A stretch of DNA of 58,752 nt, from assembly GCA_903861005.1 (NCBI GenBank), contig CAIOSP010000184.1, positions 1 through 58,752 on the forward strand. Direction: 5' to 3'. The stretch is from an uncultured Pseudomonadota bacterium (GTDB lineage Bacteria > Myxococcota_A > UBA796 > GCA-2862545). Below, piece by piece: positions 1 through 58,752 of the stretch. Both the position numbers and the translations under genes were made by a program. How positions within the stretch are numbered: the stretch's first letter is position 1; each line of letters starts with the position of its first letter. The notes under the pieces are model-generated. The model searched no databases. It had not been told where the DNA came from and worked only from the letters and a program-made list of their open reading frames with translations.

Positions 1-261
1 CTTCCGATCTGGCCGGTCGCCGCCCCGCCCGCCCCCGAGCCCGTCGTCGCGGCGCCCGTGTCGAGCCCAGTCGCCGCCGCGCCCACCGCACCCCGCGCCC
101 CGGTCGCCACCTTCCGCCAGCCCGGCGCCGCGCCCGCGGCCAAGCCAGGCACCAGCAAAAAGAAGATCGCCCTGATCGCGGTCGGCGCGGTCGCGGCGCT
201 GGTCGTCTCGGCGGGCCTGGCCGCGTTCGCGGTCTGGCTCTTGATCCGCGCCACCCAGTGA
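1..261 (+). CDS. C-terminal end of a Pro/Ala-rich protein with one membrane segment (5' truncated)
   Basis: The frame is open from the first base, so the start lies outside the window. The visible 86 residues are a low-complexity Pro/Ala/Val stretch, then a basic patch (SKKK), then one hydrophobic segment of about 25 residues ending almost at the C-terminus (WLLIRATQ). This looks like a tail-anchored or single-pass protein with its main domain upstream. A GTG at 58 is in frame, but nothing favours it as a start. Its stop overlaps the GTG start of dtd (GTGA), which suggests co-transcription. No function can be assigned. Confidence 0.6.
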
Positions 262-701
262 GGGCCGTCGTCCAACGCGTCCGCCACGCCCAGGTAGCCG
301 TCGACGGCGTCGTCGTCGGCCAGGTCGGGCACGGCTTCCTCGTCCTGCTCGGCGTGGCGCCCGGCGACACCGACGCCCAGATCACCTGGCTCGCGCACCG
401 CGTCGCCGGCCTGCGCGTGTTCGAGGACGCCGACGGCAAGATGAACCACTCGCTGCTCGACGACGGGCTGGGCGCGCTGGTCGTCAGCCAGTTCACCCTG
501 TACGGCGACTGCCGGAAGGGCATGCGGCCCGGCTTCACGGGTGCTGCCCACCCGACCGTGGCTGAGCCGCTCTACGAGCGCTTCTGCGAGGCGCTCGTCG
601 CCGAGGGCGTGGTCCACGTGGCCCGCGGCGTGTTCGGCGCCGACATGTCGGTGAGCCTTCTCAACGACGGACCCGTCACACTGGTTATCGACACTCCCTA
701 G
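258..701 (+). CDS. dtd: D-aminoacyl-tRNA deacylase
   Basis: This 147-residue protein has the normal length for bacterial Dtd. It carries both family signatures: SQFTLYGD starting at Ser77 and NDGPVT starting at Asn136, which holds the Gly-Pro that gives chiral selectivity at the dimer interface. The family hydrolyses D-aminoacyl-tRNAs (and Gly-tRNA-Ala) in the cytoplasm, acting as a proofreading step. The GTG start overlaps the upstream stop by 4 bases, which fixes the start and suggests translational coupling. The MRAVVQRV N-terminus is typical of the family. Confidence 0.95.
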
Positions 702-713
702 CCAGAGCGTGCG

Positions 714-1151
714 ATGCCTGACCCCTCCTCCGCCGCGGAAGTCCGCGACCTGCTCGCGTCCGCACGCCACGTCGCGGTGCTCGGCGCGCACTCCACGCGG
801 GAGCGGCCGGCGTTTTACGTGCCCGACTACATGCACGCCCAGGGCTACGAGATCTACCCGGTGAACCCGGTCGGCGTGGGCCAGACCTGGTGGGGCCGAC
901 CGGTGGTGGCCACGCTGGCCGAGCTCAAGACGCCCATCGACGTGGTCGACGTGTTCCGCCGCCCCGACCAGCTCCCCGCGCACCTCGACGACCTGCTCGA
1001 CATGGACCCGCTGCCCAAGGCGGTGTGGCTCCAGCTCGGCATCCGCCACGACGAGATCGCCGCGCAGCTGCGCGACCTGGGCATCCGCGTGATCCAGGAC
1101 CGCTGCATGCTCGCCGACCACCGCCTCCTTGGGATGGGCGCGTTCTGCTAG
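714..1151 (+). CDS. CoA-binding domain protein (YccU-like)
   Basis: This 145-residue protein matches the small stand-alone CoA-binding (Rossmann-like) family. It has VAVLGAHSTRERPAFYV at the nucleotide-binding turn, YPVNPVGVG after the second strand, a middle section with VDVFRRPDQ, and a C-terminal section with WLQLGIR and VIQDRCML. Such proteins bind CoA but have no established reaction. The gene lies 12 bases after dtd in the same direction and probably belongs to the same transcript. The family assignment is good; the role is unknown. Confidence 0.85.
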   Translation: MPDPSSAAEVRDLLASARHVAVLGAHSTRERPAFYVPDYMHAQGYEIYPVNPVGVGQTWWGRPVVATLAELKTPIDVVDVFRRPDQLPAHLDDLLDMDPLPKAVWLQLGIRHDEIAAQLRDLGIRVIQDRCMLADHRLLGMGAFC

Positions 1152-1184
1152 TCGCCCACAACGCCGCACCACCCGAGGGGGACC

Positions 1185-2420
1185 ATGACGCCCGACACGC
1201 CCACCTGGCGCAAGCTGATCTCCAGGCGGATGCTGTTCTGCATGCTGGCGGGCTTCTCGTCCGGCCTGCCGCTGTACGTGGTGCTCCAGCTGCTCCCCGC
1301 GTGGCTGCGTGATCAAGGCGTGGACCTGGGCAAGATCGGCCTGATGTCGCTGGTCGGCTTCCCGTACACCTGGAAGTTCGTCTGGTCGCCGCTGCTCGAC
1401 CGCTACGCGCCGCCGCTCGGGCGCCGCCGCGGCTGGGCGCTGCTCATGCAGATCGCCTGCGCCGCCGGAATCGCCGCGCTGGGCTTCTGCGATCCCAAGG
1501 TCAGCCTGACCGCCATCAGCGCGATCGCCGCCCTCGTCGCGTTCGGCAGCGCCACGCAGGACATCGTGCTCGACGCGTGGCGTCGCGAGCTGCTGCACGA
1601 CGACGAGCTGGGATTTGGCAGCGCGCTGTTCGTCAACGCCTACCGGGTGGCGGGCCTGGTGCCCGGCAGCTTGGCCCTCATCCTCGCCGACCACCTGCCC
1701 TGGTCGACCGTCTACCCGATCGTCGGCGCGTTCATGCTGGTCGGCGTGCTCGCCACCGCCGTCGCGCCCGAGGTCGAAGAGCCAGAGGCGCCGCCCACGT
1801 CGCTGCTCGACGCGATCGTCTCCCCCTTCCGCGAGTTCTACGCGCGCGGCGGCCTGCGCGGCTCGTCCACGCTGCTCGCCTTCATGTTCCTGTACAAGCT
1901 GGGCGACGTCATGGCGACCGCGCTCGCCACGCCCTTCTACCTGGACCTCGGCTTCACCAAGACCGACATCGGCACGGTCTCCAAGCTGGTCGGCCTGACC
2001 GCCACCGTGATCGGCGGCTTGGTCGGCGGCGCGATCATGGCGCGCATCGGCATGCGCCGCAGCCTGCAGTGGTTCGGCGTCGCGCAGATGGTGCCGATCG
2101 TCGGCTTCGCCTGGCTGGCGCATGTGGGCCCCAGCATCACGGTGCTCGCGTGTGTGGTCGCCGCCGAGAACCTCGGCATTGGCATGGGCACCACCGCGCT
2201 CGTCGCGTTCCTGCAGCAGGCCACGCACAGGAAGTTCAGCGCCACGCAGTTCGCGCTGTTCTCCAGCTTCGTCGCGCTGCCGCGCATGCTGGCGGGGGCG
2301 ACGAGCGGCTACCTGGCGACGGCGCTCGGCTGGCCGACCTTCTTTGTGATGTGCACGGCGCTGGCGCTGCCCGGCCTGGCGCTGGTGGGCGTGGTGGCGC
2401 CGCGGGAGCCTGCGCGCTGA
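1185..2420 (+). CDS. ampG: AmpG-like major facilitator permease (muropeptide importer)
   Basis: This is a 411-residue polytopic membrane protein with about 12 hydrophobic segments. The first 90 residues follow the AmpG pattern closely: GFSSGLPLYVVLQLLPAWL, GLMSLVGFPYTWKFVWSPLLDRY and then LGRRRGWALLMQ. TQDIVLDAWRREL also matches the conserved region of AmpG after helix 3. The family imports GlcNAc-anhydro-muropeptides across the inner membrane for cell-wall recycling. The ATG follows a GGGGA ribosome site. It is shorter than E. coli AmpG, as in many relatives with 12 rather than 14 helices. The substrate is inferred. Confidence 0.85.
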   Translation: MTPDTPTWRKLISRRMLFCMLAGFSSGLPLYVVLQLLPAWLRDQGVDLGKIGLMSLVGFPYTWKFVWSPLLDRYAPPLGRRRGWALLMQIACAAGIAALGFCDPKVSLTAISAIAALVAFGSATQDIVLDAWRRELLHDDELGFGSALFVNAYRVAGLVPGSLALILADHLPWSTVYPIVGAFMLVGVLATAVAPEVEEPEAPPTSLLDAIVSPFREFYARGGLRGSSTLLAFMFLYKLGDVMATALATPFYLDLGFTKTDIGTVSKLVGLTATVIGGLVGGAIMARIGMRRSLQWFGVAQMVPIVGFAWLAHVGPSITVLACVVAAENLGIGMGTTALVAFLQQATHRKFSATQFALFSSFVALPRMLAGATSGYLATALGWPTFFVMCTALALPGLALVGVVAPREPAR

Positions 2421-2432
2421 GCGGCGCGGGCG

Positions 2433-2999
2433 CTATCCAGGCGCGATCGCCGCACCGTCCGCCGCACTCTTCGGCACCGACGGTGGCAGCTCCGCCAGGA
2501 TCGCCGCCTCGTCCTGCTGGATCTCGCCCAGCCCCTCCACGATCTCTGCGAGCCACGCCATTTGATCGCGCGCGAGCCACACGCCGACGCGCGACGAGAC
2601 CCACACGCCCGCGATCCCGACGACACCCAGGGCCGATCCGATCACGCAGTGGGGCGACTCGCCCAAGCTCCACTGCACGCTGGTCCAGATCAGCGACAGC
2701 ACGGTCAGGAACGCCAAGCCGAAGGTGACGAAGAAGTAGCCGCTCATCAGCGACAGCTGCGGCCCCATGCGCCCGACGATCAGGGTGCCGCGCGGGTGCG
2801 GTCGCAGCAGCGTGTCGAGGGACGGCGACCAGAAGCGCTGCGCGGGCGGCTTGATCCAAGCGAGCACCGCTTGAGATCGCACCCGAAACACGAACCGGTC
2901 TTGGGCGGCCTCCAGACGCTCCGCCATGGTCGCGCGGACCTCCTCGAGCGGGGCCGGCACCAGGATCAAGAACCTTGGGCGCAGGTGCGGTCGCTGCAT
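2433..2999 (-). CDS. hypothetical membrane protein with two transmembrane segments
   Basis: This 188-residue protein is not recognised. An N-terminal soluble part (about 80 residues, FLILVPAPLEEVRATM onward) is followed by two hydrophobic segments (around 80-105 and 115-140) and an acidic C-terminal helix. An ATG four codons upstream (3011) is also possible. I prefer 2999 because GGAGG lies 5 bases before it, and that ribosome site would sit inside the coding sequence for the upstream start. It converges with the AmpG-like gene, 12 bases apart. Confidence 0.7.
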   Translation of the reverse strand: MQRPHLRPRFLILVPAPLEEVRATMAERLEAAQDRFVFRVRSQAVLAWIKPPAQRFWSPSLDTLLRPHPRGTLIVGRMGPQLSLMSGYFFVTFGLAFLTVLSLIWTSVQWSLGESPHCVIGSALGVVGIAGVWVSSRVGVWLARDQMAWLAEIVEGLGEIQQDEAAILAELPPSVPKSAADGAAIAPG

Positions 3000-3149
3000 G
3001 TCGGCCTCCATCGGCGACGCTACGCCAAGCGAATCCGGTTTGCAACGGGTTGAACGCGAAGGCCGACGTCTCCCGAGGAGGGGTGTACGACGCGTCCTAC
3101 GCGCCTGGCCAAGCCATGGCCGTCCGGCCCATCGTGCGGATCCCGCTCC

Positions 3150-4586
3150 CTACGGCGGCGCGCTCGCCGTGATCCGCACCTCGTGCGTGGTCGCGTCGCC
3201 CGCGAACACACGCACCGTCGTCCCTGACTCGGACACCTCCCACCGGTCCCCTGCCGTCACCTCCACCGTGAAGCCGCCCGGGTACTGGCGCGCGGCCGGG
3301 ACGAAGATCTCCGTGGGCGCGGACGTCGGGTGCGCGGCGTCGTCGTCGAACGCGAGGTGGAAGGCCTTGGTCGCGGGGTCGAAGGACATCGCGGTCGGCG
3401 TGCCCGCGATCCGCTGCGCGTAGGGCCGCGCGAGGCTGTTGACCAGTTGGCCCTTCTCGGCCCCGTCCGGGGTCAACACGTTGAAGCCGTTGTCGCCCGG
3501 GAAGTAGGCCCAGAAGAAGCCGCTGGAGAGCTGCCGGTCGAGCTCGTCGAAGGAGTCACGCAGGAAGCTCTCGGTCGCCTCCAGGTAGCCGGGACCGCCG
3601 TCTGCGTTGCCGCCGAATTCGCCGACCACCAGCGGCCCGCCGAGCGTCGCCGCCTCACTGATCGCCTGCGCGTAGTTCGCCGACAGCGCCGCGCGATCGC
3701 CGTCGTACGGAAGGCCAGTCTGGTCGCCGTACAAGTGCGGCGAGTACACCACGTCCGGCCCCAACGCTTCGAGCGTCGGCGCCACGCCCACGCTGCGCGT
3801 CAGTGGCGGCTCGTAGAAGAACATACGCGCGGCGTGCTCCTCCTCGGCGATCTCGCGCATGCGCCGGTAGAACGGGTTCAGCACATCCAACTCAAACGAG
3901 TGGCCGGCCAGACTCAAGCACACGGCGAGCGGCTCGTTGAAGTAGTCCCAGGCGACCACGCGCGCGTCGTTCGCGTAGTGCCGCGCGACCAGCCGCCACA
4001 CGTCGAGGAAGTGGTCGCGGAGCATGCGACCGTCCGACCCCACCGACGGCGAGCGCGGGTCGCCCTCGACCGCGAAGAAGTCACACGCCGCCAAGCTCGA
4101 GCCCGCGCCGCCCTGCGGGTAGCTGTGCCCCTCGCAGGTCCAGGGCGGCGCGCCCAGGCCACCCACGCACGGCGACCACAGGTACTGGTGCATGTCGATC
4201 ACGACCGCGATGCCGTGCGCCGCCGCGTAGGCGATCACCGGATCGACCTGGTCGGTGAGGTAGCGCTCGTCGAGCTGGTTCTCGGTCGGCTCCAGGAACT
4301 GCCACGAGATGGGGAGGCGGATCGCGTTCACGCCCCAGCTCGCGAGCTGCTCGAAGTCGGCCTCGCGCGGTCCGTTCTCGGTCGCGATGAAGTCGCCGAA
4401 CTCGAGCGCCGAGTAGTTCGCGCCGCGCCAGAGCACGACGCGGCCGTCGGCGTCGCGGATCCAGTTGGCGTCGGCGGTGATCGGGTTGGGCGTGGACGCC
4501 GGCGCGTCGGTGTCGTCGGTGGCGGGTGCGCCGTGGCAGGCGGCGGACGCCACGGCGAAGAGAAGGGCTTGGGCGTAGGAGCGCAT
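3150..4586 (-). CDS. GH5 endoglycoceramidase-like lipoprotein
   Basis: This 478-residue protein starts with a lipoprotein signal (LFAVASAAC, Cys about 17) followed by a short Asp/Thr linker. The GH5 barrel shows VVIDMHQYLWSP, WDYFNEP (proton donor Glu218) and VVGEFGG (nucleophile Glu323). The sequence after the donor (LNPFYRRM, FFYEPPL), YSPHLYG, and the C-terminal beta-sandwich with RPYAQRIAGTP and PTEIFVPAARQYPGG resemble endoglycoceramidase-related GH5 enzymes more than ordinary cellulases. Those enzymes split the bond between oligosaccharide and ceramide. Substrate specificity is inferred; the GH5 fold and catalytic pair are visible. The ATG at 4586 was chosen because it gives a clean lipobox. 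Confidence 0.85.
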   Translation of the reverse strand: MRSYAQALLFAVASAACHGAPATDDTDAPASTPNPITADANWIRDADGRVVLWRGANYSALEFGDFIATENGPREADFEQLASWGVNAIRLPISWQFLEPTENQLDERYLTDQVDPVIAYAAAHGIAVVIDMHQYLWSPCVGGLGAPPWTCEGHSYPQGGAGSSLAACDFFAVEGDPRSPSVGSDGRMLRDHFLDVWRLVARHYANDARVVAWDYFNEPLAVCLSLAGHSFELDVLNPFYRRMREIAEEEHAARMFFYEPPLTRSVGVAPTLEALGPDVVYSPHLYGDQTGLPYDGDRAALSANYAQAISEAATLGGPLVVGEFGGNADGGPGYLEATESFLRDSFDELDRQLSSGFFWAYFPGDNGFNVLTPDGAEKGQLVNSLARPYAQRIAGTPTAMSFDPATKAFHLAFDDDAAHPTSAPTEIFVPAARQYPGGFTVEVTAGDRWEVSESGTTVRVFAGDATTHEVRITASAPP

Positions 4587-4843
4587 GCACACCGGCAAAT
4601 CGACCTCGGCTGGGCGGTCCCGCAGGAGTACCACAGGCGGTCTTCCGTCGCGATCCCCTTGTGCGACGCGTGTGCCCCCGCTCGTCGAGCCGCGCGCCTC
4701 GGCCAAGCCTCAGCGCCGCGTCGCGCCACGCCAAACTCGGGCGATCGACGCCGCCGATCGTCGCGCGACCCCACAAACGGCCCCGTCGCCGCTGGCTCCC
4801 CCTGGGTCGCCGTCGTACGTCAGCGCGCCTTCGGAGGTCCCCC

Positions 4844-5716
4844 CTGTCCGAGCTGATCACGTTCGAGGTTGCGCCCGCTCTGACCCTCGTCGGCGACGCC
4901 TGGGGCGACCCCGACGCGCCCCCCGTGCTCTTCCTCCACGGCGGCGGTCAGACCCGGCACGCGTGGTCGGGCTCCTGCGCCGTCGTCGCCGCCCAGGGCT
5001 GGCGGGCGATCGCGCTCGACCAGCGCGGACACGGCGACAGCGGGCGCGCCCCGAACGGCGACTACGACGACGCGGAGTTCGCGCGGGACGTGGTGGCGGT
5101 GGTTCAGGCGCTCGGACGCCCGGCCGTGCTCGTCGGCGCCTCGCTCGGCGGCCTGGCGTCGCTGCTCGCGTCGCACGCCCACCCCGACATCGCGCGCGCG
5201 GTGATCCTGGTCGACGTCACGCCCCGCCTTGAACAGACCGGCGTGCTCCGGGTGCTGTCGTTCATGCGCGCCCGGCCCGATGGCTTCGAGTCCTTAGATG
5301 AGGCCGCCGAGGCGATCGCCGCCTACCAGCCGCAGCGCCGCCGCGCGCCGTCCACCGAGGGCCTGCGCAAGAACCTGCGGCACGGGCCCGACGGGCGCTG
5401 GCGCTGGCACTGGGACCCCGAGCTCATGGCGTCGTGGAGCGCTGAGCGCTGGAGCGTGGAGCGCCGCGAGCGCGCCATCGCCGAGCGCTTCGACGCCGCC
5501 CGCGCGCTGACGGTGCCTGCGCTGCTCATCCACGGCAAGCAGTCCGACGTGGTGAGCGACGCCACCTCGCGCGAGTTCCTGGATGTCGTGCCGCACGCGT
5601 CCTACGTCGACCTCGCCGACGCCGCGCACATGGTCGCCGGGGATCGCAACGACGTGTTCACGGCGACGGTCGTGGAGTTCTTGTGCAGCTTGCCAGGGGC
5701 GCCATCCGCCGCGTGA
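4844..5716 (+). CDS. alpha/beta hydrolase (esterase/lactonase type)
   Basis: This is a cytoplasmic alpha/beta hydrolase of about 290 residues with an HGGGQTRHAW oxyanion region, the DQRGHGDSG motif, a GASLGG nucleophile elbow (Ser100), an LLIHGKQSDVV acid strand and a catalytic His near 262 (AAHM). The start is unusual: homology begins right after SPLSELITF, and the only codon with a good ribosome site is CTG at 4844, 6 bases after GGAGG (4833-4837). An in-frame ATG at 4526 would add 106 Arg-rich residues that do not look like protein and would run antisense into the GH5 gene. The substrate is unknown. Confidence 0.85.
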   Translation: MSELITFEVAPALTLVGDAWGDPDAPPVLFLHGGGQTRHAWSGSCAVVAAQGWRAIALDQRGHGDSGRAPNGDYDDAEFARDVVAVVQALGRPAVLVGASLGGLASLLASHAHPDIARAVILVDVTPRLEQTGVLRVLSFMRARPDGFESLDEAAEAIAAYQPQRRRAPSTEGLRKNLRHGPDGRWRWHWDPELMASWSAERWSVERRERAIAERFDAARALTVPALLIHGKQSDVVSDATSREFLDVVPHASYVDLADAAHMVAGDRNDVFTATVVEFLCSLPGAPSAA

Positions 5717-5816
5717 ACGAGGCGCGCCGACACCCAGAGGGCGCGACGACCGCGAACGACGTACACAGCCAAGGGGTCGGGCAGACCTGCCCCATCCTGC
5801 GTCGGTGGGGGGTTCG

Positions 5817-7370
5817 ATGCCCAAGTGGTCGCCCGCGCGCTGCCTGCTCGTCCTTGGCGTGGTCGCGTGCCACACCGCCGAAGTCGACGACGACACGGAC
5901 GACGACACCGACGTTGCCGCCCAGATCGACACGGACGTCGAGGACACCGCCCCAGACGCGTCCGTCTTGCAGTTCGACGTCGCCTCGCTCACCGTCGAGG
6001 CGGGCGAGTCGGTGAACCTGTCGGTGTCCTGGTCCGGCGCGGCCCCTGCCGACCCGGCGCTCGTCTGGTTGGCCGACTGCGGCCACGTGATGGGCCTGAC
6101 CGGGCGCGGCTCCTACGTGGCGCCCGACGCCGCCGCGAGCTGCGTGGTCACCGCCACCAGCGTCGCCGAGCCCACGATCGCGGCGACGCTTCCGATCACC
6201 GTCACCCTGCCCACCGGCGGCGGCGCGGTGCGCTGGACGCGGCACCTGGCGTCCAACCTGGACGACTCCGTGCGGCACCTGGCGGCCACGCCGGACGGCG
6301 GGCTGGTCGCGCTGGTCGAGACCTGGGGCGACCTCGGCGGGCCCGCACTCGGCGACCTGGACGTGGTGGTCGTGCGCCTCGACGCGGACGGCGCGATCGT
6401 GTGGACGACCCGCCTCGCCACGCCCACCCGCGAGTTCGCCGGGAACATCACCGTCGGCCCCGACGGGCTGATCTGGGCGGTCGGCAGCACCTACGGTGCG
6501 CTCGACGGCGTGTCGGCGGGCGGGTCGGACGTGTGGGTCGCCGCCCTCGACGACGCCCAGGACGGCCTGGTCGTGTCGCTGCGCCAGTTCGGCACCGACC
6601 TCACCGACACTGCCACCGGCGTGACCGTCAGCCCCGCAGGCGAGGTCGTCGTCGCCGGCTGGACCGAAGGCAGCCTGGGCGGCGCGTCCGCGGGCGGACC
6701 CGACGGCTTCGTGCGCCGCTACGACGCGGCGGGCGACGTCGCCTGGACCCGCCAGTTTGGCGGCGCGGGCATCGACTTCGTGATCGGCGTCACGCTCGAC
6801 GGCGACGAGCCGGTCGCCGTGGGCACGACTGATGGCGTGGTCGGCGCCAGCTCCGCGGGCGGCATGGACTGGTACGTCGCGCGCCTGTCCGCCGACGGCG
6901 TGGACGCGACGCTCGCCCAGCACGGCGTGGCGACCGACGACCGCGCCTACGGCGTGGCCGCGCGCCCGGGCGGCGGCGTGGTGGTGATCGGCGCGCTCGG
7001 CGGTGACGCGTTCATCGACGCCTTCGACGCGTCGGACGGCCTGGTCTGGTCCTACGCGCTCGACACGCCCGCCGACGAGCTGGGTCAGGCGGTGGCGGTC
7101 GATGCAGACGGCGGCGTGTTCGCGGTCGGCTCGTCCACTGGCGACGTCGGCACACCCAACGTCGGCTTCTTCGACGCGTTCGTGCTGCGGCTCGATGCCA
7201 GCGGCGCGCTCGTCTGGTCGCGGCGGATCGGCAGCGCCGCGGACGACTACGGGTGGGCGTTGGCGCGGCTCGCCGACGGTGACGTGGTGGTCGGCGGGCG
7301 CACGGATGGCGTGCTCGCGGACGGGTTCGGGTGGGGCGGGGACGGGTATCTGCGGAGGCTCGGGCCGTAA
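5817..7370 (+). CDS. lipoprotein with SBBP-type beta-propeller repeats
   Basis: This 517-residue protein begins with a lipoprotein signal (LLVLGVVAC, lipobox Cys about 16) and an Asp/Thr-rich linker (DDDTDDDTDV). An Ig-like segment follows at about residues 40-130. After it come repeated units of about 55 residues of the type GGxDxFVxRxDAxGxxxWxRxFG...D...GVxxxxDGxxxVxGxTxG, the signature of SBBP propeller repeats. It is probably exported and surface-attached. No enzymatic motif is visible. The ATG at 5817 follows a G-rich ribosome site and gives the signal peptide at the exact N-terminus. Confidence 0.85.
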   Translation: MPKWSPARCLLVLGVVACHTAEVDDDTDDDTDVAAQIDTDVEDTAPDASVLQFDVASLTVEAGESVNLSVSWSGAAPADPALVWLADCGHVMGLTGRGSYVAPDAAASCVVTATSVAEPTIAATLPITVTLPTGGGAVRWTRHLASNLDDSVRHLAATPDGGLVALVETWGDLGGPALGDLDVVVVRLDADGAIVWTTRLATPTREFAGNITVGPDGLIWAVGSTYGALDGVSAGGSDVWVAALDDAQDGLVVSLRQFGTDLTDTATGVTVSPAGEVVVAGWTEGSLGGASAGGPDGFVRRYDAAGDVAWTRQFGGAGIDFVIGVTLDGDEPVAVGTTDGVVGASSAGGMDWYVARLSADGVDATLAQHGVATDDRAYGVAARPGGGVVVIGALGGDAFIDAFDASDGLVWSYALDTPADELGQAVAVDADGGVFAVGSSTGDVGTPNVGFFDAFVLRLDASGALVWSRRIGSAADDYGWALARLADGDVVVGGRTDGVLADGFGWGGDGYLRRLGP

Positions 7371-7512
7371 GGGAGGTGTCGGGCGCCCGCGTGTGCCGTT
7401 CCCCATCGCGCAGAGCCGTCGCCGCTGCAGGCATCGGCCGGACGATGGGACGTGGTCCACGCAGACTGTCCGGTCGCGCCAGAGCACCTCCCGTCCGATC
7501 CCTGGCCGGGGC

Positions 7513-8418
7513 TCAGGGCCGATGGGCTTCGAAGAAGTCCCAGATCGCTTCCGAGGTCTGGAGGTCGCCGTTCCCCCACGCCCCCGGCCAGTCGTGTCCG
7601 CCGTCCTCGACGAGGTAGAGCCGCACCTCCTCGTCGTCGACGGCGGTCGACCAGCGGGTGAGCGCCACCGTGCTGCCGTCGTCGCGGTCGAGATCCGGCA
7701 GCGCGCTTGTCTCTTCGAGCTCGAGGTCGAGCTGGTCGACCCAGAAGTCCATCACCTCGTTCGTCGACAGGTACGCACCCCAGCCGTCCACGTTCTCGGG
7801 GTCGCCCTCGAAGTAGGTGATGTCGTCGGCGGTGCCGTGGACCTCCATCACCGACGTCCGTCGGGAGGGGGTGCAGGCGTTGTCGGCCATCATCGTGCCA
7901 GACACCGGCGCGATCGCGCGGACCCAGGCGTCCGTCTGGCACGCGAGGACGTAGCTCATGTCGCCGCCATTGCTGTGCCCGGTGGCGAATACAGAGTCCG
8001 CGTCGACCTCGAGATCGACGACGAGGCGGTCGGCGAGCGCCCGAAGAAAGCCGACATCGTCGACCCGCTCCGTGTGGAAGTCGTAGCCCACATCGAAGAA
8101 GGTCTGACCGCGCGCGTCTCTCGTGCCTTGGGGGTAGACGGCGACAAAGCCATGCTCTTTCGAGATTGCGTCGAAGCCCGTGTAGTCGCGCAGGTCGGTG
8201 GCCTGCCCTGTGTATCCGTGGATCACGAGGACCAGCGGGGCACCGGGTTGCAGATCGTCGGGGACATCGAGCAGGAAGGTGCGCCGCCGTCCGTCGTGCT
8301 CGATCGCGTAGCTGCCGGTCTGCCAGCCGCCGTCGGGCGGCCCCGAAGCGGGCACCTCGATCGCTGGCGTGCACGCTCCGACGAGGACGATCCAGGGGGC
8401 CAAGCGAACGACGTGCAT
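7513..8418 (-). CDS. polyhydroxybutyrate depolymerase / feruloyl esterase-like lipoprotein
   Basis: This 301-residue protein has a lipoprotein signal (APWIVLVGAC) and an LpqC-type esterase domain: LVLVIHGYTG (oxyanion region), the GHSNGG nucleophile elbow with Ser149, VMEVHGTADD, and a C-terminal GGHDWPG carrying the catalytic His. Family members hydrolyse short polyesters, feruloyl or acetyl esters outside the cell. The frame stays open for another 93 codons upstream, but a start there would bury the signal peptide, so 8418 is preferred. It converges with the propeller lipoprotein gene. Confidence 0.85.
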   Translation of the reverse strand: MHVVRLAPWIVLVGACTPAIEVPASGPPDGGWQTGSYAIEHDGRRRTFLLDVPDDLQPGAPLVLVIHGYTGQATDLRDYTGFDAISKEHGFVAVYPQGTRDARGQTFFDVGYDFHTERVDDVGFLRALADRLVVDLEVDADSVFATGHSNGGDMSYVLACQTDAWVRAIAPVSGTMMADNACTPSRRTSVMEVHGTADDITYFEGDPENVDGWGAYLSTNEVMDFWVDQLDLELEETSALPDLDRDDGSTVALTRWSTAVDDEEVRLYLVEDGGHDWPGAWGNGDLQTSEAIWDFFEAHRP

Positions 8419-8727
8419 GTCGGCTCTTCCGGTGGTGGAGCGGGCGGTGGAGCGGGAGCGCCCTGAAGACATCACGCTCGCCCTAGCACCTTGACGAAGC
8501 ACGACAAGGTCCTGCAACCCGGCGCTCGGGAGCGTCGCCATTTCAAGATCCTCCCCCCGCTCCCGGCGGTTCACCACCCGCAGGTCTCGGCGGCGAGAGC
8601 GCTCCACCGCCGCCGCGAACGCAGACCAAGCCGCCAAGACCTCCGCCGCGAACGCGTCGTGCGCCTCCCACACCGCGCGGGTCACGACCGGGCGCACTCG
8701 GCGCGGCGGTCGCGGACGGACGAGCGG
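8419..8727. other. gene gap of 309 bases, possible gene remnant
   Basis: No complete gene is seen. On the minus strand the segment from a GTG at 8697 down to about 8560 has coding-like G/C third positions (VWEAHDAFAAEVLAAW region) and then runs in frame into the downstream esterase gene. It may be a decayed small gene or chance. The part nearest 8418 should contain the esterase promoter, but I see no convincing -35/-10 pair. Confidence 0.4.
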
Positions 8728-9609
8728 TCACCGGGCCCTCCCCCTCTCCTCCTGCCCGCGCGGCAGGCCGATAGCGTCGAGCAGCGCGCCGACCATCCCA
8801 GCGACCTCGACCTGCGTCGGGCCCTCCGGATGGATCGACCGCAGCACCCTCGAAGCGCCGAGGCTCCCGTCGCCGTGCTCCGAGCCGAACCAACGACGTG
8901 CGTCCGCACCCGCCTTCGCGATCCACTTCGCTCGCGTCGAACCCGGCCGGCCAAGCTTCGCGAGCTCAGACGTAAAGCTGGCCCACGCAGGGACCGTCGC
9001 GCACGCGACATCGTAGAGGTACGCCGCGTCGCGGTCGAACTTGCCGACGCCGCGGTACGACATCACGAGGAGCTTGTGGACGACAAAGCTGACCGGGTGC
9101 GGGATGCGCACGAGGAGCGGCCGATCGAGCCGCAGCTCCGGCAACCGCGACGCGTCCATCGTGATCGCGTGGTCGAGCGCCAGGTCCATGTAGCGGAGGC
9201 GCTGCGCGACGACGCCGTGAAGCTTCAACCGCTCCGTCACCGGCTCGGGTCGACCGACCGCGGGCGTGAGGATCTCGATGTACGACTCTCCGCGATCGAC
9301 GTCGCCGTACCGCGCGGGCTGGAACAGCGTCACCGCGGGGTTGGTCGCGCGGTTGTGCACGACGACAAAGCCCGCGGCCACGAGGAGGTCGTCGAGGCGT
9401 CCGTGATCCGCGGGCAGGTCGCGGGGCACGGCGATGTCGATGTCGCGCGTCCTGTCCGGCGGTAGGCGCGGCATCACGAAGTCGGGGTGATGACGGTAGA
9501 ACAGCGGCACGACCCCGCCCACGACCACGATGCGATCGCCGATCGGCCCCAGCGCGATCAGCGCCGCGCGAAGGTCCTGGAAGTAGAGCGCGGTCGCGTC
9601 GTCCGTCAT
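8728..9609 (-). CDS. AbiEii-like nucleotidyltransferase, putative type IV toxin
   Basis: This 293-residue protein has a nucleotidyltransferase core: a VVVGGVVPLFYRHH strand-helix start and TRDIDIAVP, placing the metal-binding aspartates at Asp56 and Asp58, then a helical C-terminal half with FVVHKLLVMSYRG and KFDRDAAYLYDV. This matches AbiEii/AbiGii-type proteins, where the enzyme inhibits growth by nucleotidyl transfer. The ATG at 9609 overlaps the stop of the upstream regulator gene by 4 bases (ATGA); an in-frame TTG at 9621 is less likely. Paired with an AbiEi-like gene it forms a typical bicistron. The toxin role is inferred from family and context. Confidence 0.75.
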   Translation of the reverse strand: MTDDATALYFQDLRAALIALGPIGDRIVVVGGVVPLFYRHHPDFVMPRLPPDRTRDIDIAVPRDLPADHGRLDDLLVAAGFVVVHNRATNPAVTLFQPARYGDVDRGESYIEILTPAVGRPEPVTERLKLHGVVAQRLRYMDLALDHAITMDASRLPELRLDRPLLVRIPHPVSFVVHKLLVMSYRGVGKFDRDAAYLYDVACATVPAWASFTSELAKLGRPGSTRAKWIAKAGADARRWFGSEHGDGSLGASRVLRSIHPEGPTQVEVAGMVGALLDAIGLPRGQEERGRAR

Positions 9610-10715
9610 CGGCTGTGCCAACCGGCGATGATCGCCGAGATGTGCTCAGCCTGCGCAAGCCCAAGCATCGGCTGGCTGGCCGCGTCGAGCCCCGCCTGGA
9701 GGAGGTCGACACACGGCACGCCGTCCACCAGCGCCACACCGCGGAACACGGATTCCGGGTGGTCCGCCGACGTCAGCAGGACCGAGGCGTCGCGTGGATC
9801 GCACACAGCGAGCCTCCACGCCGCGGCGGCAGCGCCCAGGTCCCCGTCCACCACGACCTGCGGGACGTTGCCCTGCACCATCTGGTGCCGCACACCCAGC
9901 CGCTCGGCAGCGACCGTGCCCGTGATGGCCCGTCGTGGTCCGGCCGTGGCCCCGAGCAGCGTGTCCACTGTCCAGCCGTGCGCGACGATCGGCCGCGCCG
10001 CGAGCGTCCGGGGTCGTGCCTGGACGTCGACGGCGATCCAGCTCGCGAGCAATTGCGGCACGCGCGCCAAACGCGGCTCCGGCGTCAGGACCAGGTGACC
10101 GTCCAGAACGAGGCGCTGCCACAGCCGATGCACCGTTGCGGGCGAGACGCCAGACTCGCGCGCGAGGTCGACCTGGGAGAGCACCGGACCGAACGTCCGC
10201 GGACGGTACCGATCCGGCGCCACGCGCAGCAGCAGAATCTTCAACAGCCAGCGGTTGAGGTCGGTGAACAGAGGCGTTGCGCTCCTAGATCCCTCCGGCG
10301 CGTGCTGGCGTCCGGGCGCCTGATGCAGGTGCAGCACAGGGACGTGCAGCGCGACGCGACCGTGCTCCCCGACAAGAACGACTCCTGCCCCCGGCGCGAA
10401 CCGGTCGACGAACGCGATGACGTCATGCCAGAGGCGCGCACCGAACGTAGGGCAGCGGACGACCGCGATCGCCACCGCCGACTCTGTCTCCGCAGTCTCG
10501 CGCACCAGCATCTCGGCGAGGCGCCCCCGAACCTCCGCTCCCTTCGGCGCGGCGACCCGGTCGACGTACAGGCGGACACGCTGCGTCCCAACGCGACCGA
10601 GGACACGCGCGGGCAGGCCGAGCGCATCTTCTGCCCCACGACGAACATGGTGCACGCCGAGGCGCGCGAGCGCGTCGGCGGGGACATCGGCGGAGTTGGC
10701 GAGGTCGTGAATCAT
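9606..10715 (-). CDS. AbiEi-like winged-helix regulator, putative type IV antitoxin
   Basis: This is a 369-residue protein. Residues 1-150 are an unrecognised alpha/beta domain. A helix-turn-helix follows at about 176-205 (QVDLARESGVSPATVHRLW). The C-terminal domain ends with PCVDLLQAGLD and LGLAQAEHI, the layout of the C-terminal AbiEi antitoxin family (Asp-Leu pair followed by a Gly/Ala-Glu helix). AbiEi proteins repress their own promoter and counteract AbiEii toxins. The ATG at 10715 was chosen because it sits directly below a strong promoter; the open frame continues upstream only through that promoter. It comes first in the operon, as usual for antitoxins. Confidence 0.7.
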   Translation of the reverse strand: MIHDLANSADVPADALARLGVHHVRRGAEDALGLPARVLGRVGTQRVRLYVDRVAAPKGAEVRGRLAEMLVRETAETESAVAIAVVRCPTFGARLWHDVIAFVDRFAPGAGVVLVGEHGRVALHVPVLHLHQAPGRQHAPEGSRSATPLFTDLNRWLLKILLLRVAPDRYRPRTFGPVLSQVDLARESGVSPATVHRLWQRLVLDGHLVLTPEPRLARVPQLLASWIAVDVQARPRTLAARPIVAHGWTVDTLLGATAGPRRAITGTVAAERLGVRHQMVQGNVPQVVVDGDLGAAAAAWRLAVCDPRDASVLLTSADHPESVFRGVALVDGVPCVDLLQAGLDAASQPMLGLAQAEHISAIIAGWHSR

Positions 10716-10727
10716 TCGTGGTCCGGA

Positions 10728-10756
10728 AATATTGCATGACCATGAAATGGTGTCAA
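10728..10756 (-). promoter_or_regulatory. promoter of the AbiE-like operon with a possible operator in its spacer
   Basis: On the minus strand there is TTGACA (10756-10751), a 17-base spacer and AATATT (10733-10728). The ATG lies only 12 bases past the -10, so the leader would be about 5 bases. The spacer contains CATG-GT-CATG, an imperfect inverted repeat that could be bound by the AbiEi-like protein. It is locally AT-rich against a very GC-rich background. Confidence 0.7.
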
Positions 10757-10800
10757 GCGTCACCCGCGACGGCCGAACCAGCACCCCGGCCCGGCGCTCC

Positions 10801-11008
10801 CTATCCCAACCGCCCCGCGTGCCACGCCACATGCTCGCCCATGAACGTGCTCACGAAGAAGTACGAGTGATCGTACCCCTCCTGCCGCCGCACCATCACC
10901 CGGCGGCGTGAACACCGTCAGCTTCATCGGCGTGCTGGTGACGGCGCTGTCGTGCGTGACGGTTGCGAGGGTGCCGCCCGCCACGCGGTGCGTGCGCGTG
11001 ATCGTCAT
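10801..11008 (-). pseudogene. fghA: S-formylglutathione hydrolase remnant (large internal deletion)
   Basis: The ATG at 11008, 3 bases after the stop of the dehydrogenase gene, opens about 36 residues typical of the FGH N-terminus (VAGGTLATVTHDSAV, MKLTVFTPPG). The reading then changes frame. The second frame encodes the family's C-terminus, RRQEGYDHSYFFVSTFMGEH and then VAWHAGRLG, ending at the TAG at 10801-10803. About 200 residues between the two ends, including the catalytic GHSMGG elbow, are missing. The catalytic His of GYDHSY is the only active-site residue left. The enzyme would hydrolyse S-formylglutathione after the upstream dehydrogenase step. An assembly collapse is possible but less simple than a deletion. 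Confidence 0.8.
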
Positions 11009-11011
11009 CAG

Positions 11012-12121
<1,110 letters not shown>

Positions 12122-12180
12122 CGGGGCTCCCGAGAGGTCCGAGGTCCTAACCCACGGGTACACGCAGATCCCGCGCGAGC

Positions 12181-12195
12181 ACCGTCCCGGACGGT
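12181..12195. promoter_or_regulatory. 15-base perfect palindrome upstream of frmA
   Basis: ACCGTCC-C-GGACGGT lies 60 bases upstream of the frmA start and 66 bases beyond the gltD stop. With a one-base centre it is a poor RNA hairpin, so a dimeric repressor site for the formaldehyde operon is more likely than a terminator. No regulator gene lies next to it. Confidence 0.35.
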
Positions 12196-12261
12196 CTCAG
12201 CGGCCGACCAGCGACAAGTGCGCGGCCGGCCGAAGCGACCGACGCGACACGCGCGCTGTCG

Positions 12262-13699
<1,438 letters not shown>

Positions 13700-13707
<8 letters not shown>

Positions 13708-16700
13708 GGGACACCCCCGTCTCGTGGCCAGGAAGGGTGAGCATCTCGCCGTCGTCGATGCCCTCAGAGAGGGTCAGCGGTACGGCGAGCTCGGCACCCG
13801 GCTGCTTCTGCACGCGCTTCTGCTGGAGCACGCGCTTGTAGTCGGTCGGCATGACCTTCACGAAGCGCGGGAGCTCCACCTCCCAGTTGTCCAGGATGTT
13901 CTGCGCGTTCTTACTGCCCGTGTGCTTCACGTGCGCCTCAAGCATGCTCTGGAGCAGCGTGAGGTCGGCCTGATCGACGACGTCCTCGAGCTCGACCATG
14001 CCGGTGTTGCAGCGCTGGCTGAACTTACCGTCGCGGTCGAGAACAAAGGCCATGCCGCCCGACATGCCCGCCGCGAAGTTGCGGCCGGTGAGGCCGATGA
14101 CGACGACCGTGCCGCCCGTCATGTACTCGCAGCCGTGGTCACCCACGCCTTCGACCACCGCGTTGGCGGCCGAGTTTCGGACCGCGAAGCGCTCGCCCGC
14201 CATGCCCTGGATGAAGACCTCGCCGCCCGTCGCGCCGTACAGCGCCACGTTGCCGATCGCGATGTTCTCCTCAGGCTTGTAGCGAGCGCCAGCCGGCGGC
14301 GTGACGATCACGCGGCCGCCCGACAGGCCCTTGCCCAGGTAGTCGTTGGAGTCGCCTTCCAGCCGGAAGGTGACGCCGTGAGCCAGGAAGGCCGCGAAGC
14401 TCTGGCCCGCGGACCCGGTGAAGGACACGTTGACGGTGTCGTTGTTGGGCAGGCCGGCGATGCCGTAGCGCCGCGCGATCTCGACCGAGAGCATCGCGCC
14501 GACGGTGCGGTGCAAGTTGGAGATGGGCAGCGCGATGTCCACAGTGCCGCGGCCGTCGATCGCGTCGCGCGACCTGCGGATGAGCTCCATGTCCAGGTGC
14601 TGCTCCCAGCCCATGGACTGCGTGGTCACGCAGCGACGTGCCACCGCGGGCGGCGTCGTCGACTGCGCGAGCAGGCCCGACAGGTCGACGGTCTTGGCCT
14701 TCCAGTGGTCCAGATCCGTGCGCGCGCGGATCAGGTCGACGCGGCCGACCATCTCGTCGAACGTCCGGAAGCCGAGCTGCGCCATGAGCTCGCGCACTTC
14801 GCGCGCGATGAACATGAACAGGCGGATGACGTGCGTGGGGTCGCCCGTGAAGCGCGCGGTCAGCTCAGGGTCCTGCGTGGCCACACCGACCGAGCAGGTG
14901 TTGAGGTGGCACTTGCGGAGCATGATGCAGCCGACGCTGACCAGCGCCGACGTGGCGAAGCCGAACTCCTCAGCGCCGAGCAGCGCGCCGATCACGACAT
15001 CGCGGCCAGTGCGCAAGCCGCCGTCGACCTGGACGCGGATGCGACCGCGGAGGTCGTTCTGCACGAGCACCTGCTGGGTCTCGGCCAAGCCAAGCTCCCA
15101 CGGCAGGCCCGCGTGCTGCAGCGACGACAGCGGCGACGCGCCCGTGCCGCCCGAGTCACCGGCGATGACCACCGCCTCGGCGCGCGCCTTGGACACGCCC
15201 GCGGCGACGGTGCCGACACCGACCTCGCTCACCAGCTTCACGCTGATCCGCGCGCGCGGATTGGCGATCTTGAGATCGTAGATCAGCTGGGCCAGATCTT
15301 CGATCGAGTAGATGTCGTGGTGCGGCGGCGGCGAGATGAGCGTCACGCCCGGCACGCTGACGCGCACGTCGGCGATGCGCTGGCTGACCTTGTGGCCCGG
15401 CAGCTGACCGCCCTCGCCGGGCTTGGCGCCCTGCGCGATCTTGATCTGAAGCTCGTCGGCGTTCGCCAGGTACGCGGCGTGCACGCCAAAGCGGCCCGAC
15501 GCGATCTGCTTGATCGCGCTGCGCTTGAGGTCGCCGTTCTCCATGCGGATCCAGCGCTGCGGCTCCTCGCCGCCCTCGCCGGAGTTGGACTTGCCGCCGA
15601 GGCGGTTCATGGCGATCGCCAGCGTCTCATGCGCCTCGGCGCTGATGGAGCCAAAGCTCATCGCGCCGGTGCAGAAGCGCCGCACGATGTCGAGCTCGCT
15701 CTCCACTTCATCCAGCGAGATGGACTGCGTGGGCACGAACTCCATCATGCCGCGCAGCGTCATGAGGCCGTCGTCTTCCACCGCGACCAGGCGCGAGAAC
15801 TCGCGGAAGGACGCCTCGTCGTCGTTGCGCACCGCGCGCTGAAGTGCGGCGATGGTGGAGGGGTTCCACTTGTGCAGCTCGCCGCGGCGACGCCACTGGT
15901 AGATGCCGCCGAGCGGGAGCTTGTCCGGATCGAACGCGCGGGCCGCGCTGAAGCCGCGCGCGTGACGCTCGCGCGCCTCGCGGTCGAGCTCACGAAGGCC
16001 GATGCCCTCGATGCGCGACGGAGTGCCGGTGAAGTAGCGCTCGACCACCTTGCGGTTCAGGCCGATGATCTCAAAGATCTGGGCGCCACCGTAGGACTCC
16101 ATCGTGGAGATGCCCATCTTGGACATGACCTTCAGGAGGCCCTTGTTCATGGCCTTGAAGTAGTTCTTCTCGGCGGTGTCCGGATCGACCGGGACCTCAC
16201 CGGCGGCCGCCATGGCGCGCACGCTGTCGACCGCGAGCCACGGGTTCACCGCGCCCGCGCCAAAGCCCAACAGGGCCGCGACGTGGTGCACTTCGCGCGC
16301 TTCGGCGGTCTCGATCACGAGGCCGGTGAGCAGGCGCGTGCCCTGCCGGACGAGGTGCTGGTGCACCGCGCTGACCGCGAGGATGGCGGGCATCGGGATG
16401 CGGCGCGCGTCGACCGTACGGTCGGACAGCACGAGGATGTTGTAGCCCTCGTCGACGGCGGCGGACGCCGCGGCGCACAGGCGCTCGAGCGCGTTCTCCA
16501 GCGCGTCCTCACCGTCGGCCGGGTCGTAGACGAACGGCAGCGTCAGCACCTGGAAGATGCCCTCGTGGAAGGCCTCCAGGCGCCACACGTCGCCGTTGTG
16601 CATCACAGGCGAGCCGATGTTGATGCGGTGGCAGACGTCGGGCGTCTCGTCGAACGGGTTGCCGCCGCCGCCGATCGAGACGCGCAGCGACATGACCGAC

Positions 16701-18298
16701 GCCTCGCGGATGGGATCGATGGGCGGGTTGGTGACCTGGGCGAACAGCTGCTTGAAGTAGTTGAACAGCGTGGGCGCGCGGTCGGACAGCACCGCGAGCG
16801 GCGTGTCGTTGCCCATGGAGCCCACAGGCTCTTCGCCCAGGCCGGCCATGGGGTGCAGGATGATGCGGAGGTCTTCGTCAGACCAGCCGTGCGCGCGCTG
16901 CAGGCGGTTGAGCGCGTCGCCGGTGACGGCGGGCGGGGGCTCAGCCTCTGGCAGATCGTCGAACTCGAACTCGTTGCGCTGCAGCCAGCGCTGGTAAGGG
17001 AAGCGACCGGCGATCTCGCCCTTAATCTCTTCGTCTTCCACCAGGCGCTGGGCCAGCGTGTCGACCAGCAGCATGCGACCGGGCTGCAGGCGGCCCTTGC
17101 GCTTCACCAGCTCAACCGGGATCTCCAGCGCGCCCGTCTCGGACGCCAGGATGACGCGGTCGTCGGTGGTGATGGTGTAGCGCGCGGGGCGCAGGCCGTT
17201 GCGGTCCAGCGTGGCGCCGATGATGTTGCCGTCGGTGAACGCGATGGCGGCGGGGCCGTCCCACGGCTCCATCAGCGACGACGTGTAGCTGTAGAAAGCG
17301 CGGCGCTGCGGATCCATCAGCGGATCCTTCTCCCACGCCTCTGGGATCATCATGATCATGGCGTGCGGCAGCGAGCGGCCGCCCATGAAGAGCAGCTCGG
17401 CCATGTTGTCGAACTGCGCCGAGTCCGAGCCGCGCTCGTGGATGATCGGGAGCAGGCGGTCGAGCTTGCCGCCGAACAGCGAGCTGTCGAGCAGCGCGTA
17501 GCGGGCCTGCATCCAGTTGCGGTTGCCGCGCAGCGTGTTGATCTCGCCGTTGTGCGCCATGTAGCGGAACGGCTGGGCGCGGTCCCAGGTGGGGAACGTG
17601 TTGGTCGAGAAGCGCGAGTGGACGAGGGCGATGGCGCTGACGAAGTCCGGCGCCGACAGGTCCGGGTAGAACGTGCGGACCTGGTTTGACGTCAGCAGGC
17701 CCTTGTAGACGATGGTCTCGCCCGACAGGCTGGCGACGTGGAACGAGAAGGTGGGGTCGAGCCCGCGCTCCGTGATGCGGTTCTCGGCCAGCTTGCGGAT
17801 CACGTACAGGCGGCGCTCGAACGCGCTCGGGACAATGCGGCGGCGCGCGATGAGGATCTGGCGGACGACCGGCATGACGCCGCGGGCGATGTAGCCGAGC
17901 TGCTCAGGGTCGATCGGGACGTCGCGCCAGCCAATCAGCGCCTGGCCTTCCTCGATGACGGCCTCTTCAATGACCTTCTCGCAGGCCTGTCGTTGGGCTT
18001 CATCCGTGGGGAGGAAGACCATGCCGACCGCGAAGTGGTGGCGCTTGGGCACGTCCAGCCCGATCTCCGCGCCGACCCGGCGGAAGAAGCGGTGCGGGAT
18101 CTGAACCAGGATGCCGGCGCCGTCGCCAGAGCAGGGGTCACAGCCGGTAGCGCCGCGGTGCTCCATCCGTTCGAGGATGGTGAGCGCGTCGCGGACGATC
18201 GCCTGGGACTTTTCGCCCTTGATGTGGGCGATGAACCCGACCCCGCAGGCGTCGTGCTCGGTCTGCGGCTCGTACAGGCCCCACTTCTCAGGAGTCAT
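13700..18298 (-). CDS. gltB: glutamate synthase large subunit
   Basis: This 1532-residue protein has the usual length. HDACGVGF near residue 18 carries the N-terminal nucleophile Cys of the glutaminase domain, so a 17-residue propeptide should be removed. The synthase domain has GAKPGEGGQLPGHKV (FMN and 2-oxoglutarate region) and CIMLRKCHLNTCSVGVATQ for the 3Fe-4S cluster. The C-terminal GXGXG beta-helix follows (MSGGMAFVLDRDGKF). It works with gltD in the same transcript to assimilate ammonium through glutamine. GGGGGT upstream of the ATG acts as ribosome site. Confidence 0.97.
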
Positions 18299-18349
18299 GC
18301 GCTACCCCCATCGGGAGTCGGTCGAGGTCCATCAAGGATCCCCGCCACT

Positions 18350-18359
18350 TTTCATGAAA
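18350..18359. promoter_or_regulatory. palindrome TTTCATGAAA in the gltB leader
   Basis: A perfect 10-base AT-rich palindrome lies about 52 bases upstream of the gltB start, in a 178-base gap between asnB and gltB. Upstream on the minus strand a loose TTGTCC-N17-TAAAGG pair could be the promoter. The palindrome would then be downstream of the start point, suitable for a repressor. The support is weak. Confidence 0.25.
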
Positions 18360-18476
18360 TGAACGACGGCTCACCGTGCCTGGTGAGCGACCCGGCCCTT
18401 TACCCGAATGCGCGGTTGGGGACAACCCCGTTTTTTGGTTGCAGCCCCCCCCGTGGGGACGCTGACCCGAGCGGGC

Positions 18477-20171
18477 TTAGCCCCGGTATGCCGCGTTGTG
18501 GACCCCGGCGACGGCGCGACCAGACGGGTCGGCCGACTTGGAGAACGCCTCGTCCCACGCGATCGCCGTGGGCGTGCTGCAGGCCACGCTGGGGCCGCCG
18601 GGCACCGTCTTGGCCGCCGCCTCCTCGGGGAAGTGCGCCGTGAACAGGCTGCGGTACAGGTACGCCTCCTTGGTGGCGGGCGGGTTGTACGGGAACCGGA
18701 ACGCCGCCTGGGCCAGCATGGCGTCGGACACGCTCGACTCAGCGTGAGCCTTGAGCCCGTCAATCCAGCCGTAGCCGACGCCGTCGGAGAACTGCTCCTT
18801 CTGACGCCACAGCACGTCGTGGGGCATGTACGGGTTGTCCGGCGTGTCGAACGCGCGCCGCAGCAGCGCCTTCTCCATGCGCGGGCCGCCCGGGTGGGTG
18901 CTCGACAGCTTGTCGGTCGGGTCGATGGTCATGGCCTCGGCCAGGAAGGCCTTGTCCAGGAAAGGCACGCGGGCCTCCACGCCCCACGCCGCCATCGACT
19001 TGTTGGCCCGCAGGCAGTCGTAGAGGTGCAGCATGGAGAGCTTGCGCAGGGTCTCCTGGTGCAGCTCGCCCGCGTTCGGCGCCTTGTGGAAGTACAGGTA
19101 GCCCGCGAACACCTCGTCGCTGCCCTCGCCGGACAGGACCATCTTGACGCCCATGGCCTTGATCTTGCGGGCCATCAGGTACATCGGCGTGGACGCGCGG
19201 ATGGTGGTGACGTCGTACGTCTCCAGGTGCCAGATGACGTCAGACAGCGCGTCGATGCCGTCCTGCACGGTGAACGTGTACTCGTGGTGCGCGGTGCCGA
19301 GCGTGTCCGCCACCTTGCGGGCCGCCGCCAGATCCGGGGATCCCACCAGGCCGACGCTGAACGTGTGGAGGCGAGGCCACCACGCGGGGCTGCGCTCGTC
19401 GTCCTCCACGCGCTTTGCGGCGTGGCGCGAGGCGATCGCGGCGACCAGCGAGCTGTCCAGGCCGCCCGACAGCAGCACGCCCCAGGGGACGTCCGTCATC
19501 ATGCGCTTCACGACCGAGGCCTCGAGGCCGTCGCGGATGCGGTTGAGGTCAACCGGGCGGTCGGGCGTCACGGCCGCGTTCATCCAGGACGGTTCGTACC
19601 AGCGCTTCAGGCCACCCGAGCGGCTCGACCACAGGTGACCGGGCGGGAACACGTCGTACTGGGCGCAGTGCTCGCGGATCGCCTTCATCTCGGACGCGAA
19701 CCACAGGCCGCCGTCGTGATCGACGCCCCAGTAGAGCGGCACGATGCCCATCGGGTCACGCGCGACGAGGAAGTCGCCGGTGCGCGCGTCGGACAGGATG
19801 AACGCGAACATGCCGTCCAGGTCGGGCACCAGCGCGTCGCCCTTCTCGATCCACAGCGGGAGGATGACCTCGCAGTCCGAGCCCGTGCGGAAGGGGTAGT
19901 CGTCGTGCAACGCGCGCAGGCTGCGGTGGTTGTAGATCTCGCCGTTGGCCGCGAGTGCTACCTGCTCGGTCGGGTCCAGCAGCGGCTGACCGCCCGAGTC
20001 CGGGTCGACGATCGCCAAGCGCTCGTGCGCCAGGATGGCACCGGGCTGCACGTGCACGCCGCTCCAGTCCGGACCGCGATGACGCAGCAGGCGCGCGCTC
20101 TTCAGCACCCGCGCGCGCACATCAGGGTCGGTTCCAGCCTTGGGACGAATCACACCGACGATGCCGCACAT
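18477..20171 (-). CDS. asnB: asparagine synthetase B (glutamine-hydrolysing)
   Basis: This 564-residue protein starts MCGIVGVI, so Cys2 becomes the glutaminase nucleophile after Met removal. The glutaminase domain shows NGEIYNH and the synthetase domain shows the ATP-binding LLSGGLDSSLVAAIA and VLSGEGSDEVFAGYLYFH. It makes asparagine from aspartate, glutamine and ATP. The frame is open 12 codons further up, but the catalytic Cys fixes the start at 20171, with GGAG upstream. It lies 178 bases upstream of gltB on the same strand and fits a nitrogen-assimilation cluster. Confidence 0.96.
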   Translation of the reverse strand: MCGIVGVIRPKAGTDPDVRARVLKSARLLRHRGPDWSGVHVQPGAILAHERLAIVDPDSGGQPLLDPTEQVALAANGEIYNHRSLRALHDDYPFRTGSDCEVILPLWIEKGDALVPDLDGMFAFILSDARTGDFLVARDPMGIVPLYWGVDHDGGLWFASEMKAIREHCAQYDVFPPGHLWSSRSGGLKRWYEPSWMNAAVTPDRPVDLNRIRDGLEASVVKRMMTDVPWGVLLSGGLDSSLVAAIASRHAAKRVEDDERSPAWWPRLHTFSVGLVGSPDLAAARKVADTLGTAHHEYTFTVQDGIDALSDVIWHLETYDVTTIRASTPMYLMARKIKAMGVKMVLSGEGSDEVFAGYLYFHKAPNAGELHQETLRKLSMLHLYDCLRANKSMAAWGVEARVPFLDKAFLAEAMTIDPTDKLSSTHPGGPRMEKALLRRAFDTPDNPYMPHDVLWRQKEQFSDGVGYGWIDGLKAHAESSVSDAMLAQAAFRFPYNPPATKEAYLYRSLFTAHFPEEAAAKTVPGGPSVACSTPTAIAWDEAFSKSADPSGRAVAGVHNAAYRG

Positions 20172-20368
20172 GCTGTCTCCTCGCGCTGTCCTGACGGCGG
20201 GCGACACGCCTCGACCCGTTCAGGTGGATGTCCCATGTCGCCTAATTCTGGCGCGCCCGCCACCACGTCCAGCAACCCAGCGTGTCCCAAGTGCGCCGCC
20301 CGCGTCGCCAATCACCACAGCCGCGCGCCAGGTCGGACGGGCGCACGCGCCGTGGTTACGAGGCGGAG

Positions 20369-22036
20369 ATGTCCTACGTCCCAGACAACCCGCTGATCGC
20401 GCAGTCGGATCACACGCTCCTGCTGGAGACCCAGAGTCCCCGGTTCGAGGAGGCGCGTGACGCGCTGCTCGCGTTCGCCGAGCTGATCAAGAGCCCAGAG
20501 TACATCCACACCTGGCGTATCACAAGCTTGTCCCTATGGAACGCGGCCGCCGCCGGTCACAGCGCCGACGAGGTGATCGACACGCTGAAGCGGTTCGCCA
20601 AGTACCCGGTGCCCGAGAGCCTGCTGCCGACCATCCGGGAGAAGATGGCGCGCTACGGTCGCTTGCGCCTAGTACGCGACGGCGAGTTCCTGCGCTTGGA
20701 GGCGGACGACGCCGCCGACCTCGCGGAGATCCGCGCCGCCAAGCAGCTGCGAGACCTGTTCGCCGACGACCTGGGCGACCCCTACGCGGTGCGCGTGCTC
20801 GCGCGGAAGCGTGGCGAGCTCAAGCAGGTGCTGACGGCGTTTGGCCACCCCGTGCAGGACCTCGCCGGCTACGACGACGGCGACGCGCTCGCGATGAGCT
20901 TGGTGGAGCGCACGCCCGACGGCAAGCGCTGGCACCTGCGCGACTACCAGCTCGACGCGATCGACGCGTTCCAGGCAGGACCCGGCGCGGGCAGCGGCGT
21001 GGTGGTGCTTCCCTGCGGCGCTGGCAAGACCATGGTCGGGATCGGCGCGATGGTGCGGCTGGGCATGCGCACGCTCATCCTGTGCACCGGCCAGATCGCC
21101 TTGCAGCAGTGGAAGCGCGAGATCTTGGAGCGCACGTCGCTGACCGAGGACCAGGTCGGCGAGTACACGGCCGAGACCAAGCAGATCGCGGCGGTCACGC
21201 TGACCACCTACCAGATCCTCACCTGGCGGCCGAACAAGCTGGCGCCACCCGTCCACTTCCGCCTGTTCCATGAGGCGTCCTGGGGCCTGGTGATCTACGA
21301 CGAGGTCCACCTGCTCCCGGCGCCCATCTTCCGCGAGTCGGCCTACCTGCAGGCGCGCCGCCGCCTGGGCCTGACCGCCACGCTGGTGCGCGAGGACGGC
21401 AATGAGGGCGACGTGTTCGCGCTGATCGGCCCCAAGCGCTTCGACATGCCGTGGAAGCGGCTGGAGGAGCAGGGCTGGATCGCCACCGCCAAGTGCGTCG
21501 AGGTCCGCGTCCCGCTGTCGACCGAAGACCGCATGGCGGCGGTGTCCGCAGACGCCACCGAGAAGTACCGGATCGCCTCGCGCAACGCGCGCAAGGGCGC
21601 GGTGCTCGAGAAGCTGCTGGCACGGCACGCCGACCAGCAGATCCTGGTGCTCGGCACCTACCTGGACCACCTGGAGTTCCTGGCACGCCGCTTCGACATG
21701 CCGATCATCTCCGGCGACACCCCCGCCGCCGATCGCCGCGCGCTCTACCAGCGCTTCCGCTCCGGCGAGCTGCGCGTGCTCGCCATGTCCAAGGTCGGGA
21801 ACTTCTCCGTCGACCTGCCCAACGCGAGCGTCGCCATCCAGGTGTCGGGCTCGTGGGGCAGCCGCCAGGAAGAAGCGCAGCGGCTTGGCCGAATTCTACG
21901 CCCCAAAGAAGGCCAGAACCAAGCGTGGTTCTACACGTTGGTCACCGCAGACTCGGTCGAGCAGGAGTACGCTGAGCGCAGGCAGCTCTTCCTGGCTGAG
22001 CAAGGCTACCCCTACCGGATCGAGGCGGCGGACTGA
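20369..22036 (+). CDS. XPB/Rad25-type superfamily 2 DNA helicase
   Basis: This 555-residue helicase has an N-terminal domain of about 200 residues, then LRDYQLDAI (Q-like motif), Walker A PCGAGKT with Lys220, LTTYQILT, DEVH starting at Asp311, LGLTATLVRED carrying the XPB-specific RED motif (Arg341), and a second RecA domain ending with SGSWGSRQEEAQRLGRILRP (motif VI). Bacterial XPB proteins unwind 3'-5' and are linked to nucleotide excision repair or transcription-coupled processes. The gene overlaps the next one by one base (TGATG). The ATG at 20369 has GGCGGAG upstream; the frame stays open further up without homology. Confidence 0.92.
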   Translation: MSYVPDNPLIAQSDHTLLLETQSPRFEEARDALLAFAELIKSPEYIHTWRITSLSLWNAAAAGHSADEVIDTLKRFAKYPVPESLLPTIREKMARYGRLRLVRDGEFLRLEADDAADLAEIRAAKQLRDLFADDLGDPYAVRVLARKRGELKQVLTAFGHPVQDLAGYDDGDALAMSLVERTPDGKRWHLRDYQLDAIDAFQAGPGAGSGVVVLPCGAGKTMVGIGAMVRLGMRTLILCTGQIALQQWKREILERTSLTEDQVGEYTAETKQIAAVTLTTYQILTWRPNKLAPPVHFRLFHEASWGLVIYDEVHLLPAPIFRESAYLQARRRLGLTATLVREDGNEGDVFALIGPKRFDMPWKRLEEQGWIATAKCVEVRVPLSTEDRMAAVSADATEKYRIASRNARKGAVLEKLLARHADQQILVLGTYLDHLEFLARRFDMPIISGDTPAADRRALYQRFRSGELRVLAMSKVGNFSVDLPNASVAIQVSGSWGSRQEEAQRLGRILRPKEGQNQAWFYTLVTADSVEQEYAERRQLFLAEQGYPYRIEAAD

Positions 22037-23511
22037 TGCGCGTGGTGTCGGTGCTTGAGGTGGCGGACGAGACCGCGTGGTCTGAGCTGGAGGCGCTCGT
22101 CCCGCTCCAGGACCACGTCGTCGACGTGCTCGACGCGCGCCGTCGCATCGTCGGCCCGCGCTTCGAGCGCGACCTGCTCCCGCAGCTTCAAGGCCGCGTG
22201 CTGGTCCGCTACGCGCGCCGCTCCGCCGACCAGGTTGAGCAGGCGCGCGTCCACCTGGGCGAAGAGGTCGCCGCGCTGCGGTTCGACTTCCGCAAGGTGC
22301 TGTTCGCGGCGCAGCGTCACGCGCTGGAGGACGTGGTCGTCGGACGACAGGCGTGGGACCCCGAGCACGACGCGCAGGCCGTGCGCGCGCTGTGCGCCGC
22401 GGACCTGATGACCGCGCTCGCCGACGACGCCGAGCCCTACGAGGGCCGCTACCAACTGCACCCCGACCTGCCCGATCCACCCGCCATCGCCTACGACTTC
22501 GCCGACGCGGTGATGGACGAGACCGACGACCTAGCCGAGCCCAAGACCGGCCCGGTCGCGCTGCTTCACGACATGGCCTCGCTCGCCGCCACGCTAGAGC
22601 GCCCGCGCGTGCGCATGACGCACGACCGCACCGTCACCAAGGCGGACTCCAAGCGCCTGGGCAAGCGGCTGGCCGCCAAGGACCTGTCCGACGGCGCCTC
22701 GCTGGAGTCGCACCCACGCTGGGGTCGCGCGCTGCGCGGGCTCGAGGCGCTGCACATGATCTCGCTCGACGCCGCGTCGCGCGAGCTGCACCTCGACCTG
22801 GGCCTGGAGGCCACGCTCGCGGGTGAGACCGAGGACGCGTGCGATCGTCTGGTGCACCGCCTGGTCGACCGCGACCTGCACGTGGTGGTGCCCGCCGTGC
22901 GCGCGGCGCTACGTCAAGCCGGCAAGGGCGCGGTCGACGAGATGGTCTTCCTGGAGCTGCTGCGCGACCAGCACCGCGACGTGATCTTCCCCGCGTGGCT
23001 GCGCCAGGGCGCGCGCGTGTACCCGTCGCTGATCGGCGACGACCACAAGGACTACGACGAGGACGCGTTCGACGAGATCGAGGCCAAGATGGTGCGCGCC
23101 GTGCTCGGGCGCATGGTCGCGTTCGGCTTGATCCGCCGCGCGCCCGGCGTGTTCGCGGGCACGGTCGACGGCCGCCGCTGGGCCAAGGCCGGTGCCGGTC
23201 CCCATCCGCCGATCTGGGTGAGCGGGGACTTGGAGATCATCGTGCCGCCAGACTCGATCACGCCGTGGGAGCGCTTTCAGATCGAGCGCCTGGGCCCGTG
23301 CCTGCAGCGCGACGTGGTCGACCGCTACCGCCTGGAGCGCGAGGGCCTGGTCACCTGGCTCTCCACGCACGACGTGAGCGAGGCGCTGTCGGTGCTGTCG
23401 CGCCGCTGTCCCGGCCTGCCGCGCGCGGTCACCGAGACGCTGGAGGCGTGGGCGGGGTCCGCGCAGCGCGTGGTGCTGACGCGCGGCGTGCTGATCGAGC
23501 AGGACGCGTAA
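22036..23511 (+). CDS. XPB-associated helicase C-terminal-domain protein
   Basis: This 491-residue protein has no ATPase motifs. The last third contains PIWVSGDLEIIVPPDSI, an FQIERLGPC helix and YRLEREGLVTWLSTHDVSEAL, which fits the 'helicase conserved C-terminal' domain found in XPB/Ssl2-associated bacterial proteins. As I recall, actinobacterial XPB genes also lie beside a protein with this domain. The rest is helical, with winged-helix-like stretches. The one-base overlap with the helicase gene argues for a stoichiometric partner, either a loading factor or a nuclease-like module. No catalytic residues are identifiable. Confidence 0.75.
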   Translation: MRVVSVLEVADETAWSELEALVPLQDHVVDVLDARRRIVGPRFERDLLPQLQGRVLVRYARRSADQVEQARVHLGEEVAALRFDFRKVLFAAQRHALEDVVVGRQAWDPEHDAQAVRALCAADLMTALADDAEPYEGRYQLHPDLPDPPAIAYDFADAVMDETDDLAEPKTGPVALLHDMASLAATLERPRVRMTHDRTVTKADSKRLGKRLAAKDLSDGASLESHPRWGRALRGLEALHMISLDAASRELHLDLGLEATLAGETEDACDRLVHRLVDRDLHVVVPAVRAALRQAGKGAVDEMVFLELLRDQHRDVIFPAWLRQGARVYPSLIGDDHKDYDEDAFDEIEAKMVRAVLGRMVAFGLIRRAPGVFAGTVDGRRWAKAGAGPHPPIWVSGDLEIIVPPDSITPWERFQIERLGPCLQRDVVDRYRLEREGLVTWLSTHDVSEALSVLSRRCPGLPRAVTETLEAWAGSAQRVVLTRGVLIEQDA

Positions 23512-23519
23512 CGACGCGC

Positions 23520-24473
23520 CTACGGCGTGGGCGTCGGCTCTGCCGTCGGCGCATCGACCGGAGCGGCGACGGGCGCGACCTCGACCGGCGCGGCGGTCGG
23601 TGCGACCTCGACCGGCGCCACCTGCGCCTCGGGCGCCGTCGGCTCGACCATCTGATCCACCGCCGGGTGCGCCTTGGACGGCTTCACGTGGTGGACCTTG
23701 GGGTAGCGCACCAGCAGCGACGGCGACACGAACAGGCGCAGGTACGGACCGCCCAGGTACATGCCCGGCATGTCCTCCACCTTCTCGCCGTCCGACTTCC
23801 AGCCGGACGTGTGGAAGAGCTGGATCAGGCCGCCCGCGCGGAACGCGATGCGCAGGCCCGTGCCGACGCCGTCCACGTCAACCTTGGTGAGCGGGATCAT
23901 CCAGCCAAAGCCCAGGCCCACGTCGGTCAGCATGTCCTGACGGTGCAGGTTGAGCGCGCGGTCCGCCGTGTCCATCGCCAGGTCGGCGTTCACTGGGCCG
24001 GTGTGGTTGATCACGATGTTCGTGTCGGCCAGCGCAAAGCCCAGGCGCGGCTCGAAGTCGAACAGCGGCTTGTAGACCACGCCGTAGCCGTAGGACAGCT
24101 CGCTCATGGCGAACGTGATGGTGGTGTCCGAGTCACCCGCCTTCTCGGCGCCCACGTTCGACCAGCCGATCGAGTCGAAGCCAGGCACCATGCGCCCGAT
24201 CCACAGCTCGGCGTTCACCGACAAGGACGTGATCTGGAAGGTGCCCACGCGCGGGTGCCCGGCGGCGGCGAGCGCGTCGTTCAGGCCGCCGAGGTTGAGC
24301 GGCATGAAGCCGAAACCAGTGCCGAACGCGACCTCGGTCAGCGCGTGATCCGCGGGCGCCACGGGCGGCCAGTGGTGCGCGGGCAGCGCGGCGGGCGCGG
24401 GCGCGGACGCGGGCGCCTCCGGTGAGGGTTCGGCGGCGACGGCGAGGGTGGCAAGCAGGGCGAGAAGTGTCAT
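23520..24473 (-). CDS. exported protein, probable outer-membrane beta-barrel with Pro/Val/Ala tail
   Basis: This 317-residue protein has a short Sec signal (MTLLALLATLAVA, cleavage before AEP). Residues 40-255 have alternating hydrophobic strands and aromatic girdle residues typical of small barrels (VAFGTGFGFMPLNLGG, SYGYGVVYKPLFDFEPRLGF). The last 60 residues are repeats of the kind PVEVAP, perhaps spanning the periplasm or binding peptidoglycan. It converges with the helicase-associated gene. No enzymatic function is seen. Confidence 0.7.
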   Translation of the reverse strand: MTLLALLATLAVAAEPSPEAPASAPAPAALPAHHWPPVAPADHALTEVAFGTGFGFMPLNLGGLNDALAAAGHPRVGTFQITSLSVNAELWIGRMVPGFDSIGWSNVGAEKAGDSDTTITFAMSELSYGYGVVYKPLFDFEPRLGFALADTNIVINHTGPVNADLAMDTADRALNLHRQDMLTDVGLGFGWMIPLTKVDVDGVGTGLRIAFRAGGLIQLFHTSGWKSDGEKVEDMPGMYLGGPYLRLFVSPSLLVRYPKVHHVKPSKAHPAVDQMVEPTAPEAQVAPVEVAPTAAPVEVAPVAAPVDAPTAEPTPTP

Positions 24474-24519
24474 GGCGCGCCACTATGCAGCGGTGCTTTC
24501 GGCGGCCATGACCAACTGG

Positions 24520-25167
24520 TCAGGGTGCGGTCACCGCGTCGGGGGGAACGTCGATGGGCTCGCCGATCTCGGTGCCGTCGCGGATCGAGATCCAATCCTC
24601 AGCGTCCCAGGTCTGGTAGATGGCGCTCGACTGCGGGTCGCCGATCTCCAGCGTCCAGTGGAAGCGCCACTCCTCCGTGTGGTCGTCCTCCGCGAAGTGG
24701 TCCTTGCTCTTGCGCGGACCGTCGACCACCTCCACCGTGCCGTTCAGAAGCTTGAACGTGGTGTAGAGGTCAGACGCCATGCCGCCCAGGTGGTGCAGGC
24801 CCGACCCGCCCAGGTTGTCCATGGTGAGCGTGGCACCCGCCTCCAGGTGCGACGTCAGGAAGGTCACCGTGCTCGACGGGAGCAGGGTGTTGTCCAGCTC
24901 GAGCTGGTCCTCGAAGCTCGCCGACAGCGGCGACGGCTCAAACAGAAGCATCGTCAGGCCGACATCATTGCGGCGAAAGCCGAACGAGCCGTTGTCCACG
25001 CCGCACGCCTCGCGCAAGTCCGCCGTCACGCCGTCGCCGTCCTCGTCGAACAGCGCAAGCGCGTCGCCCGCCGTGGTGTAGTGGGCCTCGCCACAATTGC
25101 CGCCGCCGCACCCGGTCGCCAAGACCAGCGCCAGCGACACCCCAATCAGACAGAACCCTGTGCGCAT
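24520..25167 (-). CDS. hypothetical lipoprotein
   Basis: This 215-residue protein has the lipoprotein signal LALVLATGCGGG (Cys about 20) and a Cys-containing segment with DEDGDGVTADLREAC, reminiscent of a calcium-binding loop. The rest is a soluble, beta-rich domain of unknown function. The ATG at 25167 is preferred because GGGGA precedes it; the ATG at 25173 lies within that ribosome site. The ribosome site is part of a long hairpin following leuD, so expression may depend on RNA folding. Confidence 0.75.
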   Translation of the reverse strand: MRTGFCLIGVSLALVLATGCGGGNCGEAHYTTAGDALALFDEDGDGVTADLREACGVDNGSFGFRRNDVGLTMLLFEPSPLSASFEDQLELDNTLLPSSTVTFLTSHLEAGATLTMDNLGGSGLHHLGGMASDLYTTFKLLNGTVEVVDGPRKSKDHFAEDDHTEEWRFHWTLEIGDPQSSAIYQTWDAEDWISIRDGTEIGEPIDVPPDAVTAP

Positions 25168-25169
25168 GT

Positions 25170-25216
25170 CCATCCCCAGCCCGCACGCGAATCGTAGCGT
25201 GCGCGGCTGGGGATGG
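25170..25216 (-). terminator. long hairpin after leuD, overlapping the next gene's ribosome site
   Basis: The arms 25170-25188 and 25197-25216 form a 19-bp stem with a single bulged C and the loop GAATCGTA. It begins 16 bases past the leuD stop and has no T-tract. It probably ends or processes the leu transcript. Its distal arm contains the GGGGATGG ribosome site of the following lipoprotein gene. Confidence 0.6.
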
Positions 25217-25231
25217 TCCAGCGCCGTGGGC

Positions 25232-25852
25232 CTACAGGCCCGACGTGAACCCGGCGTAGGGCAGCTTGGCCGCGACGCCGCGCACCTTGTCCATGCGCAC
25301 CTGGAGCTCGCGGAGCGGGTCCCAGTTGCCGTTGAGGAGCGCGTCGCGCGCGCTGCTGAACATGGTGAACGGGTACGACTGAGCGCCGACCGTCACGGTG
25401 AGCGAGGGGACGTCGATGGCGATCTGCACCGTCGGGTCCGCGAGGACCGCGGCGGCGATGGCCTCCTGCACGTCGTCCTCCACGCGCGCGCACACCAGGC
25501 CGAGCATGGTGCAGTTGCCGTAGAAGATCTCCGCGAACGACGTGGCGATGACGCCCGAGATGCCAAAGCGCATCAGCGCCTGCGGGGCGTGCTCACGCGA
25601 CGAGCCGCAGCCAAAGTTGCGGCCGGTCACGAGGATGGACGCGCCCTCAAACCTGGGATCGTCGAGCGGGTGGCCCTTAGGGGTGCCGTCGTCGGCGAAG
25701 CGGACGTGGTGGAACAGGTACTGCCCGATCCCGTCGAACGTGACGCACTTCATGAAGCGCGCGGGGATGATGCGATCGGTGTCGATGTCGTCGCCCGGGA
25801 CGACCACACCACGACCGGCCACGCCAGTGACGATCTCGCCCAGCTTCCTCAT
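25232..25852 (-). CDS. leuD: 3-isopropylmalate dehydratase small subunit
   Basis: This 206-residue protein shows the swivel-domain signatures [28 protein letters not shown] and [10 protein letters not shown]. With LeuC it isomerises 2-isopropylmalate to 3-isopropylmalate. The length is typical of the bacterial form. The ATG overlaps the leuC stop by 4 bases. It is the last gene of the cimA-leu operon. Confidence 0.96.
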
Positions 25853-27261
25853 GCGACACCTCCGAACACGTCACGCGCATCCGCGATCTCACCCTTGATG
25901 GCGGCCGCGGCGACCATCACCGGGCTCATCAGCACCGTGCGACCGCGCGCGCTGCCTTGCCGACCCTTGAAGTTGCGGTTCGACGTGGACGCGCACATCT
26001 GATCGCCGACCAGCTTGTCGGGGTTCATGGCCAGGCACATGGAGCAGCCCGGACGGCGCCACTCAAAGCCCGCGTCGAGGAACACCTTGTCCAGACCCTC
26101 GGCCTCGGCCTCGGCCGCGACCGACCAGGAGCCAGGGACGATGAGCGCCTTCACGCCCGCCGCCACGTGGTGACCGACGACCACCTTGGCGACCTCGCGC
26201 AGATCGGAGATGCGGCTGTTGGTGCAGCTGCCGATGAACGCGACGTCGACCTTGATGCCCTGCACCGGCTGACCGGGACGGACCTGCATGTGCTCGAGCG
26301 CCTCGCGCCACGTGCCACGCTCCGACACCGGAACCGCCGACTCCTCGGGGATCGACTCGTCGATGCCGACCGCCTGACCGGGGTGGATACCCCAGGTGAG
26401 CGTGGGCGCGATCGTCGACGCGTCGAGGTGCGCGACGTCGTCGTACTCGGCGTCCGGACCGGAGGCGAGCGCCTTCCAGGTCTCGACCGCCGCGTCCCAC
26501 TGAGCACCCGTGGGTGAGTAGGGGCGACCCTTGAGGTAGGCGAACGTCTTCTCGTCGGGGTTGACGTAGCCGACGCGCGCGCCGCCTTCGATCGCCATGT
26601 TGCAGACGGTCATGCGCTCCTCGATCGACATCGCGTCGATCGTGGTGCCGCAGAACTCGTACGCAAAGCCCACGCCGCCGTTCACGCCGAGCGTGCGGAT
26701 GACGTGCAGGATGACGTCCTTGGCGTAGACGCCCTTGCCGAGCGCGCCGTCGATCTGCACGCGGCGGACCTTGAGCGGCTCGATCGCGAGCGTCTGCGTG
26801 GCGAGCACGTCGCGCACCTGGCTGGTGCCGATGCCGAACGCCACCGCGCCGAACGCGCCGTGCGTGCTGGTGTGGCTGTCACCGCAGCAGATCACCATGC
26901 CCGGCTGGGTCAGGCCCTGCTCCGGACCGATGACGTGCACGATGCCCTGACGGCTGTCGGTCTCGCCAAAGTACTGGATGCCGTACTGCTTGCAGTTGTC
27001 GGCGAGCGCCACGATCATGGCCTCCGCGAGGTCGTCGCGGAACGGGCGCGCGCGCTCGTCGGTGGGCACGATGTGGTCGACCGTGGCGAACGTGCGGCCC
27101 GGGTAGGCGACCGACAGGCCCAGCTCGCGGAGCGCGGCGAACGCCTGCGGGCTGGTGACCTCGTGGACCAGGTGCAGGCCCACGAAGAGCTGCGTGCGAC
27201 CATCGGCCAGCACGTCGACGGCGTGGGCGTCCCACACCTTGCGGAAGAGGTTCTTCGACAT
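25849..27261 (-). CDS. leuC: 3-isopropylmalate dehydratase large subunit
   Basis: This 470-residue aconitase-family protein starts with [10 protein letters not shown] and shows [31 protein letters not shown] and [10 protein letters not shown], the last two supplying the cysteines of the 4Fe-4S cluster. It is the catalytic partner of LeuD in leucine synthesis and may also convert citramalate in the isoleucine branch started by CimA. It lies 5 bases downstream of the malic enzyme gene. Confidence 0.97.
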
Positions 27262-27266
27262 CAGGC

Positions 27267-29087
27267 TCAGGCCTCCTGGCGGTAAGGGCCAGGGCCCTTC
27301 GCGCGGATGGGAAGGTACTCAGGCTCCCAGAAGCGGTCGTCAATCCACTCGGCGAGCGCGTCCGGATCAGACGGCACGCTCTCGCGCGCGACGCCGTCGG
27401 CCACGGCCTGCTTCACCACGGCGGCTGCGACGAGGCGGCTCACCTTGGGGAGGTCGGTCAGCGGCGGGTAGATCAGGCCGAACTGCGCGTGGTGCTGCTT
27501 GGTGTAGTCCGACACCGCGTAGGCGCCGGCGAGCACCATGGTGTCGGTGATCTCCGACACGCGCGCGAGCATGGCGCCCAGGCCCAGGCCCGGGAACACG
27601 AACGCGTTGTTGCCCTGGCCGATCGGGAAGCGACGGCCGTCCAGGTTGACCGGCGCGAAGGGCGAGCCGGTGGCGACCAGCGCGTTACCGTCGGTCCACG
27701 CGAGCAGGTCAGACGGCAGCGCCTCGACCAGCTTGGTGGGGTTGGACAGCGCGAAGAGGATGGGGCGCTTGCTGTTGCGCGACATCGCCTCGACCACGCC
27801 CTGATCGAACGCGCCAGGCTGACCGGACAGGCCGATGAGCACGGTGCACTTGGCCTTCTCGATCGTGGTGCGCAGATCCGGGTTGGTGCCGTTCTTGGTC
27901 CAGCCCTCGACCTCCGACGCCTTGTGCGCGAACGCCGCCTTGTGGGGCTGCAGCTCGCGGTTGTCCAAGATCAGCCCGCGCGAGTCCAGCACGTACATCT
28001 GGCTGTACGCCTGCTCGGACGTCAGACCCGCGTTGATCAAGCCCTGCACGATCACGCTGGCCACGCCGACGCCGCCGGCGCCGGCGCCGTACACGCAGAA
28101 GCGCTGGTCGGTGAGCTTCTCACCCTTGAGATGGCAGGCCGTGATGATGCCCGCGAGCGTGACGGCGCCCGTGCCCTGGATGTCGTCGTTGAAGCTCGGC
28201 AGCACCTTGCGGTAGCGCTGCAGCACGTGGAACGCGGCGTCGGACGCCAGGTCCTCCCACTGGAGGATCGCGTTCGGGTACTTCTTGCGGATCACCTCGA
28301 CGAACTTGTCGACGAAGGACTCGTAGGCCTCACCGCGCAGGCGCGGGTGCGGGGCGCCCAGGTACAGCGGGTCCGCGAGGTAGTTGCTGCGGTCGGTGCC
28401 GACGTCCAGGCCGACCGGCATGGTGTGGAAGGGGCTGACGCCGCCGCCCACGGTGTAGAGCGTGAGCTTACCGATGCAGATGCCCATGCCGCCGTAGCCC
28501 TGATCGCCGATGCCCAGGATGGCTGAGCTGTCGGTGACGACGAGCACGCGCACGTCGTACATCGGGTACTCGGCGACGATCTGCTCAAGGCGGTCGATGT
28601 TGCCCTCGTGCACCGTCAGGCCGCGGGGGCTCTGGAACAGCGCAGAGAACTTCTCGATCGCCTCTCCGACGGTCGGCGTGTAGACGATCGGCATCATCTC
28701 TTCCAGGTGCGCCTTGACCAGCGCGTGGAAGAGCACCTCCTGGCGCTCCTGGAGACCGCGCAGGAACTGGTACTTCGAAAGCGGCGTCGGGTGCTCCAGG
28801 TACTGCTTGTAGGCGCGCGCCATCTGCTCCTGCATGGTGGAGACGCGAGGCGGCAGCAGGCCTTCCAGGCCCAGCTCGCGACGCTCTTCCAAGCTGAACG
28901 CGCTGCCCTTGTTCAGCAGGACGAAGCGCAGCAGGCCGATGCCACGGACCCAGGTCTCGATGTGCGCCTTGCCCGCGGCGTCGCGCTTGAGATCGAAGAA
29001 GTGGCTGATCGGCAGGTGCCGACCTTCGATCGCCACGTTGTCGTGCTCGCTGTCGTGCGTGCCGTCTTGCCCATCATCCTGCATCAT
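27267..29087 (-). CDS. maeA: NAD-type malic enzyme
   Basis: This 606-residue protein has the large malic enzyme architecture: [33 protein letters not shown], the metal-binding EDLASDAAF and [11 protein letters not shown], the dinucleotide fold [14 protein letters not shown] and a C-terminal FALSNPT. It decarboxylates malate to pyruvate with NAD(P). Its length and first motif follow the NAD-dependent SfcA type, though cofactor choice is inferred. It sits inside the leucine operon, overlapping leuB by 4 bases. That placement suggests it supplies pyruvate for branched-chain synthesis under the same control. Confidence 0.93.
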
Positions 29088-30192
29088 GCGCGGGTCTCCT
29101 TGCTGCCAAAGCTCGACCGGATGTTCGCGACGACCGCGTCACCCATCTCCACAGTGTTCACGCGGCGCGTGCCGGCGTCGCCCCAGGCGATGTCGCCGGT
29201 GCGCAGGCCCGCGTCGAGCGCGCCCTGCACGGCGTCGTTCACGATCTTGGCCAGATCCGGCCGCTTGACCGTATGCTCCAGCAAGAGGGCGGACGAGAGA
29301 ATGGCCCCCAGCGGGTTGGCCTTGGCCTGGCCCGCGATGTCCGGCGCCGAGCCATGGACCGGCTCGTACAGGCCCGGGCCTTCGCCGAGCGACGCCGACG
29401 GCAGCATGCCCAGCGAGCCCGACAGCGCCGCCGCCAGGTCCGACAGGATGTCGCCGAACAAGTTGCCGGTGACGACCACGTCCGCGTCGCGCGGGTTGGC
29501 CACCATCTTCATGGCATAGGAGTCGACGTACTGGTGGTCGAGCGTGATGTCGCTGTACTCGCGCTTGTGCAGGTCGGTGACGACCTCGCGCCACAGGCGG
29601 GACACCTCGAGCACGTTGGCCTTGTCCACGCTGGTCAGGCGCTTGCTGCGCAGGCGCGCGGTCTCGAATGCGACGCGGGCGACGCGCACGATCTCGGACT
29701 CGGTGTAGACCATGGTGTTGTAGCCGCGGCGCTCCCCGTTCACGGTCTCAATCGCCCGGGGCTCACCAAAGTAGATGCCGCCGCACAGCTCGCGGACGAT
29801 CACGAAGTCGGCGCCACGCGCGCGCTCAGGACGCAGCGGGCTGGCCGCCTCAATCGCCGCGCTGAACTTGGCGGGGCGCAGGTTGGCGAACACGCCCAGC
29901 TCGGAGCGCAGGCGAAGCAGGCCGCGCTCAGCGCGCAGGTGCGGGGCGACGTCGTCCCACTTGGGGCCGCCGACCGCGCCCAAGAGCACGGCGTCGGACG
30001 CCTTGGCGAGCGCGATGGTCGCTTCGGTGACGGGCAGGCCGTACGCGTCGAGCGACGCGCCGCCGAACGCCGCGTGCTCGGCCTCGATCGACATGCCCGC
30101 GTGGGCGCCGACCTCGCGTAGGACGCGAAGAGCCTGGGCGTTCACCTCGGGGCCGATGCCGTCCCCATCAAGAACCAACAGTCGCAGCGAGC

Positions 30193-30196
<4 letters not shown>
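29084..30196 (-). CDS. leuB: 3-isopropylmalate dehydrogenase
   Basis: This 370-residue protein shows LLVLDGDGIGPEV, LLGAVGGPKWD, RELCGGIYFGEPR, YVDSYAMKMVANP (substrate and metal site) and VHGSAPDIAGQ (NAD binding). It oxidises and decarboxylates 3-isopropylmalate. The start is TTG at 30196 (TTG AGC TCG), preceded by GAGGTG and overlapping the leuA stop by 4 bases. No ATG fits, since the longer open frame upstream is just leuA read out of frame. Confidence 0.95.
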
Positions 30197-31758
<1,562 letters not shown>

Positions 31759-31781
31759 GTCGTCTCCCAAGATCACGTCGC

Positions 31782-33413
31782 CTATGCGCTGAACACGGCC
31801 CCGTGCGTCGACGAAGCGACGCCGGGAATTCCCTCTTCCATCAACTTGTACTCGTAGAGATCCACGAGCGCGCGCCAGCTGGCCTCGATCACGTTCGAGC
31901 TGACGCCCACCGTGGTCCAGGTCTGCTTGCCGTCTGACGCGCGGATCAGCACCCGCACCGTGGCGCCGATGCCGTCTCCGCTGTCCATGATGCGCACCTT
32001 GTAGTCGACGAGGCGGACCTCGTGGACGACCGGCCACGCGCGCACCACCACCGCCTCGAGCGCGCGCCCGAGCGCGTCGACCGGGCCGTTGCCGTATTGC
32101 ACCATCGGGACGCTCTCGTCGCCGATCTGCACGCGCATGATCGCGCGCGTGCGGTGGCTCTCGTCCACGTCATGGCGGCGGGCGTCGGCCAGCAGCGACG
32201 TGGTGACGTCGGCCTCTTCGATGGTGAAGTAGTGCGGGCGGTGGCCGTGGGCCTCGGCCAGCAGCAGCTTCATGGACGCCTCGGCGTCCTCGAACGCGTA
32301 GCCCGCGTTCTCCATCTGCTTGATTCGCTCGAGCACGGTGCGCGTGGCCGGGTCGCTCGGGTTGAGCTCGTAGCCAAACTCGCGGGCCTTGTAGACCACG
32401 TTGGAGCGGCCCGACAGGTCCGACATCAGCACGCGGCGGCCGTTGCCGACCAGAGTGGGCTCGATGTGCTCGTAGGCGCGCGCGTCCTTCATGACGGCGT
32501 GCACGTGCACGCCGCCCTTGTGCGCGAACGCCGACTGGCCGACGAAGGCCTGGCGCGCGAGCGGCACGTTGTTGGACAGCTCGTCGACCATGCGGCTGAC
32601 GTGCGTGAGCCGCGAGATGCGCTCCGCGCCCACCACATGAAAGCCCATCTTGAGCTCGAGGTTGGGCAGGATGGAGACGAGGTTGGCGTTGCCGCAGCGC
32701 TCGCCGTACCCGTTGATGGTGCCCTGGACCATGGTGGCGCCGCGGCGCACGGCCTCCAGGCTGTTGGCGACGGCGACCTCACCGTCGTTGTGCGCGTGGA
32801 TGCCAACCGGGCAGCCAACCTTGGCGAGCACGCGCTCAACCAGCCCGCCGACCTGCGTGGGGAGCGAGCCGCCGTTGGTGTCGCACAGGACCACAAACTT
32901 GGCGCCCGCCGACGCGGCCGCCTCCAGCGAGGCCATCGCATACGCCTCGTCGTCCGCGGCGCCGTCGAAGAAGTGCTCGGCGTCGAAGATGACCTCGTCC
33001 ACGCGGGCGGAGAGCCAGCGGACGCTGTCGTGGATCAGCTCCAGGTTCTCTTCGGCGCTGATGCCCAAGACGTCCGTCGCCTGAAAGCGCCAGGACTTGC
33101 CGAAGATGGTGACGACCGGGACCTCGGCGGCGACGAGCGCGGCCAGGTTGGCGTCGTGGTCGCAGGAGATGCCGGCGCGGCGCGTGGAGCCGAACGCGGT
33201 CATGCGCGCGAACTGGAAGCGCTCCTTGGCGGCGGCCGCGAAGAACGCGACGTCGCGCGGGTTGCTGCCGGGCCAGCCGCCCTCGATGTAGGCGATCCCC
33301 AGCTCATCGAGGAGATGGGCGACGCGGATCTTCTCGGTGACCGAGAGCGCAAAGCCTTCTCCCTGCGTGCCGTCACGCAGGGTGGTGTCGTAGGCGAAGA
33401 CTCGTGGGGTCAT
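31782..33413 (-). CDS. cimA: (R)-citramalate synthase
   Basis: This 543-residue protein belongs to the same TIM-barrel family as LeuA but follows the CimA pattern: YDTTLRDGTQGEGFALSVTEK, YIEGGWPGSNPRD, VLCDTNGGSLPTQV, HAHNDGEVAVANSLEAV and AHKGGVHVHAV, plus a C-terminal regulatory domain. It makes citramalate from pyruvate and acetyl-CoA, giving a threonine-independent route to isoleucine. It is the first gene of the operon, 16 bases after the T-run of an attenuator. The ribosome site is weak (GGACG). Confidence 0.94.
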   Translation of the reverse strand: MTPRVFAYDTTLRDGTQGEGFALSVTEKIRVAHLLDELGIAYIEGGWPGSNPRDVAFFAAAAKERFQFARMTAFGSTRRAGISCDHDANLAALVAAEVPVVTIFGKSWRFQATDVLGISAEENLELIHDSVRWLSARVDEVIFDAEHFFDGAADDEAYAMASLEAAASAGAKFVVLCDTNGGSLPTQVGGLVERVLAKVGCPVGIHAHNDGEVAVANSLEAVRRGATMVQGTINGYGERCGNANLVSILPNLELKMGFHVVGAERISRLTHVSRMVDELSNNVPLARQAFVGQSAFAHKGGVHVHAVMKDARAYEHIEPTLVGNGRRVLMSDLSGRSNVVYKAREFGYELNPSDPATRTVLERIKQMENAGYAFEDAEASMKLLLAEAHGHRPHYFTIEEADVTTSLLADARRHDVDESHRTRAIMRVQIGDESVPMVQYGNGPVDALGRALEAVVVRAWPVVHEVRLVDYKVRIMDSGDGIGATVRVLIRASDGKQTWTTVGVSSNVIEASWRALVDLYEYKLMEEGIPGVASSTHGAVFSA

Positions 33414-33428
33414 GCGACGTCCGAAACG

Positions 33429-33462
33429 AAAAAGGCCGACCTGCCATCGAGCGGGTCGGCCT
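33429..33462 (-). terminator. attenuator terminator hairpin before cimA (segments 3:4)
   Basis: On the minus strand AGGCCGACC (33462-33454) pairs perfectly with GGTCGGCCT (33441-33433), with a 12-base loop, and is followed by TTTTT (33433-33429, sharing one base with the stem). This is a classic intrinsic terminator placed between the leader peptide and cimA, a position that only makes sense for attenuation. Confidence 0.85.
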
Positions 33463-33527
33463 GGTTTGAGGGGCTGCGCGAGTTCTGCTACGCACCCTTC
33501 CCAACCAGGCCGACTTGAAGAAGTCGG
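33455..33527 (-). promoter_or_regulatory. alternative leader hairpins (1:2 pause and 2:3 antiterminator)
   Basis: Segment 1 CCGACTT (33527-33521) pairs with AAGTCGG (33516-33510) around the loop CTTC. Segment 2 GTCGGCCTGGTT (33514-33503) pairs over 12 bases with segment 3 AACCAGGCCGAC (33466-33455). Segment 3 is also the 5' arm of the terminator, so the pairings exclude each other. Segments 1 and 2 lie inside the leader peptide reading frame, around its tandem Leu codons 18-19, as expected for ribosome-controlled attenuation. Confidence 0.82.
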
Positions 33528-33574
33528 GCGGTGGGAATGAGAATAACGATGAGGTTGGCCGCGAACGCGGACAT
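33488..33574 (-). CDS. branched-chain amino acid leader peptide (attenuator)
   Basis: This is a 28-codon reading frame, ATG at 33574 to TAG at 33488, with GAGG upstream of the ATG. Eleven codons are branched-chain: Leu 8, 12, 18, 19, 23; Ile 9, 11, 13; Val 10, 21, 24, including the run NLIVILI. Ribosome stalling here would cover segment 1 and free segment 2 to form the antiterminator, allowing cimA-leu transcription when charged Leu/Ile/Val tRNA is scarce. It is comparable in design to ilv and leu leader peptides of enterobacteria, with no sequence relation claimed. Confidence 0.85.
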   Translation of the reverse strand: MSAFAANLIVILIPTARLLQVGLVGKGA

Positions 33575-33619
33575 GCGCTGAACCTCGACCCGCTGGTCAC
33601 CCAACGGTCACGACCAACG

Positions 33620-33648
33620 CTAATATGGGCCGGTCACGCGCGTGTCAA
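33620..33648 (-). promoter_or_regulatory. promoter of the cimA-leu operon
   Basis: TTGACA (33648-33643), 17-base spacer, TATTAG (33625-33620) on the minus strand. Transcription would start near 33613, giving a leader of about 200 bases that contains the leader peptide and attenuator. It lies 21 bases past the stop of the hydroxylase gene. Confidence 0.8.
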
Positions 33649-33668
33649 CCACAAAGCTGAACCGCGCC

Positions 33669-34223
33669 TCAGGTGGCCTGCGCCAGGTCCGGGTTCCACG
33701 CAGGCACGGATCCAGTGGGGATCACGAACGGCATCCGCACGTCCAGCAGGAACGTGATGCGCGGGACCTCCCCGTCGTTCCGGGCCGCGTGCGGCATGCG
33801 GATGTCCATCGGGCGGGCCGTGCCCTCCTTCCAGTAGGCGTGCTCATGGGGGGCGAGGCGCAGGCCCAGGTGGCAGCGGATCACGTCATCGTCGCGGATG
33901 TCGGTGTGGATGCGCAGCGACGCGCCGGGGGCCAGCGCCAGGTAGGCGCCGACGATCGCGCCGGGGATCTGGTCCATGACCGCGGCGGCGACGGGGCAGC
34001 GGCGGCGGTTCGCCTCGACATCCAGGCCCTCAAACTCCTCGCCGTACTGCTCCAGCTTCACGATGCAGGCGGTCCACACGCCCTGGTACATCTCGGTGGA
34101 CGGCATGGGGATGAACAGGCTGCTCGGCAGCGTCTCGAACTCGGCCCGCATCGCCTCGGCGTGGCGTTCCAGGATCTCGAGGAACCCGAAGCGCTGGCGC
34201 GCCATCTCGACTTCGTTCGGCAT
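33669..34223 (-). CDS. aspartyl/asparaginyl beta-hydroxylase family protein
   Basis: This 184-residue protein matches the cupin-like hydroxylase family of Fe(II)/2-oxoglutarate oxygenases: VGAYLALAPGASLRIHTD supplies the first metal ligands (HxD), RCHLGLRLAP follows, then a Trp-Lys-Glu-Gly turn, a second His in MPHAARN and the 2-oxoglutarate-binding Arg in VPRITFLLDV. The target is unknown. The position between the ilv and leu transcription units may be coincidental. It has no clear promoter of its own. Confidence 0.82.
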   Translation of the reverse strand: MPNEVEMARQRFGFLEILERHAEAMRAEFETLPSSLFIPMPSTEMYQGVWTACIVKLEQYGEEFEGLDVEANRRRCPVAAAVMDQIPGAIVGAYLALAPGASLRIHTDIRDDDVIRCHLGLRLAPHEHAYWKEGTARPMDIRMPHAARNDGEVPRITFLLDVRMPFVIPTGSVPAWNPDLAQAT

Positions 34224-34335
34224 CGCGTACCTCTCCCGGGGATCTAGCGAGCAAAACGCGTGCCGTCACCGCCAACCCAGACATGCTTTCACGAGGCCAT
34301 CGGGGACGTGCTGCGAGCAATCGCACGACACACGC

Positions 34336-34365
34336 TTGACGATCTGGTCCTAACCGGCGTAATCT
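34336..34365 (+). promoter_or_regulatory. promoter of the ilvB operon
   Basis: TTGACG (34336-34341), 18-base spacer, TAATCT (34360-34365). The start point would be near 34372, leaving a leader of about 140 bases. That leader has short GC-rich hairpins, including one that could cover the GGAGG of ilvB (CCTCCCGGAGG at 34494-34504), but no leader peptide or T-run. Confidence 0.65.
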
Positions 34366-34511
34366 GCCGGGCTTCCGCGCATCCCACGCGGGGGAGCGAA
34401 GGCTGACGCATCGATAGACGAGACGACGGCCCGCACCTCCCGAACGACGGGGCTGGTCCGCCGCCCCGATCCACGGAGCGAAGGGACGCCGCCTCCCCTC
34501 CCGGAGGACGC

Positions 34512-36242
34512 ATGACCCGGTCTGAATCCAACGCCCAAGACGCCAAGCAGATGGCCGGCGCCGAGATCTTGTGGGAGATCCTCGCCCTTGAGGGCGTGGA
34601 GATCGTCTTCGGCTACCCTGGCGGCGCCATCATGCCCGCCTACGACGCCCTGCCGAAGTACCCCCAGATCCACCACGTGCTGGCCCGCCACGAGCAGGGC
34701 GCCATCCACATGGCGGACGGCTTCGCGCGTGCGTCCGGCCGCACCGGCGTGGTCATCGCCACGTCCGGCCCCGGCGCCACCAACTTGGTCACGGGCCTCG
34801 GCACCGCCATGATGGACAGCATCCCGCTGGTCGCCGTCACCGGCCAGGTCCCGTCCACGGTCATGGGCTCGGACGCGTTCCAGGAGACCGACATCCTGGG
34901 CATCACCATCCCCGTGACCAAGCACGGCTTCCTGGTGACCCGCGCCGAGGACATCGCGAAGACGCTTCGCGAGGCGTTCGCGCTGGCCAAGTCCGGTCGC
35001 CCCGGCCCCGTCCTGGTGGACATCACCAAGGACGCCCTCAACGCCATCGTCGGTCTGAATGACCCTGGTCCCACCACCATCCACCGGCCGCGGATCGAGG
35101 CCCCTGGCTTCTCGGACGCGGATTTGGACGCGGCGGCCGCGCTCATCGCCAACGCCAAGCGGCCGCTGATCCTGGCCGGTCAGGGCGTGATCTCCGCCAA
35201 GGCCACCGCGCAGTTGGAGGCGTTCGTCGAGCGCACCGACATGCCGGTCGCCTGCACGCTGCTCGGCCTGGGATGCTTCTCCACGCAGCACACGCGCAAC
35301 CTGGGCATGATGGGCATGCACGGCGAGGCCTGGGTCAACAAGGCCATCCAGCAGGCCGACCTGCTCGTCGCCATCGGCATGCGCTTCGACGACCGCGTCA
35401 CGGGCAACCTCAAGACCTACGCGCTTGAAGCCAAGAAGATCCACATCGAGTTCGACCCGAGCGAGATCAACAAGGTCGTGAAGGTCGACGTGGGCCTGTG
35501 CGGCGACGCCGCCGCCGTGCTCGACCGCCTGCTCCTCAAGGTGGCCCAGCGCGACTGCGCCCCGTGGATCGCCTCCATCGCCGAGATGCACACCGTCGAT
35601 CGCACCCACGATATCCTCGCGCAAGCCGACGACGGCCGCCTCAAGGCGCCCCAGGTGCTTCACGACCTGTGGGTGCTCACCGAGGGCCGCGCGGTGGTCG
35701 CCACCGACGTGGGCCAGCACCAGATGTGGGAGGCGCAGTACTACAAGCACGACACGCCTCGCTCGCTGATCACGTCGGGCGGCCTGGGCACCATGGGCTT
35801 CGCCCTGCCGGCCGCGATCGGCGCCAAGTTCGCCCGGCCTGAGGCCGAGGTGTGGGTGGTCGCCGGGGACGGCGGCTTCCAGATGACCGCCGCCGAGCTC
35901 TGCACCACCGTGCAGGAGGGCGTGAAGGTCAACATCGCCATCATCAACAACGGCTTCTTGGGCATGGTGCGCCAGTGGCAGCAGTTCTTCTATGAGCGGC
36001 GCTACGTCTCCACGCCCATGCTGTCGCCGGACTTCGTGAAGCTGGCCGAGGCGCACGGCCTGACCGGGATCCGCGTCACCTCGCGCGATCAGATCCCGGC
36101 GGCCGTCGCCAAGGCGCGCGCCACGCCGGGCACGGTGCTGATTGAGTTCCAGGTGGTCGAAGAAGACAGCGTGTACCCGATGGTGCCCGCTGGCAAGGAC
36201 CTCGCGGACATGATCCGCCGCCCCAAGACGGAGGCCTCGTGA
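34512..36242 (+). CDS. ilvB: acetolactate synthase large (catalytic) subunit
   Basis: This 576-residue protein is of normal length. It has VFGYPGGAIMPAYD, RHEQGAIHMADGFARASG with the catalytic Glu, TSGPGATNLVTGLGTAMMDSIP, an FAD-binding middle domain, and the thiamine-diphosphate motif GDGGFQMTAAEL followed by NNGFLGMVRQWQ. It makes acetolactate or acetohydroxybutyrate for Val/Leu and Ile. The ATG follows GGAGG. It heads the ilvB-ilvM-ilvC-ilvD cluster. Confidence 0.97.
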   Translation: MTRSESNAQDAKQMAGAEILWEILALEGVEIVFGYPGGAIMPAYDALPKYPQIHHVLARHEQGAIHMADGFARASGRTGVVIATSGPGATNLVTGLGTAMMDSIPLVAVTGQVPSTVMGSDAFQETDILGITIPVTKHGFLVTRAEDIAKTLREAFALAKSGRPGPVLVDITKDALNAIVGLNDPGPTTIHRPRIEAPGFSDADLDAAAALIANAKRPLILAGQGVISAKATAQLEAFVERTDMPVACTLLGLGCFSTQHTRNLGMMGMHGEAWVNKAIQQADLLVAIGMRFDDRVTGNLKTYALEAKKIHIEFDPSEINKVVKVDVGLCGDAAAVLDRLLLKVAQRDCAPWIASIAEMHTVDRTHDILAQADDGRLKAPQVLHDLWVLTEGRAVVATDVGQHQMWEAQYYKHDTPRSLITSGGLGTMGFALPAAIGAKFARPEAEVWVVAGDGGFQMTAAELCTTVQEGVKVNIAIINNGFLGMVRQWQQFFYERRYVSTPMLSPDFVKLAEAHGLTGIRVTSRDQIPAAVAKARATPGTVLIEFQVVEEDSVYPMVPAGKDLADMIRRPKTEAS

Positions 36243-36517
36243 GCACGTTTGTCATCGACCTCGCGGACGGCGCGGGCAGCCTGGAGCGCCTGCTCAACAA
36301 GTGCCGCCGCAAGGGCCACATCCCGCGCTCGTTCGCGGTCGGCCCGTCCGTGGATGGCGTCATGCGCGTGCTCGTCGACTTCCACGAGCCAGCCGCCGCA
36401 CCTGAGCGCATCGCCGCGGACCTCGCGAAGGTGTACGACGTGCGCGCCATCGAACACCGCACCGATCCCCGACTGGCCACGGCGCTTGACGCCGCGATCG
36501 CCGCGTCGAACCCCTGA
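36239..36517 (+). CDS. ilvM: acetolactate synthase small subunit, compact ACT-only form
   Basis: This 92-residue protein is a single ACT domain (FVIDLADGAGSLERLLNKC and then VRAIEHRTDPRL). That is IlvM-sized, lacking the second half found in the usual IlvH/IlvN of about 160 residues. It should bind the catalytic subunit and activate it, possibly with altered valine sensitivity. The GTG start overlaps the ilvB stop by 4 bases, which fixes the start and implies coupled translation. The symbol is given by size and context; homology to IlvM specifically is not proven. Confidence 0.85.
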   Translation: MSTFVIDLADGAGSLERLLNKCRRKGHIPRSFAVGPSVDGVMRVLVDFHEPAAAPERIAADLAKVYDVRAIEHRTDPRLATALDAAIAASNP

Positions 36518-36534
36518 CCCTTCTTCGATTTTAA

Positions 36535-37563
<1,029 letters not shown>

Positions 37564-37576
37564 GCTCGCCCCCGGT

Positions 37577-37600
37577 GGGCGCGTGCCCCCGCGCGCGCCC
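37577..37600 (+). terminator. GC-rich hairpin between ilvC and ilvD
   Basis: GGGCGCG (37577-37583) pairs with CGCGCCC (37594-37600). It has no T-tract, so it may only lower readthrough or stabilise the upstream RNA. It lies 13 bases after the ilvC stop. Confidence 0.35.
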
Positions 37601-37663
37601 TCTCCCCACCCTGGCGCCCTGCACCCCGTGTGCTGGGCGCCTGACTCGTCTCAGAGGTTCCCC

Positions 37664-39328
37664 ATGCGCAACCGCATCAGCCGTCGGATCACCCAAGTCA
37701 AGTCGCAAGGCGCCAGCCAGGCCATGCTGCACGGCGTCGGCCTGACCGACTCGGACCTGGACAAGGGCCAGGTCGGCATCGCCAGCGTCTGGTGGGAGGG
37801 GAACCCCTGCAACGCGCACCTGCTGGAGCTGTCCGAGCACGTCAAGAAGGGGGTGCTCGCGGCGGATCTGATCGGCCTGCGCTTCAACACCATCGGCGTG
37901 TCCGACGGCATCTCCATGGGCACGGACGGCATGTCCTACAGCCTGCAGTCGCGCGACCTGATCGCCGACAGCATCGAGACCGTGGCCGCCGCCCAGTGGT
38001 ACGACGCGGTCGTCACCATCCCCGGCTGCGACAAGAACATGCCCGGCTGCGTGATGGCGATCTCGCGCCTGGACCGCCCCAGCATCGTGGTCTACGGCGG
38101 CACGATCGCGCCTGGCTGCCATGACGGCAAGGACATCGACATCGTCAGCGCCTTCCAGGCCTACGGCGAGTTCGTGGCCGGTCGCATCACCGAAGAGACC
38201 CGCTCGGCCATCGTGCACAAGGCCTGCCCGGGCTCCGGCGCATGCGGCGGCATGTACACCGCCAACACCATGGGCTGCGCCATCGAGGCGCTCGGCCTGT
38301 CGCTGCCCTACAGCAGCAGCACGCCCGCCATGGACCCGCGCAAGAAGGCCGAGTGTGAGGCCGTGGGCGCCGCCCTCGCCAACCTGCTCGACAAGGACAT
38401 CCGCCCCTCGCACATCCTGACCCGCAAGGCGTTCGAGAACGCCGTGGTCGTGGTGACGGCGTTCGGCGGCTCCACCAACGCCGTGCTGCACCTCGTCGCT
38501 ATGGCGCGGTCGGCCAACGTCGAGTTCACCATCGACGACTTCGCGGTCGTGACCGAGCGCACGCCCGTGCTGGCCGACCTCAAGCCGAGCGGCCACTGGG
38601 TCATGGCGGACGTCGACGGCGTCGGCGGCACGCCCGCCGTGATGAAGCTGCTGCTGGACGCGGGCATGCTGCATGGCGACTGCCTGACCGTCACCGGCAA
38701 GACGATCGCCGAGAACCTGGCGGACCTGCCGGGCCTCAAGGAGGGCCAGACGGTCATCCGGCCGCTGTCCAACCCGGTGAAGCCGACCGGCCACATCCGC
38801 ATCCTGCGCGGCAACTTGGCGCCCACGGGCGCGGTCGCCAAGATCACCGGCAAGGAGGGCCTGCGCTTCTCCGGCCCCGCGCGCGTGTTCGACCGTGAGG
38901 AGTCGATGCTGGTGGCCCTGGAGCAGGGCAAGATCCAGAAGGGCGACGTGATCGTCATCCGCTACGAGGGCCCCAAGGGCGGCCCCGGCATGCCCGAGAT
39001 GCTCACGCCCACCTCCGCGATCATGGGCGCGGGCCTGGGCGCCGACGTCGCGCTGATGACCGACGGCCGCTTCTCCGGCGGCAGCCACGGCTTCATCATC
39101 GGCCACGTCACGCCCGAGGCGCAGGAGGGCGGCCCGATCGCCCTGGTGCATGACGGCGATCTGGTCACGATCGACGCTGAGGCCAACACGATCGACGTGG
39201 AGATCGGCGACTGGGATGCGCGCCGCGCCGCCTGGACCGCGCCGCCGCTGCCCGCCACCCGCGGCACGCTCGGCAAGTACGTGCGCCTGGTGAAGTCCGC
39301 GAGCCTCGGCTGCGTCACCGACGAGTGA
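37664..39328 (+). CDS. ilvD: dihydroxy-acid dehydratase
   Basis: This 554-residue protein has the cluster cysteines in [16 protein letters not shown] and [16 protein letters not shown], plus [19 protein letters not shown] near the end. It dehydrates dihydroxyisovalerate and dihydroxymethylvalerate to the keto acids. The ATG at 37664 has AGAGG upstream; the frame is open to 37583, but that extension overlaps the ilvC-ilvD hairpin and lacks homology. It completes the plus-strand ilv set. Confidence 0.96.
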
Positions 39329-39468
39329 GCCCTGACCGCGACAGCGTTGTCGCGCTCTCGGCGGGGCGCCGGGAGCCGGTGCGCGCCCAGTCGCGATCGT
39401 CGCGGTTCGGCACGGACGGTGCCCACGCTGGATCGACCGTGCCCGCACCGGCTACGTGGAGAGCACCC

Positions 39469-40092
39469 ATGCGCCTCGCCCTCGCCATCGCCGCCGTCTC
39501 CTGCCTGCTCGCGACCCAGCTCGCGTGCAGCGGCAAAGGCTACGCGGGGCCCGACGCGACGGACGACACCAGCACCGCGGGGGCGGACACCGACGACAAC
39601 GGCGGCGGAACCGACGCGCCGGTCGACGAGACCTGGGGCGTCGGCGGCACGCTGACCATCGCGGACGACCTGATCACCGGCACCGCGCTGACCCTGCAGA
39701 CCCGCAACCCCACCTGCTCGGTGGACGCCACGGTCGCGACCGCCACGCCGCTCGACACGCTGGGGGTCGACGAGGTCACCCTGCGCCTCGGCTGGACCGT
39801 CACCGCCAGCCCGGTCGCAGGCGGCGACTGCACGCCCAGCGCCCCCGGCACGTTCGTAATCGGGATCGGCCCCACAGACGCCAGCCTGGGTCCCGCCGCG
39901 GACAAGGCCGGGCTGAACGCCGCGCACGCCTACGGGCTCTACCTCAAGACCGGCACAGGTCCGCTCTACTTGGTGGGCTTGGTCGGCACGGAGGGGCAGC
40001 TGGCCGGGACCGAAGACGCGACCGTCGAGCCTCCGCTGACCGACGGCACCTATCGGCTCGTCACGCTGTTCGGCCTCCCGGTCCACCCATGA
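39469..40092 (+). CDS. hypothetical lipoprotein with Asp/Thr/Gly linker
   Basis: This 207-residue protein has a lipoprotein signal (CLLATQLACSGKG) and a linker of Asp, Thr, Ala and Gly. A beta-rich domain of about 150 residues with two cysteines follows. No family is recognised. GGAG precedes the ATG at 39469; the open frame upstream has no signal peptide. The stop overlaps the start of the BtpA-like gene (ATGA), so the two are probably translated together. Confidence 0.75.
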   Translation: MRLALAIAAVSCLLATQLACSGKGYAGPDATDDTSTAGADTDDNGGGTDAPVDETWGVGGTLTIADDLITGTALTLQTRNPTCSVDATVATATPLDTLGVDEVTLRLGWTVTASPVAGGDCTPSAPGTFVIGIGPTDASLGPAADKAGLNAAHAYGLYLKTGTGPLYLVGLVGTEGQLAGTEDATVEPPLTDGTYRLVTLFGLPVHP

Positions 40093-40889
40093 GCCTGTTC
40101 CTGGCGCGCCCAGACGCGGTGCCGAGGCTGATTGGCGTGGTGCACCTGCCCCCGCTCCCCGGCGCCCCACGGCGCGGCCCAGGGCTGTCGGCGGTGATCG
40201 CGCGCGCGGTGGCCGACGCACGCGCCTTGGCGGACGGTGGCGCCGACGCGGCGATCGTCGAGAACCTGGGCGACGCACCGTTCGCGGCCGAGGTGGTGGG
40301 GCCGGAGACGATCGCGGCCATGACCGCCGTGCTGCTGGCGGTGAAGGACGCGGTGCCTGGGCTGCCCCTCGGCGTGAACGTGCTGCGCAACGACGCGCTG
40401 GCGGCGCTGTCGATCGCCGCGGTCACGGGGGCGTCGTTCATTCGGGTGAACGTGCTGACCGGCGTGATGGCGACCGACCAGGGCCTGATCACCGGGCGGG
40501 CGCGCGAGCTGCTGCAGCTGCGAACTCGGCTGGGCGCCGAGCACGTGCAGATCGCCGCGGACATCCTGGTGAAGCACGCGACCCCGCTCGGGCCAGTCGA
40601 GCTGGAGGACGCCGCGCGGGACACCTTCCACCGTGGTGGGGCGGACGCGATCCTCATCACCGGGACCGGGACCGGGCGGCCCACGGACCTGGGCGACCTG
40701 CGGCGGGCGCGGGCGGCGATCCCCACGGCGCCGATCTGGGTCGCGAGCGGGGTAGAGCCGGACCAGGCGGCGGCGCTGCGGGGGCTGGTGGACGTGGCGG
40801 TGGTCGGGACGTGGCTGCACACCGACGGCGACCTGAGTCTGCCGGTGGACGCGGCCAGGGTGGTCAAGCTCCGAGCTTCGCTGGGCTGA
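40089..40889 (+). CDS. BtpA/SgcQ family TIM-barrel protein
   Basis: This 266-residue protein has LIGVVHLPPLPGAP at the start, then ADARALADGGADAAIVENLGDAPF, GVNVLRNDALAALSIAA, FIRVNVLTG, ILVKHATPLG, DAILITGTGTGRPTDL and VASGVEPDQ. This is the pattern of the BtpA family, related to phosphate-binding TIM barrels. BtpA was first linked to photosystem I stability, but most members occur in non-phototrophs with unknown roles, and nothing here suggests photosynthesis. It is translationally coupled to the lipoprotein gene upstream. Confidence 0.85.
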   Translation: MSLFLARPDAVPRLIGVVHLPPLPGAPRRGPGLSAVIARAVADARALADGGADAAIVENLGDAPFAAEVVGPETIAAMTAVLLAVKDAVPGLPLGVNVLRNDALAALSIAAVTGASFIRVNVLTGVMATDQGLITGRARELLQLRTRLGAEHVQIAADILVKHATPLGPVELEDAARDTFHRGGADAILITGTGTGRPTDLGDLRRARAAIPTAPIWVASGVEPDQAAALRGLVDVAVVGTWLHTDGDLSLPVDAARVVKLRASLG

Positions 40890-40971
40890 CCACGCCACTG
40901 GGAGGCGAAGGCCGCCCCTGCGACGTCCGCCCGACGCCAGCCCGAACCACGCCAGCGAGGCTCACCGCCGC

Positions 40972-41397
40972 CTACGCCGGCGCGAACAGCGCCAGCTGGA
41001 TCTCCTGCCGCGGCGCCGGCGCCAGGCGAAGCTGCGGGCGCACGATCACCTCCGGCTGCACATCGACCGCGCCGGCGAGCACCCGCACGATCCGCCCCAC
41101 CGGCGTCCAGCGCAGCGGGTGGCAGGACTCTCCCCAAGCCCCGGTCATGCCGTCCGCCGTGATCTTGCCGAGCACCGGGCGGCCGCGGCCCTCAGGCTCC
41201 AACACCGTGCGCACGCCTTCAGCCGAGGTGCCGGCGCACACGAGGACGTCGCCCACGCCCCAGGGGCGCTCGTCGAACCGGCCGGGCTCCACCACCACGA
41301 AGAGACGCACCGGCCCCGTCAGGCCAGCCCTGAGCTCGGCGAGCAACCGGAACGGGAGCGACTCGGGGTGCAGGGCGCGCAGACGGGGCGGGTGCAT
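40972..41397 (-). CDS. small protein with possible S24 (LexA/UmuD-like) core and C-terminal beta-clamp motif
   Basis: This is a 141-residue cytoplasmic protein. The middle section (WGVGDVLVCAG, then VLGKITADGM, then PVGRIVRVLAG) resembles the beta-fold of LexA/UmuD-type proteins, but the Ser-Met nucleophile motif is absent, so self-cleavage is unlikely. The last ten residues contain QLALF, which fits the QL(S/D)LF consensus for binding the replication clamp, as in DNA polymerases and ImuB. It lies downstream of dnaE2 on the same strand, with a separate promoter region containing a near match to the dnaE2 SOS box. The fold call is tentative; the QLALF tail is plain. Confidence 0.65.
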   Translation of the reverse strand: MHPPRLRALHPESLPFRLLAELRAGLTGPVRLFVVVEPGRFDERPWGVGDVLVCAGTSAEGVRTVLEPEGRGRPVLGKITADGMTGAWGESCHPLRWTPVGRIVRVLAGAVDVQPEVIVRPQLRLAPAPRQEIQLALFAPA

Positions 41398-41424
41398 GGG
41401 AACCTCACAGCCGCCCTTCGAGTG

Positions 41425-41444
41425 GAGCGGATGTTCAGTTTATA
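41425..41444 (-). promoter_or_regulatory. -10 element and degenerate SOS-like box of the clamp-motif gene
   Basis: On the minus strand TATAAA (41444-41439) is followed by CTGAACATCCGCTC. Its core GAAC-N4-GCTC (41436-41425) differs by one base from the GAAC-N4-GTTC core of the dnaE2 box, and the CTGAAC half is identical. No clear -35 is seen. LexA control is suggested but unproven. Confidence 0.4.
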
Positions 41445-41746
41445 CAGCACCGTGCGGTCGGATTTTGTCCGCTTGTGATCCGACGCAAAGAAAGTTCAAG
41501 GCACGCGGCCTTGCGGTCGTGTGCCTCGTCCTTGGGGTCGCCGGCCAAAGCCCCGGAGCGTCTGTTCAGACGACCTCGGGAAGGTCTGACCACCCAGGGA
41601 AGGTGGTCGGGGTAGAGCAGGGACCGTGACGTCGACTCGGGGGACGAGGCGGCGGTTTGGTCGTGCTCCGGGGCTGCGGCGACGTGTCCGGCTCCGGGGA
41701 GCCAGGGTCAGCGGGCGCTGACGCCACGTTTGTTACCGGCGTCGAG

Positions 41747-41952
41747 GATCCCGGTCAAGGCTCGCTTTCTCGCGATCGTCGCCGCGATCTCGAACGGCCA
41801 GCCTGGGGACGATCCGCGCCAGTACGATCAGATCGAGCCTTCAAGCGTCACTTCGATCCGGTCGATCCTGTGGAGATCACCCAGATCCTGACGGATCAAG
41901 GCCGATCTTCGACGATCGAAAATAATTACCTGGGGACGATCTGGGGATGATC
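41747..41952. repeat. array of 15 GATC sites, partly 10-base phased, with CTGGGGAYGATC repeats
   Basis: GATC occurs at 41747, 41774, 41786, 41811, 41826, 41831, 41855, 41863, 41875, 41884, 41894, 41904, 41914, 41938 and 41949. Seven of these (41855-41914) are spaced 8, 12, 9, 10, 10 and 10 bases. CTGGGGACGATC is found at 41803 and 41930, and CTGGGGATGATC at 41941. Random expectation is about one GATC per 200-300 bases. The function is unknown. Confidence 0.75.
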
Positions 41953-41959
41953 TCGGCGC

Positions 41960-41980
41960 GGCGCGCGAACAGGGCGCGCC
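41960..41980 (-). terminator. hairpin downstream of the DTDV lipoprotein gene
   Basis: GGCGCGC (41960-41966) pairs with GCGCGCC (41974-41980) around a 7-base loop, 46 bases past the stop of the lipoprotein gene. There is no T-tract. It may end that transcript. Confidence 0.4.
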
Positions 41981-42025
41981 AGCCTCCGTAGACCCCCAGC
42001 CTGTCCCCGGCGGGACGACGGGGAA

Positions 42026-42295
42026 CTAGAGGACGACGTCGGTGTCGGCCACGTCGGTGTCGACGACGTCCGTGTCCAACACATCCGTGTCCGCGACATC
42101 GGTGTCGGCCACGTCCGTGTCCTGGAGAACACCGGTGTCATCCCCACCCGGGCGGGAGGGATCGAGCGGGGGCAGGCCGCCCTGCAGGTCGACGGTCGGG
42201 TCGGTCGATTCGGACTTGGCGACGTCAGACGTTTGGGTGCAGCCACCGAACACGTTGAGCGCGACGAGCAGCACGAGCGAGCGAGACACCGACAT
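42026..42295 (-). CDS. small lipoprotein with DTDV tandem repeats
   Basis: This 89-residue protein has a lipoprotein signal (LVLLVALNVFGGC, Cys19), a Pro/Gly-rich spacer, and a C-terminal half made of five-residue repeats of the type ADTDV. The strongly acidic tail could reach through the cell wall or bind divalent cations; no domain follows it. GGAGG sits 5 bases before the ATG. It begins 56 bases after dnaE2 on the same strand. Confidence 0.8.
   Translation of the reverse strand: MSVSRSLVLLVALNVFGGCTQTSDVAKSESTDPTVDLQGGLPPLDPSRPGGDDTGVLQDTDVADTDVADTDVLDTDVVDTDVADTDVVL
42030..42125 (-). repeat. 15-base tandem repeats coding for (X)DTDV
   Basis: About six imperfect 15-base units of the type GACACCGACGTNGNC encode the acidic tail of the small lipoprotein. 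Such repeats can change copy number by slippage. Confidence 0.7.
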
Positions 42296-42351
42296 CGGAT
42301 CCTCCAAGCGACGCCCACGGCCAGCCAGTGGGGCGGCGGCGACGTAACCGA

Positions 42352-45300
42352 TCATCGGAAGTCGCGCGACGGGGCGTGAAAGTCGTCGGTCTCGGTCACG
42401 GCCCAGGCGTCCTCCAGCAACACGCTGAACGCGCCGTCCTGGCGCTGCAGCTTGCCCTCGACCACCAGCATGGTCGCGTGCGCGATCACCTTGCGTTTAT
42501 CCTCCCAAACGCGTGGCCAAACCACCACATTCGCGAGCCCTGTCTCGTCCTCCAGCGCCAGGAAGACCACGCCCTTGGCCGTGCCGGGCCGCTGACGGCT
42601 GGAGATGAGACCCATCGTGCGGACGCGCGTGTTCGGATCCTGGTGAGGAAGCTCACACAGTCGCAGGGGGTGGTCGCCTCGCGCGGCCAGCAGCTCGCGG
42701 GCGCGCATCGCGGGGTGATCGTCGACCGACAGGCCGGTCGCCCGGTAGTCCGCCTCCAAGGCCTCCAGCGGCGTCTCCTTGGGGAGGGGCGCCACTGGCT
42801 CCCGGCGCGACACCCCGGCGAACAGCGGCATGTCCCACAGGCCTTGCAGGATCCAGACCGCTTGCCGACGGTCGGGGACCAACGACACAAAGGCCTCCGC
42901 GTCCGCCAGGAGCTGGAGCGAGCGCCGATCCAGGCGTGTGCGCCGCGCCAGATCCGGCAGGTCGCGGAACGGCGCCTCCGCGCGCGCCGCCTCCACCGCG
43001 CGGCCGGTGTCCTCAGCCAAGCCGCGGACGAGGCGCAGCCCCAAACGAAGCGACGCCCGCCCGTCCCCGTCGGGCTCCAGCGTGCAGTCCCAGGCCGAGC
43101 ACGTCACGTCCACCGGCCGCGCCTCGACCCCGTGGCGCTGCGCGTCCAGCACCAGCGTGCGCGGGCTGTAAAAACCCATGGGCTGGCTGTTGATCAGGCC
43201 CGCGCAGAAGGCCTCCGGGTAGTGGCACTTGAGCCAGCCCGACACGTAGACCAGCAGCGCGAAGCTGGCCGAGTGGCTCTCCGGGAAGCCGTACTCGCCA
43301 AAGCCCTTGATCTGCTCGACGATCGCCTCGCAGAATGGGTCAGGTATGCCTTTGGCCTTCATGCCGGCGATCAGCCGCTCGCCCATGCCGTCGAGCGTGC
43401 CCCGCCGACGCCACGCGCCCATCGCCCGGCGAAGCGCGTCCGCCTCGCCCGGCGTGAAGCCGCCGACCGCCACCGCGATCTGCATCACCTGCTCCTGGAA
43501 GAGCGGGATCCCCAGCGTGCGCGCCAGGATGGGCTCAAGCGCGGGGTGCGCGTAGGTGACAGGCTCCTCGCCGCAGCGGCGCCGCAGGTAGGGGTGGACC
43601 ATGCCGCCCTGGATCGGCCCCGGCCGCACGATCGCCACCTCGATCACTAGGTCGTAGAAGCAGGCGGGCTTGAGGCGCGGGAGCATGGACTGCTGCGCGC
43701 GGCTCTCGATCTGAAAGACGCCCACGGTGTCGGCGGCCTGGAACATCTGGTAGACCGCCGGGTCCTCCGCGGGCACGGTGTGCAGCTCCACCCGGCGGCC
43801 GTAGGCGTCCGCGATCAGGTCGAACCCCTTGCGGATCGCGGTCAGCATGCCCAGCGCGAGCAGGTCGACCTTCACGAACCCCAGGCCCTCCACCCCGTAC
43901 TTGTCCCACTGCACCACCGTGCGATCGGCCATGCTGGCGGGCTCGACCGGCACCAGCTCGACCACGTCGCCCTCGGCGATCACGAACCCGCCGGAGTGGA
44001 TGCCCAGATGCCGCGGGAAGCCCGAGATCTGCTCGCACATCGCCAGCGTCCACTTGAGCTGCGCCGACTGCGGATCCAGGCCCACGTCCCACACCTCCTC
44101 AGGCGCCTCGAACACCAGCTTGCTCGACCAGCGGCTGAACAAGGACGCCAGCCGGTCGACCTGGTCGAGCGACATGCCGAACACCTTGCCCACGTCCCGC
44201 ACGGAGCTGCGCGACCGGTACACGATGATCTCGTTGACCATGGCGGCGCGCTCGCGGCCGTAGCGCGCATAGACGTACTGGATGACCTCCTCGCGGCGCT
44301 CGTGCTCAAAGTCGACGTCGATGTCGGGCGGCTCGGCCCGCTCCGGGGAGATGAAGCGCTCGAACAGCAGCGACGCACGCGCCGGATCCACGCTGGTCAC
44401 GCCCAACACGTAGCAGACCGCCGAATTGGCCGCCGACCCACGCCCCTGACACAAGATCCCGCGCTCGCGCGCCCAGGCGACGATGTCGTTCACGGTGAGG
44501 AAGTAGGACGGGAAGTCGAGCTGCTCGATGATCGCCAGCTCGTGGTCGACCTGCGCGCGCACCGTGTCCGGGACGCCATCCGGGTATCGGCCCGGCACCG
44601 CCCGCTCGACCAGATGCCGCAGCCAGGCCATCGGCGTCCAGCCCTCCGGCACCACCTCCGGCGGGTAGCGGTAGGCCAGCTCCGACAGGCGGAACGCGCA
44701 CCGCTCGGCCACGTCCACCGTCCGGGCGACCGCCCCCGGCACGTCGCCGTAGCGGGCCCAGAACACGTCCGGCGACAGCAGGTGGCGCTCCGCGTTGCCC
44801 AGCAGCGCCTTGCCCGCCCGGCCCAGGGTGGTCTTGCGGCGGATGCAGGTCATCACGTCCGCCAGCTGCCGACGGCCCGGGTCATGGAAGAGCACGTCGT
44901 TGGACGCGACCACGGGCCGCCCCAGCGCCCGCGACAGGGCCAGCGCGCGCGTGGTCCGCGCCGCGTCCGTCGGCGTACCCGCCCGCGACAGCACCACCTC
45001 CAGCGACGACCCAAACGCGTCGCGCGCCGGGCCCGCCTGCGCCGCGGTCCACCCATCCGTCAGCAGGCAGGTCAGGCCGTCGGCCGCGCCCAGCAGCTCG
45101 GCCTCCGTCACCACCGCGCGCCCCTTGTTCGCCGCGTGCCGTGCTCGGGTCAGCAGGCGACACAGCCTCGCCCAGCCCACCTTGGACTCCGCGAGCAGCA
45201 CCACCGGCGCCCGATCGGCGACCGTCACCGTCGCCCCGCACAGCAGCGGCACCCCCGCCCGCACCGCCGCCGTGTGCGCCTGCGGCAGCCCGTACACGGC

Positions 45301-45426
45301 GTCGCGGTCCGTGATGGCCAGGTGGCTGAGCCCGAGCGAGGACGCCGCGTCCACCAGCTCCTCGGGGTGCGAGGCGCCGTGGAGGAGTGAGAAGCCCGAC
45401 CGGCAGATCAGCTCAGCGTAGCGCAT
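42352..45426 (-). CDS. dnaE2: error-prone DNA polymerase III alpha subunit
   Basis: This 1024-residue protein starts with a PHP domain (about 1-200), followed by the C-family polymerase core with PPDIDVDFEHERREEV (catalytic Asp368 and Asp370), GRGSAANSAVCYVLG, GIHSGGFVI and the FPESHSASFALLVY fingers region, and ends in an OB-fold. SPERAEPPDIDV and HPALEPILARTLGIPLFQEQVMQIA are typical of DnaE2 rather than DnaE1, as is the length. DnaE2 carries out mutagenic lesion bypass in the SOS response, normally with ImuB and ImuA; neither gene is beside it here. A palindromic SOS box overlaps its promoter. Confidence 0.95.
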   Translation of the reverse strand: MRYAELICRSGFSLLHGASHPEELVDAASSLGLSHLAITDRDAVYGLPQAHTAAVRAGVPLLCGATVTVADRAPVVLLAESKVGWARLCRLLTRARHAANKGRAVVTEAELLGAADGLTCLLTDGWTAAQAGPARDAFGSSLEVVLSRAGTPTDAARTTRALALSRALGRPVVASNDVLFHDPGRRQLADVMTCIRRKTTLGRAGKALLGNAERHLLSPDVFWARYGDVPGAVARTVDVAERCAFRLSELAYRYPPEVVPEGWTPMAWLRHLVERAVPGRYPDGVPDTVRAQVDHELAIIEQLDFPSYFLTVNDIVAWARERGILCQGRGSAANSAVCYVLGVTSVDPARASLLFERFISPERAEPPDIDVDFEHERREEVIQYVYARYGRERAAMVNEIIVYRSRSSVRDVGKVFGMSLDQVDRLASLFSRWSSKLVFEAPEEVWDVGLDPQSAQLKWTLAMCEQISGFPRHLGIHSGGFVIAEGDVVELVPVEPASMADRTVVQWDKYGVEGLGFVKVDLLALGMLTAIRKGFDLIADAYGRRVELHTVPAEDPAVYQMFQAADTVGVFQIESRAQQSMLPRLKPACFYDLVIEVAIVRPGPIQGGMVHPYLRRRCGEEPVTYAHPALEPILARTLGIPLFQEQVMQIAVAVGGFTPGEADALRRAMGAWRRRGTLDGMGERLIAGMKAKGIPDPFCEAIVEQIKGFGEYGFPESHSASFALLVYVSGWLKCHYPEAFCAGLINSQPMGFYSPRTLVLDAQRHGVEARPVDVTCSAWDCTLEPDGDGRASLRLGLRLVRGLAEDTGRAVEAARAEAPFRDLPDLARRTRLDRRSLQLLADAEAFVSLVPDRRQAVWILQGLWDMPLFAGVSRREPVAPLPKETPLEALEADYRATGLSVDDHPAMRARELLAARGDHPLRLCELPHQDPNTRVRTMGLISSRQRPGTAKGVVFLALEDETGLANVVVWPRVWEDKRKVIAHATMLVVEGKLQRQDGAFSVLLEDAWAVTETDDFHAPSRDFR

Positions 45427-45430
45427 CCCA

Positions 45431-45445
45431 TGAACATACGTTCAG
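45431..45445. promoter_or_regulatory. LexA (SOS) box of dnaE2
   Basis: TGAACATACGTTCAG contains the perfect 14-base palindrome TGAACATACGTTCA (45431-45444). It has the GAAC-N4-GTTC form of Gram-positive SOS boxes and is close to the Myxococcus LexA consensus. It lies 4 bases upstream of the dnaE2 ATG and covers the -10. Confidence 0.85.
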
Positions 45446-45461
45446 TGCGCTCGCTTGTCCA
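45433..45461 (-). promoter_or_regulatory. dnaE2 promoter, probably leaderless
   Basis: TGGACA (45461-45456), 17-base spacer, TATGTT (45438-45433) on the minus strand. Only 6 bases separate the -10 from the ATG, so the mRNA would start at or next to the start codon. No ribosome site is present, in line with leaderless translation. Confidence 0.65.
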
Positions 45462-45512
45462 GCGCTCCCCGCGGCGCGACCCATGCGCGCCGCCAGGGGA
45501 GCCTGTGCCAGA

Positions 45513-46799
45513 CTACTTCGGCTCGACGAAGGGAACGCCGCACTCGATGGTGCCGTTCTCGGCCTTCTTGATGTCAGGCAGGTACGCGGTGGTCCAGTTG
45601 TCCTTCTTGAACTTGTCGACCGAGAAGTGGCCGCGCACGTAGAAGCGGGACGTGGAGTCGCCGGCGTCGAACATCAGGTTGAACGTGCCGGTGGCGGCGC
45701 CGCCGACCGTCAGATCCGAGTCCTTGTCGAACTCAACCCAGGAGTAGTCCAGCTCGACCCAGCCGTCGTAGCCGGCGGCCTTGCCGTCCGACTCGCGCCA
45801 CTCGTTGCCGTGCACGCGAGGGCGCACGCCAGGCAGCGTGTCCGTGGCCGCAGGGACGCCAAAGGCCTCGAGCTCGGCCTGGACCTCGTCGGCGATGCCG
45901 TCAGCCCGCTCCTTCACGCCCGCCAGGCACTCGGCCTGGTTGTTGTACTTGGGACGGGACACCGGGTACGGGTACTCGGAGCCGTCAGGCGGGCACCACA
46001 GCAGGTCGGCCGCCTGGACGTTGATCGTGCCGCTGAGCGGGTCGATCGGGTTCAGGTAGGTCGACGGATCGCCGAACAGCGTGGAGCGCGACGTGAAGCC
46101 GTCGTCCGCGAACTTGCCCGCGCCGTACCCGGCCTCCCACTGGTCCGGGAGGAACCACTGGCTCTGGGGATTGCGCGGGTCGAACTGGAAGCTGCCGGCG
46201 TTGAGCATGTAGAGCTGCCCGCCCGCCTGAGCGCCGGTGAGGTCCTTGGACCACTCGGCGATCCAGTCCCCGTCGACGTCCTGCGAGGTGACCTCGCCCG
46301 AGGCGGCGTCCTGGACGCACTGCGTGGGCTGGAAGTCAGGGTTCACGACAAACGCGAACCGGAAGTCCTGGCCGCCAGGCATGTGCTGGTGGAAGCCGAT
46401 CTGGATGTCGCCCTCGGACGTGACGATGGCCTCGCCGCGCCAGGGGTCCAGCTTGCCGCCGAGCACGTAGTAGCCGGTGTCGCCCAGCCAGGTCTCATGG
46501 GCGGGCGGCCAAAGCGGCGACGCGTCCTTGTCGCCCGGGCAGATCTGAGCGCGGTCCGGCAGGCGAAGCGCGTCGATCTCCTTCTGCTTGGTCACATCGG
46601 TGAACTCACGGCAGTCGATCGGCGGACGGAGCTCAAAGCCGTCGGTCGTGCCGAACGCGGCGATGTCGAGCTTGCCCTTGTCCACGGTCGGCGAATTGGT
46701 CGACGACAGGAAGACCGTGAAGTCACCCTCATCGATATGGGCGTTCTGAGGAGCACAACCGACAAGAAGGAACGGCAGGAGGAGATGCACGCGACGCAT
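45513..46799 (-). CDS. large hypothetical lipoprotein
   Basis: This 428-residue protein has a lipoprotein signal (LLLPFLLVGCAPQ) and no linker. The mature part is rich in Trp, Asp and Pro, with several Cys (DCREF, ICPGDKD, LWCPPDG), a His-containing IGFHQHMPGGQDFRFAF stretch and a C-terminal beta-rich region (ATGTFNLMFDAGDSTSRFYV). No family is recognised. GGAG lies 6 bases before the ATG at 46799. It is transcribed away from the cellulose operon, so a link to the envelope or matrix is possible. Confidence 0.8.
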   Translation of the reverse strand: MRRVHLLLPFLLVGCAPQNAHIDEGDFTVFLSSTNSPTVDKGKLDIAAFGTTDGFELRPPIDCREFTDVTKQKEIDALRLPDRAQICPGDKDASPLWPPAHETWLGDTGYYVLGGKLDPWRGEAIVTSEGDIQIGFHQHMPGGQDFRFAFVVNPDFQPTQCVQDAASGEVTSQDVDGDWIAEWSKDLTGAQAGGQLYMLNAGSFQFDPRNPQSQWFLPDQWEAGYGAGKFADDGFTSRSTLFGDPSTYLNPIDPLSGTINVQAADLLWCPPDGSEYPYPVSRPKYNNQAECLAGVKERADGIADEVQAELEAFGVPAATDTLPGVRPRVHGNEWRESDGKAAGYDGWVELDYSWVEFDKDSDLTVGGAATGTFNLMFDAGDSTSRFYVRGHFSVDKFKKDNWTTAYLPDIKKAENGTIECGVPFVEPK

Positions 46800-47173
46800 G
46801 GGAACTCCGCGGACAGACGGCGACAGCGCCCCATACTCGCCCACGCGGCTGTCGGTCAACCCAGCACATGCCCAACTAGCGAGGTTCCACACGCGCTCGA
46901 CATCGAAAGCTGGGCTCGCTGGATCCGTCTGCGGAAAGTCCGCACGCGATTGTGGCCCTTCCTACGGATGCAAACGGACACCTCGCCCCCCAACTCCAAA
47001 CGGCGCGGGACCCGCCGCGAAAGATACTGATCGCTCGCAACGCGGTGAAACCGAGGCTTTCCAGCCGATCGCCTCGCTACCGCATGGGAACACTTTGGCC
47101 CGCGCTGGACAATCGGAGCGGCGGGTATAAAAACGCACGCTGCGCACCTCTCTGCGCACTGGGAAGAAGCACG
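46800..47173. other. divergent gap between the lipoprotein and cellulose operons
   Basis: This 374-base region holds the lipoprotein promoter and, on the plus strand, TATAAA at 47126-47131 as a likely -10 for bcsA. Only a poorly spaced TGGACA (47106-47111, 14-base spacer) is available as a -35. I see no c-di-GMP riboswitch, leader peptide or terminator. A small hairpin GCGGA/TCCGC lies near 46931-46943. Confidence 0.5.
46830..46859 (-). promoter_or_regulatory. promoter of the large lipoprotein gene
   Basis: TTGACC (46859-46854), 18-base spacer, TATGGG (46835-46830) on the minus strand, with the start codon about 30 bases downstream. Confidence 0.5.
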
Positions 47174-50100
47174 ATGAGCGATCTCTCGACACTTGCCGGG
47201 GGAGCCACGGGTCCGTTTGGGGATGGTGGCGCCGCAGGCCCTGCGCGTCGCTCACGCACCTTGGTCGATCGCATCGTCGCGAACCGCACGCTGATGCAGC
47301 TCGTCACGGCGATGACGCTGCTCGCCGTCCTCATCTACGGCACCGCCACGTTCCCGCTTGAGTCGCACGTCGTCCTGAGCCTGATCGCCGTGGCCACCGC
47401 CCTCGTGATCACCCGGCTCTACCCGCAGTACCGGCTGGTCTCGGTCATCCTGTCGATCGCCATCAGCCTCCGCTACATCATCTGGCGCGGCCTGGAGACG
47501 CTCAACCTCAACGACGGCCCCCTCAACGCCACCGTCTCGGTCATCCTGTACGCGGCCGAGGTCTACACGGTCTTCGTGCTGGTCGGCGGCTACTTCCAGA
47601 CCTCGATCTTCCTCGACCGCAAGCCGGTCGCCATCCCGACGGATCCGGACAAGCTCCCCACCGTCGACGTGATGATCCCGTCCTACAACGAGTCGGTCGA
47701 GATCGTGCGCCGCACGCTCGTGGCCGCCGTCGCCATGGACTACCCCAAGAAGATCGTCTACCTGCTCGATGACGGTCGCAGGCCTGAGATGAAGGAGCTC
47801 GCGGCGGAGTGTGGGGCCCAGTACATCACCCGCCCCGACAACAAGCACGCCAAGGCCGGCAACATCAACCACGCCATGCAGCACACGGACGGGGAGCTGA
47901 TCGCGTTCTTCGACGCCGACCACTCGCCCACCGCGTCCTTCCTGCTGCTGACGGTTGGGTTCTTCCTCGAGAACAAGAACCTGGGCCTCGCGCAGACGCC
48001 GCACCACTTCTACAACCCGGACCCGTTCCACCGGAACCTGTACGTCGCCCGCCAGGTACCGCCCGAGCAGAACCTGTTCTACCACCTGATCCAGGTGTCG
48101 AACGACTTCTGGAACTCTGCGTTCTTCTGCGGCTCGTGCGCCGTCATGCGCCGCAGCGCGCTGGAAGGCGTGGGCGGCATCGCGGTCGAGACGGTCACCG
48201 AGGACGCCCACACCGCCATGAAGGTGCAGGCGGACGGCTGGGACACGGCCTACCTGAACATCCCCCAGGCCGCCGGCCTCGCGACCGAGCGCTTCAGCGA
48301 CTACGTCGGCCAGCGCATCCGCTGGGCGCGCGGCATGGCGCAGATCCTGCGCATGGATCCGCCCTTCCTCAAGCGCGGCCTGACCTGGTACCAGCGCGTC
48401 AACTACACGTACGCGGCGACGCACTTCTTCTTCGGCCTGCCGCGCCTCGTGTTCCTCGTCTCGCCGATGACCTACCTGATCTTCGGGCTCAACCCGTTGG
48501 GCGAGGACATCCGGATCGTGATGCTGTACGCGATGCCGCATCTGGCGCTCGCGTACATCAACGCAAGCGCCGCGCACCGCAACCAGCGCCACACGTTCTG
48601 GCCTGAGGTCTATGAGACCGCGATCGCGCCGTACACCGCGCTCGTCACCACGCTCGCGCTCATGTTCCCCAAGCGCGCGCGCTTCAACGTGACGCCCAAG
48701 GGCGCGCAGGTCGACGCCACCACGTTCAACTGGCGCGCGGTGTGGTTCAACCTCGCGCTGTTCATGCTGGGCGTCGCCGCCATCCCGTTCGCCATCCTCC
48801 GCGGGATCCACTCGCCGCCCGAGAAGCTGACGCTCCTGATCGTCATGATCTGGAACCTCTACAACTTGGCGCTGCTGGGTGCTGCCATCGCCGTCGCCAT
48901 CGAGCGCCCGCAGCGTCGCCAGTCGCACCGCATCCCGGTGTCGTACCCGTTGATCGCGGTCGAGGCGCCCGACGTCACCACGATGGAGAACGGCGACCAC
49001 CCCGACTCCGAGATCGAGGAGCTCTCCGAGGACAGCTACGCGCCGGTCGAAGGCGTCGACCCGGCGAACGTGTTCCGCGACTCGCAGCATGACCTCGGCC
49101 GCGGCGCCGAGACCTCCGAGGTGAGCTTCGGCTCGCAGGACCGCCCCGTCCCGTCGCTCATGCCCAGCGACAACGCGCTGCCTGAGGGCAGCTGGCGCGC
49201 CACCGGCCAGTCCATCGACGTGTCCGAAGGCGGCGTCCGCTTCCTGCTCGGCCGCGGCAGCGAGGTCCCGCGCTTCCTCAACGTCACCATCCTGTCCGAC
49301 CGTGGCGACCGGGTGACCGTCCCCGCCGAGGCCCTGGGCGCCTGGGCCACCGACAAGGGCACCGTGGTGCGCGGCCGCTTCCTGCACGTGGCCGACGGCC
49401 AGATGCAGAGCCTGATCCGCCTGATGTTCTCCAACCCGAACGCGTGGACCGGCGACGTGTACGCCTCCGACAACCCCGTGTCGGCTTTCGTGAACGTGAT
49501 CACCGCGCCCGTGCGCGCGGTCGCCTACTGGCTCGGCCTGCTCCGCCCGCCGCCCGAGTACACGGACGAGCCGGACGACGCGGAGACCGTGAACCGCCCG
49601 GTCATCACGTGCTTCCACTGCGGCGGCGTGCTGCTGCGCCCCATGCCCGTCTGCCCGCACTGCACCGAGCCCCTGGCCAACGTGCCCGAGGCCGAGGACG
49701 CGCGCGTCGCATGGGAGTCCTTCCAGATGGCGGCGCAGTCGCGCGGGGGCGTCACCGCCTACCTGTGGCCTGGTCTGCTCCTGACCCTCGCGGTCATTGT
49801 GGCCGTCAGCAGCGGCCGACTGTGGCCCACGCCCAACCCCGACACGTCCACCACGGCGGGGCTGGACCAGAAGTATGACCTGTCCGCCGAGGACGGCGCC
49901 GATCTGGCCGCAGACCTGGAGAAGGCCATCCACGCCAACCAAGCCGTACGCGGCGAGTGGGGCGCCCAGATCTCCGCGATGCGCGCCATCTACCCGCGCG
50001 CGCAGGACCCGGTGGAGCATATCTACTCGGGCCCCAAGGTCGACATGCTGGCCAACAACCTGTTCCGCCTCCACGAGATCGAGTCCGAGTACCGCCGCGC

Positions 50101-50185
50101 CGTGCAGGAACACCGCACGCCGCCGTCCGGGCTGACCTCCGAAGTCCAGCGCATCCGCGCCGAGCTCGACAAGCTGCGCGACTAA
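47174..50185 (+). CDS. bcsA: cellulose synthase catalytic subunit with PilZ, zinc ribbon and helical tail
   Basis: This 1003-residue inner-membrane protein has N-terminal helices, then the GT2 core: MIPSYNESVEIV, LLDDGRRPEM, DADHSPTASF (DxD), TEDAHTAMK (TED) and QRIRWARGM (QxxRW), then more helices. The PilZ signature is RQSHR (582-586) and DVSEGG (from 682), so c-di-GMP control is expected, but 95 mostly acidic residues separate the two halves. After PilZ come CxxC-CxxC (Cys813, 816, 827, 830), another membrane helix (about 863-881) and a helical tail. It polymerises UDP-glucose and extrudes the chain. The ATG has GGGAAG upstream; longer open frames upstream are unsupported. Confidence 0.95.
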   Translation: MSDLSTLAGGATGPFGDGGAAGPARRSRTLVDRIVANRTLMQLVTAMTLLAVLIYGTATFPLESHVVLSLIAVATALVITRLYPQYRLVSVILSIAISLRYIIWRGLETLNLNDGPLNATVSVILYAAEVYTVFVLVGGYFQTSIFLDRKPVAIPTDPDKLPTVDVMIPSYNESVEIVRRTLVAAVAMDYPKKIVYLLDDGRRPEMKELAAECGAQYITRPDNKHAKAGNINHAMQHTDGELIAFFDADHSPTASFLLLTVGFFLENKNLGLAQTPHHFYNPDPFHRNLYVARQVPPEQNLFYHLIQVSNDFWNSAFFCGSCAVMRRSALEGVGGIAVETVTEDAHTAMKVQADGWDTAYLNIPQAAGLATERFSDYVGQRIRWARGMAQILRMDPPFLKRGLTWYQRVNYTYAATHFFFGLPRLVFLVSPMTYLIFGLNPLGEDIRIVMLYAMPHLALAYINASAAHRNQRHTFWPEVYETAIAPYTALVTTLALMFPKRARFNVTPKGAQVDATTFNWRAVWFNLALFMLGVAAIPFAILRGIHSPPEKLTLLIVMIWNLYNLALLGAAIAVAIERPQRRQSHRIPVSYPLIAVEAPDVTTMENGDHPDSEIEELSEDSYAPVEGVDPANVFRDSQHDLGRGAETSEVSFGSQDRPVPSLMPSDNALPEGSWRATGQSIDVSEGGVRFLLGRGSEVPRFLNVTILSDRGDRVTVPAEALGAWATDKGTVVRGRFLHVADGQMQSLIRLMFSNPNAWTGDVYASDNPVSAFVNVITAPVRAVAYWLGLLRPPPEYTDEPDDAETVNRPVITCFHCGGVLLRPMPVCPHCTEPLANVPEAEDARVAWESFQMAAQSRGGVTAYLWPGLLLTLAVIVAVSSGRLWPTPNPDTSTTAGLDQKYDLSAEDGADLAADLEKAIHANQAVRGEWGAQISAMRAIYPRAQDPVEHIYSGPKVDMLANNLFRLHEIESEYRRAVQEHRTPPSGLTSEVQRIRAELDKLRD

Positions 50186-50237
50186 ACCTCGCGCCGCGAC
50201 ACCTCACTTCAGTTCCACCTGCTTCCCACGGTACGTC

Positions 50238-52454
50238 ATGGCCCTCCATCCGATCCGCATCGCGACGCTCCTGCTGACCGGCGTCGCTCTCAGCGCGCTC
50301 GCACAGGAACCAGCGCCCGCGCCGACGACGCCCGAGCCGACCGAAGCCGCCGCCACGGGCGAAGAGGCGGTGGTCGCCCTGTCCGTGGACCCGCTCGCGC
50401 CCACCACGCACGACGCCACCTTCTCTGAAGACATGTTCCAGCCGGACTCCTTGATGCTGCAGGGCATCATGGCCGAGCGCGTGGTGTCGTTCGACATCCC
50501 CGCGTCCTGGACGCTCACCGGCGACCCTGAGCTGCACCTGCAGCTCGACCACTCGTCCACGCTGCTGGAGCACCGCAGCTCCATCACCGTGCTGGTGAAC
50601 AACCGCGCGATCGCGTCCGCCTTCCTCGACGCGTCCAACGTCACCATGGGCGAGGTGGTGGCCAGCATCCCGCGCGAGACGCTCAAGATCGGCGAGTGGA
50701 ACCAGATCTCGATCATGGCGGTGCAGCACTACACCACCGAGTGCGAAGATCCGTTCGACCCAAACCTCTGGACCCGCGTCAGCGCCAACTCGTACATCCG
50801 CGTCGCGTACCAGTCCAAGCCTGTCGAGCGTGACCTGGCGCAGTACCCGGCGCCCTTCGTCGACGTGCACGGCCTCGGCCCCTCTAAGCTCACCCTGGTC
50901 GCGGCGGACGGCGTGTCGTCCACCACGCTCGACGCGCTCGGAAATCTGGGCCTGTCGCTCGGTCGCATCGCGGACTACCGCGGCGTCGAGGTGACGGAGG
51001 TCGTCAGCTCGGTCGTCGAAGCGCAGACCAACGCGCTGCTCGTGGGCACCGTCGACAGCAGCCCCGACATCGCCATGCTGCTGAGCAGCGTGGAGCTCGG
51101 CGGCGACGACGGCGTGGTGGCCATCGTGCCCAACCCGGCCAACCCCACGCTCGCCGTGCTGGTGGTCAGCGGCCGCACCCCCAAGGCCGTCGAGAACGCC
51201 GCGTTCGCCCTCGCCGGCGACAACCGCCACGAGATCCTGTCCGGCCCGTACGCGATCATCAAGGACACCAAGCGCGCCTACCCGGCCACGCGCCGCAGCC
51301 CGCTGCCCGCGCCCGGCCCCGACTACTTCACGCTGCAGGACATCCACTACAAGGACGTCACGGTCCGCGGCTTCTGGAGCGACCCGGTCCGCATCCCGCT
51401 CGGCCTCGAGGGCGACTCTCAGCCGCGCATCGACTCCAGCGAGATGAACCTGCGCTTTGGCTACAGCGCGCAGCTCGACAACCGCCTCTCCACCGTCGAG
51501 GTGTCGCTGGGCGGCGTTGTGCTCGCGAGCGAGGCGCTCACCAAGGAGGACGGTGACGACAGCGGCCTGCTGCGCGTCCGCCTGCCCACGGAGCTGCTGA
51601 CCCCCAACGCGGTGGTCGAGGTCCGCTTCCACCTGTTCCCCAAGAACTACAAGGCCTGCGAGCGCGTCAGCGACCGCATCATCTGGGGCACGGTCTACTC
51701 CAAGACGTCGTTCACCATCGAGCGCGACCACTTCGCGATGATGCCGGACCTCAAGCGCCTGCGCTACGACCTCTGGCCGTTCACGCTCAATGGCACCGCC
51801 GGCAGCGTCACCATCGTCGCGCCAGACGCGCCCACCGCCAACGACGCCGCCGCCGCGTTCACCGTCGCCGCCGCGCTCGGCTACCGCCGCACCGAGGCCG
51901 ACCCGAACTTGCACGTGATCTCCGCCGCGGACCTCGGCACGGAGCTGCCCGCGGGCAACCTCATCGTGCTGCACAGCGGCGGCAACAACCGCGTCTACAC
52001 GGGCCTGCGTCAGTCGCTCGGCCTGCAGGAGACCGCGGACGGTCGCGTGCTCACCGGGCGCGGCGAGTCGCTCGTCGACGGCCGCTTCACCGAGACCTAC
52101 GGCCTGATCGAGGAGATCGTCCACCCCGACCCCGACCAGGACCAACACGCCATCCTCGTGCTGCACTCGCCGAGCGCGTCTGAGATCCTGCCGCTCGCCA
52201 AGACGCTGCAGAGCCAGAAGCTGCTCGATCAGCTCGACGGCAACATCTCGGTGATCCCGCGCCAGGCGGGCGCGGCCATCCGCACCGTACATGAGGGCGC
52301 CCAGTCGCAGATCGGCCAGAAGCCCCTCAACACCCGCGTCACGCAGGTGCTGTCCAAGTTCTGGCCCATCTTCTTCCTGCTGCTCCTCGGCGCGGCCGTG
52401 CTCTACGCGCTGGTCGTGTCGCTGTGGGCCCGTCGCCACGGGGCGCACACCTGA
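50238..52454 (+). CDS. bcsB: cellulose synthase regulatory/periplasmic subunit
   Basis: This 738-residue protein has a signal peptide (cleavage after SALA), a short Pro/Thr/Ala linker, paired carbohydrate-binding and flavodoxin-like domains typical of BcsB (LLEHRSSITVLVNNRAIAS, HYTTECEDPFDPNLWTRV, FHLFPKNYKACERVSDRIIW) and one C-terminal membrane anchor (FFLLLLGAAVLYALVV, about 708-730). It guides the glucan across the periplasm and is needed for BcsA activity. It lies 52 bases after bcsA and overlaps the next gene by one base. Confidence 0.93.
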   Translation: MALHPIRIATLLLTGVALSALAQEPAPAPTTPEPTEAAATGEEAVVALSVDPLAPTTHDATFSEDMFQPDSLMLQGIMAERVVSFDIPASWTLTGDPELHLQLDHSSTLLEHRSSITVLVNNRAIASAFLDASNVTMGEVVASIPRETLKIGEWNQISIMAVQHYTTECEDPFDPNLWTRVSANSYIRVAYQSKPVERDLAQYPAPFVDVHGLGPSKLTLVAADGVSSTTLDALGNLGLSLGRIADYRGVEVTEVVSSVVEAQTNALLVGTVDSSPDIAMLLSSVELGGDDGVVAIVPNPANPTLAVLVVSGRTPKAVENAAFALAGDNRHEILSGPYAIIKDTKRAYPATRRSPLPAPGPDYFTLQDIHYKDVTVRGFWSDPVRIPLGLEGDSQPRIDSSEMNLRFGYSAQLDNRLSTVEVSLGGVVLASEALTKEDGDDSGLLRVRLPTELLTPNAVVEVRFHLFPKNYKACERVSDRIIWGTVYSKTSFTIERDHFAMMPDLKRLRYDLWPFTLNGTAGSVTIVAPDAPTANDAAAAFTVAAALGYRRTEADPNLHVISAADLGTELPAGNLIVLHSGGNNRVYTGLRQSLGLQETADGRVLTGRGESLVDGRFTETYGLIEEIVHPDPDQDQHAILVLHSPSASEILPLAKTLQSQKLLDQLDGNISVIPRQAGAAIRTVHEGAQSQIGQKPLNTRVTQVLSKFWPIFFLLLLGAAVLYALVVSLWARRHGAHT

Positions 52455-53602
52455 TGAGCGGTCTCGCCGCCATGCCCTCGCCGGTGCGCTCGCGCGCCGC
52501 GGCGGTCGCGTTGGCGGCGGCGCTGACGGCGTGCGTCAGCACGGGCGCGGTGGCGGCCTCGCGGCCCCTCCAGTCGTCGTGGCGAACCTACGTCCACGGC
52601 TACGTGCAGTCTGACGGTCGGGTGATCGATCACTCGGCCGACATGATCACCACGTCTGAGGGTCAGGCCTACGCGCTGGTCCGCGCGTGGTGGTCGAATG
52701 ACCGCGACACGTTCGAGCGCGTGCGCGTGTGGACCATGAACAACCTGCAGGCCGGCGACCCGTCCACGCTCCCCGCGTGGAAGTGGGGCGCGCGCGCCGA
52801 CGGCAGCTGGGGCGTGCAGGACGCCAACGCCGCGTCCGACGCCGACCTGTGGATCGCCTGGGCCCTGCTCGGCGCCGCCGAGGACTGGGACCGGCCCGAC
52901 TACCGCCTCCAAGCCCTGTCGATGTCCACGCGCATCTGGGACGAGGAGACGACGGACGTCGCCGGCCAGCGCACGCTGCTGCCGGGCCCTTGGGCCAAGG
53001 GCAAGGCGCCGGTGCCGTTCAACCCGTCGTACGTCATGCCGTTCATCTTCCGCTCGCTCGCCGTGGCCGACCCCGCGCACGACTGGTCCGCGCTCGTCGC
53101 GTCCTCCTACGCGCAGCTCGACGCGGTGATGACCCGCTACCCGCTGCCGCCCGACTGGTGCTGGTTCGACGCCGCTACCGGCGCGCTGACTGACCCGCCC
53201 GCGGGCGAAGAGGCCAAGCTCGGCTTCGCCTACGACGCGATGCGCCTGCCGTGGATCCTGTCGGCCGACCTCGCGTGGTCCGACTCACCCGACGCGCGCC
53301 GACTGCTCTCCCACTTCGACGCGCTGCTCGACCGCTTCCACCGTGACGGCGTCTTGCCGGCCACCTTCGCCCTGGACGGCACCACGCCGGCCTGGGAGTC
53401 GCGCGGGCTGTACGGCGCCCTCCTCCCTTACATGGCCACCAAGAACCCCAGCGACGTGCCCAAGGCCGTGGCCCGAATCGACGACCTCCGCGACGACGGC
53501 CGCGTCCGTCGGGCGCAGGGTCGCGAGTACTATGCCGAGAATTGGGCGTGGTTCGGTCAGGCCTTGCTGGCAGGCGTGGCCCGCCCCGTGGAGTCCCCGT
53601 GA
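52454..53602 (+). CDS. bcsZ: GH8 endoglucanase of the cellulose operon
   Basis: This 382-residue protein has a signal sequence with a possible lipobox (AAALTAC). The GH8 domain shows TTSEGQAYALVRAWW (catalytic acid Glu), WKWGARADGSWGVQDANAAS followed by DADLWIAWALL, and AWESRGLYGALLPYM. BcsZ trims nascent cellulose in the periplasm and is part of most Gram-negative bcs operons. Start and stop overlap bcsB and bcsC by 1 and 4 bases, which fixes its position in the operon. Confidence 0.92.
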   Translation: MSGLAAMPSPVRSRAAAVALAAALTACVSTGAVAASRPLQSSWRTYVHGYVQSDGRVIDHSADMITTSEGQAYALVRAWWSNDRDTFERVRVWTMNNLQAGDPSTLPAWKWGARADGSWGVQDANAASDADLWIAWALLGAAEDWDRPDYRLQALSMSTRIWDEETTDVAGQRTLLPGPWAKGKAPVPFNPSYVMPFIFRSLAVADPAHDWSALVASSYAQLDAVMTRYPLPPDWCWFDAATGALTDPPAGEEAKLGFAYDAMRLPWILSADLAWSDSPDARRLLSHFDALLDRFHRDGVLPATFALDGTTPAWESRGLYGALLPYMATKNPSDVPKAVARIDDLRDDGRVRRAQGREYYAENWAWFGQALLAGVARPVESP

Positions 53603-56600
53603 GGACGATTCGTCTCCTGATCGCGTGCCTGTGGTTCGCCACGCCGGCGGTGGCTGCGCAGCCCTGGTCGGACGAGGCCGCCGCCGTCGGCGCGAACCCA
53701 AATGACGGCGCGCGTCGCGTGGCCCTGGGCACGTCCCTGGCCACCGATCCGCGCACCGCGGACGAAGGTGTGGCCGTGCTGTCTGCGCTGGTCGCCGACG
53801 CCAAGGTCGGCGCCGACGCCCGCGCCCAGCTCGCCATCGCGCTCGCCAACCAGCCCGCGCGTGTGGGCTGGCGTGAGCTCTACACGCTCGCGCTCGACAG
53901 CACGACCGACCCGGACCTCCGCACGTCGCTCAAGCTGCGCAAGGCCCTCGCCGAGGCCACCGACGCCCGCACTCGCAAGACCGGCCTCGCCGCGCTCGTC
54001 GGGCTCGCCGCTGAGTCCAGCGACCGCGCCGACGTCGTCCTGGGTCTGGCCCACGGCTACCTGCTCGCGGGCGACGCCAGCGCCGCCGACAAGGCGCTGC
54101 GCGGCAACGTGCTCACCCGCACCGAGGCGCGTGAGGCTGCGCTGCTCGCCGCGCTCGCCGGCTCGGTCGAGAACGACACCGACGCCTGGACCCGCCGCCT
54201 GCAGGACGCTCGTCAGTCCGTGCCCGCGGACGCCGACGCCGCCACGCTGCGCGCCGCCTTCGTCGGCACCGCCGCCGCCGGCACCCACCTCGTGCTGGCG
54301 CAGGGTCCTGTCGACCAGCTTGGTGCCACGCTGACCGACTCCGCCCGCGCCCCGCGCGCCCGCGCGCTCCTCGCCTACGGCTACCCGGACCTCGCGATCT
54401 CCGTCCTCCGCGAGTCCCGCCCCCCTGGCGCCACGGACGCCGAGGCCGTCGACACGGCCACGCTGCTGGGTGCCACGCTGCTGTCTCGCGGTGACGCGAG
54501 CGGCGCGGTGAACGCCTACGAGGCCGCTGCCACGCTCGCCCCGAACGACGCCTCCGTGCGCGTCGCCCGCGCGCGCGCCCTGCTGGCCGCCGGACGCTTC
54601 GCCGACGCGCGCACCTCCGTGGGCGCCGACGACACCGAGCTGTCCGCGCGCATCTCACGTCGCGAGGCGCTCGACGCCGCGCTCAAGAACCGCGACCCCA
54701 AGGATGACGCGGACGCGATCCGCCTCGCCTGGGAGGCCGGTGACACCTCGGCCCCTGTGCCGTCGACCTTCGGCCTCGCCGCGCTCAAGGCCGGTCAGCT
54801 CGAGGCCGCCTACGCGGCCCTCAAAGTGGCCACCGACTCGGCTCCGGCAGACAGCGGGCTCGCGCGCGCCGCCGTCGCCGCCGCCGCCAAGACCGGCCAC
54901 GCGTCCGACGCCATCGCCATCGCCCGCGACGCGCGCGCCTTGGCCACCTCGCGCCGCGCGCTGGATGATCTCGCAGGCTCGCTCTCCTACGCCTGGCTCG
55001 CCCACGCGGAGGAGCTCAAGGCCGCGGGCGCCACCGACGACGCCATCGACGCGTACGTGCTCGCGCACGCGCTGAGCCCCGCCGACCCCGGCACCCTGCG
55101 CGCGCTCGGCGGCGCGTACTGGTCCGCCGGTCGCCCGGACGACGCGTGGTCCACCTACAAGCGCGCGTTCGAGCTCGACCCGGCTGACCCGGGCGGCCTC
55201 GACGCGATCGTGAAGCTGGCCGACATCACGCGCCGCGACAAGGAGGTCCGCGCGCTGCTGTCCGCACACGCCGACGACCGCGCCGTGCGCACCGCCATGC
55301 GCAACTTCGAGCTCCGCGCCGAGATCACCGCCGCCGGTCAGGCGCTCAAGGACGGCGACGTCGACGGCGCCGCCGACCGCTACCAGCGCCTGATGGCGAA
55401 GGACCCGTCCAACCCCTCCGTGCTGCGCGGCCTGGGCGACGTGGCTGGGGCCCGCGGCGACCTGCCCGGCGCCGTGGACTTCTACCGCAAGGCCCACGAG
55501 ATCGACCCGTCCGAGCCGTGGGGCCGCTTGGGCCTGGCCAACCTGCTGCTGCGCGCCGACCAGCTCGACGCGGCAGAGTCTACGCTCGAGCCGCTCGTCG
55601 GCACGACCGATCCGCGCCTGCGCGCTGAGGTCGACGCGACGCGCTCGCGCCTGCTGCTCAAGCACGGCGCCGTCGCCGCCAAGGAGGGCCGCGACCTGGA
55701 CGCGCTCCAGCTCTTCCAGCGGTCGATGGAGCTGGCGCCCACCACGTGGACCTTCGCGTCGATCGCGCAGCTCTACGCGACCCACGCGCAGTACCCGCAC
55801 GCGCGCGCCTTCTTCGAGGAGGCCGAGGCGGCCGACCCGTCGAACACGTTCGCCACGCTCGGCCGCATCCGGCTCTACATCGACCGCGGCTACCACGACG
55901 AGGCCGAGTCGATGCTCGGCGAGCTCGACGCCACCGACGCGCAGGTCCAGGAGGTCTGGCGCTACCTGGAGCTGTCCCGCGCCCAGGACGAGGCGAACCT
56001 CGCGCGCAACGTCGGCGACGACAACGCCGCCGAGCAGATCTTGGCGGAACTCGCGCACAAGTACCCGGACGACGAGGCGATCCGCGCCGCCTGGGACATC
56101 GAGCGCCTGAACGGCCCCGATCCCGAGAAGAACCTCGCCGAGGCCAAGACGCTGCTGGTGCAGGACGGCACGAACGAGCGCGCCCTCGCCGCCGCGTTCG
56201 ACGCCGGGCACCGCCTCCGCAAGACCGAGGCCATCCTGCCGCTGCTGGACGCCGCGATCACGCGCGCCACCGCCGCGGGCGACGCCGCCAAGCTGGTTCG
56301 CCTCACCCGCATGCGCGACCAGGCGCAGTTCACCGTGTCGATCGAGCGCGGCCTGGCGCTCGACGCGCGCAACCGCCACGACGAAGCGGTCGACCTGCTC
56401 AAGCTCGTCGGGGGCCGCTCCGGTGATGACGTGGAGCGCTGGGACCTGATCGGCGGCGCGTGGCTGGCGGTCAAGGAGGTCGATCTCGCGATCGAAGCCT
56501 ACGACGCGGCCATCCGCCTCGATCCGGACGACAACGTCGCGCACATCGGCCGCGCCGGCGCCTACGCGTCGTCCCGCCGCATCGAGACCTCGATCGACCT

Positions 56601-57921
56601 GCTGGCCGCCGAGTGGGAGCGTCGCCACGATCCCGACATCGGCCTGGCCCTGGTCGAGATGTACCAGGCACGCAACGACCAGAAGGACGCGAGCGCGCTG
56701 CTCGACGCGATCGAGGACGGCACCTACGACCGCCCGCTCGACCCGCTGCCTGAGCTCGACTCGCCCTCGGGCCGACTGCCCGAGCCGTTCCCGCCCGCGC
56801 GTCGGTCCGTGGCGCTGACGCCCGCACAGGAAGAGAAGCACCGCGAGCTGCGCGAGCGCAGCCCGCACGGTGTCCTGCCTGGCGTGTCGCTCGGCGGCGG
56901 CATCTACGCTCGCCCCGGCTACGCGGGCGAGCAGTACCTCACCAGCTTCTTCTTCCCGCTGCACGTCTACGCGCTGCAGGTTGGCCCCGTCGCGTTCGAC
57001 GTCGAGGCCACCGCCGTGATGCTCGACGACGCCAAGACGCGTCAGCAGGGCGGCCAGATGAGCGTCGGCCTGACCGCGCAGGCGGGCCCGGTCGACATGC
57101 AGTTCCGCGGCGGCGTCAGCCCCGTCGGCTTCTCGACCAAGCCGTACTTCATCTGGTTCGGCGAGGTCGGCGTGAAGCCCACCAGCCTGATCACGTTGGG
57201 CGTTCGCACCAGCCGCGAGCCCGTGATCGACAGCCTCACCAGCTGGGCCGGCAAGGGCACCGGCGACGAGGCCTTTGGCCGCGTGTCGCGCATCAGCTTC
57301 GGCGGCTGGTTCGGCCTGACGCCCACCGACGACGACAAGATCACCGCGTTCGGCAAGGGCGGCTGGCACACCGGCCTCAACCTCACCAGCCAGTCTCCGT
57401 TCTGGGAGGTCGGCGGCTCCGGCGGTCACTGGTTCCGCGGCAAGATCTACGGCGTGTACCTGGGCGGCAACATCGTCGGCTCCGCGTTCGCCGACCAGAT
57501 CGACAAGTTCAGCTCCGGGCAGGGCGGCTTCTTCTCGCCGTCGCTGTTCGTGTCTGGCACGGTGCGGCTCGACGCCGACATGCACACGCGCAACGACAAG
57601 TTCCACGGCTGCGTCGGAGGCGCGCTCGGTCCGCAGTACATCGCGGCCGAGTCGCTCGACGCCAACCCCGCGAACTACATCTCGCCCGGCATCTTCCTGG
57701 GCTACCAGGTCGGTGCGTCGCTCGACTGGCAGATCGCGCGGTTCTGGTGGATCGGCGGCGACTACCAGCGCCTGGTCACCGGCAACACCTGGCAGCAGAA
57801 CACCGGCATGATCCACCTGCACTTCGGCCCGGCCAACGCGTGGGCCCGCCGCAGCGCGCCCACCTTCTCGCCGCTGGCGCCCACGCCCGTGCGCGACGCG
57901 CAGATCTGCGGGAACCCCTGA
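53599..57921 (+). CDS. bcsC: cellulose export outer-membrane protein with TPR repeats
   Basis: This 1440-residue protein has a signal peptide (LIACLWFATPAVAAQ), a very long helical region of TPR-like repeats (about 30-1070; for example AYWSAGRPDDAWSTYKRAF followed by ELDPADPGG) and a C-terminal beta-barrel from about 1090 (LPGVSLGGGIYARPG to the end). This is the BcsC layout, a periplasmic scaffold feeding cellulose into an outer-membrane channel. The start is GTG at 53599, overlapping the bcsZ stop (GTGA); an ATG at 53542 would bury the signal. It is longer than E. coli BcsC (about 1150 residues). Confidence 0.92.
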   Translation: MRTIRLLIACLWFATPAVAAQPWSDEAAAVGANPNDGARRVALGTSLATDPRTADEGVAVLSALVADAKVGADARAQLAIALANQPARVGWRELYTLALDSTTDPDLRTSLKLRKALAEATDARTRKTGLAALVGLAAESSDRADVVLGLAHGYLLAGDASAADKALRGNVLTRTEAREAALLAALAGSVENDTDAWTRRLQDARQSVPADADAATLRAAFVGTAAAGTHLVLAQGPVDQLGATLTDSARAPRARALLAYGYPDLAISVLRESRPPGATDAEAVDTATLLGATLLSRGDASGAVNAYEAAATLAPNDASVRVARARALLAAGRFADARTSVGADDTELSARISRREALDAALKNRDPKDDADAIRLAWEAGDTSAPVPSTFGLAALKAGQLEAAYAALKVATDSAPADSGLARAAVAAAAKTGHASDAIAIARDARALATSRRALDDLAGSLSYAWLAHAEELKAAGATDDAIDAYVLAHALSPADPGTLRALGGAYWSAGRPDDAWSTYKRAFELDPADPGGLDAIVKLADITRRDKEVRALLSAHADDRAVRTAMRNFELRAEITAAGQALKDGDVDGAADRYQRLMAKDPSNPSVLRGLGDVAGARGDLPGAVDFYRKAHEIDPSEPWGRLGLANLLLRADQLDAAESTLEPLVGTTDPRLRAEVDATRSRLLLKHGAVAAKEGRDLDALQLFQRSMELAPTTWTFASIAQLYATHAQYPHARAFFEEAEAADPSNTFATLGRIRLYIDRGYHDEAESMLGELDATDAQVQEVWRYLELSRAQDEANLARNVGDDNAAEQILAELAHKYPDDEAIRAAWDIERLNGPDPEKNLAEAKTLLVQDGTNERALAAAFDAGHRLRKTEAILPLLDAAITRATAAGDAAKLVRLTRMRDQAQFTVSIERGLALDARNRHDEAVDLLKLVGGRSGDDVERWDLIGGAWLAVKEVDLAIEAYDAAIRLDPDDNVAHIGRAGAYASSRRIETSIDLLAAEWERRHDPDIGLALVEMYQARNDQKDASALLDAIEDGTYDRPLDPLPELDSPSGRLPEPFPPARRSVALTPAQEEKHRELRERSPHGVLPGVSLGGGIYARPGYAGEQYLTSFFFPLHVYALQVGPVAFDVEATAVMLDDAKTRQQGGQMSVGLTAQAGPVDMQFRGGVSPVGFSTKPYFIWFGEVGVKPTSLITLGVRTSREPVIDSLTSWAGKGTGDEAFGRVSRISFGGWFGLTPTDDDKITAFGKGGWHTGLNLTSQSPFWEVGGSGGHWFRGKIYGVYLGGNIVGSAFADQIDKFSSGQGGFFSPSLFVSGTVRLDADMHTRNDKFHGCVGGALGPQYIAAESLDANPANYISPGIFLGYQVGASLDWQIARFWWIGGDYQRLVTGNTWQQNTGMIHLHFGPANAWARRSAPTFSPLAPTPVRDAQICGNP

Positions 57922-58688
57922 TGCCACGCCACACCACCAAGGCGATCGCCATGACGCGCACTCCGCTGCTCCTGCTCGCCCTATCCGGCTGCTTCGTCGC
58001 CACGTCGCGCACGGACGACTCTGGCGACGGAACGGGCACCGGCTCCGGCGAGGTGTCCGATCCGCCGGTCACGATTGCCTGGGCGAACGCGGCCGACGCG
58101 GGCTGCCTGGACCTGGAGATCACCACCGAGACCTCGCTCGACGACTGGACGCTGACGCTGCACTTCGCGAGCCTCATCAACGCGGTGACCTCGTCCGACG
58201 GCGTGAGCGCCGATCTGTCCGGCGGCGACGTCGTCCTGACGCCTGAGACCAACGGCTTCTTGTCCGACGCGGGCAAGGTGGCGGGCAAGATCTGCTTGTC
58301 GCCCCGCAGCGGCCCGACCGACCTCACCGCGGACGTCACCGCGTCGGCGGCGGGCTCGTTCACCACGCTGCGCGACAGCGGCGAGGTGCTCGGCCTGGTG
58401 TCGCGCGCGGGCGCGGGCGGCTGCGTCGATCTGGAGATCGTGAACCTCACCGACACGGACATCACCGGCTGGCAGATGGTCGTGCACCTCGACGCGCCCG
58501 CCGTGCTGACGAGCGCGAGCGGCGACGGCATCCGCGCCTTCGTCGGCGACACCACCAGCGAGCTCGACCTCTACCCGACCGCGAGCACGAACAAGCTCAA
58601 GGCCTTCGACTCGGCGCTCGGCCAGGTCTGCCTCTCACCCAGCGCCGTGCCCGATCACATCACGACCAGCTGGGAGATCGGGCCGTAG
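57921..58688 (+). CDS. lipoprotein with two similar modules, possibly cellulose-binding
   Basis: This 255-residue protein has a lipoprotein signal (LLLLALSGC, Cys24) and a Gly/Thr/Asp linker. Two similar modules follow (about 45-130 and 150-255). Each begins GC(L/V)DLEI, has a central Trp (DDWTLTLHF; TGWQMVVHL) and ends (I/V)CLSP, so each likely has one disulfide. The pattern recalls CBM2-like carbohydrate-binding modules. It overlaps the bcsC stop by one base, so it is probably translated with the cellulose operon and may hold the polymer at the cell surface. The ATG at 57951 is an alternative start. Ligand binding is inferred. Confidence 0.75.
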   Translation: MPRHTTKAIAMTRTPLLLLALSGCFVATSRTDDSGDGTGTGSGEVSDPPVTIAWANAADAGCLDLEITTETSLDDWTLTLHFASLINAVTSSDGVSADLSGGDVVLTPETNGFLSDAGKVAGKICLSPRSGPTDLTADVTASAAGSFTTLRDSGEVLGLVSRAGAGGCVDLEIVNLTDTDITGWQMVVHLDAPAVLTSASGDGIRAFVGDTTSELDLYPTASTNKLKAFDSALGQVCLSPSAVPDHITTSWEIGP

Positions 58689-58690
58689 CG

Positions 58691-58752
58691 TTGACGACCG
58701 ATCCCGGCGGCTGGGGCGCCGACTACAGCCGATCCCTGCAAGGCCGCGACCC
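58691..58752 (+). CDS. start of a further gene (3' end outside the window)
   Basis: A TTG at 58691, 2 bases after the preceding stop, opens a frame (TTDPGGWGADYSRSLQGRD) that is not interrupted before the window ends. Spacing suggests another gene of the cellulose operon. No good ribosome site is visible, and about 20 residues are too few for identification. Confidence 0.3.
   Translation, partial: MTTDPGGWGADYSRSLQGRD

Follow-up and report, generated by a model that had tools for sequence, protein, structure and literature searches.

The region ahead of cimA, on the minus strand of a 58,752-nucleotide stretch of DNA (hereafter the window, meaning the whole stretch analyzed), raises the question of how entry of RNA polymerase into a branched-chain amino acid operon might be governed. 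We consider a classical ribosome-mediated transcription attenuator of the cimA-leuA-leuB-malic enzyme-leuC-leuD operon the best explanation, with a probability of about 0.92. The case is built on the anatomy of the leader, its improbability by chance, its codon bias, the calculated dependence of folding on ribosome position, and the conservation of the design in relatives.

The operon and its leader

The six genes lie in the order cimA-leuA-leuB-malic enzyme-leuC-leuD on the minus strand and are tightly packed, with a gap of about 23 nt between cimA and leuA and downstream junctions that overlap or almost touch. Their names are backed by profile matches. The operon and its neighbors are as follows.

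31782-33413, minus strand: cimA, (R)-citramalate synthase, first gene of the putatively controlled operon (TIGR00977, 664.7 bits, cut-off 450)
30193-31758, minus strand: leuA, 2-isopropylmalate synthase (TIGR00973, 606.6 bits, cut-off 598.7)
29084-30196, minus strand: leuB, 3-isopropylmalate dehydrogenase, start approximate (TIGR00169, 417.3 bits)
27267-29087, minus strand: malic enzyme gene, inside the operon (NF010052, 744.3 bits; Pfam malic and Malic_M)
25849-27261, minus strand: leuC, isopropylmalate dehydratase large subunit (TIGR00170, 613.7 bits)
25232-25852, minus strand: leuD, isopropylmalate dehydratase small subunit (TIGR00171, 130.6 bits)
33669-34223, minus strand (as cimA): upstream gene of the aspartyl/asparaginyl hydroxylase-like family, ending at 33669
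34512-39328, plus strand: divergent ilvB-ilvC-ilvD cluster

An attenuator like that of cimA was looked for before the divergent ilvB (34512) and none was seen. Judging from the pathway, the malic enzyme could supply pyruvate, the substrate for citramalate and acetolactate synthesis.

The elements of the proposed attenuator are all on the minus strand, between the hydroxylase-like gene and cimA.

33620-33648, minus strand: putative sigma-70 promoter, TTGACA-N17-TATTAG (-35 at 33648-33643, perfect; -10 at 33625-33620, 4/6)
33488-33574, minus strand: leader peptide ORF MSAFAANLIVILIPTARLLQVGLVGKGA, ATG start, 28 codons plus TAG stop, 11 of them Leu, Ile or Val
33510-33527, minus strand: 1:2 protector hairpin CCGACTT-CTTC-AAGTCGG, 7 bp with loop CTTC, present in the MFE and centroid folds
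33503-33514, minus strand: segment 2, GTCGGCCTGGTT, 5' arm of the antiterminator, 12 bp perfect with 33466-33455
33455-33466, minus strand: segment 3, AACCAGGCCGAC, 3' arm of the antiterminator, overlapping the 5' arm of the terminator
33429-33462, minus strand: intrinsic terminator 3:4, AGGCCGACC-12 nt-GGTCGGCCT followed by a T run, 9 bp perfect

A reading made earlier from the DNA letters (the sequence-only reading) had described the 28-codon leader with 11 Leu/Ile/Val codons, the 7-bp, perfect 12-bp and 9-bp pairings and the T5 run ending 16 bases before the cimA ATG, and our analysis bore out each of these (ORF, 33574 to 33488). The promoter that it had named is present as a sequence, with a -10 element matching at only 4 of 6 positions, and was not reported by a consensus promoter scan of the window; from it we predict a transcription start near 33613. 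The leader ORF is preceded by GAGG, 8 nt upstream of its ATG, and its regulatory codons fall into three groups: L8, I9, V10, I11, L12 and I13; L18 and L19; and V21, L23 and V24. Segment 1 (CCGACTT, 33527-33521) pairs with AAGTCGG (33516-33510). Segment 1 ends with the three nucleotides of Leu codon 18, the hairpin loop contains codon 19 and codons 8-13 are upstream, and thus the claim that the tandem Leu codons sit exactly on segment 1 holds for the first of them only. The 2:3 antiterminator is a perfect 12-bp helix that excludes the terminator, whose arms are AGGCCGACC at 33462-33454 and GGTCGGCCT at 33441-33433. The T run spans 33433-33429, its first T being paired, and the cimA ATG follows at 33413, 16 nt past its end. 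A consensus terminator scan misses the 3:4 hairpin because its maximum loop is 8 and the loop here is 12.

In the mechanism that we propose, RNA polymerase would start near 33613 and a ribosome would begin the 28-codon leader. With charged tRNAs for Leu, Ile and Val plentiful, the ribosome would get to the leader stop codon; the 1:2 hairpin would form behind it, or segment 2 would be covered, and segment 3, left free, would pair with segment 4, so that transcription would presumably stop at the 3:4 hairpin, about 16 nt before cimA. With charged Leu-tRNA scarce, and probably also with Ile- or Val-tRNA scarce, the ribosome would stall on codons leading up to or lying in segment 1 (I11-I13, L18-L19). 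The 1:2 pairing would then be blocked, the 12-bp 2:3 antiterminator would form, and polymerase would enter cimA-leuA-leuB-malic enzyme-leuC-leuD.

Chance expectation, codon choice and predicted folding

Both strands of the window were scanned, giving two terminator-like matches, of which only the one at cimA has a leader and an antiterminator. Markov sequence of first order, made with the dinucleotide content of the window, matched the strict joint pattern (a Leu/Ile/Val-rich short ORF, a terminator and an antiterminator that overlaps it) once in 94 Mb, or about 0.001 expected matches per window, a value that serves as a guide and not as a clean test, as the thresholds were chosen after the element had been seen; the relatives described below are independent evidence. 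An ordinary terminator of the hydroxylase-like gene (33669-34223), with a short ORF and complementary segments present by chance, would also place a hairpin downstream of a same-strand gene ending at 33669, and intrinsic terminators are common after genes. However, the hairpin is 200 nt past that gene and yet 16 nt before cimA, the joint pattern is expected at only about 0.001 per window, and the same design recurs at the cimA of a relative (G166) and of Syntrophia, all of which makes this explanation highly improbable. Only marginally less improbable, in our estimate, is a leader peptide that acts on translation or through Rho-dependent polarity, the hairpin then being no more than a feature of the mRNA. 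In some actinobacterial operons, candidate leader peptides do not fit classical attenuation (PMC1262725), but here a 9-bp stem without mismatches is followed by a T run and overlapped by a likewise mismatch-free antiterminator, the sole such set in the window.

The codons of the leader are unusual for a window with a G+C content of 70%. In ten biosynthetic and neighboring genes of the window, GTT makes up 2.0% of Val, ATT 2.5% of Ile and CTT 3.3% of Leu codons, and these rare NNT synonyms occupy 6 of the 11 Leu/Ile/Val positions of the leader, against 0.3 expected (P ~5e-6). At CTT18-CTT19, in the 1:2 hairpin, and at GTT24, in segment 2, the choice of NNT may have been imposed by base pairing. 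No stem includes GTT10, ATT11 or ATT13, and three NNT codons among the six Leu/Ile/Val positions outside the stems are still improbable (roughly 4e-4 by a hand estimate). Attenuator theory holds that regulatory codons should be rare in bulk mRNA (PMC1183508), a demand that the rare NNT codons of the leader fit.

Folded as a free full-length RNA, the leader has an MFE structure consisting of 1:2 and 3:4 (z -2.97 versus shuffles). We then masked the ribosome footprint codon by codon and folded the full leader under this constraint. The predicted probability of the terminator was about 1 without a ribosome, with a ribosome at early codons and with a ribosome at the stop codon, and fell below 0.5, the antiterminator being preferred, when the A site was placed between codons 13/14 and 17/18; a partial antitermination effect was calculated for codons 10-13 and 18-19. 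The result was robust, the antitermination zone shifting by about one codon across assumed 3' footprints of 8-14 nt. In this full-length model, the predicted fold changes with ribosome position in the sense that an attenuator needs, the antiterminator appearing with a stall at about codons 13-18. In an equilibrium model of the stage before the terminator, with segment 4 still unmade, 2:3 dominates at every ribosome position and there is no discrimination, so the switch would have to depend on kinetics or on the completion of segment 4. The model indicates that the geometry of the leader permits a switch and does not amount to proof of one.

The same profile bears on which amino acids are sensed, as Ile and Val may be sensed besides Leu. 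A sensor of leucine only, with the tandem CTT18-CTT19 as its sensing codons and the upstream Ile and Val codons devoid of a regulatory role, is possible but rather unlikely. Calculated antitermination peaks at codons 14-18, Leu18 is the sole Leu/Ile/Val codon near the center of this zone (joined by 19 if the footprint is short), and most of the operon is leuABCD, as such a sensor would have it; on the other hand, V10, I11 and I13 are the rare GTT, ATT and ATT outside the stems, suggesting selection at these codons too, calculated antitermination reaches a partial level at I11-I13, and operons elsewhere that have cimA only carry Ile-only leaders.

Relatives in the same phylum

Only two genomes, G000 and G006, have a cimA of the window type, among 63 in the order and 71 in the class. 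The latter is the nearest relative and the only one with cimA in the family of the window (cimA identity, 69%), and its contig ends 9 nt before the cimA start. Branched-chain synthesis is mostly missing in the relatives (leuA in 3 and ilvB in 5 of 58 genomes); the large majority of those in the order lack both ilvB and leuA.

The one relative with both the same operon and sequence upstream of cimA is G166, a genome that belongs to the phylum of the window but to another class and order, in which cimA-leuA-leuB-malic enzyme-leuC-leuD is followed by ilvB. The six shared operon genes are 57-76% identical to those of the window (cimA, 66%). Ahead of its cimA lie a GTG-started, Leu/Ile/Val-rich ORF VNTLPASIVVANEPIIGQELLSLLIISDAGLADGHG and an antiterminator GCCGGCCTGG/CCGGGCCGGC overlapping a terminator with TTTT, a design like that of the window in different letters, and TTGACG-N17-TAGACT can be read upstream at a place like that of the window promoter. 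Stalls simulated on the RNA downstream of the ribosome only were predicted to give antitermination from about codon 6 to codon 24, including the LLSLL run, and later stalls to give termination. The prospect raised by the sequence-only reading, of relatives in which both the short frame and the pairings have been lost, is thus contradicted by G166, which has the frame, the terminator and the overlapping antiterminator. The malic enzyme, being in the G166 operon too, is not an accident of the genome of the window. Its gene sits between leuB and leuC in G166 as in the window, and this shared position was noted in genomes far apart from each other (27267-29087 in the window, 5323-7026 in L139).

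The family and order of G166 yielded no further cimA, and elsewhere in the phylum cimA mostly lacks an upstream terminator. In another genome of the family of the window (G019), leuA-leuC stands behind a Leu-only leader, TLLPLGSLLLLEGRVAA, with a terminator and an antiterminator (L145, about 1290-1470).

Leaders of cimA in other phyla and known attenuators

Terminators with Ile-rich leaders precede cimA in Desulfobacterota-like and Acidobacteriota genomes. Within the class Syntrophia, cimA is present in 126 of 149 genomes, and a terminator was found in 86 of 90 upstream regions (29/30 and 57/60 in two sets); in the second set of 60, a Leu/Ile/Val-rich leader (at least 4 such codons in 8) is present in 56 and an antiterminator with a score of at least 10 in 47. 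The leaders are strongly conserved (L152-L181 and L206-L265), as exemplified by PIIISNIIISFPIGGLVVE with arms CCTGGTCGTGG and CCGCTGCCAGG and a terminator with T7-8, and the last 30 codons of 82 of them are 29.5% Ile, 5.1% Leu and 4.1% Val. An alignment of 83 sequences, leaving out three that are unalignable in segment 2, is 88% paired in 2:3 and 91% in 3:4, versus 20-46% when slid by 1-2 columns. Both helices have columns where A-T and G-C pairs replace one another, a form of compensatory change, although relatedness inflates covariation counts. Compensation in segments 2-4, one of the signs by which the sequence-only reading proposed to judge its case, is therefore seen in distant cimA genes and, with the G166 design, supports a ribosome-controlled attenuator. 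The stall-codon simulation used for the window discriminates poorly for several Syntrophia leaders. Among 24 Acidobacteriota cimA loci, 5 (L182-L186) have a 16-18 bp antiterminator, GCAGCGGGTGATGGCTC/GGGCCATTATCCGCTGC, and leader peptides of the AIIIR-IILPASGSG type.

These attenuators are like that of the window in target gene and logic, with covarying arms, and unlike it in that their leader codons are almost only Ile and no leuA stands beside cimA at loci with wide flanks. The logic is shared but no evident sequence is, and we therefore do not claim common descent. We lean toward regarding cimA as a recurrent, undescribed target of leader-peptide attenuation across phyla, with leader codons tuned to the content of the operon. 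The tuning that we propose is Ile-only for cimA without leuA (Syntrophia, Acidobacteriota), Leu, Ile and Val for cimA heading leuABCD, and Leu-only for leuA first, the mixed case being represented by two genomes (the window and G166) and the Leu-only case by one (G019).

Directly upstream of a Chloroflexi cimA lies a T-box (RF00230; L107, 7688-7936), a different sensor at the same gene. It resembles the window element in its place before cimA and in having a terminator, and differs in sensing uncharged tRNA directly. That sensors swap at cimA lends some plausibility to a riboswitch, T-box or protein-binding antiterminator in the window instead of ribosome stalling. We nevertheless regard this as very unlikely. 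Against all of Rfam 15, the window gave no leader-family match at gathering thresholds and, with E values up to 10, the leader matched nothing beyond miRNA, snoRNA and lncRNA noise; the covariance-model search that detected the L107 T-box found no RF00230 in the window; and the ORF that the pairing segments overlap is rich in Leu, Ile and Val and biased in its codons. The Syntrophia and Acidobacteriota leader examples tested against Rfam likewise matched no family.

The leader-peptide attenuators of enterobacterial leuABCD and ilvGMEDA have a Leu/Ile/Val-rich leader ORF and 1:2, 2:3 and 3:4 pairings. The window shares with them such a leader, the three pairings and an intrinsic terminator just before a branched-chain operon, but its target has a malic enzyme among its genes and starts with cimA, which leads to isoleucine by way of citramalate. 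Proteobacterial attenuators were surveyed chiefly by Vitreschak et al. (2004). Leader attenuation with a terminator and an antiterminator is experimentally supported for Corynebacterium glutamicum ilvBNC (PMC11857589) and for the leucine-rich attenuator of Staphylococcus aureus ilv-leu (PMC5794164). Those systems differ from the window in phylum, first gene (ilvB and ilvD) and sequence.

We found no leader-peptide attenuator of cimA in the open-access literature. The earlier suggestion that the element may be undescribed therefore stands for cimA as a target, within Rfam and that literature, and not for the mechanism, which is textbook; the novelty is mild and apparently consists of this target and of a seemingly unrecorded family of cimA attenuators. 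The reading that we favor would place classical attenuation at the citramalate, threonine-independent entry to isoleucine synthesis, in bacteria other than those from which attenuation is mostly known. It further suggests that a large family of Ile-leader attenuators, absent from Rfam, precedes cimA, and leader codons tracking operon products would constitute a natural experiment in attenuator retuning.

Similar arrangements were seen at other branched-chain genes. In Neomarinimicrobiota (L059, 2880-3060; L066, 2720-2900), a leader of the form LPLTIILI..KG and a strong terminator lie just before an ilvD-like gene, and in an Acidobacteria MAG (L082, 200-440), the leader peptide AVIPGIIIAISIG, a terminator and an antiterminator precede an ilvB-like gene.
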